64,000 nucleotides of DNA from Actinopolymorpha alba DSM 45243 (GTDB lineage: Bacteria > Actinomycetota > Actinomycetes > Propionibacteriales > Actinopolymorphaceae). The position numbers and the translations under genes were made by a program. The notes under the pieces are model-generated. The model searched no databases and was not told where the DNA came from. It saw only the letters and a list, made by a program, of their open reading frames with translations. The stretch spans positions 1 through 64,000 of the forward strand of contig NZ_KB892754.1 of assembly GCF_000373925.1 (NCBI RefSeq), read 5' to 3'. Shown here one piece after another: positions 1 to 64,000 of this stretch. Each line of letters begins with the position of its first letter. The first letter of the stretch is position 1.

Positions 1-2982
1 AAGAACACCATCAACACGATGGTTGACCAGCTGTCGGCGTTCGCTGATGAGGTGACGCGGGTTGCGCGTGAGGTGGGCACCGAGGGTCGGCTTGGTGGTC
101 AGGCTCGGGTGCGCGGGGCTGCTGGTACCTGGAAGGACCTCACCGACAACGTCAACATCATGGCTGAGAACCTCACCAGCCAGGTTCGAAGCATCGCGAC
201 CGTGGCGACTGCCGTGGCCGGCGGTGACCTCAGCAAGAAGATCACCGTTGAGGCGAAGGGCGAGGTCGCCGCGCTCGCCGAGACCATCAACGGGATGGTC
301 GACACGCTTCGTGCGTTCGCTGACGAGGTCACCCGGGTGGCGCGGGAAGTGGGCACCGAGGGAATCCTCGGCGGGCAGGCGCGGGTACCCAACGTTGCCG
401 GCACCTGGAAGGACCTCACCGACAACGCCAACTTCATGGCGAACAACCTGACCAGCCAGGTGCGCAACATTGCCCAGGTCACCACCGCCGTCGCGCAGGG
501 AGACCTGTCGAAGAAGATCGACGTTGACGCGCGCGGTGAGATCCTGGAGCTCAAGAACACGATCAACACCATGGTCGACCGGCTGTCCGCGTTCGCCTCC
601 GAGGTCACCCGGGTGGCCCGCGAGGTCGGTACGGAGGGCAAGCTCGGTGGCCAGGCCGAGGTCCTTGGCGTCTCGGGGACCTGGCAGCGGCTCACCGAGA
701 GCGTCAACCACCTTGCCGGCAACCTCACCTCCCAGGTGCGGGCGATCGCCGCGGTCGCGACGGCGGTCACCGCGGGCGACCTGACGCGGCAGATCACCGT
801 GGACGCATCAGGTGAGGTCGCCGACCTCAAGGACAACATCAACCAGATGATCGCCAACCTCAAGGAGACCACCCGGACCAACCTCGAGCAGGACTGGCTG
901 AAGACCAACCTGGCCCGCATTTCGGGGCTGATGCAGGGCCACCACGATCTGAAGGCACTCGCCTCGCTGATCATGAGCGAGCTGGCTCCGCTGGTCTCCG
1001 CTCAGGCCGGGGCCTTTTACCTGACGAGCTCCGACACGGAGCCCGATGTGGTGCTCGAGCGCACCGCCGGCTACGGGGCGGCGCCGGCGGACTTGGTCGA
1101 CAGTGGCACGGGGCGGTTCCGCCTCGGTGAATCGCTTGTCGGCCAGGCCGCGGCGGACAAGAAGACGATCGTGATGATCGGTGCGCCCAACTACCTCAGG
1201 ATTTCCTCCAGCCTGGGTACGGTCACGCCGACGAACGTCATCCTCGTTCCGGTGCTGTTCGAAGGGCAGACCCTCGGCGTGATCGAGCTGGCGTCGGTGA
1301 ACGAGTTCACGGCAGTGCACCAGGACCTGCTCGAACAGCTGAAGGAGATCATCGGCGTCAACGTCAACACCATCGTGGCCAACTCTCGCACCGAAGCGCT
1401 GCTCTCGGAGTCCCAGCGTCTCGCGCAGGAGCTGCGGGCCCGATCCGAACAACTCCAGCAGCAGCAGGACGAGTTGCAGCGTTCCAACACCGAACTCGCC
1501 GAGAAGGCGGGCTTGCTGGCCAGCCAGAACCGCGACATCGAGATCAAGAACATCGCGATCGAGCAGGCCAGCCAGGAACTCGAACAGCGGGCGCGGCAGC
1601 TGTCCATGGCCTCGACGTACAAGTCGGAGTTCCTGGCCAACATGTCCCACGAACTCCGTACGCCGCTGAACAGCGCGCTGATCCTGGCAAAGCTGCTGGC
1701 CGAGAACATCGAGGGCAACCTGACTCCGCAGCAGGTCGAGTTCGCCAAGACCATCCACTCGGCGGGAGGCGATCTACTGCAGATGATCGACGACGTCCTG
1801 GACCTCGCCAAGGTGGAAGCCGGCCACATGGAACTCCTGCCGATCCCGGTGGCGGTGGATGGCCTGGTCACGTACGTCGACTCGCTGTACCGGCCGCTCG
1901 CGGCGGACAAAGGCCTCGACTTCGCTGTGACCGTGGCGCCGGCGGTTCCTCCGAGCCTGCACACCGACCGGCACCGGCTTCAGCAGATCCTGCGGAACCT
2001 ACTGTCCAACGCCATCAAGTTCACCCACGATGGAAGCGTCCGGCTGCACATCCGAACGGCAGAACCATCCGAGGTGAGCAGCCCCGCGTTGCGGGCGGCG
2101 CCGGCCCGCGTCGCGTTCGTGGTCGAGGACACCGGAATTGGCATCCCGGCCGACAAGCTTGCCCTTATCTTCGAGGCGTTCCAGCAGGCTGACGGTACGA
2201 CGAGTCGCAAGTACGGCGGCACCGGGCTGGGCCTGTCGATCAGTCGAGAGCTGACCCGTCTGCTTGGTGGGGAGCTGCAGGTGCAGAGCGATGCTGGCGG
2301 CGGCAGCATATTCACCCTGTGCCTACCCGTCCGCCAACCGTCCGCCCGGCCGGCGGCGCTCCGCACCACCGGCTCGGAGGTGGGTCCGAGCACCGCGGAG
2401 GTCGGTGGGGACATCTGGCCGGCGGTGAGGCCGCCGGTCGAGGAGACGCCGGAGCACGGCGTACCCAGCGAGCCGGATCTCACTCCGGAAGCAGCGATCG
2501 CGGCCTACGCCAGCCTCGTACCGAAGCGTTCAACTCCGGCGGAGGTTCTGCAGCACGGGTCCGGGAAGTTCCACGGCGAGAAGGTGCTCGTCGTCGACGA
2601 CGACCCGAGATACGTCTACGCACTCACCACCGCGCTGGAGATGCACGGGCTGGATGTGCTGTGCGTCGACAATGGCGTCGCGGGGATCCGTGCCCTGGAT
2701 GAGCACCAGGACATTCGCCTGGTGTTGATGGACGTGATGATGCCCGAACTCGACGGTAACGCGACCATGGCCACGATCAGGAGCATGCCGAAGTACCGCA
2801 ACCTGCCCCTGATCGCGGTCACCGCCAAGGCGATGAAGGGTGACCGGGAGAAGAGCCTCAGCTCGGGAGCCACGGAATACGTCACCAAACCAGTGGACAT
2901 CGACTGGCTCCTCGACCTCATCACCGATCACCTGGCAGCGGACGCCGCCGTACCAGATCAGCGCAGCTCACAACCTGACTGA
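1..2982 (+). CDS. HAMP-array hybrid sensor histidine kinase/response regulator (5' partial)
   Basis: The frame is open from base 1, so the start lies upstream; 993 residues are visible. Three successive 92-residue HAMP-type repeats (window residues about 1-290) are followed by a GAF-like domain (about 300-455) and a long coiled coil (about 460-545). Then come a HisKA domain with phospho-acceptor His550 in MSHELRTP, a HATPase domain with the N box (NLLSNAIKF), DTGIGI and GGTGLGLS, and a C-terminal receiver with Asp911 in LMDVMMPE and the KPVD lysine. No membrane segment is seen in this part. The domain order resembles the group III (Nik1-type) HAMP-array kinases first known from fungi, in which the HAMP stack is the signalling element. 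The input signal cannot be read from sequence. It is followed by an oppositely oriented transporter gene. Confidence 0.93.
10..864 (+). repeat. 276-bp coding tandem repeat (HAMP units)
   Basis: The codons for the recurring I-N-x-M motif start at 10, 286, 562 and 838, giving an exact 276-bp (92-codon) period. The units share the protein motifs [20 protein letters not shown] and NLTSQVR. More units may lie upstream of the window. Confidence 0.9.
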
Positions 2983-3081
2983 AATACCCACGGTCTGCGA
3001 CGATCGACGATTACCCCGCTCCGGCCGGCATCGGAGGGATCGGGGACGCGACGGTTCTGAAAAGGCCGCAGAAGAAGCGGG

Positions 3082-3693
3082 TCACTGGCCGACGAGTCGG
3101 GTCACGACGCCGGATTCGACGACGATGACCGCACCGATGAGCATGAAGACGCCAGGCACCATCCAGTGCCCGAACCGTTCGACGATCTCGATGACCTTCT
3201 TGTGGGAGCTGAACCACCAGCCTGCCAGGCACCAGGCCGCGATCCCGGCGGCGAAGACCGCAACCGTGATGAGGCTGTTGGTGAGGCCGATGGTGCGAAA
3301 CATCGGTGTGTAGACAGAGATGTTGTCCGCGCCGTTGGCGATGGTCACGCCGGCCACCGCGGCCAGTCCGGTGGCGACGGCTGGTGCTGGCGGCTGACCA
3401 TCGCCACGGGCACGGATGGTCACGATGAGGCCCCTGACTCCGAGAGCGAATGGCACGAGACCGAGCAGACCCACCCACGGGTCGGGCACGATCGTCAGGC
3501 CCAGCGCGGCGACTGCGGATACGGCGACCAGCGCGCCGATGCCGGCGTACTGACCGACCCAGATCTGCCACGGCCGCGGCTGGTCGGCGGCCCGTGCGGA
3601 CAGGAACAGCACGGTGAGCACGATGATGTCGTCGATGTTCGTGCCAGCGAACACCCCGACCGCCGCTCCGAGCGTCCCAGGTAGCTCTCCCAT
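3082..3693 (-). CDS. CadD-like cadmium resistance/metal transporter family membrane protein
   Basis: 203 residues, almost entirely hydrophobic, with about five to six predicted membrane segments. The N-terminus has the family-typical FAGTNIDDIIVLTVLF stretch, with acidic residues in the first membrane helix, which fits the cadmium resistance transporter (CadD) family. Members are thought to export or tolerate cadmium and related cations, but many actinobacterial copies are untested. The gene stands alone, convergent with the kinase upstream. No metal-sensor gene or clear operator is adjacent. The start is the first ATG before the first membrane helix; alternatives upstream only add a basic low-complexity tail. 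Confidence 0.8.
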   Translation of the reverse strand: MGELPGTLGAAVGVFAGTNIDDIIVLTVLFLSARAADQPRPWQIWVGQYAGIGALVAVSAVAALGLTIVPDPWVGLLGLVPFALGVRGLIVTIRARGDGQPPAPAVATGLAAVAGVTIANGADNISVYTPMFRTIGLTNSLITVAVFAAGIAAWCLAGWWFSSHKKVIEIVERFGHWMVPGVFMLIGAVIVVESGVVTRLVGQ

Positions 3694-3939
3694 GGCAGCG
3701 CACTGTACGAGCCTGGGACGGTTTGGCCGCGGGTGGGCCAGCCGCTCTTCTTGTGATCATGATCTGGTTCGTGAAGGGTTTCGGGAGTCATAGCCCTCTC
3801 TGGCTTCATGATCATGGAGCCAGAGGCTGACAGGGATCCGGATCTGGTACAGGCATCGTCGATCTGGGTCGCTGGATTCCCTTGTTTTGTTGGGCTTTCG
3901 AGGGCCGGGGTTGTCGGTGGTCGCCGCTAGTGTTCGGGT

Positions 3940-5236
3940 ATGGATTCGACCTCGGCGGATGCGGGCCGGCACCGGTTCTCGGTGCTGGTGGAGCGGATAC
4001 GTGCCCGTCTCGCTGAGGAGTCGGGTGCGCTGTTGTGGTCGACTCCCGGCCAGGAACTGATCGACCTCCTGGTCAGTCTTGAAGCGGTCAAGGCCCAGCT
4101 CGAGGCGGTCCAACTTCAGGTGATCCGCGAGGCCGACCGGAAGGACCTCGGCCGCACAGCCGGAGCGACCAGTACGGCCGCCTTGTTGTCGTCGCTGCTG
4201 CGGATGCGCCCTGAACACGCGCGGGTGGCAGTGAAGCTGGCCAACGATCTGGACACGGCTTTGCCGTTGGTTCAGTTGGCGTTGAACGCGGGAGAGATCA
4301 GCGTCGACCACGCGAGGGTGATTGCGAAGGCGATCCGTGACCTACCGAAGGAAGCCGGTTAGGAGACGCGCGCTGAGGCTGAGCAGGTGCTGGTGGAGCA
4401 TGCTCGGGTGTTTGACCCGAAAGACCTTGCTGGTCTGGGTCGGGCGGTGTTGAACGCTGTGGACCCGGATCTGGCGGACAAGGTGTTGGCGAAGAAGCTC
4501 GCCGAAGAAGAGGCGAAGGCTGCCCGGCGGTGTGAGTTGTCGCTGTACGACGCCCCGGACGGCTCGGGCACCTATCTTCGCGGGAAGTTGGACCCGATCG
4601 CGGCGGACCGGTTCCGCACCGCGATCGAACCGCTCTCGAAGCCGCTTCCCACCACCGCGGACGGGTTGGACCCCCGCAGTGCGGCCCAACGCAGAGGCGA
4701 AGCGCTCGACGAACTCGTCCGCCGCTACCTCAACTCCGGGGCGTCGCCATCGCAGGGTGGGGAGAAGCCCCACGTCGTCGTCACCATCACCGACGAGGAT
4801 CTGGTCAACGGCACCGGGTTGGGACGACTCCTGCGTACCGGCACCTACGTGTCGGCGCGGACGGTTCAGGAGTGGGCGTGTGATGCGAAGGTGAGCTGGT
4901 TCGGCATCCGCGACGGCGAGGTCGCCCTGTCGAACGGGACACGGTTCTTCACCGGACGCCTCCGCAAGTTGTTGGAGCTACGGGATCGGGGATGTGCATT
5001 CCCCGGCTGCGACCGGCCACCCGCCTGGTGCCACGGCCACCACATTCGTTCATGGCTCGACGGCGGCTCGACCACGCTGGCCAACGGGACCTTGCTTTGC
5101 GGTTATCATCACCGCCTCATCCCACCAAGGAGCCTGGCAAGTCCGCATGGCGCCGGACGGGGTCCCCGAATTCATCCCACCCGAATGGATCGACCAGCAG
5201 CGCAACCCCATCCGCAACCAACGCCTCCGAACCTGA
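3940..5236 (+). pseudogene. DUF222/HNH endonuclease domain protein, disrupted by a stop codon and a frameshift
   Basis: An N-terminal DUF222 region starts at ATG 3940 and runs to an in-frame TAG at 4360-4362. The same frame then continues without change from 4363 through the rest of DUF222 into an HNH nuclease domain with zinc-ligand-like Cys pairs (CAFPGC) and the CHGHHI core. Just after the conserved GYHHRLI, an extra C in the CCC run at 5121-5123 shifts the frame. The conserved tail (GAWQV, then PEFIPPEWID) continues in the +1 frame and ends at 5236. Two independent lesions indicate a decayed gene unless the bases are sequencing errors. DUF222/HNH proteins are highly repeated in many actinomycetes and their function is largely unproven. 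No transposon remains are visible. Confidence 0.85.
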
Positions 5237-5249
5237 CAGCAGGGTCGCA

Positions 5250-6029
5250 CTAGCGCGGCTGGTTCGCGGTCAGGAACTCGTTGAGGTGATCGGCGAGCTC
5301 TTTGGGGCGCTCCAGTTGGATGGCATGGCCCGAGTCGACCCAGATCTGTTTCACTCCGGGGTGCATGCGATGGAACCGATCCGCGGCGACGGCCACCGCG
5401 TCAGCCAGTTCCGCACCCCACAGCACGGGGTCGGCCTTGCCGGCGAGCACCTGGAGAACCCCGCATGGAAGCTGGTCATAGAGCGGGTCGACGGCACGTT
5501 CCCAGCTCTCAACTGCCTCCACCAGGTGCCACAGCTGATCGGTGGACAGTCGTGTGCCAACCCCCAGGAGCCTGGTGACGCCGCCCAGTATCCGAACCGA
5601 CAGGCGTCGCTGCTCGGCCTCGAAGAGATTTCTGTCCTTGCTGACGTGCGGGCGTTCGACGACCAGGCCGCCATCCACGGCGACCACCGCGTTGCATTCG
5701 CGCTGGGTCGCGGCGGCGACGGCTACCACCGCTCCCATGGAGTGGCCGATCAGGGTGGGGCGCTGGACTCCGCGTGCCTCCATGACCGCGACGAGATCCC
5801 CGACCAGGGCATCGAGGGTGAGGTCGTCCGACGTCGACGAGCGTCCGTGGCCGCGCTGGTCGTAGGTGATCACCCGCCAGTGTGGTGCGAGAAGCGGGGC
5901 GAGGCGGTCCCATGATCCCTGGGCCATCCCGAGTCCATGAGTCAGGATCACGGCTGGCCCGACGCCTTCGGTGTCGCGCACCGCAAGTCGCATTCCTCGC
6001 GCTGTCACGACATGCTTCCGCCACCTCAT
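5250..6029 (-). CDS. alpha/beta hydrolase
   Basis: 259 residues with the classic fold signature: an HG oxyanion motif near residue 31 (LTHGLG), DQRGHGRS near 57-64, a nucleophile elbow GHSMG with Ser97, and a late catalytic His in GHAIQLERP near 240. It is probably a cytoplasmic esterase, lactonase or haloperoxidase-like enzyme; the substrate is unknown. It is a single-gene unit. Its promoter region contains two strong inverted repeats (6065-6107), so it is probably repressor controlled. No regulator gene lies beside it. Confidence 0.88.
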   Translation of the reverse strand: MRWRKHVVTARGMRLAVRDTEGVGPAVILTHGLGMAQGSWDRLAPLLAPHWRVITYDQRGHGRSSTSDDLTLDALVGDLVAVMEARGVQRPTLIGHSMGAVVAVAAATQRECNAVVAVDGGLVVERPHVSKDRNLFEAEQRRLSVRILGGVTRLLGVGTRLSTDQLWHLVEAVESWERAVDPLYDQLPCGVLQVLAGKADPVLWGAELADAVAVAADRFHRMHPGVKQIWVDSGHAIQLERPKELADHLNEFLTANQPR

Positions 6030-6064
6030 GCTCGCCCCCTAGTCAGCGTCGCCATCGCTTCAAA

Positions 6065-6107
6065 TCAACCTAGGTTGACAATGCTGGACCTGTCAACCAG
6101 AGTTGAC
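6065..6107 (-). promoter_or_regulatory. double palindromic operator on the hydrolase promoter
   Basis: TCAACCTAGGTTGA (6065-6078) is a perfect 14-bp palindrome. GTCAAC-cAGa-GTTGAC (6092-6107) is a related inverted repeat whose centre is 28 bp away. On the minus strand a TTGACA lies inside the distal repeat, and TAGGTT lies in the proximal one about 18 bp further. Both half-sites would therefore sit on the -35 and -10 boxes. The symmetry is seen directly; the promoter assignment is inference. Confidence 0.6.
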
Positions 6108-6144
6108 GGCATGGCCGGGCGGAGCGAGTGAACGGGGACTGGAG

Positions 6145-6789
6145 CTAGGACTGGCGGCGCGCGAAGAGGACGGCCCCTGGAGCGCCCTCGTCGGGGTCGA
6201 GAAGTAGGTGGGCCTCGACCGTGAATCCGGCGTCGCGCAGCCAGGCTGCCACTTGGTCAGGCTGGCGGCGGTGGACGTAGACCTTCATCGGGTGACCGCC
6301 GTAGCCCTGCGTCTTCAGTCGCGACTCGTCGCCGACGTGAAAGCCGAGCAGCAGCGGTCCGCCTGGTCGCAACACCCGCCGGAAGTGCTCGAAGGTCGTG
6401 GGAACCGCATTGTCGGGGACGTGAATCAACGACCAGAAAGCGAGCAGGCCGGCGACGGAGGCGTCGGTGAGGTCGAGGTCCGTCATCGAGCCCACCTCGA
6501 ACCGCAGGTCGGGGTGGTCGCGCCGTGCCACGTCGATCATCGCGGCTGAAAGGTCGATGCCGAAAGCGTCGATGCCCAGCTTCTGTAGGTGGGCAGTCAC
6601 GTGCCCTGGTCCACAGCCCACGTCCGCCACAGGCCCGCCGCCGGCGGCGTGCACCAGGTCGGCGAACAACGCCAGGGCCGCTCGTAGGTACGGCTCGCGG
6701 GCCAGAGCGTCGCGCACTTGATCGGCATAGCTGACCGCGACCGTGTCGTAAGAGGTCCGGGTGTCTGCCAGCCAGCCGTCCGCGTTCAT
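6145..6789 (-). CDS. class I SAM-dependent methyltransferase
   Basis: 214 residues. SAM-binding motif I is VADVGCGPG near residues 54-62, followed by an acidic loop (GIDLSAAMI). A motif resembling LRPGGPLLLGF marks the post-II region. The fold is that of Methyltransf_25/11 family small-molecule methyltransferases. The substrate cannot be told. It is monocistronic, transcribed away from the CooC-like gene, with which it shares the 6790-6982 intergenic region. The start ATG at 6789 is followed directly by coding sequence with no better alternative. Confidence 0.87.
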   Translation of the reverse strand: MNADGWLADTRTSYDTVAVSYADQVRDALAREPYLRAALALFADLVHAAGGGPVADVGCGPGHVTAHLQKLGIDAFGIDLSAAMIDVARRDHPDLRFEVGSMTDLDLTDASVAGLLAFWSLIHVPDNAVPTTFEHFRRVLRPGGPLLLGFHVGDESRLKTQGYGGHPMKVYVHRRQPDQVAAWLRDAGFTVEAHLLLDPDEGAPGAVLFARRQS

Positions 6790-6906
6790 GGTCCGACACG
6801 GTAGTCCAGCCGATCAGGAACTCCTGCATAGTCAGACCCACCGCATGCTCGTCGTAGGACCTGAGCGGCGGACTCGGCATCCTCCGCCACGACACTCCGT
6901 AGCGGC

Positions 6907-6946
6907 TTGACACGCAACGTGAAGATAGGTATGAAAACGGTTTGCA
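6907..6946 (+). promoter_or_regulatory. promoter with overlapping Fur/Zur-like box upstream of the CooC-like gene
   Basis: TTGACA (6907-6912), a 17-bp spacer and TATGAA (6930-6935) form a near-consensus sigma70-type promoter. TGAAAACGGTTTGCA (6932-6946) is a 7-1-7 inverted repeat with one mismatch that overlaps the -10 and the expected start site. The 7-1-7 TGAAAA...TTTTCA form is that of Fur-family operators, closest to actinobacterial Zur boxes (family knowledge; not tested here). Confidence 0.65.
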
Positions 6947-6982
6947 AATACAGCTCTCGACGCAGACCGGAAGTCCTCTTTC

Positions 6983-7945
6983 ATGAAGATCGCGTTCGTT
7001 GGTAAGGGCGGCGCTGGCAAGACCACGCTCGCCGCGCTCTTTAGCAGCTATCTGGCCGCGCAGGGTCGGACCGTCCTGGCCCTTGATGCCGACATCAACC
7101 AGAACCTCGCGGTGGCCGTCGGCGCCACGCCTGAGGAAGCCGCGCTGCTTCCGACGTTGGGGGAGAGTCTGCAGGACATCAAGGAGTACCTGCGGGGCGA
7201 CAATCCACGGATCGCCTCGGCGTCGGTGATGGTCAAGACCACTCCGCCTGGGCGGGGTTCACGACTGCTCAGGGTCGTGGAGGAGAACCCGGTGTGGGAT
7301 CGGTGCGTACGTCAGATTGGCGGGGTACGCCTGGCCGTGACGGGTGGCTTCGCGGAGACCGACCTCGGAGTCGCCTGCTACCACTCGAAGGTCGGAGCGG
7401 TGGAGTTGATCCTCAATCACCTGCTTGACGGCCCGGAGGAGTACGTCGTCGTGGACATGACGGCGGGAGCTGACGCGTTCGCCTCGGGACTGTTCACGAG
7501 GTTCGACCGTACCTTCGTGGTGTGTGAGCCGACGGTGCGCAGCGCCGGCGTCTACCGGCAGTACGTCGACTATGCCAAGGAGTACGGCGTCGCGCTGTCG
7601 GTGGTGGGTAACAAGGTCAGCGACGCCATGGACGAGGCGTTCCTTCGCGACCACGTGGGCGCTGACCTGCTCGCGTGCATTGGTGTGTCCCGGCACGTGC
7701 GGGCCGCCGAGCAGGGGCATGCTCGACCGATCGCGGATCTGGAGCCAGGCAATGTGGCCGTCCTCGACCTGATGCGCGAGGCGGTCGATGGCACCGGCCA
7801 GGACTGGCACCGCTTCACCCGTCAGGCCGTGGAGTTCCACCTCCGGAATGCCGAGGCATGGGCGAACGCCAAGATTGGGCAGGACCTTGCTGCTCAGGTC
7901 GACCCGGAGTTCGTCCTGGGACCCGCAGTGCTGTCCGGCAGCTGA
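6983..7945 (+). CDS. CooC/MinD-type P-loop ATPase, putative metal-centre maturation or metallochaperone factor
   Basis: 320 residues. The N-terminal deviant Walker A GKGGAGKTT (residues 7-15) carries the signature lysine, and ALDADINQN follows at 33-41. This places it in the SIMIBI/MinD class, and the spacing and C-terminal half resemble CooC-type proteins. CooC proteins dimerise and use a C-x-C pair at the interface to hold a metal (nickel in CO dehydrogenase maturation). The matching place here reads ACYHSK, that is Cys132-x-His134. No CO dehydrogenase gene is present in the window. A GGAAG ribosome site lies 9 bases before ATG 6983. The Fur/Zur-like promoter box, repeated before the next gene, links the protein to an importer and to metal control. 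Its exact role is unknown. Confidence 0.75.
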   Translation: MKIAFVGKGGAGKTTLAALFSSYLAAQGRTVLALDADINQNLAVAVGATPEEAALLPTLGESLQDIKEYLRGDNPRIASASVMVKTTPPGRGSRLLRVVEENPVWDRCVRQIGGVRLAVTGGFAETDLGVACYHSKVGAVELILNHLLDGPEEYVVVDMTAGADAFASGLFTRFDRTFVVCEPTVRSAGVYRQYVDYAKEYGVALSVVGNKVSDAMDEAFLRDHVGADLLACIGVSRHVRAAEQGHARPIADLEPGNVAVLDLMREAVDGTGQDWHRFTRQAVEFHLRNAEAWANAKIGQDLAAQVDPEFVLGPAVLSGS

Positions 7946-7971
7946 CTCATCTCGCCACACCACTGTCGTGA

Positions 7972-7993
7972 TGACAACGGTTTTCAATATACT
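7972..7993 (+). promoter_or_regulatory. second Fur/Zur-like box and -10 before the ABC importer operon
   Basis: TGACAACGGTTTTCA (7972-7986) is again a 7-1-7 inverted repeat with one mismatch, sharing the central AACGGTTT with the box at 6932. A TATACT -10 element follows at 7988-7993; the -35 is weak. The consensus of the two sites is a perfect palindrome. Confidence 0.62.
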
Positions 7994-8046
7994 CGGCGCC
8001 GGTCGTGTCCGAGTGAGGTCGTTGTCGACAGATGGAGCGTGGTCGG

Positions 8047-9618
8047 ATGTCGCGTGCTCTGCGTTGGTGGTGCCTGGTCGCCGTGGTCGCCACAGTGGTG
8101 GCGGGTTGCTCGTCGGCAGGACAGACACCAGCAGCCGAAGGGCCGAGCCCCAGCCGGAACGGCACCGACATGGTGCGGTTCGCGACGCCGTACGTCGTGA
8201 AGAGTCTCGACCCGATCCAGCAGGGTCTTTGGTCTCCCGAATGGGGATATGGCGAGCTCCTGATGCGGGCCACCGAGGACGGCACGGTTGAACCGTGGCT
8301 GCTGGAGCGGCTCGAGCCGGAGTCTCCGACCGCCTGGACGCTCGCGCTGCGAAAGAACGTGACGTTCGCCAATGGCAAGGCGCTCGACGCCCCCGCGTTG
8401 AAGGCGGTGTTCGACCGGCACATCGCCGACAACGCGTTAGTAAACGAGCGGATCCCTGGCATCAAGGTGACGGTTGTTGATGCGACCACACTGCGGCTCG
8501 TCACGACGTCACCGGTTGCCGACCTGCCCAACCTGCTCGCCGACGAGCAGATGATTTCGGTCTTCGACGCCGAGGCGGTTGAGAAGGCACAGGACAACCC
8601 GGCAACCCTTGTGGGCAAGGGCATCTACACCGGCCCGTTCAATGTCACCAGGCTCACCGCGGACGAGCTGGTGCTCGAACGCACCGACACCTACTGGGGC
8701 GGCGACGTGACGCTGGCCGGTGCGCATGTGCGGTTCGTACCCGACGGACAGGCGCGCGTGCTCGCGGTCCGCAACGGCGAGGCCGACATCGCGCTCTACC
8801 CGCCGACCGAGGCGCTCGCGGCGCTGCGGAAGGCGACGTCGGGCCCGAGGATGGCGATCGCGCGGCAGCCGTTGCAACAGTTGCGGGCGTTCCTCAACCT
8901 GCGTAAGGCGCCGATGAACGACCGGGCCGCACGGCAGGCGTTCGCGGCCGGCATCGACTACGCGCAGATCGCTGAACAGGTGCTCGACGGCGTTTACACC
9001 GCGCCGACCGGGTTGTTTCCGGACGCGATGTCGTACGCCGCCAACACTCAGTTCAGCAACGTGGATGAGGCGCGCAAGCTCCTGGACGACGCCGGGTGGC
9101 GGGCCGGCACGGACGGCGTTCGCCGCAAGGGAAGCACCCCGCTCGCGATCCGGTTGTTGACGTACCCCCAACAGCCTGATACCAAGACGATCGCGGTCGC
9201 CATGGAGTCGCAGCTGCGCCCGCTCGGTTTCGACGTGACCATCAGCGAGGTGCCCAACAACTACGAGGCGATGCAGAACCCGAAGGGGTGGGACGTCGGA
9301 CTGTCATTCGACGGCACGCTCGGCTACACCTACGATCCGGTGGCACCGTTGCGTGACTTCCTTACCAGCAAGGGATCGAAGAACTTCGGCGGTGTGAGCG
9401 ACGCTGACCTCGACGCTGTGGTGGTGAAGCTGTCCGCGACCACCGAGGCGAAGGAGCAGGCCGCACTCCTGCGGGAGGCGCAGGGGATCATCGCGGACGA
9501 GCGCTACACGGTGATCGTCGCGCAGCGGTCATCTCCTGCAGTCGTGGGGGAGGGGTTCGCGAGCTATCGGCCGTCGTCGGTGCTGCACCATCTGACCGCC
9601 ACGACGAAGGCCGGCTGA
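8047..9618 (+). CDS. family 5 (nickel/peptide class) solute-binding lipoprotein
   Basis: 523 residues. The signal sequence ends in the lipobox VVAGC near residue 20, so it is membrane anchored. The rest is a bacterial extracellular solute-binding family 5 protein (SBP_bac_5) with typical pieces such as SLDPIQ, WTLALRKNVTFANG and YTGPFNVTRL. Family 5 proteins bind oligopeptides, nickel-chelates or opine-type metallophores; the ligand cannot be read here. ATG 8047 was chosen because a GGAG lies 9 bases upstream; an in-frame ATG at 8032 has no good ribosome site. It is the first gene of a four-gene importer operon with the shared metal-type box at 7972. Confidence 0.85.
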   Translation: MSRALRWWCLVAVVATVVAGCSSAGQTPAAEGPSPSRNGTDMVRFATPYVVKSLDPIQQGLWSPEWGYGELLMRATEDGTVEPWLLERLEPESPTAWTLALRKNVTFANGKALDAPALKAVFDRHIADNALVNERIPGIKVTVVDATTLRLVTTSPVADLPNLLADEQMISVFDAEAVEKAQDNPATLVGKGIYTGPFNVTRLTADELVLERTDTYWGGDVTLAGAHVRFVPDGQARVLAVRNGEADIALYPPTEALAALRKATSGPRMAIARQPLQQLRAFLNLRKAPMNDRAARQAFAAGIDYAQIAEQVLDGVYTAPTGLFPDAMSYAANTQFSNVDEARKLLDDAGWRAGTDGVRRKGSTPLAIRLLTYPQQPDTKTIAVAMESQLRPLGFDVTISEVPNNYEAMQNPKGWDVGLSFDGTLGYTYDPVAPLRDFLTSKGSKNFGGVSDADLDAVVVKLSATTEAKEQAALLREAQGIIADERYTVIVAQRSSPAVVGEGFASYRPSSVLHHLTATTKAG

Positions 9619-9628
9619 GCGCGCTCAG

Positions 9629-10567
9629 ATGACCAGAGCGATCCTGGTCCGGGTGGGCCAGGCGGTGCTGACGCTCGCCGGGGCCGCGGTCTTCGTCTGG
9701 ACGTTGCAGCTGCTCGCGCCCGGCGACCCGGGCCGCGAGGTCCTGGTCGCCCGGGGCATCGACAGCCCCAGCGCCGCACAGGTGGCCGCGGCGCGGGCGG
9801 AGTTGGGCTTGGAGAAGCCGGCGTACGTACGACTGGGCGAGTGGTTCCTCGGCGTGGTGCGGGGAGACCTTGGTACCTCATGGAGCACGGGCCGTCCCGT
9901 CGCCGTGGAGCTTGCCGAGCGGCTGCCGGCGACCGTGCGGCTGGCGGTGGTCTCGTTGCTGCTGGCGTTCGTGATCGCGGTTCCGCTGGCGTTGGTGGCG
10001 GTGGCTCGTCGTGGTCGTACGACGGATCTCCTCGCCTGCGGCCTGATGTTCGTGGGCGCGGCCGTTCCGAGCTTCGTCGTCGGCGCGGTGCTGCTGGACG
10101 TCGTGGTGGTGCGCGGTGGCGTGGGCACGGTCCTGGCGGATGGCTCCTGGCGCGCGGCATTGTTGCCGGCGCTGCCGCTGGCGATCGGCGCGGCCGCGAC
10201 CTGGGCGAGGGTGCTGCGGACCGTGATGGTCGATCGAGCCGGGTCGAGATTCGTCGAGGTGGCGCGGGCGCGAGGGGCGTCGGGGTTACGGCTGCTGGTC
10301 GTTCATGTACTGCCGGGTGCGGTTCCGGCCCTCCTCACCGCGGCGGGAATCACCGTCGGCTCGCTACTGGCGGGGGCTGCGGTCGTGGAGACCATCTTCA
10401 CCTGGCCGGGGATCGGGCGTTACCTCGTGGCGGCGATCGCGGCCCGGGACGTGCCGGTCGTCCAGGGGGCGGTGTTGTTCGGAGTGCTTGGCTACGTGAC
10501 CGCGAGCCTCCTCACGGACGTCGCCGCCCGGCTCATCGAACCCCGGTCTGGCGATGCGCGGCAGTAG
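9629..10567 (+). CDS. ABC importer permease, DppB/NikB type
   Basis: 312 residues with about six membrane helices. The N-terminal segment after the first helix has the LAPGDPGR motif, and the EAA-like loop (VEVARARGASGLRLLVVHVLPG) is typical of the inner-membrane permease that couples to the ATPase. It starts 10 bases after the binding protein and overlaps the next permease gene by 14 bases, which supports translational coupling. It would form the heterodimeric channel with the downstream DppC/NikC-type subunit. Confidence 0.88.
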   Translation: MTRAILVRVGQAVLTLAGAAVFVWTLQLLAPGDPGREVLVARGIDSPSAAQVAAARAELGLEKPAYVRLGEWFLGVVRGDLGTSWSTGRPVAVELAERLPATVRLAVVSLLLAFVIAVPLALVAVARRGRTTDLLACGLMFVGAAVPSFVVGAVLLDVVVVRGGVGTVLADGSWRAALLPALPLAIGAAATWARVLRTVMVDRAGSRFVEVARARGASGLRLLVVHVLPGAVPALLTAAGITVGSLLAGAAVVETIFTWPGIGRYLVAAIAARDVPVVQGAVLFGVLGYVTASLLTDVAARLIEPRSGDARQ

Positions 10568-11381
10568 CTGGTCCGGTCGAGGGCTCGGGCTTGCGACCGG
10601 GCTGGTCCTGCTCGCCGGGATGGTCGTGCTGGTGGGTGTGGTGCCGTGGTTGACACCGGACCCGAATGCCGTCGACTACGCCGGCAAGTTGGCCGCACCG
10701 AGCGGCGAGCACCTGCTCGGAACCGACCAGGCCGGCCGTGACGTGCTGGCGCGACTAGCTGCCGGCGCGCGGATCTCGCTGGGGGCGGCGATGCTGGTGT
10801 CAGCGGTGACGTTCGCCATCGGTCTGGCAGTCGGGTTGGCGACGGCATTGCTGGGTGGCGTTGTCGACGTCGCGCTGTCCCGGCTGGTCGACGTACTGCT
10901 CGCGGTGCCCCACGTCGTTCTCGCACTGGCGATCGTCGGCGTACTCGGGCCCGGTCTCCGCAACCTGGTGGTGGCGATGGTGATCGCGGGATGGGCGCCG
11001 TTCGCGAGGTACGCACGAACCTTCGCGCGGGCCGTTCTCGATCGGCCGTATGTCCTCGCGGCCCGGATGGCGGGAGTGGGTCGCTGGCGGGCGGCCTGGC
11101 GGCACGTCCTGCCGGCGGCGTTCCTGCGCCTCCTGGCGGTGGCGACACTCGGCGTGGGAGAGGTCGTCCTCGGCCTGTCCGCGTTGTCGTTCCTCGGGCT
11201 TGGGGTCGCGCCGCCGGCCGCGGAGTGGGGGCAGATGGTCGCCGAGTCGCGTACGTACGCCGCGCAGGCGCCCTGGCTGGTCATCGTTCCGGGGATGGCG
11301 GTCGTCTGCGCGGTGGCGTGTGCCGCCCTGCTCGGCGATGCGCTCGAGGACCGGCTCGACCGCGAAGGGGGAGCGGGATGA
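10554..11381 (+). CDS. ABC importer permease, DppC/NikC type
   Basis: 275 residues with about six membrane segments. It contains the class-typical HLLGTDQAGRDVLARLAAGAR stretch near residues 52-72, the ILGPGLRNLVVA-like helix and a coupling loop (AARMAGVGRWRAAWRHVLP). ATG 10554 lies inside the upstream permease. Its TGA overlaps the ATG of the ATPase gene as ATGA. It partners with the permease at 9629 and the fused ATPase at 11378. Confidence 0.88.
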   Translation: MRGSSWSGRGLGLATGLVLLAGMVVLVGVVPWLTPDPNAVDYAGKLAAPSGEHLLGTDQAGRDVLARLAAGARISLGAAMLVSAVTFAIGLAVGLATALLGGVVDVALSRLVDVLLAVPHVVLALAIVGVLGPGLRNLVVAMVIAGWAPFARYARTFARAVLDRPYVLAARMAGVGRWRAAWRHVLPAAFLRLLAVATLGVGEVVLGLSALSFLGLGVAPPAAEWGQMVAESRTYAAQAPWLVIVPGMAVVCAVACAALLGDALEDRLDREGGAG

Positions 11382-12844
11382 CGCTGCGGATTCGCGGGCT
11401 CAGCGTCTGTTATGCCAGCGGCGTGCGAGGTCTGCGTGACTTCTCCCTCGAGATCGCCCCCGGGGAATGCGTGGCCGTGGTGGGTGAGTCCGGCTCGGGC
11501 AAGTCGACGCTGATCCGTGCCGTGCTGGGCCTGCTGCCTCCGGGTGCCGCCGTCTCCGGCGAGGTCATGGTCGGATCGCATGCCCTGCATGGCCTGTCAC
11601 CCCGGCAGGTGCGGCGGCTCCGCGGGCCGGTGATCGGGTACGTCGCGCAGGACCCGTTCGGGTCGGCTGATCCGGTCTGGAATGTTGGCCACCACGTCGC
11701 GGAGGCGTGGTACGCGCATCGCCGGCGGCCGTACGACAGTGAACACGTACGACGGCTGCGCGGCCTCGGCCTGACCGATCCCGCGCGCTGGCTGCGTCGC
11801 CGGCCCGCGTCCTGGTCGGGCGGGATGCTGCAGCGGGCCGACATCGTGGCCGGCAGCGCGCACGATCCCGCTGTCGTGCTCGCGGACGAACCCACGTCCG
11901 CGTTGGACGCCGACCTCGCCGACGCGGCGCTGGCCGGGCTGGTGGGCGAAGCCAGGTCGCTGCTCGTCGCCAGCCACGACCTTCCGTTGGTGAGCAGGTA
12001 CGCCGATCGCGTTGTCGTACTCCGGTCCGGCCAGCAGGTCGAGGAACTCGAGGTCAGGCGCGGCGGGCTCGAAGCGCTCGCGCGGATCGCGCGCCATCCG
12101 TACACCCGGGAACTCGTGGCGGCGTTGCCGGCCGGTCGCGGGGGTGGTGGCGGATCCTCTGGTCCCGTGGTGGCGCGACTCGAGCGGGTGTCGCTCGGTT
12201 ACCGGGGCGCGGGTGCGCCGCCGGTGGTGTGCGACGTCGACCTCGAGGTGCGGGCCGGCGAGATCGTCGGATTGGCGGGGCCATCTGGTGCGGGCAAGAC
12301 CACGGTGCTGCGGGCCGTGGCAGGTCTGCTGCGCCCGCGGAGTGGGGTCGTCCGCCTCGGCGGTCTTGACGTGTGGGAACGCCGGACGCCGAGGGTGCCT
12401 CGACCTGGTTACGTGATGCCGGTCTTCCAGGACGCGAGCGCAAGCCTGGACCCGCGCTGGCCGATCTGGCGTACTGTCGCCGAGGCGCTGGTTGGCGGTG
12501 GCCGGCTGGGGTCGGCGGCGGCGCGGGCACGGGCAGGGGAGTTGCTTGCGGACCTCGGCCTCGGCGAAGTCGATCCCGACGCGCGGCCATCCCGGCTGTC
12601 TGGCGGACAACGCCAGCGGGTGGCGCTGGCGCGGGTCCTCGCTGGTCGGCCGTCACTGGTGGCGGCTGACGAGCCGACCGCGCAGCTGGATCCGACGATC
12701 GCCGCGGAGGTAACCAGCGCGCTGGAGGGCCTTGCTCGGCGTGGGCTCGCGCTGGTGGTGGTGAGCCACGACGAAGCGCGGCTTCGGGCACTTGCCGATC
12801 GAGTCCTTCGCGTCCGCGACGGCCGGGTCGTCGCGGACCCCTGA
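11378..12844 (+). CDS. fused double ABC ATPase of a nickel/peptide-class importer (DppD-DppF fusion)
   Basis: 488 residues holding two complete ABC domains. The first has Walker [10 protein letters not shown], a shortened signature region (SWSGGMLQRADI) and Walker B VVLADEPTSALD. The second has Walker A GPSGAGKTT, signature [13 protein letters not shown] and Walker B VAADEPTAQLD. It corresponds to the separate D and F ATPases of Dpp/Opp/Nik importers joined in one chain. The C-terminal oligopeptide-transporter zinc-binding-like extension usual in OppD/F is missing, so the protein is compact. ATG 11378 overlaps the permease stop (ATGA). No terminator is evident directly after TGA 12844. Confidence 0.88.
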   Translation: MTLRIRGLSVCYASGVRGLRDFSLEIAPGECVAVVGESGSGKSTLIRAVLGLLPPGAAVSGEVMVGSHALHGLSPRQVRRLRGPVIGYVAQDPFGSADPVWNVGHHVAEAWYAHRRRPYDSEHVRRLRGLGLTDPARWLRRRPASWSGGMLQRADIVAGSAHDPAVVLADEPTSALDADLADAALAGLVGEARSLLVASHDLPLVSRYADRVVVLRSGQQVEELEVRRGGLEALARIARHPYTRELVAALPAGRGGGGGSSGPVVARLERVSLGYRGAGAPPVVCDVDLEVRAGEIVGLAGPSGAGKTTVLRAVAGLLRPRSGVVRLGGLDVWERRTPRVPRPGYVMPVFQDASASLDPRWPIWRTVAEALVGGGRLGSAAARARAGELLADLGLGEVDPDARPSRLSGGQRQRVALARVLAGRPSLVAADEPTAQLDPTIAAEVTSALEGLARRGLALVVVSHDEARLRALADRVLRVRDGRVVADP

Positions 12845-12919
12845 CGGATAACCAATCCCGTCCGCGTCGATGCTTGTGCGACGATCGCTCGATGGTGGGC
12901 CGTCGAGGACCTCAGAGTA

Positions 12920-13132
12920 TTGGACGGGTTCTCACGTCGGGCGTACGGCGCGACCGCTCACCTGCGGCCGATCGTCCTTTATCTTCGTTCCGACATCGCG
13001 GTCGCTCTCGATCGAGCTGTCAATCAGCGTGGACAGCAGTGGTTAGCGTCCAGGGGCAGCTTCGATTCAGCGGTGGCCGATTACGTAGCCCGGGAACCCA
13101 GGATCCGTCGTGCGATTGCCGCCGGAGGCTAG
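12920..13132 (+). CDS. doubtful small reading frame or gene remnant
   Basis: 70 codons with no ATG or GTG in frame back to the importer stop codon, so only TTG 12920 could start it; no ribosome site is clear. The product has protein-like composition (for example SFDSAVADYVAREPRIRRA) and no recognised family. Its third-position GC is lower than that of neighbouring genes. It may be the 3' remnant of a lost gene. Confidence 0.25.
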   Translation: MDGFSRRAYGATAHLRPIVLYLRSDIAVALDRAVNQRGQQWLASRGSFDSAVADYVAREPRIRRAIAAGG

Positions 13133-13300
13133 CCGACAGTCGAGATCCATGTGCACTCTCACGCGGATCGTGTCCTCGCCGACGCTTTAGCGGCGTTACA
13201 ACCGACCGCGGCGACATGACTATCTGGGAAGTCCGCTAATTCGCGTTCTTCGAGCGCTTGTGAGTGCCGCCAGGCGGTCGTCGCATTGCCGCGCGTGCCG

Positions 13301-13346
13301 GTTGTCAGAGGTTTATCGGCTAAGAGACCGAGAAACCTCTGACAAC
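13301..13346. terminator. long hairpin between convergent operons
   Basis: GTTGTCAGAGGTTT (13301-13314) pairs perfectly with AAACCTCTGACAAC (13333-13346), a 14-bp stem with an 18-base loop and no U-tract. The position between the ends of two convergent units suits a bidirectional terminator. Confidence 0.55.
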
Positions 13347-13402
13347 TCGGGTCTAACCCATGATTTCTCGGCATCCGAACGGCCGGGGCGTACGCCTTTC
13401 TC

Positions 13403-14155
13403 TCAGGCGGGTTGGGGGCCTCCCTGATCAGGGGACGGTGCGACGCCAGCGCGGGTTGGGCACGCCGTTTGCTCCTGCAGTGGGGTGATGAGGTCGGGCT
13501 CTCCGATACGGACCAGACCACACTCGTAGGCCACGACAACGGCTTGGACACGGTCGCGCAGGCCGAGCTTGGCCAGGACGCGGCTGACATGGGTCTTGAC
13601 CGTTCCTTCCGAGACGAACAGGCGGGCGGCTATCTCGGCGTTGGAGAGGCCGCGGGCGATGAGGTGGAGCACCTCGCGTTCGCGCTCGGTGAGGGCGTCG
13701 AGGTCGGCCGCAGGCTCGCGTGCGCGTTCATCGCCCGTCGAGATGAACCGCTCGAGGAGACGCCGGGTCACGCTCGGAGCGACGATCGCGTCCCCGCGGG
13801 TCACCGCATGGATCGCCGAGAGCAGGTCGCTCGCGAGCGTGTCTTTCAACAGGAAACCGCTGGCCCCGGCTCGTAGCGCGGCGTAGACGTACTCATCGAG
13901 GTCGAAGGTCGTGAGCATGAGCACTCGTGGTGCGTTCGGCTTCCGGCGGATCCGGCGGGTCGCCTCAACGCCGTCGACCTCCGGCATGCGTACATCCATC
14001 AGCACGATGTCGGGGCGAATTTGCGCGGCGAGGTCCGCCGCCGCGGCACCGTCAGCAGCCTCGCCGACGACCTCCATGCCTGGAGCGTTCTCCAGGATCA
14101 TTCGGAAGCCGGTTCGTACCAGTGCCTGGTCGTCGGCGAGCAGGGCGCGAATCAT
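13403..14155 (-). CDS. NarL/LuxR-family response regulator
   Basis: 250 residues. The N-terminal receiver has the acidic pair DD at 8-9, phospho-acceptor Asp54 in LMDVRMPE, and the conserved T/K pair. The C-terminal LuxR-type HTH has the motif LTEREREVLHLIARG and GTVKTHVSRVL. An unusual tail of about 25 residues rich in Pro/Gln follows the HTH. Its ATG overlaps the kinase stop by four bases, so it is the cognate regulator of the kinase at 14152. Confidence 0.93.
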   Translation of the reverse strand: MIRALLADDQALVRTGFRMILENAPGMEVVGEAADGAAAADLAAQIRPDIVLMDVRMPEVDGVEATRRIRRKPNAPRVLMLTTFDLDEYVYAALRAGASGFLLKDTLASDLLSAIHAVTRGDAIVAPSVTRRLLERFISTGDERAREPAADLDALTEREREVLHLIARGLSNAEIAARLFVSEGTVKTHVSRVLAKLGLRDRVQAVVVAYECGLVRIGEPDLITPLQEQTACPTRAGVAPSPDQGGPQPA

Positions 14156-15465
14156 CGGGAGACTCCATCGGTCGGCAGGGCGACGCGTACGACGAATCCT
14201 CCGTCGGGTCCTGGGCCGGCGTGGAGGTCTCCGCCGAGCAGGTGCGCTCGCTCGCGCATGCCGCGTAGACCCTGCCCGATCCCGATCTTGGCAGTGCCTG
14301 GTCCGTTGTCGCAGATCTTCAGACGCACGCCGCTGTCGTGGTAGGACAGCAGCACCTGCGCTCGTGCTCCTTGGCCCGCGTGTTTCATGGTGTTGGTCAG
14401 CGCCTCCTGAACGATGCGGTACGCGGCCAGGTCGGTGGACGGCGGTAACTGCCTGGGGGTGCCCTCGACGAGGAAGGTGACGGGGATGGCTGTCGTGTTC
14501 ACCTGGTCGATCAGCTCGGGCAGGTGAGCGAGCCCTGGCTGGGGGTGGAGAGTCGGGTCGAGCTGCCCGGTGGAGGCGAGCACCCGGCGCATCTCGGCCA
14601 GGGCGCCTCGTCCGGTGGTGATGATCGCCTCGAAGGCGCCTCGGGCGTCACCCGGCCGGTTGTCGAGCGCGGCGTGGCCGCCCTGGGCCTGCACGACCAT
14701 CACCGACAGGCCGTGCGCAACCACGTCGTGCAGTTCGCGGGTAATCCTTGCGCGTTCGGCCGCCGCCGCTAACTGGGCCTGCTGGTCGCGTTCCCGCTCG
14801 AGGTCCACGGTCTGGGCGCGCAGCTGCCGGAGGTACGCCATGCGGCTGCGCGCCCCCGATCCTGTCGCCCAGGCCGCCACGAGGACAGGGATGATGACCA
14901 ACGGAGCGCTGGCAGGCGTGGCACCGCGCAGTCGCTGGATGCTCACGGTCTTCGGCTCGGTCGGTGTCGTGGTGGGCACCTCCTCCACCATGGTGACCGA
15001 CCTGGGTACGGACGGCGGCCCGCCGACTCCCTGCACGCTTGCCACGCCTACCGCGGTCCAGTACGCCACCGTCGCTCCCAAGCCGACCAGCACCGCCAGA
15101 GACACCGAGCGGCGATGGCTGGCGGCGACCGTGTGGAGCAGGATCGGAGTCGCCAGATCGACGACCATCAATGGTGTCGTTAGCGCGAGATGCGTTGCGG
15201 CCGACATCGCGCACACCAGCAACAGCAGCAGCGGCCACCGGCGCCGCAGCGCCGTCCCCGCCACCGCGACCAGCGTCGCACCCCACCAGATCCACACCTG
15301 CGCCGGCCAAGGCACGTCGAAGGTGCTTTCGACGTGCTTACGGACGGTGGTGGTCGGGTCGTTAAGCACCACGCAGGCTGCCAGCAACGCCACGGCCAGG
15401 GCGGTGTCCTGGACAATGGGCCTGCTCGACCATGCCCGCAGGTGGTGCGCCACAGCGTGCACCAT
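14152..15465 (-). CDS. NarL-partner sensor histidine kinase (HisKA_3)
   Basis: 437 residues. The N-terminal half has about five to six membrane helices with little extracytoplasmic sequence, apart from a Pro/Thr-rich loop near residues 150-175. A HisKA_3 dimerisation domain follows with the phospho-acceptor in ARITRELHDVVAHGLSV, then a HATPase domain with QEALTNTMKHA, CDNGPG and GQGLRGMRER. It forms an operon with the response regulator (ATGA overlap). It is divergent from the secreted peptidase at 15604, which could be a target, but this is only positional inference. Confidence 0.92.
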   Translation of the reverse strand: MVHAVAHHLRAWSSRPIVQDTALAVALLAACVVLNDPTTTVRKHVESTFDVPWPAQVWIWWGATLVAVAGTALRRRWPLLLLLVCAMSAATHLALTTPLMVVDLATPILLHTVAASHRRSVSLAVLVGLGATVAYWTAVGVASVQGVGGPPSVPRSVTMVEEVPTTTPTEPKTVSIQRLRGATPASAPLVIIPVLVAAWATGSGARSRMAYLRQLRAQTVDLERERDQQAQLAAAAERARITRELHDVVAHGLSVMVVQAQGGHAALDNRPGDARGAFEAIITTGRGALAEMRRVLASTGQLDPTLHPQPGLAHLPELIDQVNTTAIPVTFLVEGTPRQLPPSTDLAAYRIVQEALTNTMKHAGQGARAQVLLSYHDSGVRLKICDNGPGTAKIGIGQGLRGMRERAHLLGGDLHAGPGPDGGFVVRVALPTDGVSR

Positions 15466-15603
15466 GGCAGCTCACCATATGGCGCGAGCTTGTGCGTCTG
15501 TCCAAAGTCTCATTCCGCGTACGACTGGAGACAGATGTCGCGGCCGCCGCCGCGAGCCCTGGGCCAGATTCGCGGAGACCCGACGCGGCCCGAGAGTGGG
15601 CGC

Positions 15604-17169
15604 ATGATCAACCTTCGATCTCTCATCGGCATGGGCGCGGTGGCGGTTCTGGTGGCGTCGGCGACGATTTCCGCCTCCGCCGCGACCCGGGATTCCGGCA
15701 CGCACCCGCCAATCCGCTGGAAGGCGTGCCCGTCCTACTCTGACGCCGTTCTGCGCGCACGCGGACTGGAAGGGGAGCGGGCACAGACGTTCCGGCGGCT
15801 CCTCACCCGCACCGAGTGCGGCACGCTCGAGGTACCACTGGACTACCGCAACCCAGGCGGCGAACAGATCACCATTGCGGTGACCCGGCTCAAGGCCACC
15901 GATACAGCACGCAGAATCGGCAGTCTTGCACTCAACTCGGGTGGCCCCGGAGGGTCCGGTTACCTGATGCCGATCGACCACGTCATGACGAACGCCGCGA
16001 ACGCGAGGCTGAATGAACGCTACGACCTGATTGGCTTCGATCCCCGTGGGGTCGGCTACAGCACCAAGGTGGACTGCCCACCCTCGGACGAGGGCAAGGG
16101 TAGGACCAGGAACGACGGTCCGACGATAGGCCCACTGACCGAAGAAGAAGCCAGGCAAATATATGACGAGCAGGTCAGGAGCAATCAGACCTGCTCACGC
16201 TACGCCCCTGAATTCCTCGGCCAGCTCACCGCGGCCAATATCGCCAAGGATATGGACCGGATCAGGGCGGCGCTGAGTGAACGGAAACTCAACGTCCTCG
16301 CACTGTCCTGGGGTACGTGGCTGGGATCCGTCTATCGCACGCTGTTTCCGAACACCGTGGGCCGGATGTGGCTGGACAGCATCGCCATTCCCCGTTTCAG
16401 TACTCTCGCCTTCGAACAGGGCCGCGCCGAGGCCACCGAACGCAACTGCTCCCGCATGGCGGCCTGGATGGCCAAACGCCATACCGCCTACGGATTCGGC
16501 ACCCCTCATAAGAAGGTCGAGAGCGCGCTGCTGGCACTTCGGCGCCACTACGACGCTAACCCAAGGACCTTCACCGACCTCGACATCCCCGTCACGGGTG
16601 GCACGATCGGCATGCTGTGTGCGCAAGTCAGCCTTGACTGGCCCCTGGCCGCCGATGCGCTGCGCGAGTTGCGTGATGTCCCGGGTCTCACCGCACCGCC
16701 CGCGTTCAAGCAGATCTTCACCGGCAACCCGGTGGAGATCCCGCCCGATGCGCCAGAGGACTTCAACCAGACGATGAACCGCGCGACCTTCTGCAACGAG
16801 GACTCCGGCCCACACGACTTCGCCTCGGCCTGGTCCGCTTGGCGGCAGCGGCTGGACAGGCACCCCCTCACCGGTGACTTCGGCAAGTTCGCCGCCGTTG
16901 CGGGTTGTGCCGGCTGGGAGCTACCGGTGACCATCACCGCGGTGCACGACACCGGCACCTCGTTGCAACTGTCCGGGCATCTCCACGAGACCATGTCGCC
17001 GTACGAATGGACGACTCAGATGCAGGCAATCATCGGAGGCGCGGTCCTGGCCGTCGACGACGATGTGCATGGTTCGGTCTTCATGGATCCGGCCTGCGGT
17101 GCCAAGGTCGCCGCCTACTTCGAGACCGGTCGCCTCACCCGCGGTCGATGCGAAGGCTTGCGGCCATAG
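15604..17169 (+). CDS. secreted alpha/beta hydrolase, tripeptidyl aminopeptidase (TAP) type
   Basis: 521 residues with a Sec-type signal peptide (about residues 1-27, ending near SASA). An alpha/beta hydrolase fold follows, with the oxyanion region NSGGPGGSG, DPRGVGYS, and the nucleophile Ser235 in LSWGTWLG, where many relatives read SYGT. The C-terminal region matches the TAP-like lid/C-terminal domain (HETMSPYEWT, late His in the VDDDVHGS area). Relatives remove N-terminal tripeptides outside the cell. ATG 15604 was chosen because the signal peptide begins there; the upstream open frame lacks coding character. Confidence 0.85.
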   Translation: MINLRSLIGMGAVAVLVASATISASAATRDSGTHPPIRWKACPSYSDAVLRARGLEGERAQTFRRLLTRTECGTLEVPLDYRNPGGEQITIAVTRLKATDTARRIGSLALNSGGPGGSGYLMPIDHVMTNAANARLNERYDLIGFDPRGVGYSTKVDCPPSDEGKGRTRNDGPTIGPLTEEEARQIYDEQVRSNQTCSRYAPEFLGQLTAANIAKDMDRIRAALSERKLNVLALSWGTWLGSVYRTLFPNTVGRMWLDSIAIPRFSTLAFEQGRAEATERNCSRMAAWMAKRHTAYGFGTPHKKVESALLALRRHYDANPRTFTDLDIPVTGGTIGMLCAQVSLDWPLAADALRELRDVPGLTAPPAFKQIFTGNPVEIPPDAPEDFNQTMNRATFCNEDSGPHDFASAWSAWRQRLDRHPLTGDFGKFAAVAGCAGWELPVTITAVHDTGTSLQLSGHLHETMSPYEWTTQMQAIIGGAVLAVDDDVHGSVFMDPACGAKVAAYFETGRLTRGRCEGLRP

Positions 17170-17220
17170 CCGGCAGGGTCGCGCCAGCTCACGTACCTGG
17201 CCCTTCCCCTTCCCCCACAC

Positions 17221-18102
17221 ATGTTAGCCTCGCGGTCTTCAATGACGGTAAGCCAAACTGGACCGGTAGAGACGGGTGGGGATGTGGTTGTGCTTTCGCG
17301 GGCGCGAGCTGGCGCGGTCGTGGAGTCGGATCTGTTCCAGCGGACCGTGCTCTGCGTCATCCTGGTCAACGCCGTCGCGCTTGGCCTAGAAACCTCACCT
17401 TCGGTGGTGGCCCGTTACGGCACTCTTCTTGACCTCGTCGAAGCCCTCGTGGTGACCGCGTTCAGCTGCGAGGTTCTGCTGCGCCTGTACGCCCGAGGTA
17501 GAGCGTTCTTCCGCGACCCGTGGAACTGGTTCGATCTGGTAGTCGTGAGCACCGCGATCATCCCGGCGACCAATGTGTTCTCGGTGCTGCGAATGCTGCG
17601 CATCCTCGGCCTGGCCCGGCTGGTGTCGGTCGTGTCGAGTCTTCGCCGGGTGGTGTCAGCAATGCTCGCCGCTATCCCCGGTATCGGATCGACCATCGCG
17701 ATGCTGGTAGTCGCGCTCTACAGTGGCGCACTGCTGGGCACCCAACTGTTCCGGGATGCCGCTCCTGAATACTTCGGCGACCTTGAACATTCGTTGTTCA
17801 CCATGTTCGAGATCATGACCGTCGAGAACTGGCCATCGGTGGCTGGTCCGATTATGGAAAAGCATCCCACTGCCTGGCTGTTCTTCGTCGCCTACATCGT
17901 TCTTACCGCGTTCATCCTTCTCAACCTGCTGATCGGCGTCATCGTCAGCGCCATGGAAATCGAACTCAACCGCGATCGTTGGCAAGCCGACCAGGAACTC
18001 GAACGAATCCAACACGAGGCCGTCATGGCCGAACTCCAGCACCTGCGCGCCGCCGTGACCCGGCTCGAAGAACGCGCCGCACATCAGGACGCGGGGGTGT
18101 AA
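17221..18102 (+). CDS. one-domain voltage-gated cation channel (NaChBac-like, ion_trans family)
   Basis: 293 residues with six membrane helices. The S4 helix carries Arg124, Arg127 and Arg133, while the intermediate place is Gly130. A re-entrant pore loop has the filter TVENW (residues 200-204), compared with TLESW in NaChBac. A C-terminal amphipathic stretch (about 250-287) is predicted to form a tetrameric coiled coil. Bacterial relatives are tetrameric sodium channels; the changed filter leaves the ion preference open. ATG 17221 is the first start, and ATG 17242 or a later GTG would also keep the whole channel. It is monocistronic. Confidence 0.87.
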   Translation: MLASRSSMTVSQTGPVETGGDVVVLSRARAGAVVESDLFQRTVLCVILVNAVALGLETSPSVVARYGTLLDLVEALVVTAFSCEVLLRLYARGRAFFRDPWNWFDLVVVSTAIIPATNVFSVLRMLRILGLARLVSVVSSLRRVVSAMLAAIPGIGSTIAMLVVALYSGALLGTQLFRDAAPEYFGDLEHSLFTMFEIMTVENWPSVAGPIMEKHPTAWLFFVAYIVLTAFILLNLLIGVIVSAMEIELNRDRWQADQELERIQHEAVMAELQHLRAAVTRLEERAAHQDAGV

Positions 18103-18138
18103 CGCCCGCCGCTCATTTACCTGCGGGTTTGGCGCCGT

Positions 18139-18390
18139 TTATGGCCTGCCCACCTGGGCGTCGGAAGGTGGCGTTGCGTTGGTGTCAGGCCCAATCGACG
18201 TCGGTGTGGCCGCCTGGGTCGCAGCGTGCTCCGACGGACGCTCGTCGTCGCGAAGCTCCTTCTTGAAGATCCGCAACGACTGTGCGAGACCTTTGGCCGC
18301 ACCTGGTAGCCGCTTGGGTCCAAACAGCACGATGAACGCCACGATGACGATCAGCAGGTGCCAGGGCTCCAGCCCGTTCCGTAGCCACAT
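18139..18390 (-). CDS. tatA: twin-arginine translocase subunit TatA
   Basis: 83 residues. One N-terminal membrane helix (LLIVIVAFIVLFG) is followed by the FGPKRLP hinge, an amphipathic helix (AKGLAQSLRIFKKEL) and a disordered Thr/Pro-rich tail, the TatA/TatE pattern. I chose ATG 18390 (MWLRNGLEPWHLL), because TatA proteins put the helix close to the N-terminus; an ATG at 18456 would add 22 charged residues. No tatB or tatC is adjacent. Tat-type signal sequences occur on the products at 43636 and 47664, so the pathway is used in this genome. Confidence 0.82.
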   Translation of the reverse strand: MWLRNGLEPWHLLIVIVAFIVLFGPKRLPGAAKGLAQSLRIFKKELRDDERPSEHAATQAATPTSIGPDTNATPPSDAQVGRP

Positions 18391-18530
18391 TTGCGGTTTC
18401 ACCACCAGTTTCGTCGGTTCAGTCTCCGAACGGGCCAGCTTGGGCTCCTCACCCATCGGATGACCTGTGACCGCAGCTCCCGCGACCCGGCCTCACCCGT
18501 CGAGCCGCTGCCTCAGTCGAGGGGATGGTA

Positions 18531-18550
18531 AGCCGTCAACCTTGACGGCT
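18531..18550. repeat. 20-bp inverted repeat upstream of tatA
   Basis: AGCCGTCAA and TTGACGGCT are perfect arms separated by CC. As RNA it could form a 7-bp stem with a 6-base loop, and as DNA it is a compact palindrome. It lies between the dedA-family stop and tatA, so it could be an operator or a terminator. Confidence 0.5.
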
Positions 18551-18594
18551 GGCCGCTCATCCCGCGATGCGGACTGATCCGGGTTCGGGGGGCG

Positions 18595-19293
18595 TCACAA
18601 CTCCCCGCTATCGGGTACAAATCGCGCCGCGCCTGCGGGGGTCTGCTCGGCCGTCTCGGAGAGCAGTCTTCGGGCGGCTTGGTCGGCGCGGCGTTTGACG
18701 TACATGCCGATACCGCAGCCGACGAGGACAGCCACGACCAGGGCGATCCAGGCGAACCTGCCCAACCAGTGCTCGGCGGCCGTGCCGAGGTAGTAGACTA
18801 AGGCGGTGGTGCCGCCGGCCCAGCAGATTCCACCGAGCAGGTTCGCGGCGAGGAACCGCGCGTACGGCATCCGGAGAACTCCGGCCAACGGGCCGGCGAA
18901 GATCCGCAACAGAGCGGTGAACCTGCCGAAGAACACGGCCCAGACACCCCACCGCTCAAAGACCCGCTCAGCCAGCGCGACGTGGGCGGAACTGAAGTGC
19001 TTGGGGAACCTGCGACTCAGCCAGTCCAGCAACCGGCGGCCGGCGCGTCGTCCGATCGTGTATCCGATTGAGTCACCTACGACCGCGCCAATGATGGCCG
19101 CGACACCGACCCAGAGCGGACTGACCGCGTCCGTGGTCGACGCCATCACGGCGGCGGTCACCAGGGTGATCTCGCCGGGCAGGGGGATGCCGAGGCTCTC
19201 GATCCCGATGACCACGCCAACCACCAGATAGACCGCCAGCGGCGGCACCGCATACAGCAGCTGCCCCAACCACTCCGCCACTCGGCCCCCCAC
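18595..19293 (-). CDS. DedA-family (SNARE-associated) membrane protein
   Basis: 232 residues with about five membrane segments. It has the DedA hallmarks: ESLGIPLPGE near 32-41 (acidic residue and Pro in the first re-entrant helix), GDSIGYTIGRRAGRR, and the FGRFTALLRIFAGPLAGVLRM motif with conserved arginines. DedA proteins are membrane-lipid (undecaprenyl- or phospholipid) flippase-like proteins that affect envelope homeostasis. It may be co-transcribed with tatA downstream (139-bp gap to the ATG at 18456, or 204 bp to the chosen start). Confidence 0.9.
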   Translation of the reverse strand: MGGRVAEWLGQLLYAVPPLAVYLVVGVVIGIESLGIPLPGEITLVTAAVMASTTDAVSPLWVGVAAIIGAVVGDSIGYTIGRRAGRRLLDWLSRRFPKHFSSAHVALAERVFERWGVWAVFFGRFTALLRIFAGPLAGVLRMPYARFLAANLLGGICWAGGTTALVYYLGTAAEHWLGRFAWIALVVAVLVGCGIGMYVKRRADQAARRLLSETAEQTPAGAARFVPDSGEL

Positions 19294-19459
19294 TTCGTAC
19301 TCGCTCGAATCTCACCGCAGTTTCGCGCCGAGGCTACCGTCGCCAACCTGTGACGGCTGTCGCCGGCTCATCTGTCGTTGCCCTGGCAGAATGTATTTTT
19401 GAATGTCCGCACCGGCTGCACGGGGGCTGAGAGCGGTTTAGCGGGTGGAGGTGGCGAGG

Positions 19460-19741
19460 ATGGGCCTGTGGGCGTGGGTCGCTGTCGTCATCGTGATCGC
19501 GGTCATCTTCCTGGCGATCTCCGGCGAAGCTGTCGTGGCACTCGTTCTCACAGCCGTGTGGGTGGGGGCCATCTGGCTGCTGGTGACGTACGGCGGCGCG
19601 CTGATGACTGCCGTCTGGCCAGCGATCCTCATCGTCCTCGCCTTGGTGATTCTCAGCATTGTCACGCTCGCCGTCCTTGCCAGCGCCCTGGAGGATCGCC
19701 GTCTGAAGAAGGACCGAGGTCGGCCTGCCCCGCCTCCGTAG
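19460..19741 (+). CDS. small membrane protein of unknown function
   Basis: 93 residues with two to three closely packed hydrophobic segments and a basic C-terminal tail (EDRRLKKDRGRP). ATG 19460 is preferred over GTG 19445 because GGAGG (19447-19451) lies 8 bases before the ATG. No family is recognised. It is an isolated gene, divergent from the DedA gene. Confidence 0.65.
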   Translation: MGLWAWVAVVIVIAVIFLAISGEAVVALVLTAVWVGAIWLLVTYGGALMTAVWPAILIVLALVILSIVTLAVLASALEDRRLKKDRGRPAPPP

Positions 19742-19831
19742 ACGTACGTACGTGAGGCTTGCCGCCCTGGACGCCTGCCGGCCGACCTGCGGCCTTCCTT
19801 TGCCGGATCCGTAGAGCGCTATGGCATCGAG

Positions 19832-20668
19832 TTAGGGCTGGCTCGCCTCCACCAGCCAGACGGCACCGGTGATGAGGACTCCGTTTGAGGTCTCATACGG
19901 CACGAGTCCCGCCCGGAGTTCCTCTCGCGCCTGTTCGACGACGGCCTGGTCGACGTCTTTCAGGTTGAAGCGGGCCGGTCCCTGGCTGAGGATGAACTCG
20001 GCCGCGTCCGCGGCGTCGCGGCCGTAATCCATCAGCGCTTTGACCGGGGTGATGCTTACGTCGGCGTACCCGGCTGCGTCGAGCACCTCGTGGATTCGCT
20101 CCGGCTCCACCAACGACCCCATTCCCCGCGCGGCCGGCGAGGGCTCGTGGAGCAGCGGCTTCAGCGCCGCGGTGGCACGGGCGTAGTCACTGTCGGGGGT
20201 GCCGCCCTGAGGACCCATGAACACCAGCCTCCCCCCTGACCGCAGCCCGCGTCGGAGGTTGGCGAAGGCGGCTACCAGGTCAGCGAAGAACATCAGCCCA
20301 CCACGGCTGATCGCGACGTCGAAACCACCATCGGGAAAGGGATGGACCTGGGCGTCTCCCTGCTCGAACTCGATGTTGGCGATGCCCTGCTCCGCCGCGT
20401 CGGCGCGGGCGCGCTCCAGCATCGGCTCCGAGATATCGATGCCGACGACATGCCCCTGAGATGCCTGGCGTGCGGCCAGTAGCGTGATCTGGCCCGTGCC
20501 GCAGCCGACGTCGAGGACGCGGTCGTCCTCACCGATCGCCGCCGCTTGGAAGAGTTCGTCGTTGAAGGCCGTGACGGTCGCGTTGTAACGAGCGGCGTTC
20601 TGTGCCCAGTTGACGCCCTCCCAGCCGTTCCATGCTTCCGCGGCCTGGGTGTTGGCAATGCCCTGCAT
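19832..20668 (-). CDS. class I SAM-dependent methyltransferase
   Basis: 278 residues, UbiE/Methyltransf_11-like. Motif I is VLDVGCGTGQ near 54-63, then GIDISEPML, and GDAQVHPFPDGGFDVAISRGG spans the post-I region. The substrate is unknown. It is divergent from a TetR gene whose tandem operator fills the short promoter region, so it is a likely target of that repressor. A GGAGGG sequence precedes the ATG. Confidence 0.88.
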   Translation of the reverse strand: MQGIANTQAAEAWNGWEGVNWAQNAARYNATVTAFNDELFQAAAIGEDDRVLDVGCGTGQITLLAARQASQGHVVGIDISEPMLERARADAAEQGIANIEFEQGDAQVHPFPDGGFDVAISRGGLMFFADLVAAFANLRRGLRSGGRLVFMGPQGGTPDSDYARATAALKPLLHEPSPAARGMGSLVEPERIHEVLDAAGYADVSITPVKALMDYGRDAADAAEFILSQGPARFNLKDVDQAVVEQAREELRAGLVPYETSNGVLITGAVWLVEASQP

Positions 20669-20718
20669 GGGTTTCCCTCCTACGCCTGTGTCTTGCTGTC
20701 GTTCAGACTAGCTCATTA

Positions 20719-20748
20719 CTAGAGTTGAACTCTAGAGTCGAACTCTAG
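20719..20748. promoter_or_regulatory. tandem overlapping TetR-type operator
   Basis: CTAGAGTTGAACTCTAG (20719-20735) is a perfect 8-1-8 palindrome. CTAGAGTCGAACTCTAG (20732-20748) is the same with one mismatch, and the two share the CTAG at 20732-20735, giving a 13-bp register. It lies between the divergent methyltransferase and TetR genes. Confidence 0.72.
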
Positions 20749-20763
20749 ATGTAAGCTACAGCC

Positions 20764-21396
20764 ATGGGTCAGGTCAAGGGCGAAGGCAAGCGTTCTCAGA
20801 AGGCCAAGCAGACGCGGACGCGCATGCTGGACGCCGCACGCGAGCTGTTCGTCCAGCGTGGATACGGCGCGACGACCCTCCAGGAGATCGCCGACAAGGC
20901 CGGCGTCGCCGTGCAGACGATCTACTTCACGTTCGGCAACAAGCGCGTGCTGTTCAAGGAGTTGGCCGACGTGGCGATCGCGGGCGACCCGGAACCGATC
21001 GCGACGATGGATCGGCCGTGGTTCCGTGAGGCCGTCGCCGCCGAGTCTGCCGACGGCCAGTTGCGGCTCCACGTCAAAGGCACGCGAGGGATCCTGGAAC
21101 GCCTGGCACCGATGATCGAGATGATGCGCGCCGCCACCTCGGCCGACCCGGGAATCGCCGAGCTTTGGGACCAGGACACCGACCCGAGGTTCACTGTCCA
21201 GCAGGCGGCCGCGCAGTCCCTGGTGACCAAGCCGGGTATCCGCGACGGAGTGACCGCCGAGCACGCCGCCGACCTGCTGTTCAGCCTGCTCAGTCCGGAG
21301 GTCTACCTGCTGTTCGTCCGCGACCGTGGCTGGACGCCTGACCAATGGGAGCGCTGGGTCTACGACACCCTGAACACCCAACTCTGCGCCGAGTGA
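20764..21396 (+). CDS. TetR/AcrR-family transcriptional regulator
   Basis: 210 residues. A basic N-terminus precedes a TetR HTH (residues about 19-65) with the consensus ARELFVQRGYGATTLQEIA and YFTFGNKRVLF. The all-helical C-terminal ligand domain is not assignable to a ligand. The gene begins only 16 bases after the double operator, so autoregulation together with control of the divergent methyltransferase is likely. A hairpin follows the gene (21429-21461). Confidence 0.92.
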   Translation: MGQVKGEGKRSQKAKQTRTRMLDAARELFVQRGYGATTLQEIADKAGVAVQTIYFTFGNKRVLFKELADVAIAGDPEPIATMDRPWFREAVAAESADGQLRLHVKGTRGILERLAPMIEMMRAATSADPGIAELWDQDTDPRFTVQQAAAQSLVTKPGIRDGVTAEHAADLLFSLLSPEVYLLFVRDRGWTPDQWERWVYDTLNTQLCAE

Positions 21397-21428
21397 CGAC
21401 CCGACAGTCGCCGCTGGCGACGCCGCAC

Positions 21429-21461
21429 AGCAGAAGGTGAACTCCGCGTTTACCTTCTGCT
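21429..21461 (+). terminator. hairpin after the TetR gene
   Basis: AGCAGAAGGT (21429-21438) pairs with ACCTTCTGCT (21452-21461): a 10-bp stem and a 13-base loop, without a U-tract. It separates the TetR gene from the lipoprotein operon. Confidence 0.5.
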
Positions 21462-21522
21462 GGCAACCCGCTGACCTGGTGGTTCATAGCCTCGGAACAG
21501 TTTGTCGCAGCAGGAGGTATTC

Positions 21523-22170
21523 ATGCGTCGACTGTTTGCCGTGGCCCTGGTTACCGGAACTCTCAGTCTGGTCGTCGCCGCCTGCGGGGGCTCGCCCCAC
21601 GCCGGCGCACCGGTCGCCTCAGCACGTACCCCGAGCAGCGGGTCGACACCGACCAACAGCCCTACCAGCAAGGGAGTTGACCCGAACGCGCCGGAGAGCA
21701 ATCCGGCCGGCGACATTCCCGATGACACGGTGTTCGTGCCGTTCAAGGCAGGCTCGGCGCGATGGCAGGTGTCGGTTCCTCAGGGCTGGGCCCGCACGAA
21801 GGTCGGAGCCGCGGTGGTCTTCACCGACAAGCTGAACTCGGTTCGGGTGGAGGAGAAGCGGGTCGCCACCGCACCCACGGTCAAGTCCGCACAGGCAACC
21901 GACATCCCCGCGATCCAGGCATCCGAAAGCACCGTGAAGATCCAGACGGTGGGCGTGACGCGGCGTAATGCCGGTCAGGCGGTCCGAATCACCTACACCG
22001 CCAACAGCGACCCGGATCCGGTGACCGGGAAGGTCGTCAAGGATGCCGTCGAGCGGTACGCGTTCTTCCACCGGGGCACCGAGGTGATCCTCACCCTCTC
22101 CGGCCCGGACGGAGCCGACAACGTCGATCCCTGGCGTACGGTCAGCGACTCGCTGCGGTGGCTGCCATGA
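21523..22170 (+). CDS. lipoprotein of an ABC/two-component operon, function unknown
   Basis: 215 residues. The signal peptide ends in VVAACGG (lipobox). A Ser/Thr/Pro/Gly-rich linker (about 25-60) follows, then a compact domain with WQVSVPQGWARTKV that resembles small extracytoplasmic lipoprotein domains of actinomycetes. ATG 21523 follows a strong AGGAGG, which excludes the upstream in-frame start. Its stop overlaps the ATG of the first ABC ATPase (ATGA). It may sense or present a signal for the downstream transporter and kinase; that is inference from context. Confidence 0.75.
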   Translation: MRRLFAVALVTGTLSLVVAACGGSPHAGAPVASARTPSSGSTPTNSPTSKGVDPNAPESNPAGDIPDDTVFVPFKAGSARWQVSVPQGWARTKVGAAVVFTDKLNSVRVEEKRVATAPTVKSAQATDIPAIQASESTVKIQTVGVTRRNAGQAVRITYTANSDPDPVTGKVVKDAVERYAFFHRGTEVILTLSGPDGADNVDPWRTVSDSLRWLP

Positions 22171-22847
22171 CAGCGGGCACCACCCTCGAAGCGCGCGAGC
22201 TCTACCGGTTCTACCGCGCTGGTGACGAGGAGACGCACGCGTTGCGGGGTACGTCCGTTGCCGTCGATGCCGGTGAAGTGGTTGTCGTCACCGGTCCGTC
22301 CGGGGCAGGCAAGTCGACCTTGCTCGCCTGTCTCGGTGGACTTGACGAGCCCGACGCCGGCACTGTTTTCCTGAACGGCGTACGACTCAGCCATCGCCCC
22401 GAGCAGGAGCGAGCCGCCGCGCGGGCCAGAGGCATCGGCGTGCTGTTCCAGTCCGGCAACCTGCTCCCACATCTGACCGTGACCGGCAACGTCCAACTGG
22501 TTCAACGGCTGGTCCGGGGTGGAGCGCGTCAGCGACCGGCGGACGTGCTGCACGCCGTTGGCCTGGAAACGCGGGGGCACGCGCGGCCGGGTGAGCTGTC
22601 GGGAGGCGAGAGTGCCAGGGCAGGCCTGGCGGTCGCGCTGGCCAACGGGCCGCGCGTCATCCTGGCCGACGAGCCCACCGGAGAGCTTGACGCCACGACC
22701 GAGGCGGGAGTCCTGGAGCTTCTACGGGCGGAGGCCGACCGTGGCTGCGCGATCGTCATCGCGTCACACAGCCCCGCGGTGGCGGCCGCGGGCGATCGCG
22801 TCATCCGGCTGGAGCTTGGACGGATCGTGGGGGAGGCGCGGCCATGA
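22167..22847 (+). CDS. ABC transporter ATPase (LolD/MacB-like), first copy
   Basis: 226 residues: Walker A GPSGAGKST, Q-loop FQSGNLLPHLTV, signature LSGGESARAGLA (diverged from LSGGQ), Walker B VILADEPTGELD and a late His in ASHSPAVA. It belongs to the group that energises FtsX-type permeases. It is coupled by ATGA overlaps to the lipoprotein and to a second ATPase. It probably heterodimerises with the second ATPase on the single permease at 23575. Confidence 0.9.
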   Translation: MTAGTTLEARELYRFYRAGDEETHALRGTSVAVDAGEVVVVTGPSGAGKSTLLACLGGLDEPDAGTVFLNGVRLSHRPEQERAAARARGIGVLFQSGNLLPHLTVTGNVQLVQRLVRGGARQRPADVLHAVGLETRGHARPGELSGGESARAGLAVALANGPRVILADEPTGELDATTEAGVLELLRAEADRGCAIVIASHSPAVAAAGDRVIRLELGRIVGEARP

Positions 22848-23581
22848 CCGCAACGGATGGTGGGCGGGACCTCGTACGGTGCGTCGAGGTTGCCCGCACC
22901 TACGGGCGGGGCGCGGCTGCCGTGGTGGCGATCCACGCGATGTCCTGCGTCGTACCCCCGGCGGCCCGCGTCGCGGTGACCGGGCCGTCGGGATCGGGCA
23001 AGTCGACCTTGCTGCACCTGCTCGCCGGACTGGACCGGCCGAGCGCGGGGACTATCGAATGGCCGGGGCTTGGCGGTGATCCGGTCGACCGGCCGGGCAC
23101 GGTTGGGTTTGTTTTCCAGGGGCCAAGCCTGCTACCACCGCTGGACGTCTCCGAGAACGTCGAACTGCCACTCCTGCTCGCCGGGTTCGCGGCGTCGGAG
23201 GCGCGCGAGCGCTCGTCGCAGGCCCTGGCCATGGTCGATGCGGTCGAGCTCGCCGGCCGGCTTCCAGAGGAGCTTTCGGGCGGGCAGGCCCAGAGGGTGG
23301 CGGTGGCTCGGGTACTTGCCTGCCGGCCCCGGCTGATCCTGGCGGACGAACCCACCGGTCAGCTTGATGCCGGGCATCGGGACCAGGTGGTGCGGGCATT
23401 GATCGAGTCCGCGGCTCACCTGGGCGCGAGCCTGGTGGTGGCCACCCACGACGTTGCCGTGGCGAACCAGCTGTCAACGCAGTGGCAGATGCGCGACGGC
23501 CGGCTGACCTGCGCAGAGGAGCCCGCGCGGGTACCCCACCAGGCTTTCTACCCGGTTTCGGATCCGGGGGAGTCATGCTGA
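22844..23581 (+). CDS. ABC transporter ATPase (LolD/MacB-like), second copy
   Basis: 245 residues with a canonical set: Walker A GPSGSGKST, Q-loop FQGPSLLPPLDV, signature LSGGQAQRVAVARVL, Walker B LILADEPTGQLD and the H-loop ATHDVAVA. ATGA overlap with the first ATPase and a 7-base overlap with the permease gene indicate strict co-translation. It is more canonical than the first copy, which suggests one consensus and one partly degenerate nucleotide site if they pair. Confidence 0.9.
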   Translation: MTATDGGRDLVRCVEVARTYGRGAAAVVAIHAMSCVVPPAARVAVTGPSGSGKSTLLHLLAGLDRPSAGTIEWPGLGGDPVDRPGTVGFVFQGPSLLPPLDVSENVELPLLLAGFAASEARERSSQALAMVDAVELAGRLPEELSGGQAQRVAVARVLACRPRLILADEPTGQLDAGHRDQVVRALIESAAHLGASLVVATHDVAVANQLSTQWQMRDGRLTCAEEPARVPHQAFYPVSDPGESC

Positions 23582-26238
23582 CACTGACCTGGATCCGCGG
23601 ACTGACGGGTATGCGAGCCGGCCGGCTCGCGGGCGCGACGGTCGGGATCGCGATCGCGGTCGCGCTGCTGGCTGCCCTGGGCAGTTTCCTTGGTTCGTCC
23701 AGGGCCACCATGACCACCCGGTCGGTGCAGCAGGTCGCGGTGGACTGGCAGGTGGAGGTGCAACCTGGAACCCCGGCCGCCTCCGTGATGAGGGCCGTAA
23801 ACGCCGACCCGCGGGTGTCGCGGGCCATGCCGGTCGGGTACGCCACCACCACAGGCCTCCAGGCCACCGCCGGCGGCACGACGCTGACCACCGGAGCGGG
23901 GAAGGTACTCGGCCTGCCGGCGTCGTACGCGACGACGTTCCCGGGCGAGATCCGCTTCCTCACCGGCTCCCGTGACGGCGTACTTCTCGCCCAGCAGACC
24001 GCCGCCAACCTGCACGCCGCGCCCGGCGACCGGATCAGTCTCGGACGTGCCGGCCTGCCGCCGGTGACCGTGCGGGTCGACGGGATCGTGGATCTGCCGC
24101 AGGCGGACTCGCTGTTCCAGACGGTCGGCGCTCCGGTGGGCGCCCAGCCGACCGCGCCACCGGACAACGTCGTCCTCATGCCGCAGGACCGCTGGCACCA
24201 GGTCTTCGACCCAGTGGCGAAGGCGCGTCCCGACCAGGTGCGGGCGCAGGTGCATGCCCGCACCCGGCACAACCTCCCACCCGATCCGGCCGCGGCGTAC
24301 GCCGTGGTGACCGGGGCCGCGCACAATCTCGAGGCTCGCCTGGCCGGCGGAGGCCTGGTCGGCGACAACCTGGCGGCGACCCTGGACTCGGCCCGCCAGG
24401 ACGCGTCGTACGCGCAACTGCTGTTCCTCTTCCTGGGCGTGCCGGGCGCCGTCCTGGCTGGCCTGCTCACCGGCATCGTCACCGCGAGCGGGGCAGACCG
24501 CCGGCGCGCCGAACAGGCGCTCCTACGGGCACGTGGCGCCAACTCCAGTCAGCTGCTCCGGCTGGCGGTGGCCGAGGCTGTCCTGGTGGGGGTCGTCGGA
24601 TCGGCGGCCGGGCTGGGGATTGCCGCTCTGGTGGGCAGGCTGGCGTTCGGAAGTGCGGCGTTCGGCTCGACCGCGGGCGCGTCAACGGTCTGGGCCGCGG
24701 TCAGTGTCGCCATCGGGCTCCTGGTCGCGATCGCGACCGTGGCCTGGCCGGCCCGCCGTGACCTGCGCGCCAGCACGGTGATGGCGGCGCGGCAGCCGGT
24801 GGCTCTTCGTCGGCGCCCCCGGTGGATGCGGTACGGGCTCGACATCTGGCTGCTGGTCGCGTTCGGCCTGGCGTTCTGGGCCACCAGCAGCAACGGTTAC
24901 CAGCTCGTGCTCGCACCCGAGGGTGTGCCCACGATCTCGGTGAGCTACTGGGCGTTCGCGGCGCCGGCGCTGCTGTGGGCTGGTGCCGGACTGCTGGCCT
25001 GGCGGCTGGTCGACCTCCTGCTGCGGGAAGGTCGGCCGGTCCTGTCCGTGGCGTTGCGCCCGTTGGCGGGTCCGCTGTCGGGCACCGTCGCGGCCACGAT
25101 GTCCCGGCAACGCCGGTTGCTCGCGCGTACCGTCGTTCTCGTCATGCTGGCCGTCGCCTTCGCTGCCTCCACGGCGACGTTCGACGCGACGTTCCGCCAG
25201 CAAGCTGAGGTTGACGCGCAGCTCACCAATGGCGCCGACGTCACCGTGACGGCCCCGCCAACAGCGACGACCTCGCCCGCGCGCGCCAGCACGCTCGCCG
25301 CGATTCCCGGGGTGGCAAAGGTAGGCGCACTGCAACACCGCTACGCCTACATCGGTCCGGATCTGCAGGATCTGTACGGCATCGACCCGCACACGCTCGG
25401 ACGTCAGGTACGCCTGCAGGACGCGTACTTCGCCGGTGGCACGGCCAAGGATCTGCTCGGCCGGCTGGCCCGCCAACCCGACGCGATCCTGGTGAGTGCG
25501 GAGACAGTGCACGACTACCAGCTCCACCCCGGCGACCTGATCCGCCTCCGGCTGGTGGAAGCGCGTACCCACAGACAGCTGGTGGTGCCGTTCCACTACG
25601 TGGGCGTCGTCAAGGAGTTTCCGACCGCGCCCAAGGACAGCTTCTTCGTCACCAACGCCAGCTATGTCGCCCGCCGTACCGGGAACCCGGTCGTCGGTGA
25701 GTTCCTCCTGACGACGGACGGCACACCGCCCACGACGGTGGCGCAGCGGGTGCGCTCCACCCTGGGCCCGAACGCGCAGGTCTCCGACATCCAGACCACC
25801 CGGGCTGTGGTCGGCTCGAGCCTTACCGCCGTGGATCTGTCCGGGCTCACCAAGGTCGAACTCTCCTTCGCGATCGTCCTGGCCGCGTCGGCGACCGGGT
25901 TGCTGCTCCTGCTGGGATTCGCCGAGCGCCGGCGTACCTTCGCGCTCCTGCGGGCGATCGGTGCCCGGCCCAACCAGTTGGCCGCGCTCGTCCGCTCGGA
26001 AGTCAGTCTGGTCGCGGTCCTCGGGGCTGTCCTGGGCGCCGCGGCGGGATGGGGACTGGCCGCAGTTCTGGTGGCGGAGCTGGCCGGCGTCTTCGACCCG
26101 CCGCCGGACTCTCTCGCGGTTCCCTGGCGCTATCTGGCGGTGGTCGCCTTCATCGGTTTGATCTGCACGATCGCGGCCGGAGTACGCGCGGTGTCGACCG
26201 CACGGCGGCCCGCTCTCGAGGTGCTCAGGGACCTGTGA
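23575..26238 (+). CDS. FtsX-family ABC permease with two FtsX domains
   Basis: 887 residues. An N-terminal membrane helix is followed by a large extracytoplasmic domain (about 45-270), a three-helix FtsX core (about 280-400), two middle helices, a second extracytoplasmic domain (about 530-740) and a second FtsX core at the C-terminus (about 755-880). This is the type III MacB-like architecture with tandem permease halves. It probably exports, or mechanically transmits a signal for, envelope components or antimicrobial compounds. ATG 23575 lies inside the preceding ATPase gene; the stop overlaps a GTG start of the response regulator. Confidence 0.88.
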   Translation: MLTLTWIRGLTGMRAGRLAGATVGIAIAVALLAALGSFLGSSRATMTTRSVQQVAVDWQVEVQPGTPAASVMRAVNADPRVSRAMPVGYATTTGLQATAGGTTLTTGAGKVLGLPASYATTFPGEIRFLTGSRDGVLLAQQTAANLHAAPGDRISLGRAGLPPVTVRVDGIVDLPQADSLFQTVGAPVGAQPTAPPDNVVLMPQDRWHQVFDPVAKARPDQVRAQVHARTRHNLPPDPAAAYAVVTGAAHNLEARLAGGGLVGDNLAATLDSARQDASYAQLLFLFLGVPGAVLAGLLTGIVTASGADRRRAEQALLRARGANSSQLLRLAVAEAVLVGVVGSAAGLGIAALVGRLAFGSAAFGSTAGASTVWAAVSVAIGLLVAIATVAWPARRDLRASTVMAARQPVALRRRPRWMRYGLDIWLLVAFGLAFWATSSNGYQLVLAPEGVPTISVSYWAFAAPALLWAGAGLLAWRLVDLLLREGRPVLSVALRPLAGPLSGTVAATMSRQRRLLARTVVLVMLAVAFAASTATFDATFRQQAEVDAQLTNGADVTVTAPPTATTSPARASTLAAIPGVAKVGALQHRYAYIGPDLQDLYGIDPHTLGRQVRLQDAYFAGGTAKDLLGRLARQPDAILVSAETVHDYQLHPGDLIRLRLVEARTHRQLVVPFHYVGVVKEFPTAPKDSFFVTNASYVARRTGNPVVGEFLLTTDGTPPTTVAQRVRSTLGPNAQVSDIQTTRAVVGSSLTAVDLSGLTKVELSFAIVLAASATGLLLLLGFAERRRTFALLRAIGARPNQLAALVRSEVSLVAVLGAVLGAAAGWGLAAVLVAELAGVFDPPPDSLAVPWRYLAVVAFIGLICTIAAGVRAVSTARRPALEVLRDL

Positions 26239-26966
26239 CGGATACACTCGGCGCCGTGGCCCGGCTGCTCGTCGTGGAGGACGACGACACCATCGGCGGC
26301 CTCCTCGACCGCGGGCTGCGGTCGCACGGACATGAGGTCGTCTGGTGTCGTTCGGGCCGGGCGGCTCTCCACGAGGCGACCATTGCGGACTTCGACCTCA
26401 TCCTGCTCGATCTGGGCCTGCCCGATCTCGACGGTTTCGAGGTGTGCCGGCGAGTTCGGGCGGCCGCTCCGGGATGCGTGCTGGTGATCCTCACCGCACG
26501 CGACGAGGAGATGGACGTGGTCGTGGGCCTGGAGGCAGGCGCGGACGACTACCTCACCAAACCCTTCCGGTACACCGAGCTGTTGGCCCGCATCCGCGCG
26601 CACCTCAGACGCGGGGCAGGGGCGGCACCCACGCCGGAGGCGTACATCGTCGGCGACCTCACCGTCGACACAGCGGCCCGTCGTTGCTCCCTCCGTGGCC
26701 ATGACGTCGCACTCCGGAGCAAGGAGTTCGATCTGCTGGCCCGTCTGGCGGCCGAGCCGAACCTCGCCATCACCCGCGAAACCCTCATGGCGGACGTCTG
26801 GGACGAGAACTGGCATGGCTCCACGAAAACCCTCGATGTGCACGTCGCCGCACTGCGCCGCAAGCTCGCGGCGGCGTCCGAGAACGTTGACGCCGACATC
26901 GTCAGCGTCCCGTCGATAGCCACTCTGCGCGGATACGGCTACCGGCTCGAGTCCGCGCCGAGCTGA
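26235..26966 (+). CDS. OmpR/PhoB-family response regulator
   Basis: 243 residues from GTG 26235, whose GTGA overlaps the permease stop; GTG 26256 (VARLLVVEDDD) is an alternative. The receiver has acidic residues EDDD, phospho-acceptor Asp in LILLDLGLPD and Lys in TKPFRY. The C-terminal winged helix has RSKEFDLLARLA and HGSTKTLDVHVAALRRKL. It is the partner of the kinase at 27019 and part of the ABC/FtsX operon, which it probably regulates. Confidence 0.92.
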   Translation: MTDTLGAVARLLVVEDDDTIGGLLDRGLRSHGHEVVWCRSGRAALHEATIADFDLILLDLGLPDLDGFEVCRRVRAAAPGCVLVILTARDEEMDVVVGLEAGADDYLTKPFRYTELLARIRAHLRRGAGAAPTPEAYIVGDLTVDTAARRCSLRGHDVALRSKEFDLLARLAAEPNLAITRETLMADVWDENWHGSTKTLDVHVAALRRKLAAASENVDADIVSVPSIATLRGYGYRLESAPS

Positions 26967-27018
26967 CACCAGACACCGTGAGCGGCCGACAAGGGGTTGC
27001 GACCGTGAAGGAGTGAAC

Positions 27019-28335
27019 ATGCGCAAGCGGATCGTGACGCTGGTCGTGCTGGCCGCCGTACTCGCCATCAGCTTGTTCGGAATCCCCCTCGCCGTGGGTG
27101 TCGCGCACTCCTTTGTGACCGACGAGAGCACCGAGCTTGAACGCCTTGCCGACACCGCGGCTGACCTCGTGCAACAGACCCATGTCGTCGGGCGGCTCAC
27201 GGGGCCCGAGAGCGGCACCGACCTCGCGTTGTACGACCGCGCCGGCCGGCTGGTGGCGGGCAACGGTCCGGCCCAGGCCGACATCCTCACGCGGAGAACT
27301 CTTCGCGACAACATCGTGCACCGGGACACGGTCCGGGGCATGCTGACCGTCACCGTTCCGGTCGGGGGATCCGGTCCAGCCACCGGCGTCATGCGGGCAA
27401 GCGCCCCCAGATCGGCTCTCTATCCCCAGATCGGCGCGACCTGGCTGATGATGGTGGGCCTCGGCTTACTCGCGGTCTCCCTGACCGGCCTGGTCGCACA
27501 CGCGCAGGTTCGACGCCTGACGGCGCCTCTGGACGCGCTCACGGCGGCCGCGGGCCGACTCGGTGAAGGCGACTTCAGTGTTCGCGCGGCCCCGAGCGGG
27601 CTCGGCGAGATCGATGCCGCCGGTGAGGCACTCAACCGCACCGCTGCCCGGCTTGGTTCCCTGGTGGAGCGGGAGCGTGCCTTCACCGCCGACGCGTCCC
27701 ACCAGCTGCGCACGCCGCTGACCGGCCTTCGGTTCGGCCTCGAGGCTGCCCTCGAGGGACCGCCGGAGCAGTACCGCGACGCGATGATCGCCGCGATCGC
27801 CGACGCCGATCGTCTCGAACGCATCACCAAGGATCTGCTGGTCCTGGCAAGGGACGCGCCCCAGGGATCGGCGCGGCTCGACGTCGCTGTGGTGTTGGAG
27901 GACCTCCGGCGGGATTGGCATGGCCAACTCGCCGCCGCTGGCCGCCCGCTCCGTATTGCCATCGACCGCGACCTGCCAGCGTCGACCGCATCGGTGGCCG
28001 CCGTGCGCCAGGTGCTTGCCGTGCTCGTCGAGAACGCCGTCCAGCATGGCTCCGGTGTCGTCTCACTCCGGGCACGCGACTCGGCCGGCGCACTCGCCAT
28101 CGACGTACGCAACGAGGGATGCGCCATCACGATAGATGAGGGCGAGTTGTTCAGCCGACGCTCCGCGGGCGCCCACGGACACGGCATCGGACTCGCGCTC
28201 GCCCGAAGTCTCGCTGAGGCCGAGGGTGGGCGCCTTCACCTCACCGCCGCGGATCCACCGACCTTCACGCTCTTGCTACCCGTCGTACTCTCCGAACCGC
28301 CTTCCGCGCCGTCCGGCGATGAGTCCCAGCAGTGA
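27019..28335 (+). CDS. membrane sensor histidine kinase (HAMP-HisKA-HATPase)
   Basis: 438 residues. Two membrane helices (about 5-27 and 140-160) flank an extracytoplasmic sensor of about 110 residues. They are followed by HAMP, HisKA with ADASHQLRTPLTGL, and HATPase with the N box LVENAVQHG. The G1 box reads VRNEGCAI (Asn where Asp is usual) and the G2 box is HGHGIGLALA; the Asn variant is seen in many actinobacterial kinases. An AAGGAG site lies five bases before ATG 27019. It is the last gene of the lipoprotein/ABC/FtsX/response-regulator operon and ends six bases from a convergent small lipoprotein gene. Confidence 0.9.
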   Translation: MRKRIVTLVVLAAVLAISLFGIPLAVGVAHSFVTDESTELERLADTAADLVQQTHVVGRLTGPESGTDLALYDRAGRLVAGNGPAQADILTRRTLRDNIVHRDTVRGMLTVTVPVGGSGPATGVMRASAPRSALYPQIGATWLMMVGLGLLAVSLTGLVAHAQVRRLTAPLDALTAAAGRLGEGDFSVRAAPSGLGEIDAAGEALNRTAARLGSLVERERAFTADASHQLRTPLTGLRFGLEAALEGPPEQYRDAMIAAIADADRLERITKDLLVLARDAPQGSARLDVAVVLEDLRRDWHGQLAAAGRPLRIAIDRDLPASTASVAAVRQVLAVLVENAVQHGSGVVSLRARDSAGALAIDVRNEGCAITIDEGELFSRRSAGAHGHGIGLALARSLAEAEGGRLHLTAADPPTFTLLLPVVLSEPPSAPSGDESQQ

Positions 28336-28341
28336 CGAGGC

Positions 28342-28587
28342 TCAACGATGGGTGGCCGTGCTGGTGGGGCTGTGGGTCATGGTGCTTGTCGGGCTGTGGG
28401 TCGTCGTGCTCGTTGGACTGTGAGTCGCTGTGCCTGTCGGGCTGTGCGTCATGGTGCTTGTCGGACTGTGAGTTGGGCTGGGTGACTTCGGGCATCCGGC
28501 CAGAACCGCGGCAAGCGCCAGCGACAACGCAACGACTGGCAAGCCTCCGCGCATGCTCGCGATCATTCTGTCTGGCAACGACCTCAT
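28342..28587 (-). CDS. small lipoprotein with 8-residue His/Thr/Ser/Pro repeats
   Basis: 81 residues. A basic N-region, hydrophobic segment and lipobox VLAGC form a lipoprotein signal (about residues 1-32). The mature part is little more than five tandem copies of an octapeptide of the form THSPTSTM, each with one histidine. ATG 28587 has the strong site GGTGGAGAGG just upstream. No family is recognised. The repeat could be an O-glycosylated wall-spanning stalk or a weak metal binder. It is convergent with the kinase gene and monocistronic. Confidence 0.6.
   Translation of the reverse strand: MRSLPDRMIASMRGGLPVVALSLALAAVLAGCPKSPSPTHSPTSTMTHSPTGTATHSPTSTTTHSPTSTMTHSPTSTATHR
28354..28473 (-). 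repeat. 24-bp tandem repeat, five copies
   Basis: Five 24-bp units (8 codons each) in frame inside the small lipoprotein gene. The units vary at several positions but keep the Thr-His-Ser-Pro-Thr core in most copies. Confidence 0.8.
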
Positions 28588-28877
28588 AGTGCCTCTCCAC
28601 CTGTCAACGACAGTTACTAAGGGCCCGTTGTGGATCGAACGGTGCCAATGCACTCAGATTCCCCGTCCTGACCGAGGAGCACGCCCGTCAAGCGAAGCAA
28701 ATGTCCGCGATTCGCCGACGTCGGGAAGCTGGCAACGACGCTGATCAGCTGGCAGCCAAGGCTGTCTCGCCTCGGCTCGCTATTGTTAGGGCGCCCGCCA
28801 GTTGTCGATCAACGGACCTTGGCTGAGATCGATAGTCTCTGCCATTTCGGAAGTCCGCTGGAATTTGGAAGTACCAC

Positions 28878-30542
28878 GTGAAGCGGAAAGAATATCTCGA
28901 TCTTCGCGGTTTCGAGACCAGAAGGTATTCAGTTCTTGATGCAATCCTGGCGGTCGATACCGACCTCGACCTCAATGAGATTCTTGCCCGTGTCGCGCAG
29001 GTCGCTCGCCTGTTACTGAATGCCCGTTACGCCGTTCTCGCGGTGACCACCACGGATGACCTGGCCGCGGCGACCGTACCGTCCGGTCTTTCCACGCCGG
29101 AGGCCCGTCAACTCGGCGACTCGCGCGATCTCCTGACGAGCCTGGCCCGCCTCTTCCCCTCCACCGCGCCCTCCCGGTGGTGCGAGATCCATCCCCCTCC
29201 GGCCGGCCCGCACCTATCGCCCGGCATCCCGCCGACCACGAGCATGGTGGGTGCTCGGATCGCCATCGGAGGCGACGATCTCGGATTCCTGTGGGCTGGC
29301 GACAAGGTGAACGCACCGGAGTTCACGCCGGAGGACGATCTTCGCCTGGCGACGATCGCGATCGTCGCTCGTACCGCGATCGGCAACGCTCGACTTCGCG
29401 AGCGGGAGCGGCGCCGGCAGCAGTGGCTCGAGGCCGCTGCCGACCTCAACCGCCTGCTGTTCGAGGCAGCCAACCCTGGTGAGGCATTGCGGTGGGTCGA
29501 CGAGCGGATCCGCACGATCTCCGGTGCGTCCTGGTGCGGGATCTTCCTCCTGGACCCGAGTGAACCAAGCACGATCATGATCGAGTCGATCCAGGGTCCT
29601 GGCATCGACTACCAGGCCAGCGTGCGTTCACCCCTCGGCGGTCTTCGGGAGGCCGCTCTCAAGTCCGGCCGGTGCATCGTGAGCACGGACCTCATCAGCG
29701 ACCCCCGCTACAGCCCCTCCGCCGACTGGCCGGATGCGCTCGACGCTGTGGGGCCAGCCGTGATCGTGCCGCTGCTGGCGCCCGGAGAGGCCGTCGGCAC
29801 TCTCGTACTCGCCTGGCCGGAGGGACCAGCTCAGGTCCGCACGGCGGTCGCGGAAGCTCCGATGCTCGAGTTCTTCGCCAGCCGGGCGGCGCTTGCCTTC
29901 CAGCAGGTCAGTCACGAACGCCGACGCTCGCGGCTGCGAGTGCTCGCCGACCGCGATCGGATCGCCCAGGATCTCAACGACACGGTGATTCAACGGCTGT
30001 TCGCGGTGGGGACCCTTCTGGAGAGCGCCAGGGGGCTGACCCGTCAGCCGGAGGTGCGTGACCGCGTCGGCAGAGCGGTCACCGAGCTCGACAAGACCAC
30101 GCAGCACGCCCGAGCGGCGGTCTTCCAGCTGCGTACGCCCGATCCCGCCGACGTGTCGTCGGTCCGGAGCCAACTCTTCGCTGAGATCGATGCCGCCCGC
30201 GAGTTGCTGGGCTCGACTCCGCGACTCGTCCTCCACGGCCGGGTCGACACCGTGTCGACGCATATGCGCAGCGAGATCATGGCCACCGTGCACACGGCGC
30301 TGCTCATGGCGGCGCGGCAGGATCCCGTCAGCGACGTCGAGGTAAGACTCGAAGTGGACGACACGACGGTTCGGCTGACCGTTGCCTATGCCGGTGCACC
30401 GCCGTCCGGAGTCCGATCGCGTTCCGAGCCAGGGCTCGCCGACCTCGTTGCCCAAGCCGAGCGGCTGGGTGGCTCCTGCACAGTCCATACGGACGATGCG
30501 GGGATGACCACGCTTGACTGGTGCGTACGCAAGGGCGCTTGA
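28878..30542 (+). CDS. tandem GAF protein with a degenerate DevS/DosS-type kinase core (pseudokinase)
   Basis: 554 residues from GTG 28878, with GGAAG upstream. Two GAF-like domains (about 30-175 and 195-345) precede a region matching the HisKA_3 of DevS/DosS oxygen sensors. The consensus there is DLHD followed by VIQRLFA, but this protein has DLNDTVIQRLFAVG with Asn367 in place of the phospho-acceptor His. The C-terminal ATPase-like region lacks the N-box Asn (HTALLMAARQ), and the G1 box is replaced by AYAGAPPSG. Autophosphorylation is therefore unlikely. It may act as a ligand-controlled partner or decoy for an active kinase. No response regulator is adjacent. Confidence 0.85.
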   Translation: MKRKEYLDLRGFETRRYSVLDAILAVDTDLDLNEILARVAQVARLLLNARYAVLAVTTTDDLAAATVPSGLSTPEARQLGDSRDLLTSLARLFPSTAPSRWCEIHPPPAGPHLSPGIPPTTSMVGARIAIGGDDLGFLWAGDKVNAPEFTPEDDLRLATIAIVARTAIGNARLRERERRRQQWLEAAADLNRLLFEAANPGEALRWVDERIRTISGASWCGIFLLDPSEPSTIMIESIQGPGIDYQASVRSPLGGLREAALKSGRCIVSTDLISDPRYSPSADWPDALDAVGPAVIVPLLAPGEAVGTLVLAWPEGPAQVRTAVAEAPMLEFFASRAALAFQQVSHERRRSRLRVLADRDRIAQDLNDTVIQRLFAVGTLLESARGLTRQPEVRDRVGRAVTELDKTTQHARAAVFQLRTPDPADVSSVRSQLFAEIDAARELLGSTPRLVLHGRVDTVSTHMRSEIMATVHTALLMAARQDPVSDVEVRLEVDDTTVRLTVAYAGAPPSGVRSRSEPGLADLVAQAERLGGSCTVHTDDAGMTTLDWCVRKGA

Positions 30543-30617
30543 CCGGCTCCTAGGCGACGAAGGATCGACACCCATCCATGCGGAGAAGGCTCAGACAAGT
30601 CGCGGACGCAGGGCCAT

Positions 30618-30664
30618 GATCGTGAAGGATTTTCGTCGCTATATGACCAAAATCCTTCACGATC
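30618..30664 (+). terminator. 16-bp perfect hairpin
   Basis: GATCGTGAAGGATTTT (30618-30633) pairs perfectly with AAAATCCTTCACGATC (30649-30664), with a 15-base loop. It lies about 75 bases after the pseudokinase stop; the four A-U pairs sit at the loop side. Confidence 0.6.
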
Positions 30665-30816
30665 CTTGAAGGGGCAGCCTCAGGTCTCACGTACCGGACG
30701 GCTTGCGATGTGTCATGGGGATATGCCCCGCCTCGTACCGCAGAAGGTGTACACAATGTGAGACGCGACCTGCGGCACGCCCGACTTGGCGCCCCCGGTG
30801 GCCGGCCGGCGGCGGT

Positions 30817-30845
30817 TTGCCTGAATGCCGCGCGGTTGCTATACC
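30817..30845 (+). promoter_or_regulatory. candidate promoter of the riboswitch transcript
   Basis: TTGCCT (30817-30822), a 17-bp spacer and TATACC (30840-30845), four of six matches each. Transcription would begin near 30852, about 17 bases before the aptamer. Confidence 0.45.
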
Positions 30846-30868
30846 TGTGGCAAGCCCCGACAAGGCCA

Positions 30869-30910
30869 GCGGACGAGGGAGCAGTACCCGCACAGCGACA
30901 AGACTGACTC
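30869..30910 (+). promoter_or_regulatory. guanidine-III riboswitch (ykkC-III class)
   Basis: The segment has the conserved blocks of the class in order. GCGG (30869-30872) pairs with CCGC (30888-30891). ACGAGG follows the first arm, GAGCAGT follows, and GACAAG lies in the 3' part before ACTGACTC (30903-30910). GAGCAGT can pair with ACTG-A-CTC as the pseudoknot helix, with one bulged A. From memory of the Thermobifida aptamer, its helices have different bases but the same pairing, so the changes are compensatory. The class binds guanidinium. It precedes two SMR exporter genes, which is the usual context. Confidence 0.85.
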
Positions 30911-30924
30911 ATGGAGGGTGAGTC
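30906..30924 (+). promoter_or_regulatory. Shine-Dalgarno hairpin, expression platform of the guanidine switch
   Basis: GACTCAT (30906-30912) can pair with GTGAGTC (30918-30924), leaving GGAGG (30913-30917) exactly in the loop. The 5' arm GACTC is also the 3' strand of the aptamer pseudoknot, so the two structures exclude each other. The GTG start lies at 30929. Ligand binding would free the ribosome site (ON switch); this is inference from pairing. Confidence 0.6.
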
Positions 30925-30928
30925 TGTC

Positions 30929-31243
30929 GTGGCCTGGGTCATTCTGATTCTGTCCGGGGTGTTCGAAGCTGTCTGGGCGACCGCGCTCGCCGAATCCCGG
31001 GGACTAAAGCGTCCTGTTCCGACGGTGGTGTTTCTCGTCGCGCTTGTCGTGAGCATGACGGGCCTCGCCGTTGCCATGAACGCCGTACCGACCGGAACCG
31101 CCTACGCCGTGTGGGTTGGTGTGGGCGCGCTCCTGACCGTCGCCGGGGCAATCATTCGCGGAAAGGAAAGGGCCTCCACCGCGAAGCTACTCCTACTGGC
31201 CGGCCTGATCGCGTGCGTAGCTGGCCTGAAGGCGGTGAGCTGA
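30929..31243 (+). CDS. SMR-family guanidinium exporter subunit (SugE/Gdx-like)
   Basis: 104 residues with four membrane helices, and the SMR hallmark Glu in the first helix (GVFEAVWATALAES). The WATAL pattern and the GTAYAVWVGVGA loop place it in the SugE/Gdx branch, which exports guanidinium in exchange for protons. GTG 30929 is preferred to ATG 30911, because GGAGGG at 30913-30918 is 10 bases before it, the ATG falls at the aptamer edge with no ribosome site, and the product then begins VAWVILI like relatives. It overlaps the second SMR gene (TGATG), suggesting a heterodimeric transporter. Confidence 0.88.
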   Translation: MAWVILILSGVFEAVWATALAESRGLKRPVPTVVFLVALVVSMTGLAVAMNAVPTGTAYAVWVGVGALLTVAGAIIRGKERASTAKLLLLAGLIACVAGLKAVS

Positions 31244-31638
31244 TGTCGTGGGCGATTCTCATTCTCAGCGCGATTTTCGAGGCCGTGTGGGCGACCGCGT
31301 TGGGGAGGTCCGACGGATTCACGATGGTCGGGCCCACAGTCGTGTTCGGCGTGGGGATGGTCATCAGCATGGTCGGACTCGCCATCGCCATGACGAGGAT
31401 TCCGATCAGCGTCGCCTACGCGGTATGGGTCGGGTTGGGAGCGGCCCTCACGGTCGCCTTCGCGATGGCTAGCGGGGACGAGCCGGCGTCCGTGGCCAAG
31501 GTGATCTTCCTCGCCGGCATTATCGCCTGCGTGATCGGCCTGAAGTTCGTCAGGACCAAGCCGGGCAGGAATGCCGACTCTGTGAACGGCACACAGGAGG
31601 AGCCCGCCCGATCCGATGCCACCGTTCGCGAGGGTTAG
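31243..31638 (+). CDS. SMR-family guanidinium exporter partner subunit (SugE/Gdx-like)
   Basis: 131 residues with four membrane helices and the conserved Glu in ILSAIFEAVWATALG. A hydrophilic C-terminal tail of about 25 residues is absent from the first subunit. The ATG overlaps the upstream TGA. Paired SMR genes usually give a two-component exporter with fixed opposite topologies. The tail would then help set orientation or pairing (inference). Confidence 0.87.
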   Translation: MSWAILILSAIFEAVWATALGRSDGFTMVGPTVVFGVGMVISMVGLAIAMTRIPISVAYAVWVGLGAALTVAFAMASGDEPASVAKVIFLAGIIACVIGLKFVRTKPGRNADSVNGTQEEPARSDATVREG

Positions 31639-31647
31639 TGGCCGAGG

Positions 31648-32592
31648 TCAGCCCACGATCTGGAGGTAATGCTTGGTCAGCTCCTCGGTACGTCCTTCCG
31701 GCCAACAGCGGCCCGCGCCTTTGAGCCAGTCGGCAAGGATCTCGACGTGGGTGTGCCAGGCCGCGAGAGCGGTCGCTCGCTGGTCGGCAAGCATGGATGG
31801 CAGGGTCTGGGTGAGGACCAGGCGCGCGCCGCCGGCACCGGGGGAGAGTTGCCAACGCACCCGGCCAGCCTCGACACCCTCGTGGAGCCAGGCGTACTCC
31901 AGGAACTCGGGGCCCTTCACAACGGTCACGGATCCGGCGGGCACGTAGCCGTTCGTAAGACGCAGCGGCGGCTGCCCACCGACAGCGACGTCGCTGTCGG
32001 TGGGCTTCGGCGCCTCCGACTCCGCATGCTCCAAGAGGAACGCCCATACCGCGTCGACGGGGCGAATGAGTTGACGTTCGAAGCGGATCTCGTAGCCGTC
32101 CGCGGTCTCCTGGATGGTTCCCTCGGCGAGGCCGAAGCGTTCGATGTACTCCTCATGGCGCTCGCCAAGCCCGTCTGGCCACGTGTAAGGCTGCCCGTCC
32201 AGCATCGCTTCGAGCCCGCTCAGGCAGCCGTCCCAGCCGGAGGCGAGGCTGGCCGCGCTGTAGCGATCGTCGAACGTGTAGGTGAAGGTGAGGAGGCAGG
32301 TGCCGGCGTCGGGCTGGAGCTCGAACCGCAGAGTGTCCGTCTCCCACGTGAAGGCGAGGAGGCGCGGCGGGTCGGTTTCGAGGACCGTGCCCGTGCCCGG
32401 CGCTCCCTCCTTCTTCCCGAACTCGAACCAGATCGTGCCGGCTTCGAAGTCCATCTTCACGCCACTGGGGAACCACTGCGCGAGCTCGGCCGAGTCGGTG
32501 ATGGCGCGCCAGATCTTCTCGGCGGGATGTGCCAGGCGGCGTTCGAACCGGAGGACGCAGCGGCCGTCCACGGTGTGCAGGGTTGCGTTCAT
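31648..32592 (-). CDS. tandem SRPBCC (AHSA1-like) domain protein
   Basis: 314 residues made of two START/Bet v1-like domains. The first (about 8-150) has the AHSA1 pattern ERRLAHPAEKIWRAITDSAELAQWFP. The second (about 165-310) has FERQLIRPVDAVWAFLLEH and a closing helix with WHTHVEILADWLKG. Such proteins bind hydrophobic ligands or act as Hsp90 co-chaperone-like factors; the function here is unknown. ATG 32592 has GAAGGG seven bases upstream; the longer upstream frame is basic low-complexity sequence. It is convergent with the SMR pair. Confidence 0.82.
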   Translation of the reverse strand: MNATLHTVDGRCVLRFERRLAHPAEKIWRAITDSAELAQWFPSGVKMDFEAGTIWFEFGKKEGAPGTGTVLETDPPRLLAFTWETDTLRFELQPDAGTCLLTFTYTFDDRYSAASLASGWDGCLSGLEAMLDGQPYTWPDGLGERHEEYIERFGLAEGTIQETADGYEIRFERQLIRPVDAVWAFLLEHAESEAPKPTDSDVAVGGQPPLRLTNGYVPAGSVTVVKGPEFLEYAWLHEGVEAGRVRWQLSPGAGGARLVLTQTLPSMLADQRATALAAWHTHVEILADWLKGAGRCWPEGRTEELTKHYLQIVG

Positions 32593-32770
32593 AGTCGGCC
32601 CTTCGTTGGCGCTGGTGGTGGAGGTACGTCTCAGCCGGGTGCCCCCCAAGGAATATAACTGAACAGGCATGTACGCGCCAGCGTGCGCCACACCGGTGCG
32701 GTGAAGCGCGGGTTGGTGCGAGGCAGTGGACCTTTTCCCTGCGCGGAGTACCCGAAGTGCTCGACTGCTT

Positions 32771-33259
32771 CTACGTCGACGTCCCCGGAGCGGTCGGGCG
32801 TTCCTTCTTGCCGGCCTTCAGCAGCTCGATCATTTCGGTGATGCGTTCAGCTCGAATATCGGGTCGGCGTTTGGTGGCGTCGATCCACCGTAGGTACGCC
32901 TTGCGGTAGAACTGCGCGAGCGAGTCGAAGAACTCCGCTGCCGCCGGCTCGGCGTCCAGGGCGGCCGCGACGTCAGGCGCGAGGTCGGCGCGCTGCGGCC
33001 CTTCGGGTGTGAGCGTGACTGTTACCTCGTCGCCGGCCGAGACGCCACTGTCGCGGCGCCACATGGGTGTGAGCACGATGCAGGGTCCGTCGCCGGAGTG
33101 CTCGATGATCGCTCGCACCTTCGCGCCATTGATGGTGCCGCCGACGCGATGCGTACGCTTGCGGCCCCACTCCTCGTCGGGGTCGAAGGGTAGTGGGATG
33201 AGAGCGCGCTGCCGCGAACCCGCGATGACGGTCGCGGTGAAGTTCACAGTCGTGGCCAT
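32771..33259 (-). CDS. YdeI/OmpD-associated family protein with DUF1905 domain
   Basis: 162 residues. The N-terminal DUF1905 beta-barrel-like domain (about 5-95) contains RTHRVGGTINGAKVRA and GDGPCIVLTPMWRRDSG. The C-terminal helical YdeI-like region has FFDSLAQFYRKAYLRWIDATKR and RITEMIELLKAGKKER. Members are small cytoplasmic proteins linked to bacteriocin or stress protection without a proven mechanism. It is divergent from the ArsR-type gene at 33359. Confidence 0.85.
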   Translation of the reverse strand: MATTVNFTATVIAGSRQRALIPLPFDPDEEWGRKRTHRVGGTINGAKVRAIIEHSGDGPCIVLTPMWRRDSGVSAGDEVTVTLTPEGPQRADLAPDVAAALDAEPAAAEFFDSLAQFYRKAYLRWIDATKRRPDIRAERITEMIELLKAGKKERPTAPGTST

Positions 33260-33358
33260 GTCGTGATGCTCGCACGACGAGGCGTCCTATGTGCGGTCTA
33301 CGGCAGTGCTGCGAAGGCCATTGACAAAATCTATTTTTACGTACAGGATCGTTTTGCC

Positions 33359-33919
33359 ATGAGAGACGTCCTGTACCTGGAGCAGATCGAGCAGGCCGAG
33401 ACCCTGCTCAAGCCGCAGCGCATCGAGGTGCTGCGGCAGCTCGCCGAGCCGTGCACGTGCGGTGAGGTGGCGAGCCGGCTCGGCCAGACGCCGCAGCGCG
33501 TCTACTACCACGTCAAGCGGCTGGTCGAGGTGGGTCTTGTCGAGCAGGTGTCCGTGCGCAAAGTGCGCGCGATCCACGAGGGCATCTACCAGGCGACCGC
33601 CCGCTCGTACTGGCTGTCACCGCGCCTTGTCGGACGCATCGGAGGGACTCGGCGGGCGCAGGACGCGATGAGCCTTGGTTACCTCCTCGACCTGATGGAG
33701 GAGGTCCAGGCCGACATCGGAGGACTTGACCGGACCCGGCCGGAGCTCCCCTCGCTCGGCATCTCCGGACAGCTCAGGATCCGAGCCGACCAACGCCAGG
33801 AATTCCTGGAAGAGCTGCAGAGCTCGCTGCAACACCTGTTCACGAAGTACGGCGGCGCCGAGGGTGACGCCTTCAAGCTCGCCGTCGCCTGCTATCCCAA
33901 GGAGAACCCAAGTGACTGA
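33359..33919 (+). CDS. ArsR-family winged-helix regulator
   Basis: 186 residues. The winged helix (about 12-75) has the pattern RIEVLRQLAEPCTCGEVASRL and PQRVYYHVKRLVEVGLVEQ. The C-terminal part is helical and lacks the metal-binding Cys sets of ArsR/SmtB beyond the CTC within the helix. ATG 33359 was chosen because a TTGACA lies at 33321-33326, so the longer upstream frame would be partly untranscribed. Its stop overlaps a GTG start of an SRPBCC gene. ArsR plus SRPBCC pairs are common and usually autoregulated. Confidence 0.83.
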   Translation: MRDVLYLEQIEQAETLLKPQRIEVLRQLAEPCTCGEVASRLGQTPQRVYYHVKRLVEVGLVEQVSVRKVRAIHEGIYQATARSYWLSPRLVGRIGGTRRAQDAMSLGYLLDLMEEVQADIGGLDRTRPELPSLGISGQLRIRADQRQEFLEELQSSLQHLFTKYGGAEGDAFKLAVACYPKENPSD

Positions 33920-34763
33920 CCACACCTCTGAACCGATGATCGCCAAGGCGCGCGCGAAGGCTCCCATCAAGGAGGTCTGGCACGCGCTCACCGATCCCGA
34001 CGCGATGCGCCAGTGGCTCGCCGAAGAGGTGAACGTCGACCTGCCCGAGACGTATGAATTCTGGGGCCGCTACACGCCCGCGGGCAGCGCACCGCACCAG
34101 CGGCTGCGGCGCGCCGAGCCGTACACGCTGGACTTCGGCTGGCTGCTGGACGGTGTGGAGACCACCACCTCGATCGAGCTCACCGAGGAGGCGGAAGGCG
34201 CGACGCTGATCACCGTGTCGCAGTCCCACTTCGACTACGCCGAGATGATCAGCGGGTCCTCGATCCGTGGCGTGCTGCAGACGTACTGGGCCCTCACGAT
34301 CGCCAACCTCGTCGACCTCGTCGAGGGCCGGCCGCTGACCCCGCGTACGGACTTCACCAGCAGCACGTTCCGCGCGGTCGTCACGATCGCGGCGCCTGCC
34401 GACGAGGTGTTCACCTCCCTCACCCAGTCAGACCAGGTCAGTCAGTGGTTCGGCTTTCCGGTCGAGATCGAGCCGTACGAGGGCGGCCGGTTCGCGCTCG
34501 GCGGGATCGAGGGCAACCCGAATCCGGCCCGCATCAGCGACTACACCCCCGGCGAGCGCATGACGGTCGACTGGGGTCCGTCAGGTGTCGCGACGTGGGA
34601 GCTCGAAGGCTCGGAGGGCGAGACTCGGCTCACGCTCGTGCAGAGCGGCTTCGACACTGCCAACCCGCCGTACGCGCCCTGGATCGGCACGGTCAGCGGG
34701 CTGGCCGAGCTGCGCCGCTTCCACGAGCTGTCGGACTGGCAGCCGATCTGGGTCGCGGCCTGA
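33912..34763 (+). CDS. tandem SRPBCC (AHSA1-like) domain protein
   Basis: 283 residues with two SRPBCC domains. The first (about 8-135) has IKEVWHALTDPDAMRQWLAEE, and the second (about 150-280) has ADEVFTSLTQSDQVSQWFGF. GTG 33912 overlaps the regulator gene by eight bases. It overlaps the esterase gene downstream (TGATG), so the three form one operon. Ligand unknown; the coupling to an ArsR regulator suggests it handles or senses the same hydrophobic inducer. Confidence 0.83.
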   Translation: MTDHTSEPMIAKARAKAPIKEVWHALTDPDAMRQWLAEEVNVDLPETYEFWGRYTPAGSAPHQRLRRAEPYTLDFGWLLDGVETTTSIELTEEAEGATLITVSQSHFDYAEMISGSSIRGVLQTYWALTIANLVDLVEGRPLTPRTDFTSSTFRAVVTIAAPADEVFTSLTQSDQVSQWFGFPVEIEPYEGGRFALGGIEGNPNPARISDYTPGERMTVDWGPSGVATWELEGSEGETRLTLVQSGFDTANPPYAPWIGTVSGLAELRRFHELSDWQPIWVAA

Positions 34764-36037
34764 TGCGCGCCTCCCGCACTCTTGCCGCCGGCATTCTCTC
34801 TTCCGTCACAGCCGTCGCCACCCTGCTCACCGGGGTGGCGACGGCCCCGCCGGCCGAGGCACGCCGCTGGACGGCCGCCTGGGTCGCCGCCACGCAACCA
34901 GCGATGCCCGGTTACGAGACGCCCAACTGGTCGGTCGACGGCTTCGCCGAACAATCTGTCCGGCAGGTCATCCGCGTCAGCGTGGGTGGGTCATCGCTGC
35001 AGGTGCGGCTCACCAACCGCTACGGCACCGGCCCGCTCCGGCTGGCCGGCGCCACGATCGGACGGTCCACCGGCGGCGCGGCCGTGGCGCCGCACACGCT
35101 GCGCCACCTGACGTTCGGAGGTCGTACGACACTCACCATCCCGGCCGGTCGGGAAGCCGTGTCGGACGCCACCGTCCTTCGGACCCGCCCGCTCGACAAG
35201 CTGACCTTGACGTTGTACTTCGCGGCGCCGACCGGTCCGGCGACGTTCCACGAGGGCGCGTACGCGACCACCTACCGAGCGGCGGGCGACCACCGCTTCG
35301 ACACCGGGGCGAAGGCATTCGACGAGACCACGCGCTCGTGGTACTTCCTCGCCGGTGTCGACATCACCGGCTCACGCGGCTCGGTGGTGATGTTCGGCGA
35401 CTCGCTGACCGACGGGCATGGCTCCACGCCGGACGCGGACAACCGCTATCCCGACGAGGTTGCCGAGCGCCTGGTCCGCGCCCACCGCAGGCTGGGCGTG
35501 GTGAACGCCGGCGTCAACGGCAACCACCTGCTCAACGACGTGCCGTGCTTCTCCGGCGACTCTGGTGTGACGCGGTTCGAGCGGGACGTGCTGGACCAGC
35601 CGGGAGTCCACACGACGGTCGTGCTGATGGGAACCAACGACATCGGCGTCGGCGGGATCGACATCGGCTGTGCCAATCCCCCGGTGGCGACGGCCGCGGC
35701 GCTGATCGGTGGCTACCGCAAGATGATCCAGGCAGCGCGCGAGCGTGACGTGCGGATCGTCGGTGCCACGATCCCGCCGATGAAGGGCGCGTACGTGTAC
35801 GACACGCCTGAGCACGAGGCCGTCCGGGACGCGGTCAACGAATGGATCCGTACCAGCGGCGCGTTCGACGCGGTGGCCGACCTTGATGCGGCGCTGGCCG
35901 ATCCCGCTGACCCGGACGCGCTGCGGCCCGCGTACGACTCCGGTGACCACCTGCACCCCAACGATGCTGGTGCGGCGGCAATGGCTCGCGCCGTCGCGCC
36001 GCACCTCCTCGGAGGAAACCACCAACGAGCATCGTGA
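34763..36037 (+). CDS. secreted SGNH/GDSL hydrolase (carbohydrate esterase-like)
   Basis: 424 residues with a Sec signal peptide (about 1-33, ending near AEA). An N-terminal beta-rich region (about 35-205) precedes an SGNH domain: block I VVMFGDSLTDG with the catalytic Ser, block II Gly near VNAGVNGN, block III GTNDIG, and block V DHLHPNDAG with Asp and His. Relatives deacetylate plant cell-wall polysaccharides or cleave lipids. It is translated with the SRPBCC gene through TGATG. A strong hairpin (36048-36105) ends the unit. Confidence 0.86.
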   Translation: MRASRTLAAGILSSVTAVATLLTGVATAPPAEARRWTAAWVAATQPAMPGYETPNWSVDGFAEQSVRQVIRVSVGGSSLQVRLTNRYGTGPLRLAGATIGRSTGGAAVAPHTLRHLTFGGRTTLTIPAGREAVSDATVLRTRPLDKLTLTLYFAAPTGPATFHEGAYATTYRAAGDHRFDTGAKAFDETTRSWYFLAGVDITGSRGSVVMFGDSLTDGHGSTPDADNRYPDEVAERLVRAHRRLGVVNAGVNGNHLLNDVPCFSGDSGVTRFERDVLDQPGVHTTVVLMGTNDIGVGGIDIGCANPPVATAAALIGGYRKMIQAARERDVRIVGATIPPMKGAYVYDTPEHEAVRDAVNEWIRTSGAFDAVADLDAALADPADPDALRPAYDSGDHLHPNDAGAAAMARAVAPHLLGGNHQRAS

Positions 36038-36047
36038 CCAGTCGCGG

Positions 36048-36105
36048 CCCCATCCTCCTGGTGCGCCAGTCGCTTGCGGCTCGCGCACCAGGAGCGACCA
36101 TGGGG
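36048..36105. terminator. two-tier hairpin between convergent genes
   Basis: CTCCTGGTGCGC (36055-36066) pairs perfectly with GCGCACCAGGAG (36083-36094). An outer helix CCCCAT (36048-36053) with ATGGGG (36100-36105) encloses it. It lies between the esterase and the convergent alcohol dehydrogenase, suiting a bidirectional terminator. Confidence 0.6.
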
Positions 36106-36127
36106 TCGACGTCCACGGTGGCTTGGT

Positions 36128-37144
36128 TCAGGGGCGCAGCAGTACCTTGATGGCGCGGCGTTCGTCCATCGCGCGATAGGCCTCGGCAACCTGGTCGAGC
36201 GGCAGCGTCAGATCGAACACCATGCCGGGGTTGATCTGCCCGTCCCACGCTCGTTCGATGAGATGCGGGAGGTAGCCGCGGACGGGAGCGGGACCGCCCC
36301 GCAGCGCGACGTGGGAGAAGAACAGCTCCTCGGCCGGGACGTTCACTCCGTGTGGAACGCCGACGAAGCCGACGTTGCCGCCAGGTCGGGTCGAGCGTAG
36401 GGCCTGCAGCATCGACTCGTTGGTGCCGACGCACTCGAGCACAGAGTCCGCGCCGACGCCCTCCGTGAGCTCCTTGATGTGGGCAATGCCCTCGTCGCCG
36501 CGCTCGGTCACGATGTCGGTGGCGCCGAACTCGCGGGCGACTTTCTGGCGCGACTCGTGCCGGCTCATGGCGATGATGCGCTCGGCGCCCAGCTCCTTGG
36601 CGGCCAGGACACCGCACAGCCCGACTGCGCCGTCGCCGACCACGGCGACAGTGGAGCCGGGCCTGACCTCGGCGGCGACGGCGGCGTACCAGCCGGTGCC
36701 CATGACGTCAGACAGGGTCAGGAGGCTGGGTACGAGCTCCTCGGCCGGTTGCTCGGGAGTCGGCACCAGGGTGCCGTCGGCCAACGGGACGCGGACCAGC
36801 TCGGCCTGGCAGCCGCCGACGAGCTCACGGTGCTGGCACGAGGACTGGTATCCGGCCAGGCAGCGCGGGCAGGTGTTGTCGGAGGCGAAGAAGGAGCCGA
36901 TGACGAACTGGCCGGGCTTGAGCGAGGTGACCTCGCTGCCGATCTCCTCGATGACGCCGACGTACTCGTGCCCGATCGGCGTGGGCTCGGTGACCTGGTT
37001 GATGCCGCGGTAATCCCACAGGTCGGACCCGCACACGCAGGTGGCGACGGTGCGGATGACAGCGTCGGTGGCGTTGACAATCTTCGGGTCGGCGCGTTCT
37101 TCGAAACGCACGTCCCCAGGGGCATGAATAACTGCTCCACGCAT
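36128..37144 (-). CDS. zinc-dependent alcohol dehydrogenase (MDR family)
   Basis: 338 residues. It has catalytic-zinc residues CGSD near 38-41 and the GHEYVG motif, then the structural-zinc loop DNTCPRCLAGYQSSC, where the usual first Cys position is Asp. The Rossmann nucleotide fold has VAVVGDGAVGLCGVLAA. ATG 37144 was chosen because the protein begins with the family-typical MRGAVIHAPGDVRFEE; upstream frame is non-coding in character. It is the last gene of the leftward CMD-AKR-ADH group, all probably dealing with carbonyl or electrophile reduction. Confidence 0.9.
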   Translation of the reverse strand: MRGAVIHAPGDVRFEERADPKIVNATDAVIRTVATCVCGSDLWDYRGINQVTEPTPIGHEYVGVIEEIGSEVTSLKPGQFVIGSFFASDNTCPRCLAGYQSSCQHRELVGGCQAELVRVPLADGTLVPTPEQPAEELVPSLLTLSDVMGTGWYAAVAAEVRPGSTVAVVGDGAVGLCGVLAAKELGAERIIAMSRHESRQKVAREFGATDIVTERGDEGIAHIKELTEGVGADSVLECVGTNESMLQALRSTRPGGNVGFVGVPHGVNVPAEELFFSHVALRGGPAPVRGYLPHLIERAWDGQINPGMVFDLTLPLDQVAEAYRAMDERRAIKVLLRP

Positions 37145-37194
37145 GGTTGGACTCTTTCTATATGTTGCGGGATTACGCGGGGACGGGACTACCT

Positions 37195-38202
<1,008 letters not shown>

Positions 38203-38219
38203 TCACCGCACTTGCGGTG

Positions 38220-38315
38220 TCAGGCCCAGTTCGGTTTCAGAGTTTCTTGTACGGTCGGTCGCGGGCGGGGAGTCGGTGAGAGCGCGGAGATCTGTTCCCG
38301 CAATTCGGTGTTCAT
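38220..38315 (-). CDS. possible 31-residue peptide between CMD and AKR genes
   Basis: ATG 38315 opens a short frame (MNTELREQISALSPTPRP then a short tail ending NWA) in the gap between the two genes. Codon use is unremarkable and no homologue is recognised. It may be a leader peptide or simply spacer. Confidence 0.2.
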   Translation of the reverse strand: MNTELREQISALSPTPRPRPTVQETLKPNWA

Positions 38316-38386
38316 CTCGAAGTCGAGAGTGGCCGTGTGACGTAATCCATGAATCCTCCCTACGCTGCTTGATAAGGCGCGCGGGC

Positions 38387-38725
38387 TTATGAAGGGGAAT
38401 GAGCTGGAGCGAAGAGGTTCTTCGCCACAACCATCGCGGACATGGCCTTCGGCCAACCCGCGTAGAACGCCAGGTGGGTGATCACCTCGATCAGCTCCTG
38501 CTCGCTGGCCCCGTTGTCCTTCGCGCGACCGAGGTGGTGCGCGAGCTGCTCCGTGCTGCCGCTGGTGACCAGGCTCGCGACCGTCACGAGGCTCCGCTCC
38601 TTGGGCGAGAGCTCCCGGCGTTCCCAGACCTGCCCGAACAGGACGTCATCGGTGAAGTTCACCAGAGCGGGCGCGAAATCCCCGAACATCTTCCCGGCGC
38701 CCGACCGCTCATTGTTGTCTGCCAT
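38387..38725 (-). CDS. carboxymuconolactone decarboxylase-family protein
   Basis: 112 residues, all helical, with the CMD core ELSPKERSLVTVASLVTSGSTEQLAHHLGRAKDNG. The AhpD-type CxxC is absent (SGST in its place), so peroxidase activity is unlikely and a decarboxylase or isomerase-like role is possible. ATG 38725 has AGGAG six bases upstream. It is the first gene of the leftward oxidoreductase group and divergent from the XRE regulator at 39045. Confidence 0.88.
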   Translation of the reverse strand: MADNNERSGAGKMFGDFAPALVNFTDDVLFGQVWERRELSPKERSLVTVASLVTSGSTEQLAHHLGRAKDNGASEQELIEVITHLAFYAGWPKAMSAMVVAKNLFAPAHSPS

Positions 38726-39044
38726 TGCTCCTATCCCTTCCAGAAGTGCGCCGTGCCCGTGCGAGTTGGTCGGCACTCATCGCGCTGGGCACCCAGGCCT
38801 GGGCACCGGGTCCGGCACCCAGGTCGGTGGCGGTGCGGTCAACGAACCGAGACCGTTCAGCCACGTGCTCCATGTCCTTCGCGGTGGCAGGTGATCGAAT
38901 GAGGGTTCTCGCGGGAGAGGTGGTTGTCCCCATCGGCCTCGCCACCACCGATGAAACCGGGGCTGCGGCGGGTGGGGGAGTCCCTGTCTATACAGGTACT
39001 GACAGAACCCCCCACCGTCACGACAGCGGCCGTAGCCTCGTTCT
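38726..39044. other. divergent promoter region with nested inverted repeat
   Basis: About 320 bases between the CMD gene and the XRE regulator. GGTGGGGG (38971-38978) can pair with CCCCCACC (39009-39016), enclosing CCTGT (38983-38987) and ACAGG (38992-38996). TATAGA on the minus strand lies in the same place and could be a -10 for the CMD operon. No gene is seen. Confidence 0.4.
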
Positions 39045-39926
39045 GTGGACAACAGGAACGACATTCGCGAGTTCCTGGCCTCACGGCGAGCCAGGATCAC
39101 CCCGAAGCAGGCCGGTTTGACCGTGTACGGCGCCAACCGGCGCGTTCCCGGGCTTCGCCGAGAGGAAGTCGCACTGTTGGCCGGGGTCAGCGTGGACTAC
39201 TACACCCGCCTTGAACGCGGAAACCTGAGTGGGGTCTCTGAGGCCGTGCTCGAAGCGGTTGCCGGCGCGCTGCAGCTCGACGAGGCCGAGCGCGCCCACT
39301 TGTTCGACCTCGCCCGCGCCGCGAACACCACGCAGCGGACCCGCCGGCGGTCGACCCCGCAGCAGGTGCGACCGAGTATTCAGCGCATCCTCGACGCGAT
39401 GACCGATGCGCCCGCGTTCGTCCGGAACGGACGCCTGGACATCCTCTCCGCCAACCTGCTCGGCTACGCGCTCCACTCATTGGTGTTCGACAACCCGGTA
39501 CGACCGGCGAACCTCGCCAGATTCGCGTTCCTCGATCCCCGCGCGACGGATTTCTACCCCGACTGGGATCTTGCGGCGAACACCACCGTCGCCCTTCTGC
39601 GCACCGAAGCCGGCCGGGACCCGTTCAACCGCGGGCTGTCTGACCTGATCGGTGAGTTGTCCACGCGTAGCGAGACCTTCCGTACCCGCTGGGCCGCGCA
39701 CAACGTCCGCCTCCACCGCACCGGGGTCAAGTACTTCCACCACCCGGTCGTCGGCGACCTCAGCCTGACGTTCGAGGCGATGGAGCTCCCAGCTGACACT
39801 GGCCTGACGCTCACCGCCTACACGGCCGAGCCCGGCTCCGCCTCCCAGGACGGACTCAATCTCCTCGCGAGCTGGGCCGCCACCCTCGACCAGACGGAAA
39901 CAGCCCACGCGCCCGACAGGACCTGA
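39045..39926 (+). CDS. XRE-family regulator with MmyB-like ligand-binding domain
   Basis: 293 residues from GTG 39045. The HTH_31-type HTH (about 5-85) has the pattern VPGLRREEVALLAGVSVDYYTRLERG. The MmyB-like PAS-fold ligand domain (about 105-275) has AFVRNGRLDILSANLLGYAL and the HxxG-like pattern typical of the family. These regulators often sit divergent to short-chain or aldo/keto reductase operons, which they repress until an electrophile or fatty-acid-like ligand binds. Here the divergent target would be the CMD-AKR-ADH group. Confidence 0.9.
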   Translation: MDNRNDIREFLASRRARITPKQAGLTVYGANRRVPGLRREEVALLAGVSVDYYTRLERGNLSGVSEAVLEAVAGALQLDEAERAHLFDLARAANTTQRTRRRSTPQQVRPSIQRILDAMTDAPAFVRNGRLDILSANLLGYALHSLVFDNPVRPANLARFAFLDPRATDFYPDWDLAANTTVALLRTEAGRDPFNRGLSDLIGELSTRSETFRTRWAAHNVRLHRTGVKYFHHPVVGDLSLTFEAMELPADTGLTLTAYTAEPGSASQDGLNLLASWAATLDQTETAHAPDRT

Positions 39927-40031
39927 GCCGATCACCTCGAAGTAGTGTCTGGAGGGTGGCCGCTTCGCCCGACCGCGCTACGCGTTACACCGGTGGCGTC
40001 GATAGAGCCTCCCTCGGCGAGCACCTCGTGA

Positions 40032-40460
40032 TCACGGAGAACTGGGGTCTGGTCGGCCGCCTGAGCCGGGCTGGTTGGCCCGGGCCGCCTGCGCCACGGC
40101 GGTGGCTCCGCTGGTCAGGGCCCGCCGCCATGGGGGCACCCCGTCGATCTCGATCTGGAGAGAGAAGCTGAGGAAGGTTCTGATCAGGACGATCAATCCG
40201 AGGACGGCCACACTTTCCAGAGTCGGCGTGACGGCGACGGTACGGATCAGGTCGGCGGCCACAAAGATCTCCAGGCCCAACAGCAGTACCCCACCGAAGG
40301 TCTCCCGCAGCGCGCGGTAGCCGCGGCGTCCGCCGTCGGAGCGCCATACCCGGGCGGCGAGGACGGCCGACCACACCAGTCCTACGACCAGGACGGCGAC
40401 GCCTACCGCCTCGAAGCCCTGCGCCACGCGTTCCATGACGTCCGCGAAAGTCATCGTCAA
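40032..40460 (-). CDS. DUF1622 family membrane protein
   Basis: 142 residues with three membrane helices. The middle helix pair carries the DUF1622 pattern (GGVLLLGLEIFVAADLIRTV and ESVAVLGLIVLIRTFLSFSL). The C-terminal tail is short and basic to neutral. The function of the family is unknown. ATG 40460 (MTMTFADVME) is used; a second ATG two codons later is equally possible. It ends about 100 bases from the XRE gene and is convergent with it. Confidence 0.8.
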   Translation of the reverse strand: MTMTFADVMERVAQGFEAVGVAVLVVGLVWSAVLAARVWRSDGGRRGYRALRETFGGVLLLGLEIFVAADLIRTVAVTPTLESVAVLGLIVLIRTFLSFSLQIEIDGVPPWRRALTSGATAVAQAARANQPGSGGRPDPSSP

Positions 40461-40497
40461 CCCCCCGCACCGTCTTTCAGCGAAATGGCGGTGCCAG

Positions 40498-41274
40498 TCA
40501 CTGGCGTTGCCAGACGGTCACCTCGAGCTTCATCTGTTGGCGACCTGGCATGCTGGAGACCCTGAAGTAGCCGACGCGACCGTCCGTGGTCCCGAAACAG
40601 GCCACGGAGCCCACTTGTACGTCCAGTCTGCGTTCCCCCAGTTGAGAGTTCAGGAGATCGGCGCACTGCTGCTTCTTTGGAGTGCTGCCGGCGTTCCACC
40701 CGACGATCGCGTTGCCGACGAGCTCGTTGGGATAGCACGTGAGATCGCAACTGAGGCCGAGGTCGCCGAGTGGCGCCCGGCTCGGCGGGACAGGATCGAG
40801 GAACCATCCAGTCACCATGCGCTCCCCGTCCAGGGCGAGTGTGCCGCGCCACCGCACGACGGGGGTCAGGGTGGGTACGGGCGGAACCGGGTCGGGCGGG
40901 TCTGGGTCCGGCGTGGGTTGGCTGGAGGACGGCGACGGTGGGGGCGTGGGTGGGGAGGTCGTGGACGGAGACGGGCTGGGTGGGGTCGAGGCCGGTGGGT
41001 CCGTGGTGGCCGGGGGACCTGGGGAGTGGCCGCCGGGCGGGTCGTCTGAGCTGGCCCTGGGGTTGCCCGACGATCCTGAGCTTGACGAGCCCTGAAGGAA
41101 CAACGCCAATCCCAGCACGATGGCAAGGACGCCGATGAGGGCGATGGCGAGCCGAGTCGCTGGTGAGGGGAGGGCGGGTATCTCCGCGCCGCCCAATTTC
41201 AGGGACGTCCCGACCACGGAGGCGGCCAGGCAGACCACGCCGACGATCCACAGTGGCGCGATATAGGCGAGCAC
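40498..41274 (-). CDS. membrane-anchored protein with Pro/Ser-rich stalk and unknown extracytoplasmic domain
   Basis: 258 residues. Two membrane helices (about 3-25 and 42-62) are followed by a stalk of about 75 residues made almost wholly of Pro, Ser, Thr and Asp, and then a compact C-terminal domain (about 140-258) with four to five Cys (CDLTCYP, QQCADLL, SVACFG), likely disulfide bonded. No family is recognised. The layout suggests a cell-surface sensing or binding module displayed on a wall-spanning stalk. The gene begins 37 bases upstream of the DUF1622 gene in the same orientation, so they may share a transcript. Confidence 0.7.
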   Translation of the reverse strand: MLAYIAPLWIVGVVCLAASVVGTSLKLGGAEIPALPSPATRLAIALIGVLAIVLGLALFLQGSSSSGSSGNPRASSDDPPGGHSPGPPATTDPPASTPPSPSPSTTSPPTPPPSPSSSQPTPDPDPPDPVPPVPTLTPVVRWRGTLALDGERMVTGWFLDPVPPSRAPLGDLGLSCDLTCYPNELVGNAIVGWNAGSTPKKQQCADLLNSQLGERRLDVQVGSVACFGTTDGRVGYFRVSSMPGRQQMKLEVTVWQRQ

Positions 41275-41400
41275 AGCAGGCGCCTCCTGAGGGGCCCGGC
41301 GTTTTATGGATTGCGAACGCGGACGAAGTCTATCAGTCTGACATAGCCGGCACCCGCGATGGCCCGGCTCTCAAGATCACGGTCTCAGTAAGGTTCTCGA

Positions 41401-41925
41401 GTGATGAACATTCCTGTCTTCACTGTCGACCTGCCGCAATATCACGTTGGTGCCGAACCCGACCATGTGGCAGTAGGCAAGGTCGTGGATGCCGAGATTC
41501 GGCGGCACCTCCTGGGTCGCATGGTGGTGGTGCGCGGCATTGGTGCGCAGGACCATCCGGGCAAGACCGTTGACGACCTTGTCGACATCATCAAGCGCGA
41601 CGGGACTGACCGCTACGATCCCACCCGCAAAGGTGATCGGTACGAAAATATTCAGAACAAACAGATCGAGTTGTTCGCCTTCTGGCGTAAGGTAACGCCG
41701 CTTATGCGGTTGTTCCAAGACATCAGTTGGGGCTTCTATCACAGCGCGATCGCCATTCATGGCAGGCCGACCCGGATAGATATTCTCATCATCTATGACG
41801 CCACAAAACTCAAGGTCGTAGTGCATCAATACGAAGGCAGGGCAGACAAGAAGCGGGACGGGTTCGTGTTCAGAGAACCCACCCGCAAGTCGGAGGCGCT
41901 GCTGGGAATAGTGCGGATTCGGTAG
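41401..41925 (+). CDS. hypothetical protein, possibly horizontally acquired
   Basis: 174 residues from GTG 41401 (ATG 41404 also possible), with an AAGG seven bases upstream. It is soluble and mixed alpha/beta in composition, with the stretches HLLGRMVVVRGIGAQDHPG and WGFYHSAIAIHGRPTRID. No family is recognised. Its codons are visibly less GC-rich than those of neighbours (for example the run around 41641-41670 and 41791-41830), which suggests recent acquisition. It is a lone gene. Confidence 0.6.
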   Translation: MMNIPVFTVDLPQYHVGAEPDHVAVGKVVDAEIRRHLLGRMVVVRGIGAQDHPGKTVDDLVDIIKRDGTDRYDPTRKGDRYENIQNKQIELFAFWRKVTPLMRLFQDISWGFYHSAIAIHGRPTRIDILIIYDATKLKVVVHQYEGRADKKRDGFVFREPTRKSEALLGIVRIR

Positions 41926-42124
41926 CGGTTTTCCCGCTGACGCCGGCCCTCGCCTTCTGGGCGCACACGAATCCCGGGAGAGGGCGGGAGGTGCGCGTAC
42001 CTCCTACACCTGCTGGCGAGCCCGGCGCACCATGCCGTCCGAACTCATCCTCGACTCCGCCGCGACTCAGAACTCCACCGCTCGGGAGCGAGGAAACCAG
42101 CGGCTCCGGTCTACCCCAGAGCTG

Positions 42125-42634
42125 TCAGTGCTCTTGCTCGTACTTCTTCAGGAGCGACTTCACCAACGAAACGTCTGTGATGTGGACGGCCGTCGCAGTG
42201 TGGCCGCTCACCGTCGCCACCACGCTCAGCTTGGCACCCTTCTTGACCGAGCTGATGCCTGTCGGCCCGGCGTTGACCAGGGTGCTGTTGTTGATCACGT
42301 AGGCCTTGCTGAAGCCGTCCTGGCTTTTCAGCGTGACCTGGCTGGGGCTCACTGCCTGAGCGGTTCCGCGCTGGAAGAGCACGGACAGGTAGCCGCCGCC
42401 GGGTTTCGGTACGACGAACTCACCGTGCAGTACCCGGCCAGCCATGCCGTGCATTTCCTCGCCGCCATGCCCAAACTGATGCATACGGGTTGATTGTGCT
42501 ATCTGAGGGACTTGTTGCGCGGTCCCGGCAGTCCCAGAGGGATTGGTGGCGGCCGTCACGCCGCCGACCGTCAGTGCCATGATCGTCGTGGCAGATGCGG
42601 CCATTCCCAATACGCGTGCTCGCTTGCTCCACAT
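42125..42634 (-). CDS. secreted protein with DUF5666-like beta domain
   Basis: 169 residues. A signal peptide (about 1-30) is followed by a His/Met-rich stretch (HQFGHGGEEMHGMAGRV). A small beta-rich domain follows, alternating hydrophobic residues around VSPSQVTLKSQDGFSKAYVI and KKGAKLSVVATVSGHTATAVHI. This resembles the OB-like DUF5666 domain. The His/Met segment might bind a metal. ATG 42634 is preceded by two tandem AGGAAGGAGC copies, so translation should be strong. It is convergent with the orphan gene at 41401. Confidence 0.68.
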   Translation of the reverse strand: MWSKRARVLGMAASATTIMALTVGGVTAATNPSGTAGTAQQVPQIAQSTRMHQFGHGGEEMHGMAGRVLHGEFVVPKPGGGYLSVLFQRGTAQAVSPSQVTLKSQDGFSKAYVINNSTLVNAGPTGISSVKKGAKLSVVATVSGHTATAVHITDVSLVKSLLKKYEQEH

Positions 42635-42954
42635 GGCCTGCTCCTTCCTGCTCCTTCCTGCCACTGGAGTCTCCGACCCACTCTTCACCACGCCGAGGTG
42701 ATCTCAGACTTCGACGCCCTCTTTTCCAGCCAGCCCAAGGCGAGCTACGCCTGGTACGGCCGGCGAACGACGCGGATCTGCCGCCACGCCGCACGCCTGT
42801 GTGGTTCCGCCCCCACACGGGCTTCGCCCGCCTGGGCCCACCCTCACCTCTTGCGATGGGCGTAGCGCCGTACCAGTGTGGAAGTAGCAGGTACTGCCGT
42901 TTGACTCTCGGGGGCAAACCGGACGCCGATGAGGCGCACGGGGAGGAGGCAGAG
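42635..42954. other. divergent intergenic region
   Basis: About 320 bases between the leftward secreted protein gene and the rightward ACT gene. It holds the duplicated ribosome site of the former (minus strand, 42640-42660) and a small CGGGC-TTC-GCCCG hairpin near 42822. I see no gene here. Confidence 0.5.
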
Positions 42955-43335
42955 ATGAAGTCCTTCGTAGTCACCTGCGCGAACCGGCCAGGAGAGATCG
43001 CCAAGGTCGTGGAAGCGGTCGCGGCCAGGGGAATCAACATGAAGACCGCGTCCAGCGTGTCGTTCGGCGACCGCGGGGCAGTCGGCGTCCTGACGGAGGA
43101 CGAGGCGGGCACCCGGATGGCGCTTGAGGCGACCGGCATGGAGTTCCGCGAGTGCGAGACGGTCAACGTTCCGCTCGAGGACAGGCCGGGCACCCTCGCA
43201 GATGCCTGCCGGCGGCTCGCCGATGCTGATATCAACGTCGATTTTCTGGCCCCGACCACTCTGGGCGGAACCACCGCCTCGGTCGCGTTCGGCGTGGAGG
43301 ACGCTGAGGCCGCACACAAGGCGCTGAGCGCGTAG
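42955..43335 (+). CDS. tandem ACT-domain protein
   Basis: 126 residues consisting of two ACT domains (about 1-60 and 66-126), the second with the classic EDRPGTLADACRRLADADINVDFL pattern. There is no catalytic domain. Stand-alone ACT proteins bind amino acids or related small ligands and act on other enzymes or serve as regulatory dimers. ATG 42955 follows GGGGAGGAGG. The long open frame upstream is not protein-like. Two large hairpins follow the gene. Confidence 0.85.
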   Translation: MKSFVVTCANRPGEIAKVVEAVAARGINMKTASSVSFGDRGAVGVLTEDEAGTRMALEATGMEFRECETVNVPLEDRPGTLADACRRLADADINVDFLAPTTLGGTTASVAFGVEDAEAAHKALSA

Positions 43336-43424
43336 GTCAGCGACCCTCGCTCGGCTGCGTATGGGACAACCCGGCTCCGCCGGAGGTCTGGGTTGTACGT
43401 GACGTCGCACTCACCGCTTGCAGA

Positions 43425-43469
43425 CAGTGGAGACCTTTCCGTGTTGGGGCCACGGAAAAGTCTCCACTG
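43425..43469. terminator. 19-bp hairpin after the ACT gene
   Basis: CAGTGGAGACCTTTCCGTG (43425-43443) pairs with CACGGAAAAGTCTCCACTG (43451-43469) with a single mismatch and a 7-base loop. Confidence 0.6.
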
Positions 43470-43487
43470 CTTCGCCTGGAGCCGACC

Positions 43488-43529
43488 TGGCGGAGGTGTC
43501 TCGGCTTCTTTGCCGAGACACCTCCGCCA
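43488..43529. terminator. 18-bp perfect hairpin
   Basis: TGGCGGAGGTGTCTCGGC (43488-43505) pairs perfectly with GCCGAGACACCTCCGCCA (43512-43529), with the loop TTCTTT. It directly follows the first hairpin, giving a double terminator before the catabolic island. Confidence 0.62.
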
Positions 43530-43599
43530 AGATCGCGGATGAAGTACGGCCCGGGGCTGACCGGAAGCGGACCGCGAGAGCGTTCTGGCAATCCACCTC

Positions 43600-43637
43600 T
43601 TGACCCCCGCCGAGCAGTGATGTTCGATCCGGAACAT
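43600..43637 (+). promoter_or_regulatory. leaderless promoter and operator at the island's rightward arm
   Basis: TTGACC (43600-43605), a 17-bp spacer and TTCGAT (43623-43628) would start transcription at or next to ATG 43636, giving a leaderless mRNA; no ribosome site is seen. ATGTTC (43620-43625) and GAACAT (43632-43637) form an inverted repeat with 6-bp spacer over the -10 and the start codon. Confidence 0.45.
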
Positions 43638-46600
43638 GGATGACAAGTCGACATTATGGATAGGCAATCAGACGTCGCTACGCCGGCGCACCGCGATCGG
43701 CCTGCTCCTGTCGGCGGCGATCCTTCCTCCGATCCAGGGTGCGTTGGCGTCGCCCGCGCGGGCCGAAGGGCCGCGACCAGCGAGCGGGTCCACTGAGGTC
43801 AACCCCCCGCTCGCTGATGCCTTGCGGCGCATCGCGAAGCCGAATCTCCGGATCGAGCAGGTGGCGCGTCTCACCGGCAGGCGGCACCGGGTGACGTTCT
43901 ACGAGGCCACTTGGGACGGTGGCCGCACCTACGTCAGGGATCTCGAGGTGAAGACGTCAAGCGGCAGCTGGGTCGCGGTCACCGATCCCGAGCACCGTTT
44001 CGACGAGCAGTGGGTCGTCCTTACCGGCGACTTCCGGGGTGGTTTGTTCTATTACTACGGAACAATGACGCAACACTGGGTGGCGTTCGACTCGTTGTCG
44101 CAGGTAGGCGAGCGGACGGTCGAGCTTCGCGCTGGCGACGAGGCGTTCGATCTGGTCGTCCGCTGGACGCTTGACGGCGACAACCCCGAACTGCAATGGA
44201 CGCTGGCCGCGAAGGAGTCGTCGAACTACCTCGTCGGCTATCAGGCGTTCGACGCCGTCCGCGACGCGGACGTTGACGAGGTCCTATGCGGCGCTCTGCA
44301 GCACGCGAAGGTGATTGGCTCGCCCGCGGCATTGTCGGCGTGGGAGCTGTTCGCGCCGATGGCGCTGACCGAGCGGAAGCTGTCGAGCACGCGAGTGACG
44401 ACTGGTGTGTACGTGCCCTCCGAGGTCATCGCTTTCGAACACGAACGCGCGCTCGGCTCCGACCAGCAGCCGTTTGGTATGAGCCTGCGCAACGACAGTG
44501 CGGACGTGACACCCACGGTGTACGCACCGCAGTACGGTCCGCGTGCGGCGATGCGAGCTGGTCAGAAACGTGGCTACGCATTCGGACTGTGCGCGCTGCC
44601 CGGCAGTCTCTACGAGGCCTACACCGACCTGTGCCGTAAGGAGTACGGCTACCAGGCCTACCGCGAGAACGTCTACGACACGTCCCTCACCGACACCATC
44701 CACAACATCGTCGACCTGCTGTCGATCGAGCCGGAAAGCGACGACTCCACGACTTTCGTACCCTCCTTCTCGGGCTGGTGGAACCGCGCCAAGGGCTTCA
44801 TCGACGTCGAGAACGACCAGTGCGTGCGTACGCCGATCTCCGGTGTCCTGCTCTCGGCGTACAACCTGACCTCGCCGCCAGCCCTCGAACACGATCTCTA
44901 CCAGGCGCGGGCGCGACATCTCATCGAATACCAGCTGTCCCGCAAGGGCATCGGCTACACGCCGATCAAGGGGAAGGCCGTCTACGGTGACACGACGCAG
45001 TATCGCGTCGGCAAGGTGCCGGGTGACGCGGCGACCCTCGGTCCGCTCTATCTCCAGACCAGAGGCCAGAACGCCGGAATTCACAAGCTGGCGATGGACG
45101 TCCTGCTCGCGGACAAGCAGGGCGATCACCGGACGCCGGTCAGCGTGCCGCTCGCGGGATATCTGCTGACCCGCGACCCGGCCTATCTCGCCGAGGCGAC
45201 GACGACGGCTCTGCGATACATCCACGACCTCATCGACACGCCGTACACGACGAACGTCGCCGAGAGCAGTTTCGGGTACGCCTACGCGAAGGGCTGGACC
45301 GAACTCCTGGTGTTGTACGAACTCACCGGCGACCGGCGGTTCCTGGAGGGAGCGCACAAGGAAGCCAAGCGGTTCGTCACGCAGACGGAGGTCCGCCCGG
45401 TACCGAAGGGCAACGTGACGGCGCCAATTCCGCCGGTGGGCTTCCAGCAGTTCGACTGGCCGACGGGTGCGGGTGCGGGTGCGCTGCCGGACTATCCTCG
45501 CGAGGAGGTGACTCCGCAGACCGCTCCGGCGTGGTACGTCTCGACCAGCGGTCTGACCTTCGAACAGCTGACGACGTTCAAGATCGGCACCAGCGCGACG
45601 CAGAACCCCGGCGGCGGTTTCGTCTTCAACCCATGCTGGGTGCCGTTCCTGCTCCGGCTCGCGCACTACACCGGCGACCAGTTGATCGCCGACATCGCGC
45701 ACAACATGGTGGTGGGGCGATTCACCAACTATCCCGGCTACTACAGCCGGCAGTTCCACGTCGACCAGATGAAGCCCGACTTCCCGATGCAGGGACCGCC
45801 CGGCATCGCCGGAATCTACTTCCATCACGCGCCAGCGCAACTCGGACTTGCGATCGACTATCTGCTCAGCGAGCAGTTCGCGCGTTCTGGCGGGGCGATC
45901 GACTTCCCACGGCTGTTCGAATTGAACTATGTCTACTTCAAGTTCAGCGTGTATGGTCACGCGCCGGGCACCTTCTACGGAGAGAACGCCGTCTGGCCCT
46001 ACTTCCCGAAAGGTCTTGTGAAGGTCGACAATCCGGCCGTCAACTGGTGCGCCGGGGTCGGAAACTCCTCGCTGTACGTCAGTCTCACCAACGAGAGCGG
46101 CACGGCCCAGAAGGTGACGGTTGACGTCGCCTCCCCACTCACCGGCATCAAGCGGGGCAGTGGGATCAGCGTGGCGTACGTCCGCGGCGGGAAGATCGGC
46201 AAGGCGGCGAGACAAGCCGGCACCGCCACGACGGTGACTGTCCCGCCCAAGGGGATCGCGGCCTTCGTCGTCCGTGACGTCGAGATCGACGTTCCCTGGC
46301 ACGTTGGTACGCCCGGCACAGACCGGAGCCCCGCGAGTTACCACAGCGAGGACACCAACCCCAGCAGTGACTTCGGCCTGGCCAGCGGCATCCTTCTGGT
46401 GCGACCAGACCGCTCGGGTTATGACGCGTACGTCTCGATCGACACCGAGGAACCGTCGACGCTGCGATACCGCATTGGCGATGGACCGCGTCAGGAGGCG
46501 CCGCCCAAGCCTTTCCCGTACGAATGGACGATCGGCGTTGGCGGCCTGGCAGAAACGTTCAGCTACCAGATCATCTCGGGTTCCCTGACCACCGACGAGG

Positions 46601-47667
46601 TGACTCTGCGACTCCCGGCGTCGGTCACCGGGGCCGTGGACGGGGTTGGCGGCGAGCTCGTCTGTACGCCCACCACGACACCAGGTGACAAGGTGGCGTT
46701 GACGGCCCGCGTGCGCAACGGAACGGATGCCGACCTCACCGGCCTGGCGGTGACGGTCAACCCGCCGTCAGGGTGGACGGTCACGCCAGCCGGCGGAGCG
46801 AGGACCGTGCCCGCACACGGCGTCGCGGACGTAGCGTTCTCGGTGTCCGTGCCCGCCGACGCGAGCATCGGTGACCGTTCGCTCTCCGCGTCGGTGACCT
46901 GGAACGGGGGTACGGCCGATCTCGACTCGACCACGATCCTGGTCCGCCAACCGCGCAAGGTCACGAGCCTCACCGTGCCCACCACGATCGCGAAGCCGGG
47001 CGACCAGGCGGAGCTCGTCACGACGGTTCTCAACAGTGGCCCGGTCCCGGTCAGCGCGGAGCTGAAGTTGACGGCACCGGCCGGTTGGAGCGTCACCCAA
47101 ACCACCGTGACGTTGGAGATCCCGGCCCGGTCCGAGCGGGCGCACACGTTCGTCGCCACGTCGGGCTCGGTGGTGCCGGGCAACCAGTATCGGTTCCAGG
47201 TGTCCGCGACCGGCGCAAACTCCAAGGCGGTCCTCATCAAGGTGGCAGACGCGGGGGTCATCGTCTCCAACGTCGACTTCTGGCCCAGCTATGTCGAGAC
47301 GGGGGAGTGGCTCGGTAGCAGCCTTGCCGGCTGGAACGGCATCCAGTCGCGATACAGCGCGCCCGAGGTGCTCGGTGGCACGGCGACCTGGAAGCCCGAC
47401 CTGCCGCAGACCGGCGAGTATGACGTCGCGGTGTGGTACCCGACGAACTTCGCCACCACCACCAAAGCGGCTTACGTCATCACCCATGCCGGGGGCGTCG
47501 ACGAGGTGATCGTCAACCAGCAGGAGAACGCCAACCGCTGGTTCCCGCTCGGCCGCTACCGGTTCGAGGCGGGGCAGGAGGGCAGCGTCCGGATCGAAGT
47601 ACGCGACACCGCCTTCCACCGCGTCAGTGCCGCGCAGTTCATCTACGTGAAAGGAAGCACATCGTGA
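43636..47667 (+). CDS. large Tat-exported putative glycan-active protein with NEW3 and C-terminal golvesin-like domains
   Basis: 1343 residues. The twin-arginine signal SLRRRTAIGLLLSA (about 14-27) is followed by a cleavable hydrophobic region ending near ASPARA. Residues about 50-950 form a large domain with helix pairs such as YAKGWTELLVLYELTGDRRFLEGA, reminiscent of the (alpha/alpha)6 barrels of glycoside hydrolases or lyases; I cannot assign a family, and DUF5695-type proteins are one possibility. Two NEW3-like beta-sandwiches follow (about 993-1100 and 1109-1205), then a golvesin/xanthan-lyase-like C-terminal domain (about 1212-1343). The stop overlaps the GTG of a sugar-binding protein. 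It probably cuts an extracellular polysaccharide to feed that importer. Confidence 0.75.
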   Translation: MDDKSTLWIGNQTSLRRRTAIGLLLSAAILPPIQGALASPARAEGPRPASGSTEVNPPLADALRRIAKPNLRIEQVARLTGRRHRVTFYEATWDGGRTYVRDLEVKTSSGSWVAVTDPEHRFDEQWVVLTGDFRGGLFYYYGTMTQHWVAFDSLSQVGERTVELRAGDEAFDLVVRWTLDGDNPELQWTLAAKESSNYLVGYQAFDAVRDADVDEVLCGALQHAKVIGSPAALSAWELFAPMALTERKLSSTRVTTGVYVPSEVIAFEHERALGSDQQPFGMSLRNDSADVTPTVYAPQYGPRAAMRAGQKRGYAFGLCALPGSLYEAYTDLCRKEYGYQAYRENVYDTSLTDTIHNIVDLLSIEPESDDSTTFVPSFSGWWNRAKGFIDVENDQCVRTPISGVLLSAYNLTSPPALEHDLYQARARHLIEYQLSRKGIGYTPIKGKAVYGDTTQYRVGKVPGDAATLGPLYLQTRGQNAGIHKLAMDVLLADKQGDHRTPVSVPLAGYLLTRDPAYLAEATTTALRYIHDLIDTPYTTNVAESSFGYAYAKGWTELLVLYELTGDRRFLEGAHKEAKRFVTQTEVRPVPKGNVTAPIPPVGFQQFDWPTGAGAGALPDYPREEVTPQTAPAWYVSTSGLTFEQLTTFKIGTSATQNPGGGFVFNPCWVPFLLRLAHYTGDQLIADIAHNMVVGRFTNYPGYYSRQFHVDQMKPDFPMQGPPGIAGIYFHHAPAQLGLAIDYLLSEQFARSGGAIDFPRLFELNYVYFKFSVYGHAPGTFYGENAVWPYFPKGLVKVDNPAVNWCAGVGNSSLYVSLTNESGTAQKVTVDVASPLTGIKRGSGISVAYVRGGKIGKAARQAGTATTVTVPPKGIAAFVVRDVEIDVPWHVGTPGTDRSPASYHSEDTNPSSDFGLASGILLVRPDRSGYDAYVSIDTEEPSTLRYRIGDGPRQEAPPKPFPYEWTIGVGGLAETFSYQIISGSLTTDEVTLRLPASVTGAVDGVGGELVCTPTTTPGDKVALTARVRNGTDADLTGLAVTVNPPSGWTVTPAGGARTVPAHGVADVAFSVSVPADASIGDRSLSASVTWNGGTADLDSTTILVRQPRKVTSLTVPTTIAKPGDQAELVTTVLNSGPVPVSAELKLTAPAGWSVTQTTVTLEIPARSERAHTFVATSGSVVPGNQYRFQVSATGANSKAVLIKVADAGVIVSNVDFWPSYVETGEWLGSSLAGWNGIQSRYSAPEVLGGTATWKPDLPQTGEYDVAVWYPTNFATTTKAAYVITHAGGVDEVIVNQQENANRWFPLGRYRFEAGQEGSVRIEVRDTAFHRVSAAQFIYVKGSTS

Positions 47668-49145
47668 GTGATCGTCCGCTGTCGCGTCGAGCGTTGCTTC
47701 GCGGCCTGGGCGCGGGTGCCGCGCTCGGTGCCGCGGCGTCAGTCTCGTCCTGCAGTCTCGTCGGCAGCCCCCGGCCGGCCAGCAAGGAGAGCAGTGGCAA
47801 GGTTCGGTTGACAATCGCGATTGTTCCGGACCCGTCCGGTGCGTCGGAGTTCTACCGCCGCCAGTTCGACCGCTTCACCCAGAAGACCGGCATCACGGTC
47901 AACGTCGTGGAGAACCCCACCGAACAGCAGCTCAACGCGGTGGAGTTGATGTTCCAGCAGAACAACCCGCCCGACGTGTTCCGCTGTCAGGGACCCGATG
48001 CACTGGACCGGTTCTCGAGCCGCGGCTGGACCGCCGCGCTCGACGAGTACGCCACCAGCAGCGGCATCCCCGCGCGGTTTCCCGAGGACGCCCTGCTGCC
48101 ACGGACCTCGGGGCTGCACCGCAATGGCAAGCTCATGTCGCTGCCGCTGGTGTCTGGTCAGTGGTCGAGCGGCGGCTTCCTTGTCTACAACAAGGGGTTG
48201 CTCGCCAAGGGCGGGTTCACCCGCCCGCCGGAGACGTCGGAGGAGTACGAAGCGTACGCCCGGACCATCACCGCGAAGGGCGGGGGAAAGTTCTTCGGTG
48301 CGGCGCTGTCGAGCGCGCGACCGTCCGACGTCAACGCCCTGCAGGCGCAGGCCGGGCCGTACTCCATCGGTTCCGGGATCGACCTGCGGACAGGGAAGGT
48401 CGCCTTCAGCGACTCCTCGCTGGTCGACCAGGTGGAGCTGATCCGCCGGATGCAGTCGGCCAAGATCTTCCAGCCTGGTTGGGAGAGCTGGGACGGCGCC
48501 CGGGTGTTCACGGAGTTCGCCAAGGAGAGGGTCGCGTTCTACATCGGAGGCGGCTGGCACGTCAACGAGATCAAGAAGCTCAATCCCTCGCTGGACTTCG
48601 GTGTCGCCACCGTGCCGATCCCGGCGAGCGGGCGCGGCAGCTACTACGGCCAGGGCTCGGCGTTCGCGCCGCTGTGGTCGATGTCGGCCAAGACCAAGCA
48701 CCCTGACGAGGCGTGGAAGCTGATGGACTTCCTGGTGTCGGAGGAGTTCCAGAAGGCGTACTTCGACATGTTCCGCACCTTCACCGCCATGGAGGGGACC
48801 TGGCGGGAGGCTCGGGATCTGTCCGGGCCAGAGAAGGGGATCATCGCCGCGTTCGACGCCTCCATCCGACGGGCACCGTCACCCTCGACCGACGGCGGGC
48901 CGGGCGTACAGCGGCTCATGGCCGACAAGAGCGCGAAGCCGGATCTCGCACACGGGGACAGCTCGTTGCTCGCGATCACCCGCAACCGGGACTTCGCACC
49001 GATGGCGAAGGAACTCGACGTCAAGCTCGACGCGTTCCTCGAGCAGGACATCGCGAAGATCAGCGCCACCGAGCTGAAGGTGTCGCGGGCGGATCTCACC
49101 TATTCCGACTGGGATCCGCTCCAGAACTGGAAGCCGGCCGCGTGA
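47664..49145 (+). CDS. sugar ABC transporter solute-binding lipoprotein (family 1)
   Basis: 493 residues. A Tat-type lipoprotein signal has SRRALLRG and a lipobox SVSSC near residue 31. The family 1 solute-binding fold follows, with FDRFTQKTGITVNVVENP, NNPPDVFRCQG and the C-terminal DEAWKLMDFLVSEEFQKAYF. Ligands of this family are mono- and oligosaccharides. GTG 47664 overlaps the upstream stop (GTGA); the next gene overlaps likewise. It is the binding subunit for permeases 49142 and 50058. Confidence 0.88.
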   Translation: MSDRPLSRRALLRGLGAGAALGAAASVSSCSLVGSPRPASKESSGKVRLTIAIVPDPSGASEFYRRQFDRFTQKTGITVNVVENPTEQQLNAVELMFQQNNPPDVFRCQGPDALDRFSSRGWTAALDEYATSSGIPARFPEDALLPRTSGLHRNGKLMSLPLVSGQWSSGGFLVYNKGLLAKGGFTRPPETSEEYEAYARTITAKGGGKFFGAALSSARPSDVNALQAQAGPYSIGSGIDLRTGKVAFSDSSLVDQVELIRRMQSAKIFQPGWESWDGARVFTEFAKERVAFYIGGGWHVNEIKKLNPSLDFGVATVPIPASGRGSYYGQGSAFAPLWSMSAKTKHPDEAWKLMDFLVSEEFQKAYFDMFRTFTAMEGTWREARDLSGPEKGIIAAFDASIRRAPSPSTDGGPGVQRLMADKSAKPDLAHGDSSLLAITRNRDFAPMAKELDVKLDAFLEQDIAKISATELKVSRADLTYSDWDPLQNWKPAA

Positions 49146-50065
49146 CTGCCCGACACACGTTGGCGGCGCGGATCGCGAAACACCGGTGGCACTACCTGTT
49201 CCTCACCCCGATGGTGGTGCTGTTCGTAGGATTCACGGCCTGGCCGATGCTGGCGAGCTGGTGGTACGCCTTCTTCGACTGGGACGGTCTCGGCCCACCG
49301 ACCTCCTGGGTGGGCCTGGCCAACTTCTCCGAGGTGTTGGGCAGCCCGGCGTTCTGGAACGCGTTCAAGAACTCCTTTCTGTTCTCCCTGGTGGCGGTCG
49401 GTGTCCAGATGCCGTTGACGCTGCTGTTCGCGATCCTGCTGAACAACCCCCGCCTGCGGGGGCGCAATCTCTACCGGCTGTTCCTGTTCCTGCCCGTCGT
49501 GACGACCACCGCGGTCGTCGGCATCGTCTTCGCGGTGATGCTCGACCCCGCGGGGGGCTTCGTCAACGAGATCCTGACAGGGGTTGGGCTGTTGCCCGAG
49601 CCGGTCAACTTCCTCGGCTCTGACCGGACGGCATTGGCCACCGTGCTCGTCATCGACCTGTGGAAGGGGTTCGGGATCACCTTGATCTACTGGTTGGCGG
49701 CCCTGCAGACGATTCCACCCGACGTCTACGAAGCGGCGAAGGTGGACGGTGCGACGGCACGTCAGGTGCTCAGGCACATCACCGTGCCGATGCTGGTGCC
49801 GATCGCGACGGTCATCCTGCTGCTGACCTTCCAGTCGAGCATGAACCCGTTCGACCTCATCCAGGCGACCACCAAGGGTGGACCCAACTACGCGACGGAC
49901 GTGGTGGCGACCTACATCTACCGGTACGCGTTCGACCCCCAGATGGCGGCGCCGCGGTACGGCTTCGCGTGTGCGGCGGGTGTGGTTTTCGGGATGTGCA
50001 CGCTGTTGTTGACCCTGCTCCAGGCACCGCTGCTGCGACGCCGTTACCTCAAGGCGAGTGGGTGA
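49142..50065 (+). CDS. sugar ABC transporter permease, MalF/UgpA type
   Basis: 307 residues with six membrane helices. It has the EAA loop EAAKVDGATARQVLRHITVP near 222-241 and the family motif PMLASWWYAFFDWDG after the first helix. GTG 49142 overlaps the binding-protein stop as GTGA. It forms a heterodimer with the permease at 50058. No ATPase is encoded here. Confidence 0.9.
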   Translation: MTARHTLAARIAKHRWHYLFLTPMVVLFVGFTAWPMLASWWYAFFDWDGLGPPTSWVGLANFSEVLGSPAFWNAFKNSFLFSLVAVGVQMPLTLLFAILLNNPRLRGRNLYRLFLFLPVVTTTAVVGIVFAVMLDPAGGFVNEILTGVGLLPEPVNFLGSDRTALATVLVIDLWKGFGITLIYWLAALQTIPPDVYEAAKVDGATARQVLRHITVPMLVPIATVILLLTFQSSMNPFDLIQATTKGGPNYATDVVATYIYRYAFDPQMAAPRYGFACAAGVVFGMCTLLLTLLQAPLLRRRYLKASG

Positions 50066-50891
50066 GCCGGTGCGTTATCGCCTTCAACTGTGGCACGCGT
50101 TCCTGGTGCCGTTCGCGTTGATGTGGATCTATCCGTTCGTGTGGGTCGTGTCGAGCGCGTTCAAGTCACAGCGGGAGATGTTGCTCGGCGGTCTGTCGGT
50201 GTGGCCGGCCGAACCCACCTTCGACAACTTCGTCCGTGCCTGGCAGGTCGCGAACTTCGGTGAGTACACCCTGAACACCGTGGTCTTCTCGGCTGCGGTC
50301 GTCACGGTGGTGGTGTTCGTCTCCGCGACCGCGGGATACGCCCTCGGGCGTGGCCAGATGCCAGGGAAGAAGATCGTGGTCGGCGTGCTGATCGCGACGA
50401 TGTTCATCCCGCACGGATACACGATCATCCCGGTCTTCAAGCTGGTCGACGAACTCGGCCTGAACAACGGTCTCATCGGCGCGGTGCTGGCGGCAGCCGG
50501 ACCGGCGCACGTCGTACAGATCCTGTTGTTCATGGGCTATTTCTCCAGCCTGCCGCAGGAGTTGGAGGACGCGGCGCGGATCGACGGTGCGGGTTACGTC
50601 CGCATCTTCTGGCAGGTGATGTTGCCACTGGCGAAGCCGATCATCGGAACGGTCACGTTGTTCACGTTCATCTCGGCATGGAACGCGTTCATGGTGCCGT
50701 TGGTCTTCACCTTGGGCCGGCCGGACCTGCGCACGCTCGGCGTGGGGATGTACAGCTTCTTCGGGCAGTACACCGCCGACTGGACCGGCCTGGCCGCGGC
50801 GGCGTGCATCAGCCTGCTGCCGATCGTGACGGTGTTCCTGTGCCTGCAACGCACGTTCGTCGAAGGCATCGCCGGCGCGGTCAAGTCCTGA
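50058..50891 (+). CDS. sugar ABC transporter permease, MalG/UgpE type
   Basis: 277 residues with six helices. It has the EAA-type loop LEDAARIDGAGYVRIFWQVMLP and PFVWVVSSAFKSQREML near the N-terminus. GTG 50058 overlaps the upstream gene by eight bases; GTG 50070 is an alternative start. The C-terminus has the usual LQRTFVEGIAGAVKS end. As in many actinomycetes, the ATPase is probably a shared MsiK-type protein encoded elsewhere. Confidence 0.9.
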   Translation: MGEPVRYRLQLWHAFLVPFALMWIYPFVWVVSSAFKSQREMLLGGLSVWPAEPTFDNFVRAWQVANFGEYTLNTVVFSAAVVTVVVFVSATAGYALGRGQMPGKKIVVGVLIATMFIPHGYTIIPVFKLVDELGLNNGLIGAVLAAAGPAHVVQILLFMGYFSSLPQELEDAARIDGAGYVRIFWQVMLPLAKPIIGTVTLFTFISAWNAFMVPLVFTLGRPDLRTLGVGMYSFFGQYTADWTGLAAAACISLLPIVTVFLCLQRTFVEGIAGAVKS

Positions 50892-50930
50892 CCGGGCCGG
50901 GATGGCTCCCACACCAGACGAGGAAACGAA

Positions 50931-52106
50931 GTGAAACCAGTCGTCATCCGCTCCGTCGAAACCTTCGCGCTGCAGTCGACCGCGGCCGGCGCACCCCTCA
51001 CGGAGGCCACGGCCTACGTGGTCGCGGCGAACCGCCCGACGATCTACGCCGCCGGGCGGGAAACGTTGCTGGTGCGCCTCACCAGCGAGGACGGTCAGGT
51101 CGGGTGGGGCGAGGCGCTCGCACCGGTCGCGCCCCGCGTACCCGCGGCGATTGTGGTGGACCTGCTCGCGCCGGCCCTGATCGGCGCCAACGCGGCGGAC
51201 GTCCGGCCGTTGCGGCACCGGCTTGGCGAGCTGATGCGTGAACGCGGGCATCTGCTCGGGCACCAGGCCGACGCCCTCGCGGCGGTCGACATCGCTGTGT
51301 GGGACCTGCTCGGGCAGACGGTGGGGCTTCCGGTCGCGACCCTGCTGGGCGGGGCGTACCAGCGGGAGATCCCTACGTACGTCACGAGCGTGGGCGGCGC
51401 GACCGACGCCGAACGCGCCGCGTCCGCCCGCACGCTCTGGGACGGCGGTGCTCGACGTTTCAAGCTTCACCTGGGCAACGGTGTCCGCGCCGACCTCGCG
51501 AGCTACGACGCGGTGGCGGCGGCCGTACCCGACGCGCGGATCGCGGTCGACGTGCACGGGGTGTACGACGGACCCGAGGCGATCCGGCTCGGCCGGGGCC
51601 TCCAGGCAAGGGAGGCGTGGTTCCTCGAATCCGCTCTGACGCCGGAGAATCTCCGTGGTCACGCGGAACTCGCGGCCGCGCTGGATCTCCCCATCGCTGG
51701 TGGTGAGGCGTTCCGGAACCGCTACGAGGTGGCGGAATGGCTCGCCGCGGGTGCGCTCGACTTCGTCCAGCCGGACATCGGGCGTACCGGAATCACCGAG
51801 GGAGACGCGATCGCCACCCTCGCCAGCGCGGCGTACCGCCCGATCCTTCCCCACCACTCGGCGGCCCTGGGGGTGGCGCTGGCGGCCGGGCTGCACGTCG
51901 CGGCGGCGGCCGAGAACTGCCCGGTGTTCGAATACTCGCCCGCTACTCTGGCGGCGGCGAACACCCTGCTCAGCCAGCCGATCACGGGAGAGCCCGATCG
52001 GCTGGCGCTGCCCGAGGGACCAGGGCTGGGTGTGCTCGTCGACGAAGAGAAGGTGCGGGCACTCGCGACTGACGTCCAGGAGAGGTCCGGAGGTCAGCGA
52101 AAGTAG
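50931..52106 (+). CDS. enolase-superfamily (mandelate racemase subgroup) acid-sugar dehydratase-like enzyme, copy 1
   Basis: 391 residues: N-terminal capping domain, TIM barrel and C-terminal segment. The metal ligands are Asp207 (VDVHG), Glu233 (LESAL) and Glu259 (GGEA). The His-Asp dyad is Asp282 (PDIGRTG) with His308/309 (PHHS), and the last acid is Glu334 (FEYSP). The second-strand base motif reads K178-x-H180, where mandelate racemase has KxK. This suggests a dehydratase using one Lys with the dyad. Substrates in this group are aldonates or uronates. It is closely similar to the enzyme at 54636. The SD and ATG follow the permease by 39 bases. Confidence 0.87.
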   Translation: MKPVVIRSVETFALQSTAAGAPLTEATAYVVAANRPTIYAAGRETLLVRLTSEDGQVGWGEALAPVAPRVPAAIVVDLLAPALIGANAADVRPLRHRLGELMRERGHLLGHQADALAAVDIAVWDLLGQTVGLPVATLLGGAYQREIPTYVTSVGGATDAERAASARTLWDGGARRFKLHLGNGVRADLASYDAVAAAVPDARIAVDVHGVYDGPEAIRLGRGLQAREAWFLESALTPENLRGHAELAAALDLPIAGGEAFRNRYEVAEWLAAGALDFVQPDIGRTGITEGDAIATLASAAYRPILPHHSAALGVALAAGLHVAAAAENCPVFEYSPATLAAANTLLSQPITGEPDRLALPEGPGLGVLVDEEKVRALATDVQERSGGQRK

Positions 52107-52182
52107 AGTGCGGACGAGGCCAACCTGGACGAGGTCATCCCGTCGAGGTGTGCCGTCCCATTGGTGGAGCGGAGGAAGTCTG

Positions 52183-52995
52183 ATGGTTCGAGCCGCGGGC
52201 AGGGAACGCGAGCCCGGCGGTACGCAGAGCATCGAGCGTGCCCTGTCACTGCTCGACGCGTTCACCGCCGAACACCCCGAGCGACGGGTGTCTGAGTTGG
52301 TGGAGGTGTCCGGCCTGGGACAGTCGACGGTGTCCCGCCTGGTTGGTGCCCTCGAAACGCTCGGCTTCCTCGCCCATGACGCCCGCTCCGGCCTGTATCG
52401 CATCGGCCCGCGGGTCGTCGGGCTGTCGTCGCTGGCACTGAACCAGTCGCAGGTCTTCCGCCAGGCCCGGCAGGTCGCGCAGGACCTGGCCGCCGACCTC
52501 AGCCTCGGGGTCAATGTCGCTGAGCGCGCCGGATCGCGGTTGTTCTACCTCTGCCACTTCGAGGGCCGGTTGGCGCCGCGGTCCTTCACCATGGTGGGCC
52601 AGGGCGGGCCGTTGCACGCCACGGGGCTGGGCAAGGCGTTGCTGAGCGAGCTTCCCGAGGACGAGGTCGCCGCCCTGGTGGGCAGGACGTTCCCGACGTA
52701 CACACCGAAAACGTTGGCGAAGCTTTCTGATCTACTCAAGGCGCTCGCGGAGGTGCGCAGCCGCGGCTTCGCCACCGAGGTGGAGGAGCTGGCCTTCGGC
52801 CGGGCCTGCGTGGCGGCGCCGATCCGCGACCGCTCCGGTCGGATCGTCGCCGCGCTGTCGGTCTCGGGGCCGCTGTCGGCACTCGACCTGCCCAACCGGC
52901 AGGCGCTGCTGGCCACCAAGGTGATCGAGCAGGCCGACCAGATCTCGACCGCGCTCGGTCACAGCGGTGTCAGTCTGGCTGTTCAGCGGATGTGA
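52183..52995 (+). CDS. IclR-family transcriptional regulator
   Basis: 270 residues. The N-terminal winged helix (about 10-75) has QSIERALSLLDAFTAEHPER and LGQSTVSRLVGALETLGFL. The C-terminal IclR effector domain (about 85-262) has GPLHATGLGKALLSELPEDEV and FGRACVAAPIRDRSGRIVAALSVSG. GGAGG lies upstream of ATG 52183. It ends the rightward arm and probably controls that arm from the palindrome at 43620. Its last 26 bases overlap the convergent SDR gene. Confidence 0.92.
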   Translation: MVRAAGREREPGGTQSIERALSLLDAFTAEHPERRVSELVEVSGLGQSTVSRLVGALETLGFLAHDARSGLYRIGPRVVGLSSLALNQSQVFRQARQVAQDLAADLSLGVNVAERAGSRLFYLCHFEGRLAPRSFTMVGQGGPLHATGLGKALLSELPEDEVAALVGRTFPTYTPKTLAKLSDLLKALAEVRSRGFATEVEELAFGRACVAAPIRDRSGRIVAALSVSGPLSALDLPNRQALLATKVIEQADQISTALGHSGVSLAVQRM

Positions 52996-53737
52996 TCTCT
53001 CCGACCAGTTCCTCGGACACCCGTTCGTACAGATCGAGACGGGCGTACGTCGATGCCGACAACGCGGTCAGGCCCGCATCGACCGGCACGGTGAGCCCGG
53101 TGATCGCGCTCGCCTCTGGGGAGGCGAGGAAGTAGACGGCGTTCGCCACCTCCTCGGGACGGACGGGCCGACCGACCGGTTGCGTACGCTGCCCGGGCGC
53201 GTTCGATGCCGGCGGGCCCGGAAGCACCAACCCGGGGGCGACGGCGTTCACCCGGATGCCGCTGGCCGCGTAGTCGACGGCCATCGCACGGACCAGCGCC
53301 TCGACGGCCCCCTTCGCGGCGACGTACGCCGCCATCCAGGGTGCGGGCCGGGTCGCGTTGACGGAGGAGACGGCGATGATCGCCGCACCCCTCCGCATCC
53401 GCGGCAGGGCTTCGCGGGCGGTGTAGAAGACCGTGTCGAGGCAGCCGTCGAACGCGCGTCGCCAGTCGTGGTCGCTGGTGCGGTGGAGTGGCCCTCGAGG
53501 TTGCTGGCCGGCCGCGCAGACGAGGATGTCGATGCCATCGAGGAGCTCAACGGTCGTACGAACGGCATCGGCGGCGCCCGCTGGCGTGGAGCAGTCCGCG
53601 ACGAGGTCGGCGGCGAGCACAGGGTCGTCCGCGGCCTGGAGCGAGGCACCCACCACCTCGGCACCGCCCGTGTGGAAGCGGGCCGCGATCGCCCGCCCGA
53701 TCGGCGTGGAGGCGCCGATCAGCAGGACCCGCGTCAT
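52970..53737 (-). CDS. short-chain dehydrogenase/reductase (SDR)
   Basis: 255 residues. The nucleotide-binding motif is LLIGASTPIGRAIA (the usual TGxxxGxG is altered to GASTPIG). Next come CAAGQ (NNAG-like), the Ser in IIAVSSVN and the catalytic YVAAK. GIRVNAVAPGLVLPG follows and the C-terminal ligand part has the classical-SDR form. ATG 53737 overlaps the stop of the upstream aldolase-like gene (ATGA). In this operon it probably oxidises a sugar or reduces an aldehyde product. The 3' end overlaps the convergent IclR gene. Confidence 0.88.
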   Translation of the reverse strand: MTRVLLIGASTPIGRAIAARFHTGGAEVVGASLQAADDPVLAADLVADCSTPAGAADAVRTTVELLDGIDILVCAAGQQPRGPLHRTSDHDWRRAFDGCLDTVFYTAREALPRMRRGAAIIAVSSVNATRPAPWMAAYVAAKGAVEALVRAMAVDYAASGIRVNAVAPGLVLPGPPASNAPGQRTQPVGRPVRPEEVANAVYFLASPEASAITGLTVPVDAGLTALSASTYARLDLYERVSEELVGEITSAEQPD

Positions 53738-54636
53738 CGCGCGGAATCCCACGTGGGCAGGGGATTCATCGACCAGATCAGGTCGAGCGCCGCGAGGCTG
53801 CCGGCATCGAGGGGAGCGGCCGGCGGCCGGACAAAGGGGTGGCTCAGGATGCCTCGGCGGACGAGTACGTGCTTGTGGACCGCGTGCGCGATGCCGGGCT
53901 GGAGGCCGAACCGGACCAGCGGCAGGAGAGCGTTGAACTTCTGGTGTGCGGCGACGTGCTCACCGGCCGCCCAGACCTGGAGGATGTCCGCGAGTGCGTC
54001 GGTGAACTCACACGCCGGCATCGTTCCGACCGCACCTCGGGCGTACTCCTCCAACACGAAGAAGGCATTCTGGCCGCCGAAGACCGGCCAGCCACCACCC
54101 GTGGCGGCAACCACCGCCCCGACCTTGGGAGCGGTGGGCTGGGCCTCGACCTTCACCGAGTCGACGCCGGGGAGCTTGCTCAGCTCCACCAACACCGACA
54201 CCGGCATGCTCACTCCGGTCGCGGCCGCGGCGTCCTGCACCATCACGGGCAGGCCGGCGCGCTCGGCCACCGTGCCGTAGAAGTCCACGAGGGCGGAGCC
54301 GGCCGGCTTGGTGAGGAAGGGCGGTAGCACCATCAGCGCGTCGGCTCCACTGTCGGCCGCCTCGTTCGCCTGCTCGACCGCGGTGTGGGTGCTGGTGGCG
54401 TTGACGCCCGCCACCACGGGAATGCCCGGCCCGGCGATGTCACGTACGTCGGCGAGGATCACCGCCTTCTCGGCCGCGGTCAGAGCGAAACCCTCACTGG
54501 CCAGACCGAAGACCGCAAGGCCATCAGCGCCAGCGGCGAGCTGGAATTCGACCAGCCAGCGTAGCGACGCGCGATCGAGGGTGCCGTCGGCGTCGAAAGG
54601 CGTGGCGAGGACAGGTATCAACCCGGCGAGCCGCAT
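53734..54636 (-). CDS. DHDPS/NAL-family Schiff-base lyase, catalytic Tyr position altered
   Basis: 300 residues in a TIM barrel. The Schiff-base Lys162 is in SVKVE, and the substrate loop reads GLASEGFAL. In most family members a Tyr on the YNxP strand relays protons; here the segment is VMVQDAAAATG with Gln134-Asp135 at that place. The family includes dihydrodipicolinate synthase, 2-keto-3-deoxygluconate aldolase and sialate lyase. Beside two acid-sugar dehydratases, an aldolase or dehydratase for a 2-keto-3-deoxy acid is the best guess. It overlaps genes at both ends (ATGA and TGATG). Confidence 0.85.
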   Translation of the reverse strand: MRLAGLIPVLATPFDADGTLDRASLRWLVEFQLAAGADGLAVFGLASEGFALTAAEKAVILADVRDIAGPGIPVVAGVNATSTHTAVEQANEAADSGADALMVLPPFLTKPAGSALVDFYGTVAERAGLPVMVQDAAAATGVSMPVSVLVELSKLPGVDSVKVEAQPTAPKVGAVVAATGGGWPVFGGQNAFFVLEEYARGAVGTMPACEFTDALADILQVWAAGEHVAAHQKFNALLPLVRFGLQPGIAHAVHKHVLVRRGILSHPFVRPPAAPLDAGSLAALDLIWSMNPLPTWDSAR

Positions 54637-55802
54637 CAGGCCTCCCCTTCAGTGCTGGACTCGGCGAGGCGGGCGACTGCCTGCTCGTCCACGTCGATGC
54701 CGAGCCCGGGCGCGTCGGGCACCGGAAAGCCTTCCGCGCCACCGGGAACCGGCTTGGTGAGGATCCGCTGGCCGACCTGGGTTGAGACCGGTTGGTACTC
54801 GAAGAGCAGAAGATTGCCCGCGGCCGCCGACAGGTGGAGCCCGGCGGCGAGTGCGACGGCGAATCCGACCGAATGGTGAGGTGCCACCGGTAGGTGGTGC
54901 GCGCTGGCCAGCTCCGCGATCGCCAGGCCTTCGGTCAGTCCCGTCCGCGCCACGTCGGGTTGGAGGATGCCGGCCGCCCGACCCGCGAGCCACGGTGTCG
55001 TTTCGTAGCGATGCCGGAGCGTTTCGCCAACCGCGATGGGAATCTCCGACCTGCCGCACAGCTCGGCATGACCCGCCAGATCCTCGGGAGCCAGGGGTGC
55101 TTCGAGGAAGACCACCTCCCGGGCCGCGAGTTCACGGGCCAGCCGGATGGCCTGGGGCAGGGAGTACGCCCAGTGCGCGTCGACGGCGAACCGTACCTCC
55201 GGTGCGGCCGTCCGGACCGCGTCGAGGGTTGCCAGGTCGGACTCAAGGCCGCGACCCAGATGCAGTTTGATGGTTCGTACGCCGTGTCGTTGCCAGGTGG
55301 CGGCCTGCTCCGCCCGGCCGGCATCATCGGGCGCGGTGAGTCCAGACACGTAAGTCGGTATCCAGTCGTGGAACGCTCCTCCGAGCAGGGCATGGACGGG
55401 CAGGCCCGCGAGCTTGCCGGCCAGGTCCCACAGTGCGATGTCGACGGCGGCGATCGCGTCGGCCTGGTACCCACCGAGATGGCCGCGTTCCCGCATCAGG
55501 TCCCGGAGTTTCGCCACGAGCGGTCGTATCCGGGACGGATCGGCGCCGACCAGGACGGGCGCGAGCAGGCGGCGCACGATCTCGGCGGGTACCTCAGGCG
55601 CCACTGGGCTCAGGGCCTCACCCCAGCCCGTGGTGCCGTCGTCGGCGGTCAGGCGTACCAGCAGGGTTTCGAAGCGGCGGGAGTAGATGCTGCGCCACGG
55701 GGCGCGGACCTGGTATCCGGTGTCCGGGCTGCCAACCTCTCCGAGATAGGGCTCGTCGTGGGCCACCTTGAGAACGAAGCAGTCGACAGCGACGATCGAC
55801 AT
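54636..55802 (-). CDS. enolase-superfamily (mandelate racemase subgroup) acid-sugar dehydratase-like enzyme, copy 2
   Basis: 388 residues. Metal ligands are Asp208 (VDAHW), Glu234 (LEAPL) and Glu260 (GETL), with the dyad in PDVARTG and PHHS. As in copy 1, the base motif is K179-x-H181. Long shared stretches (for example LMRERGHL and IPTYVSG versus IPTYVTS) show the two are paralogues. Start ATG 55802 follows GGAAGG by about eight bases. It is the first gene of a three-gene unit with the lyase and SDR, 129 bases after the GntR gene. Confidence 0.88.
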   Translation of the reverse strand: MSIVAVDCFVLKVAHDEPYLGEVGSPDTGYQVRAPWRSIYSRRFETLLVRLTADDGTTGWGEALSPVAPEVPAEIVRRLLAPVLVGADPSRIRPLVAKLRDLMRERGHLGGYQADAIAAVDIALWDLAGKLAGLPVHALLGGAFHDWIPTYVSGLTAPDDAGRAEQAATWQRHGVRTIKLHLGRGLESDLATLDAVRTAAPEVRFAVDAHWAYSLPQAIRLARELAAREVVFLEAPLAPEDLAGHAELCGRSEIPIAVGETLRHRYETTPWLAGRAAGILQPDVARTGLTEGLAIAELASAHHLPVAPHHSVGFAVALAAGLHLSAAAGNLLLFEYQPVSTQVGQRILTKPVPGGAEGFPVPDAPGLGIDVDEQAVARLAESSTEGEA

Positions 55803-55931
55803 CCACTGGCCTTCCCTAGAGGACAGATCCACAATGCAGCGTTGGAACTCACTATATAGATCTACCGTGTCGTCGCGTGGGCCGATGATGGCCACGCTCG
55901 CCACACCTGCATTGTCGAAACTGTCGCCGGC

Positions 55932-56591
55932 TCAGCCGTGCTGGCTGTCGCTGGCCCAGGCACCCCGGACGTGCCCGATGTGCCGCCGGATCAGGGCTTC
56001 CACAACGGCTGGGTCGTCACCAGCCAGGAGGTCCAGCAGTTGGGCGTGCTCGCGGGCGGACGCGTTGAGGGATTCATCGCTCAACGTGGACAGGCCGAAC
56101 AACCGGGACCGGGCGCGCATGTCGGCTACGACGTTCAGCAGTCGGGTGTTCCCGGCGCGGCCCAGCAGACCCAGGTGGAAGCGGTGGTCGGCTTCGATGT
56201 AGGCGATCAGGTCGCGGGCCCTCGCCGCACGCTCGATCTCGGCCGCGAGCACCCGCAAAGATGACAGCACCTCAGCATCAAGGCGGCCGGTCAACCTGGT
56301 CACCGCGGGGACCTCGAGGTAGGACCGCACCTCGGTGATCTCGTCGAGGTCCCGTTCTGAAAGTTCGGTGACCCGGAAGCCCTTGTTACGCACCATCTCG
56401 ACCAGGCCGCCCTTGGCGAGCTCGAGCATCGCTTCGCGCACCGGCGTGGCCGAGACACCGAACTTCTGGGCGAGCGCCGGGGCGGAGTAGATCATGCCGG
56501 GCTCCATCTCCCCGGTGATAAGCGCGGCGCGCAGCGCCTCGGTGATCTGCTCGCGGAGGTTGGGCCGCTCGCCCAGGCCGGACAACGTCAC
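55932..56591 (-). CDS. GntR-family regulator, FCD (FadR-type) subgroup
   Basis: 219 residues. The winged helix (about 10-75) contains NLREQITEALRAALITGEMEPG and ALAQKFGVSATPVREAM. The FCD all-helical effector domain follows, with metal-ligand-like residues in DHRFHLGLLGRAGN and EHAQLLDLLAGDD. GTG 56591 overlaps the stop of the gamma-glutamyltransferase gene (GTGA), which fixes the start. FCD regulators respond to organic or sugar acids; here the likely site is the palindrome at 63848. Confidence 0.9.
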   Translation of the reverse strand: MTLSGLGERPNLREQITEALRAALITGEMEPGMIYSAPALAQKFGVSATPVREAMLELAKGGLVEMVRNKGFRVTELSERDLDEITEVRSYLEVPAVTRLTGRLDAEVLSSLRVLAAEIERAARARDLIAYIEADHRFHLGLLGRAGNTRLLNVVADMRARSRLFGLSTLSDESLNASAREHAQLLDLLAGDDPAVVEALIRRHIGHVRGAWASDSQHG

Positions 56592-58366
56592 CGACCCACG
56601 GCGTACCCCTGGGCGCCCCGGGGGTTCGCTCCCGCCTTCAGCCATCCGTCGTCACGCGCCACGGCGCTCACCCGGCCGAGCGACCACGGGTCGACGACCA
56701 CGACGTCATGCCCGCGGCGCCGGAGGTCGGAGACCGCCTGCGCACCAAGGCGTTCCTCGACCAGCAGCCGGCCGGGCTCGGCCGTACGCGGGTAGAAGGA
56801 ACTCGCCATGTGCAGCGAGTGGAAGTCCGGCGCGTCGATGGCCTCCTGGAGGTTGAGTCCGCCGTGCACGACGTTGAGGAAGAAGTGCAGGGTCCACTGG
56901 TCCTGCATGTCGCCACCCGGAGTACCGAACGCCAACCAGGGCTTGCCGTCGCGCAGCGCGAACGACGGCGTGAGGGTCGTCCGCGGCCGCTTTCCCGGTT
57001 GGAGGCTGTTCGGCAGACTTTCCTCCAGCCAGAACATCTGACCGCGCATGCTCAGGCAGAAGCCGAGCCCCGGAATCGTGGGCGAACTCTGGAACCAACC
57101 GCCGCTCGGTGTCGCCGAGATCATCATGCCGTTCTGGTCGACGACGTCGAGGTGACACGTGTCGCCACGGGTGTCGCCGTTCGGAGCGATGGTCGGCTCG
57201 CCGGCACCGGCCGCGGGGTGGCTACCGTCCGGAGTCGACCACCGGGTCGGCATGACCGGCGTGCGGCCGCCCGGACTGCCCGGGACGTGGTCGAGGGAGG
57301 CCTTCGCGCCGATCAGCCGGGCACGTTCGGCGTTGTACGCCGGATCGAGCAGGTCGGCGAGCGGGACGTCGACGAACCGCGGGTCGCCGTACCACGCCTC
57401 CCGGTCGGCGAACGCGAGCTTGCTGGCCTCGGTGATGGTGTGCACCCAGTCCGCGGAGAGGTGCTCGGTGTCGGCGAGGCCGGTCTGCGCCAGCAGGGCG
57501 AGCTGCTGCAGGAACACGGGCCCCTGCCCCCACGGCCCGGTCTTGGCGACGGTGTAATCGCCGTACTGGAACGTCGTCGGCTCCTCGACAGCCGGCTCCC
57601 AGTCGGCGAGGTCCTGCGCGGTGAGCAGGCCGCGGTGCGGGCGCCCGGAGGTGTCCATGATCTCGTTGTTCGCGCAGAAGTCCTCGATCGCCTCGGCGAC
57701 GAACCCGCGATACCAGACGTCCCTCGCGGCGGCGAGCTGGCCGGCGCGGTCTGTCGTACGCGCCTCGGCCTCGGCGACGACGCGCCGGTAGGTCGCCGCC
57801 AACACCGGGTTGCGAAACCGGACGCCGGCCGCCGGGACCTTCCCGTCGGGCAGCCAGGTGGCCGCGGAGGTGGGCCAGTCGCGGCGGAACATCTCCTCGA
57901 CGGTGCCGAGCGCGGCGGACGCCTGACGCAGCAGCGGATGTCCCGCCTCGGCCAGATGCACCGCGGGTTCGAGCACGTCGCGCAGCGTCCAGGTTCCCCA
58001 GCGTTCGACGAGCAGGGTCCAGGCACCGAACGCGCCCGGCACGACCGCGGGCAGCAGGCCGGTGCCCGGCACGAGGTCGAGGCCGAGTTCGTCGAACCGC
58101 TGGATCGTCGCCGCCTGGGGCGCCACGCCCTGACCGCAGATCACCGACACGGCGCTCGCGTTGTCGTCCCAGAGCAGGATCGGTGCGTCGCCGCCTGGCC
58201 CGTTCAGGTGGGGTTCGACGACCTGCAGCACGAACGCCGCGGCAGCGGCCGCGTCGGCGGCGTTCCCGCCGCGTTCCAGCACGCTCATTCCGGTGCTGGA
58301 GGCGAGCCAGTGTGTGCTGGCGACCATGCCGAAGTCACCGACGAGCTCAGGTCGAGTGGTCAGCAT
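56588..58366 (-). CDS. gamma-glutamyltransferase-family (Ntn) hydrolase
   Basis: 592 residues without an evident signal peptide. It matches the GGT family along its length: NAADAAAAAAFVLQVVEPH near 35-53, and the processing/catalytic Thr403 in RGDTCHLDVVDQNGMM (TCH where GGT has TTH). Next come PSGGWFQ, the lid region, and FGTPGGDMQ in place of the GSPGG oxyanion loop. Precursors cleave before the Thr to make an active heterodimer. Relatives hydrolyse gamma-glutamyl or acyl amide bonds. It lies within the peptide-class importer operon, so an amide-bearing imported compound is a sensible substrate. It overlaps its neighbours on both sides. Confidence 0.85.
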   Translation of the reverse strand: MLTTRPELVGDFGMVASTHWLASSTGMSVLERGGNAADAAAAAAFVLQVVEPHLNGPGGDAPILLWDDNASAVSVICGQGVAPQAATIQRFDELGLDLVPGTGLLPAVVPGAFGAWTLLVERWGTWTLRDVLEPAVHLAEAGHPLLRQASAALGTVEEMFRRDWPTSAATWLPDGKVPAAGVRFRNPVLAATYRRVVAEAEARTTDRAGQLAAARDVWYRGFVAEAIEDFCANNEIMDTSGRPHRGLLTAQDLADWEPAVEEPTTFQYGDYTVAKTGPWGQGPVFLQQLALLAQTGLADTEHLSADWVHTITEASKLAFADREAWYGDPRFVDVPLADLLDPAYNAERARLIGAKASLDHVPGSPGGRTPVMPTRWSTPDGSHPAAGAGEPTIAPNGDTRGDTCHLDVVDQNGMMISATPSGGWFQSSPTIPGLGFCLSMRGQMFWLEESLPNSLQPGKRPRTTLTPSFALRDGKPWLAFGTPGGDMQDQWTLHFFLNVVHGGLNLQEAIDAPDFHSLHMASSFYPRTAEPGRLLVEERLGAQAVSDLRRRGHDVVVVDPWSLGRVSAVARDDGWLKAGANPRGAQGYAVGR

Positions 58367-59384
58367 CCGCTCTCCTCACTGCTGTGATGTCGGGCGCTCC
58401 GCGCCCCGGTTCGACGAGATGACAGGCGACGAGGTGGTCAGGTGCCGTGACGCCGACCAGTGCCGGGTCGTCCGTACGGCATCGGTCCACCGCGACGGGG
58501 CACCGGGTGTGGAACCGGCAGCCCGCCGGCATGGCTGCCGCGCTCGGCAGGTCTCCCCGCAGGATGACGCGTTCACGGCCGCGGGCAAGGGCCGGGTCGG
58601 GGACCGGCGCCGCCGAGAGGAGCGCCTGGGTGTAGGGATGCTGCGGCTCCCGGAACAACCGCTCCCGGCTGGTCGTCTCGACAATCCGGCCGAGGTACAT
58701 CACCGCGATCCGGTCGCTGATGAACTCCACGACCGACAGGTCGTGGGAGATGAACAGGCAGGAGAACCCGAGGTCGCGTTGGAGTTCGAGGAGCAGGTTG
58801 AGGATCGATGCCTGTACGGAGACGTCGAGGGCTGAGACGGGCTCGTCGGCGACGACCAGGCGTGGCCGGCGAATCAGTGCCCGGGCCAGAGCGACCCGCT
58901 GGCGCTGTCCTCCGGACAACTCGTGCGGGTAGCGCGTTCGCATCTCCTGGCGAAGTCCGGTGCGTTCGAGCATCTCCGCCACGCCGAGGTCGCGTTCACG
59001 CCGGGACCGGATGCCCTGCTGACGTAGGGGTTCGGCAATGATCTCGCCGATGGTCATCCGCGGGTTCAACGACGAGTAGGGGTCCTGGAAGACGATGTGG
59101 ACCTCGCGTCGGAGCGGCCTCAGTTGGCGTTGGCTCCGCCGGCTGATGTCCTTGCCGAGTAGCTCGATGGTTCCCGAGGTGGGCGTGGTGAGCCGGGTGA
59201 CGCAGCGACCCACGGTCGACTTCCCGCTGCCCGACTCACCAACCAGGCCGAGGATCTCTCCAGCCGCGATACGGAGATCAACGCCGTCGACCGCACGAAC
59301 GACGTGCTGGGTCCCTCGCAGTCGCGAGCCGCCGAGATAGTGCTTGGTGAGCCCGCGGACGGTCAGAACGTTCTCAGCTGACAC
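58347..59384 (-). CDS. Dpp/Opp-type ABC ATPase, F subunit
   Basis: 345 residues with Walker [11 protein letters not shown]-loop [14 protein letters not shown], signature [15 protein letters not shown], Walker [13 protein letters not shown] and the H-loop [10 protein letters not shown]. The C-terminal oligopeptide-transporter extension carries [14 protein letters not shown], typical of OppD/F. It overlaps the D-subunit gene by 11 bases and the GGT-family gene by 20. It acts with the D subunit at 59374 on the permeases at 60363 and 61235. Confidence 0.92.
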
Positions 59385-60366
59385 GGCCGACCTCCTTCCG
59401 GCCGGGGTGGTAGCAGGCCACCCTGTGCTCGGCCTCGCTGACCTTCAGGGCCGGTCGGGCGCTCGTGCACCTCGCGGAGGCACGCGGGCAGCGAGCGGCG
59501 AACTCACATTCGTCCGGGTCGCTGGTCGGCGGGGGCACCATGCCCGGGATCTCCTCGAGCCGGCGCGTTCCGCGCAGGAGCGCGCTGCTGGGGAGCGCGT
59601 CGATCAGGCCCATCGTGTACGGATGCTGGGGTGCCGCGAACAGCGAGTCGACCGGCGCTTCCTCGACCGACCGACCGGCGTACATCACGACCACCCGATC
59701 GGCGACCTTCGCCACCACGCCGAGGTCATGGGTAATGAGGACGACGGCGGTGCCGAGCGTGTCGCGGAGGTTGGCGATCACCTCGAGAACGCCGGCCTGG
59801 ATGGTGACGTCGAGGGCGGTCGTCGGCTCGTCGGCGATCAGGACCTTCGGGTTGCAGGCCACGCCGATCGCGATCATCACCCGCTGCCGCATGCCGCCCG
59901 ACAACTGGTGTGGATAGCTGTCGCAGCGCCGCCGGGCGTCCGGGATCCCCACCAGTTCCAGGAGTTCGACCGCCCGGTCGAGGGCCTTTCGGCTGTTGAG
60001 GCGCTCGTGCCGCCGCAGAACCTCGACGATCTGCCGGCCGACGGTGTACGCCGGATTGAGCGACGTCATCGGCTCTTGGAAGACGACAGAGATCTCCTTG
60101 CCACGCAGCGCCTCCAGGTCGCGTTCGGCCAGCGCCGTGAGGTCGCGGCCGCCCAGGCGTACCGCTCCCTCGATCTCGACGCCGCTGGTGGGCAGCAGTC
60201 GCGGTATCGACATCGCCGTCACCGACTTACCGCAGCCGGATTCGCCCACCAGGGCAAGGATCTCGCCACTCTCCAGCGCGAACGACATCCGCTTGACGGC
60301 CAGAACCGGCCCGTCCTCCGTCGTGAAGGTGACCCGTAGGTCCTCGACCTCGAGCAGGCTCATCAA
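59374..60366 (-). CDS. Dpp/Opp-type ABC ATPase, D subunit
   Basis: 330 residues. Walker A is GESGCGKSV, the Q-loop [14 protein letters not shown], the signature [16 protein letters not shown], Walker [13 protein letters not shown], and the H-loop [11 protein letters not shown]. The C-terminal Cys-containing extension is [14 protein letters not shown]. The GGMRQR signature is that of the D family. It overlaps the permease stop (ATGA). Confidence 0.92.
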
Positions 60367-61238
60367 TGACTCCTCGGATCGAGAACGTCGCGGAGTCCGT
60401 CACCGAGCAGGTTGAACCCGAGCGTGGCCAGGGCGATCATCAGCCCGGGGAAGATAGCGAGTTGGGGCGCCTGGGCGAGGAACTGCTGCGCGGTTGTCAG
60501 CATCACGCCCCACGACGGCGTGGGTGGCTGCACCCCGAGACCGAGAAAGCTCAGCGCGGCCTCGCCGATGATCGCGCCCGGTATGGCCACCGTGGCCTGC
60601 ACGATGAGGGCATTAAGGGAGTTGGGAAGCAGGTAACGGAACATGATCGTGATCGGCCGCGCGCCGTCGGCGACCGCGCCGCTCACGAAGTCCTGATCGC
60701 GTAGGACGAGCGCCTCGCCGCGGGTGATCCGGATGACCGAGGGGAGCTGGGCGATCGCGAGGGCAAGGACGACGTTGCGCAGCGACGCACCCAGGATTGC
60801 CGCGAGGCCGACGGCGAAGATGAGGAACGGAAAGGCCAGGAGCACGTCGTTCAGCCGCATGATGGCCGAGTCGAGCCAGCCGCGGAAGTAGCCGGCGCCC
60901 AACCCGATCGGTACGCCGACGACGACGGCGAGCGCGGTCGAGGCCACGCCCGCGAGCAGGGAGACCCGGGCGCCGTGCGCGATCCTCGCGAACACGTCGC
61001 GGCCGAGGTCGTCGGTGCCGAGGAGATGGTGTGCGGACGGTGGAGCCAGGCGGGCGCCGAAGTCCTGGGCGAGCGGATCGCCACTGACCAGAGGACCGAC
61101 GAGGGCGAGCAGAACGAACGCCGCGACGAGGACGAGTCCGATCACAGCCATCGGCCTGCGCAGGAAGCGCCGACGCAGGCGCCGTCCCTGACTCACCCTG
61201 ACTACCGGTGCCGCCGTTGCGAGACCCACCTGGCTCAT
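60363..61238 (-). CDS. Dpp/Opp-type ABC permease, C subunit
   Basis: 291 residues with six membrane helices. HHLLGTDDLGRDVFARIAHGARVS marks the N-terminal part, ILGASLRNVVLALAIA is the central helix, and the coupling loop contains SGAVADGARPITIMFRYLLPN. ATG 61238 overlaps the stop of the B subunit gene (ATGA). It forms the channel with the 61235 product. Confidence 0.92.
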   Translation of the reverse strand: MSQVGLATAAPVVRVSQGRRLRRRFLRRPMAVIGLVLVAAFVLLALVGPLVSGDPLAQDFGARLAPPSAHHLLGTDDLGRDVFARIAHGARVSLLAGVASTALAVVVGVPIGLGAGYFRGWLDSAIMRLNDVLLAFPFLIFAVGLAAILGASLRNVVLALAIAQLPSVIRITRGEALVLRDQDFVSGAVADGARPITIMFRYLLPNSLNALIVQATVAIPGAIIGEAALSFLGLGVQPPTPSWGVMLTTAQQFLAQAPQLAIFPGLMIALATLGFNLLGDGLRDVLDPRSH

Positions 61239-62188
61239 GAGTCACCTCCTGTCAGGCGCAGCCGGGGGTTCAGCCAGGCATAGGTGAGGTCGACCAGCAG
61301 GTTGATCACGACGTAACCCGACACCGTGACGAGGACGACGCCCTCGATCACCGGGTAGTTGCGCTGGAGTACCGCGTCGACCGTGAGCTTGCCGAAGCCG
61401 GGAATGACGAAGATCTGTTCGGTGACGACCGCGCCGCTGATGAGGCCGCCGAGTTGCAGGCCCAGCACGGTGGTCACAGTGGTGAGGCTGTTGCGCAACG
61501 CGTGCCGGACCTGGGCCCGGTGGGGGAGTCCCTTGGCGCGGGCCGTGCGTACGTAGTCCTCGGACAGCTGGCTGAGCAGTGCCGAGCGGCTCTGACGCAT
61601 CAACACCGCGGACAGTCCGGTGCCGAGCACCAGGACCGGCATCACCATCCGGCGGAGGTTCTCCACCGGGTCCTCCGCGAGCCCCACGAAACCTGACGCG
61701 GGCAGGACCCGGAGGTGGACCGCGAAGATCCAGATGCCCAGCAGTCCGAGCCAGAAGTGTGGGACGGAAAGGCCGACCAGGCCGAGTCCGGTGGCCACGT
61801 AGTCGGCAAGCTTGCCTTGACGGACCGCCGAGATCACCCCGGCAGGCACCCCGATGAGGATGCCGACCAGGATGGCGAGGAACGCGATCTCCAGGGTGAC
61901 CGGGATGCGTTCGGCCAGGATCTGGGAGACGGGGATCTGGTCGACGGTGGAGATCCCGAAATTCCCCTGGAGCGCTTGGGCGACGTAGTGGATGTACTGG
62001 ATCGGCCACGGCTGGTCGAGGCCGTACTGGCGGCGGATCGCAGCCAGCACGGCGGGGTCGGCGCTCTCACCTGCCAGGGCCAGTGCCGGATCGCCGGGCA
62101 GCGCCCGGATGCCGAGGAAGACCACAATGCTGCCCAGCACCAACACGACGACGGAGGAGAGTACGCGACGAACGACGAACTGTCCCAT
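61235..62188 (-). CDS. Dpp/Opp-type ABC permease, B subunit
   Basis: 317 residues with six helices. It begins MGQFVVRRVLSSVVVLVLG and has the B-subunit motif IRALPGDPALALAG near 28-41. The EAA-like loop YVRTARAKGLPHRAQVRHALRN and the end VVINLLVDLTYAWLNPRLRL are both family-typical. It lies 30 bases after the binding protein gene. Confidence 0.92.
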   Translation of the reverse strand: MGQFVVRRVLSSVVVLVLGSIVVFLGIRALPGDPALALAGESADPAVLAAIRRQYGLDQPWPIQYIHYVAQALQGNFGISTVDQIPVSQILAERIPVTLEIAFLAILVGILIGVPAGVISAVRQGKLADYVATGLGLVGLSVPHFWLGLLGIWIFAVHLRVLPASGFVGLAEDPVENLRRMVMPVLVLGTGLSAVLMRQSRSALLSQLSEDYVRTARAKGLPHRAQVRHALRNSLTTVTTVLGLQLGGLISGAVVTEQIFVIPGFGKLTVDAVLQRNYPVIEGVVLVTVSGYVVINLLVDLTYAWLNPRLRLTGGDS

Positions 62189-62218
62189 GAGCGGTGACCG
62201 TCCTCGGCTCTGGTGGGG

Positions 62219-63814
62219 TCAGGGCGTGAAGGACGCCGACTTGAACCGCGGAATCCCGTCGGCCGGGTAGGCAACGCCCGTTACCTCCTTGGAGAACCCG
62301 AGGAACCACCGGTCGTGGTAGAGGTAGATGTTCGATCGGATCTCCTTCAGGCGTTCGAGTGTCTGGACGTAGATCGCCGCCCGCTCCTTGGTCGCGCTGG
62401 CGGCCGCGGCGTCGGTGGCCAGCTCGTCAAGCTGTGGATCGCTGACGCCGGAGAAGTTGTTCGACCCACCACTCGTCACCAGGTCGGAGATGTTGCCGTC
62501 GGGGTCCACCCGTCCCGACCAGCCGATGAGGAACGTGTCGAACTTGCCAGCACGCGCCGCGGCGAGCGCCGAGATGAACTCCTGCGGCTTGATGCGGACC
62601 GCGAAGCCGACCTTCTCCGCCATGGACTGGATCACCTGCGCCAGTCGATCGGCGCCGGACCCGGCCGGGATCATGAGATCAACCGGGATCGGGGTCTTCT
62701 CACCGGACGCCTGGACGAGCTTCTTCGCCTGCGCTGGATCGTACGGCGTGCACGCGGGCTTCTCGGGCCGGAATTCGCTCTGCATGGGAAAGGGCAGGCA
62801 GTCGACCGCATTGGCGCCGTTGTAAACAACCTCGTTCATGGCATCCCGGTCGAGTGCCATCTCGAACGCCTTGCGTAGCTCGGGGTTGCGGCCGAGTGGT
62901 GTGTCAATCGTGCCGGACGGTTTGCCGATTCCCTGTGTGTTACCGATGTTGATCGAGATGCCCTGGTAGCTGATCGCGCTGATGTCCTTGACCGTGAGAT
63001 TCGAATCGGCCTTCAGGCGCGGGATGTCGTTGGAGTCAAGCTGTTCCGCCACGTCGACGTCGCCGGACTGGAGGTTGGCAGCTCGCGCGTTGTCGTCGGT
63101 GATGATGCGGTAGGTCACGCCCCGCAACCTGACCTTGCTCGCGTCGTAGTAGTCGTTGGACTTGGTGAACTTGATCTCGCTGCCCGCCGTACGCCCCGCC
63201 CAGGTGAACGGCCCCACGCACACGGGGGAGTTGCCGAAGTTCTTGCCGAGCTTCTTCAATGCCGTGGGAGACATGATGAGGCCGGCGCGGTCGGCGAGCT
63301 GGGCGCCGAGTGGGCTGAACGGACGCCGGAGATTGATCCGTAACGTGGTCGGGTCGACGACGTCCACTGACTTCACCGCGGCGAGCTCACGGGTGCGCGC
63401 GGATCCTTCCAGGGTCAGGTGGCGGTCCAGGCTGGTCTTCACCGCACTCGCGTCGAAGGCTGTCCCATCGTTGAACTTCACCCCCGAACGCAGCGCGATC
63501 GTGACCGTCAGGCCGTCAGCTGAGGTCTTCGGCAGGTCGGCCGCAAGCTGGGGGACGATCTTGAGGCTGTTGCTCGCGTCGTAGAGCTTCTCGCAGAACG
63601 ACGTGAACACCACGCGCGCCTCGAAGGTGTTCGCGAGGGTCGGGTCGAGGGTGCCTGGATCGCTCGCGATGGCGACTCTCATCGTGCCGCCGCTTCCTGC
63701 CCCGCTCGATGCGTCCGTTGGACCCCGGGACGTCTGTCCGTCACCCGGAGTCGAACACGCGGCGAGGCTCATCGCGATCGCGGCAGCCAGACCGATACCG
63801 ACGTACAGACGCAT
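62219..63814 (-). CDS. family 5 solute-binding lipoprotein
   Basis: 531 residues. The signal has a lipobox SLAACST near residue 20. The SBP_bac_5 fold has RVAIASDPGTLDPTLANTFEA, TIALRSGVKFNDGTAFDASA and NPELRKAFEMALDRDAMNEVVYNG. Ligands of the family include oligopeptides and some oligosaccharides, so a peptide-, amide- or glycan-derived compound fits the context of the GGT-family enzyme and dehydratases. GAGGAG lies upstream of ATG 63814. It is the first gene of the leftward arm. Confidence 0.9.
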   Translation of the reverse strand: MRLYVGIGLAAAIAMSLAACSTPGDGQTSRGPTDASSGAGSGGTMRVAIASDPGTLDPTLANTFEARVVFTSFCEKLYDASNSLKIVPQLAADLPKTSADGLTVTIALRSGVKFNDGTAFDASAVKTSLDRHLTLEGSARTRELAAVKSVDVVDPTTLRINLRRPFSPLGAQLADRAGLIMSPTALKKLGKNFGNSPVCVGPFTWAGRTAGSEIKFTKSNDYYDASKVRLRGVTYRIITDDNARAANLQSGDVDVAEQLDSNDIPRLKADSNLTVKDISAISYQGISINIGNTQGIGKPSGTIDTPLGRNPELRKAFEMALDRDAMNEVVYNGANAVDCLPFPMQSEFRPEKPACTPYDPAQAKKLVQASGEKTPIPVDLMIPAGSGADRLAQVIQSMAEKVGFAVRIKPQEFISALAAARAGKFDTFLIGWSGRVDPDGNISDLVTSGGSNNFSGVSDPQLDELATDAAAASATKERAAIYVQTLERLKEIRSNIYLYHDRWFLGFSKEVTGVAYPADGIPRFKSASFTP

Positions 63815-63847
63815 CGCCGCTCCTCGGGGATCAATACCATGTCGCCG

Positions 63848-63859
63848 ACTGTATACAGT
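63848..63859 (-). promoter_or_regulatory. GntR/FCD-type operator on the leftward-arm promoter
   Basis: ACTGTATACAGT is a perfect 12-bp palindrome. FCD-type GntR regulators often bind TGTATACA-cored sites (family knowledge). On the minus strand TATACA within it can serve as a -10, with TGGACT 18 bp upstream. The operon's own GntR is the obvious candidate binder. Confidence 0.55.
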
Positions 63860-64000
63860 ATGGCGGTTAATTTAGTCCAGATTTGTCACGTCCGCGTGAC
63901 CTTGGATTAAGAGCCTGTTCCTGAACCCCCGCCGGGCAGCGGCGGGCGCCGCGGATACGGATTGCCGGCAGGACTGTCCGGCGCGCTACGCCGCTTGGTT

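Follow-up and report, generated by a model that had tools for sequence, protein, structure and literature searches.

The analysed window, a 64,000-nt stretch of the genome of Actinopolymorpha alba DSM 45243, contains two consecutive genes for small multidrug resistance (SMR)-family proteins, preceded by a guanidine-III riboswitch aptamer (Table 1). For both proteins, the top-scoring NCBIfam model was SugE (NF008512), with 80.3 and 70.6 bits, under its cut-off of 126; both are classed as SMR family only, the cut-off for the SugE/Gdx subtype having been missed. Guanidine export by both proteins is likely, from their context rather than from their sequence. Guanidine-III RNAs precede guanidine-related genes, commonly those of SMR exporters, and the guanidine-III motif pattern is present at 75 of the 80 named SMR loci most similar to this one.

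Table 1. Features of the riboswitch and exporter region, in window coordinates
Feature	Coordinates	Strand	Basis
Possible -10 promoter element TTGCTATACC, just 5' of the aptamer	30836-30845	+	TGCTA recurrence in homologs
Guanidine-III aptamer (RF01763)	30849-30913	+	Rfam, 44.5 bits
P1 stem of the Rfam model	30854-30866	+	Alignment; three standard pairs only (GCC 30854-30856/GGC 30864-30866)
GCGG (30869-30872)/CCGC (30888-30891) helix, around ACGA and the 5' pseudoknot strand	30869-30891	+	Homolog pair counts
5' pseudoknot strand GAGCAGT	30879-30885	+	Pairs with 30903-30910, one bulged A
Predicted OFF hairpin	30895-30930	+	30895-30900/30925-30930, 30902-30905/30921-30924 and 30907-30910/30916-30919; loop AUGGA 30911-30915; -19.1 kcal/mol
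Conserved core GACAAG	30897-30902	+	Rfam consensus; common to the OFF hairpin
Hairpin register of the initial annotation, loop GGAGG 30913-30917	30902-30928	+	-12.2 kcal/mol, z -3.06
3' pseudoknot strand ACTGACTC, used in both states	30903-30910	+	Rfam alignment, fold
Shine-Dalgarno GGAGGG, 10 nt 5' of the start	30913-30918	+	SD call
SMR exporter gene 1, GTG start, 104 aa	30929-31243	+	PF00893, 67.8 bits (scan from ATG 30911)
SMR exporter gene 2	31243-31638	+	PF00893, 69.2 bits; ATG shares one base with the TGA of gene 1

The first gene most likely starts at GTG 30929, as had been proposed in the initial annotation; the Shine-Dalgarno (SD) sequence lies 10 nt 5' of it, and the predicted protein begins with V-A-W, which aligns with its homologs. 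Tryptophan occupies residue 3 in 193 of 233 homologs (sample described below), a count that is not independent because the start caller rewarded the M-x-W motif. The ATG at 30911 was rejected as a start, since no SD precedes it and it falls at the 3' end of the aptamer. Tandem SMR genes after the riboswitch are rare: a loose N-terminus pattern picked them out at 12 of 230 homologous loci, at least one of which (L241) is doubtful. Several of the tandem loci (L222, L226, L231, L242, and L245) share the rare GCGG/CCGC type of aptamer, and they perhaps represent a lineage of paired, possibly heterodimeric exporters. The genome also contains a third SMR gene on another contig (L042, G000:C49:45478-45795), which shares 44% identity with gene 1 and for which the genome search gave no guanidine-III match.

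At the Rfam gathering thresholds, RF01763 (guanidine-III) was the sole match in the window, with an E-value of 5.4e-6, a score above the cut-off of 36 bits, and an alignment covering model positions 1-67, i.e. the full length; the class assignment made in the initial annotation was thereby borne out. The interval proposed there (30817-30930) contains the aptamer, but the aptamer itself starts 32 nt further in, because the Rfam match begins at 30849. The conserved core elements ACGA (30873), GUACCC (30884), and GACAAG (30897) are present, and all of the blocks listed previously were found in place, among them ACGAGG from 30873, GACAAG at 30897-30902, GGAGGG at 30913-30918, GAGTC at 30920-30924, and GTG at 30929-30931. 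The pseudoknot GAGCAGU/ACUGACUC, consisting of seven pairs and a single bulge (nearest-neighbour energy -5.9 kcal/mol), joins the strand 5' of GUACC with the strand 3' of GACAAG, as the class requires. The compensatory changes claimed for the aptamer blocks are real in the GCGG/CCGC helix, whose outer pair is C-G in 224, G-C in 7, and mismatched in 2 of the 233 homologs, the window locus being of the minority G-C type; the 5' stem, P1, is poor at this locus.

A single guanidine-III copy was found in this genome. Of 391 genomes sampled across the order, 224 carried the motif, as did 175 of 394 in an overlapping sample of the class; in the small family it was seen in 2 of 8 genomes, and none of the five remaining genomes of the genus had it. 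In the other family member with a match (L032, genome G018), GTAAAG replaces GACAAG, the SD is poor, and the downstream gene begins MTEQIVQLVG; this locus has an altered core ahead of a gene with a different start.

Upstream of the aptamer, the pentamer TGCTA recurs within 55 nt in 47 of the 233 homologs (46 of them as TGCTANNNT), compared with 5 of 233 after shuffling, and it was absent from a downstream control stretch of the homologs. The site resembles an extended -10 element, from which transcription would begin at P1; a sigma-70 scan found no promoter here. Further upstream, an inverted repeat (30618-30664) with 20-nt arms of 95% complementarity and a 7-nt spacing separates the riboswitch from the histidine kinase gene that precedes it. 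It coincides with a terminator-like site on the minus strand, and is possibly a terminator insulating the operon.

The initial annotation had proposed that the 3' pseudoknot strand can pair instead with GAGTC downstream of the SD, forming a helix whose five-base loop is GGAGG. This helix does fold, with seven pairs between GACTCAT (30906-30912) and GTGAGTC (30918-30924) and, beyond a U.U mismatch, three more between GAC (30902-30904) and GTC (30926-30928). Its stability of -12.2 kcal/mol was matched by no dinucleotide shuffle out of 200, and structures as stable arose in 52 of 20,000 trials when only the SD-to-start spacer was shuffled (pseudoknot strand and SD fixed) and in 45 of 20,000 when the entire stretch was shuffled. 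A stronger register exists, however, once the conserved core is included: the fold of 30895-30931 reaches -19.1 kcal/mol, and over the same 36 nt the two registers score -17.0 (with the core) and -13.6 kcal/mol. The segment 30896-30931 is far more stable than its shuffled versions (z -3.83, 0/200 as stable), whereas neither the whole 87-nt leader (z -1.13, 31/200 as stable) nor the aptamer alone (z -0.02) is unusually stable.

In this best hairpin, GCGACA (30895-30900), GACU (30902-30905), and ACUC (30907-30910) serve as the 5' arms, and the structure is predicted to occupy the core, all but one of the eight 3' pseudoknot strand bases, three of the six SD bases (GGG), and positions 1 and 2 of the start codon. 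The SD would be occluded in the OFF state, as had been supposed, but it is half paired rather than exposed in a five-base loop, the loop is AUGGA, and the core and the start codon are taken up as well. The pseudoknot and the anti-SD hairpin are mutually exclusive, in agreement with the earlier proposal, because both need the 3' pseudoknot strand. Help from the ligand would be needed for the pseudoknot to win, since its duplex amounts to only -5.9 kcal/mol without the core and triplex contacts that the ligand would add.

The letters GACTC/GAGTC are not conserved as such: among the relatives folded, only Mycolicibacterium rhodesiae (L301) keeps them, and there another register is better with the core included. 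Equivalent helices are present in Nocardia lijiangensis (L267, 69% protein identity), as GACUGACC(AUGGA)GGUCAGUC immediately 5' of the GTG, in N. amikacinitolerans (L275), in the same form except for a single A to G substitution that preserves a pair, and in N. puris (L268), as GACUGGCC(AGGA)GGUCGGUC. On the other hand, L226, which has the same pseudoknot strand as the window locus, gave no hairpin on folding, and L278 gave only a weak one, so that the predicted conservation holds in part.

For a broader comparison, confined to the class Actinomycetes, 236 riboswitch loci were collected (L001, L002-L031, L032, L043-L142, L143-L166, and L167-L246), which are high-scoring matches among those listed rather than all matches. 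Five listed matches were left out (the second one in G113 and those in G546, G547, G571, and G670), and of the same-order matches in the class draw only those already in the set were used. Two loci (L152 and L155) were not located by the motif pattern and one (L022) lacked an SD; the remaining 233 gave both a start and an SD. After removal of L032, L057, L132, L139, L195, L212, L237, and L241 for N, long leaders or SD overlap, 225 leaders in 132 clusters were obtained; clustering does not make related leaders wholly independent.

The trinucleotide GTC stands directly 5' of the start at 114 of the 233 loci and in 60 of the 132 clusters, compared with 6 of 197 background genes, the starts of which were called by a simple ORF and SD rule. 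It is complementary to the GAC at the 3' end of the aptamer, which is constant by construction because the locating pattern requires AAGAC. When the strands were slid against each other, standard pairs were most frequent at register 0 (0.60 versus 0.24-0.55 at the ten remaining slides), with slides +3 and +5 close behind (0.54 and 0.55, respectively), and column pairs at a fixed register showed little excess above independence over the homologs. Because the register and the loop length vary between leaders, energy-based swap tests were used; the support for the competition thus comes from energies and composition and not from textbook covariation.

In the swap test over the 132 clusters, the pseudoknot strand pairs with its own SD-spacer arm at a mean of -8.99 kcal/mol, compared with -7.82 kcal/mol for the arms of other clusters (z -6.4, 0/5000 permutations), and with -7.97 kcal/mol when only the spacer is swapped and the own SD is kept. 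The effect persists under stricter clustering, with z-values of -4.8 (84 clusters, 0/5000), -3.5 (49 clusters, 2/5000), and -3.1 (23 clusters, 9/5000). Among the controls, coding sequence right after the start gave z -1.7 (263/5000, not far from 5%), coding sequence further in gave +1.9, and the P1 region in place of the pseudoknot strand gave +0.8. The result was replicated in 24 further clusters from named genomes (z -2.6, 27/5000); these were the new clusters among 73 usable loci, out of 75 with the motif and 80 named loci in total. The effect per leader is moderate: 11% of the 132 clusters lie within the best 5% of their own swaps, at least four of the eight strand bases are paired by 76% of own and 72% of swapped arms, and the hairpin is weaker than -6 kcal/mol in 43 of the 132 clusters. 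Judged from these leader sequences, anti-SD competition is widespread in the relatives but not universal, and its exact letters are mostly not kept.

Withholding the core and the pseudoknot strand lowered the modelled cost of opening the stretch from the SD to the start from 16.4 to 5.5 kcal/mol at the window locus, and from 10.2 to 5.8 kcal/mol over the 132 clusters; the mean difference of 4.4 kcal/mol compares with 2.2 kcal/mol when the linker and spacer are shuffled. The mean probability that the SD is unpaired is not higher in this ON model, which contains neither tertiary contacts nor ligand: it is 0.49 in both states over the clusters and changes from 0.51 to 0.37 at the window locus, as the SD finds other pairing partners in that state. 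The model points to easier opening of the entire ribosome site rather than to an exposed SD.

Class membership, the competing hairpin, and the recurrence of the competition in relatives are computed results. We consider that the element is probably a guanidine-III riboswitch that turns on translation of an operon encoding two exporters of the SMR family, with guanidine as their probable substrate; guanidine binding, the direction of the switch, its effect on translation, and the coupling of the two genes are what we infer. Without guanidine, the core GCGACA and most of the 3' pseudoknot strand would pair with the SD-to-start spacer in the hairpin 30895-30930, sequestering the GTG start together with one half of the SD. 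Guanidine would stabilize the aptamer pseudoknot, and the hairpin could then not form because the pseudoknot needs the same core and 3' strand. With the hairpin lost, the ribosome would load at GGAGGG/GTG 30929, and the second gene, with its one-base overlap, would follow by translational coupling.

For Actinomycetes in general, we lean, with some reserve, towards the view that guanidine-III riboswitches often have no separate expression platform. The 3' end of the aptamer (core and pseudoknot strand) would itself be the anti-SD strand, pairing the bases between the SD and the start, so that approximately 20-40 nt downstream of the core could accommodate the switching part. The letters of the spacer, which often ends in GTC, would change during evolution while its complementarity is kept, and the window locus would represent a strong variant, with the start codon, too, inside the helix.

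The aptamer might instead act mainly on mRNA stability, with the downstream hairpin of minor importance; a block of RNase E scanning by the ligand-bound pseudoknot is reported for guanidine-III in the excerpted text of a 2025 review citing Richards and Belasco 2021 (PMC12186494). Such an action needs the aptamer alone and accords with the weak hairpins of many relatives (43 of the 132 clusters), but it leaves unexplained both the excess complementarity of the SD-spacer arm and the GTC before the start, and we regard it as unlikely to be the main function here, while noting that the RNase E and translational mechanisms can coexist. A transcriptional switch, with the alternative structure acting as a terminator or leading into one, has precedent in the guanidine-I and -IV classes, which work in that manner according to the same excerpt (PMC12186494). 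We consider it highly improbable at this locus, since a scan of 30540-31000 found no terminator-like site on the plus strand, the hairpin is followed by no T run, and the gene starts within the hairpin.

The complementarity might also be a by-product, with pyrimidine-rich pseudoknot strands pairing by chance with purine-rich SDs in hairpins that have no regulatory role. The near independence of fixed-register column pairs, the 72% of swapped arms that still pair at least four of the eight strand bases, and the residual relatedness of the clustered leaders all accord with this explanation. Against it, spacer-only swaps keep the own SD and yet lose stability, GTC before the start is far over background, and the control arms are near zero; we therefore think a mere by-product rather improbable. 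Regulation of translation by the shared-strand hairpin remains our preferred reading of the locus. If true, it would make this one of the very small ON switches of translation that occur naturally, and it would predict which short spacers give guanidine-inducible exporter genes in actinobacteria.

The novelty implied in the initial annotation does not hold, in that translational ON control of guanidine-III has already been proposed (PMC5696562, PMC12186494, both as excerpted); in view of these published proposals, the element is an ordinary member of the known guanidine-III class (also ykkC-III), and its nature is unchanged by the pairing scheme. According to the excerpted text of the review (PMC12186494), guanidine-III both frees the SD for translation and blocks RNase E for stability. 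The RNase E-protected guanidine-III RNA described there (citing Richards and Belasco 2021) shares with the window locus the aptamer class and the formation of the pseudoknot as the switch, and differs in acting on mRNA decay. Guanidine-II (mini-ykkC) is likewise described in that excerpt as a translational ON switch associated with similar genes (PMC12186494), but it consists of two kissing hairpins with no shared pseudoknot strand, and it is unmatched in the window, where RF01763 is the single Rfam match. The closest counterpart is the guanidine-III riboswitch of T. fusca, solved as a crystal structure, which, in the excerpted text of Huang et al. (PMC5696562), has the same core, pseudoknot, SMR exporter association, ON direction, and nearby ribosome site; exposure of that site upon binding is called probable there. 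In T. fusca, 16 nt separate the aptamer from the ribosome site and the excerpt names no competing pairing, whereas at the window locus, with its minority G-C outer pair, the SD follows directly after the pseudoknot strand and the hairpin is explicit. What is added here is thus a proposed explicit shared-strand hairpin, its corrected register, and a statistical case for its recurrence in actinobacterial relatives, which would turn the loose published statement of a riboswitch near a ribosome site into a specific pairing scheme that applies here and in many relatives.
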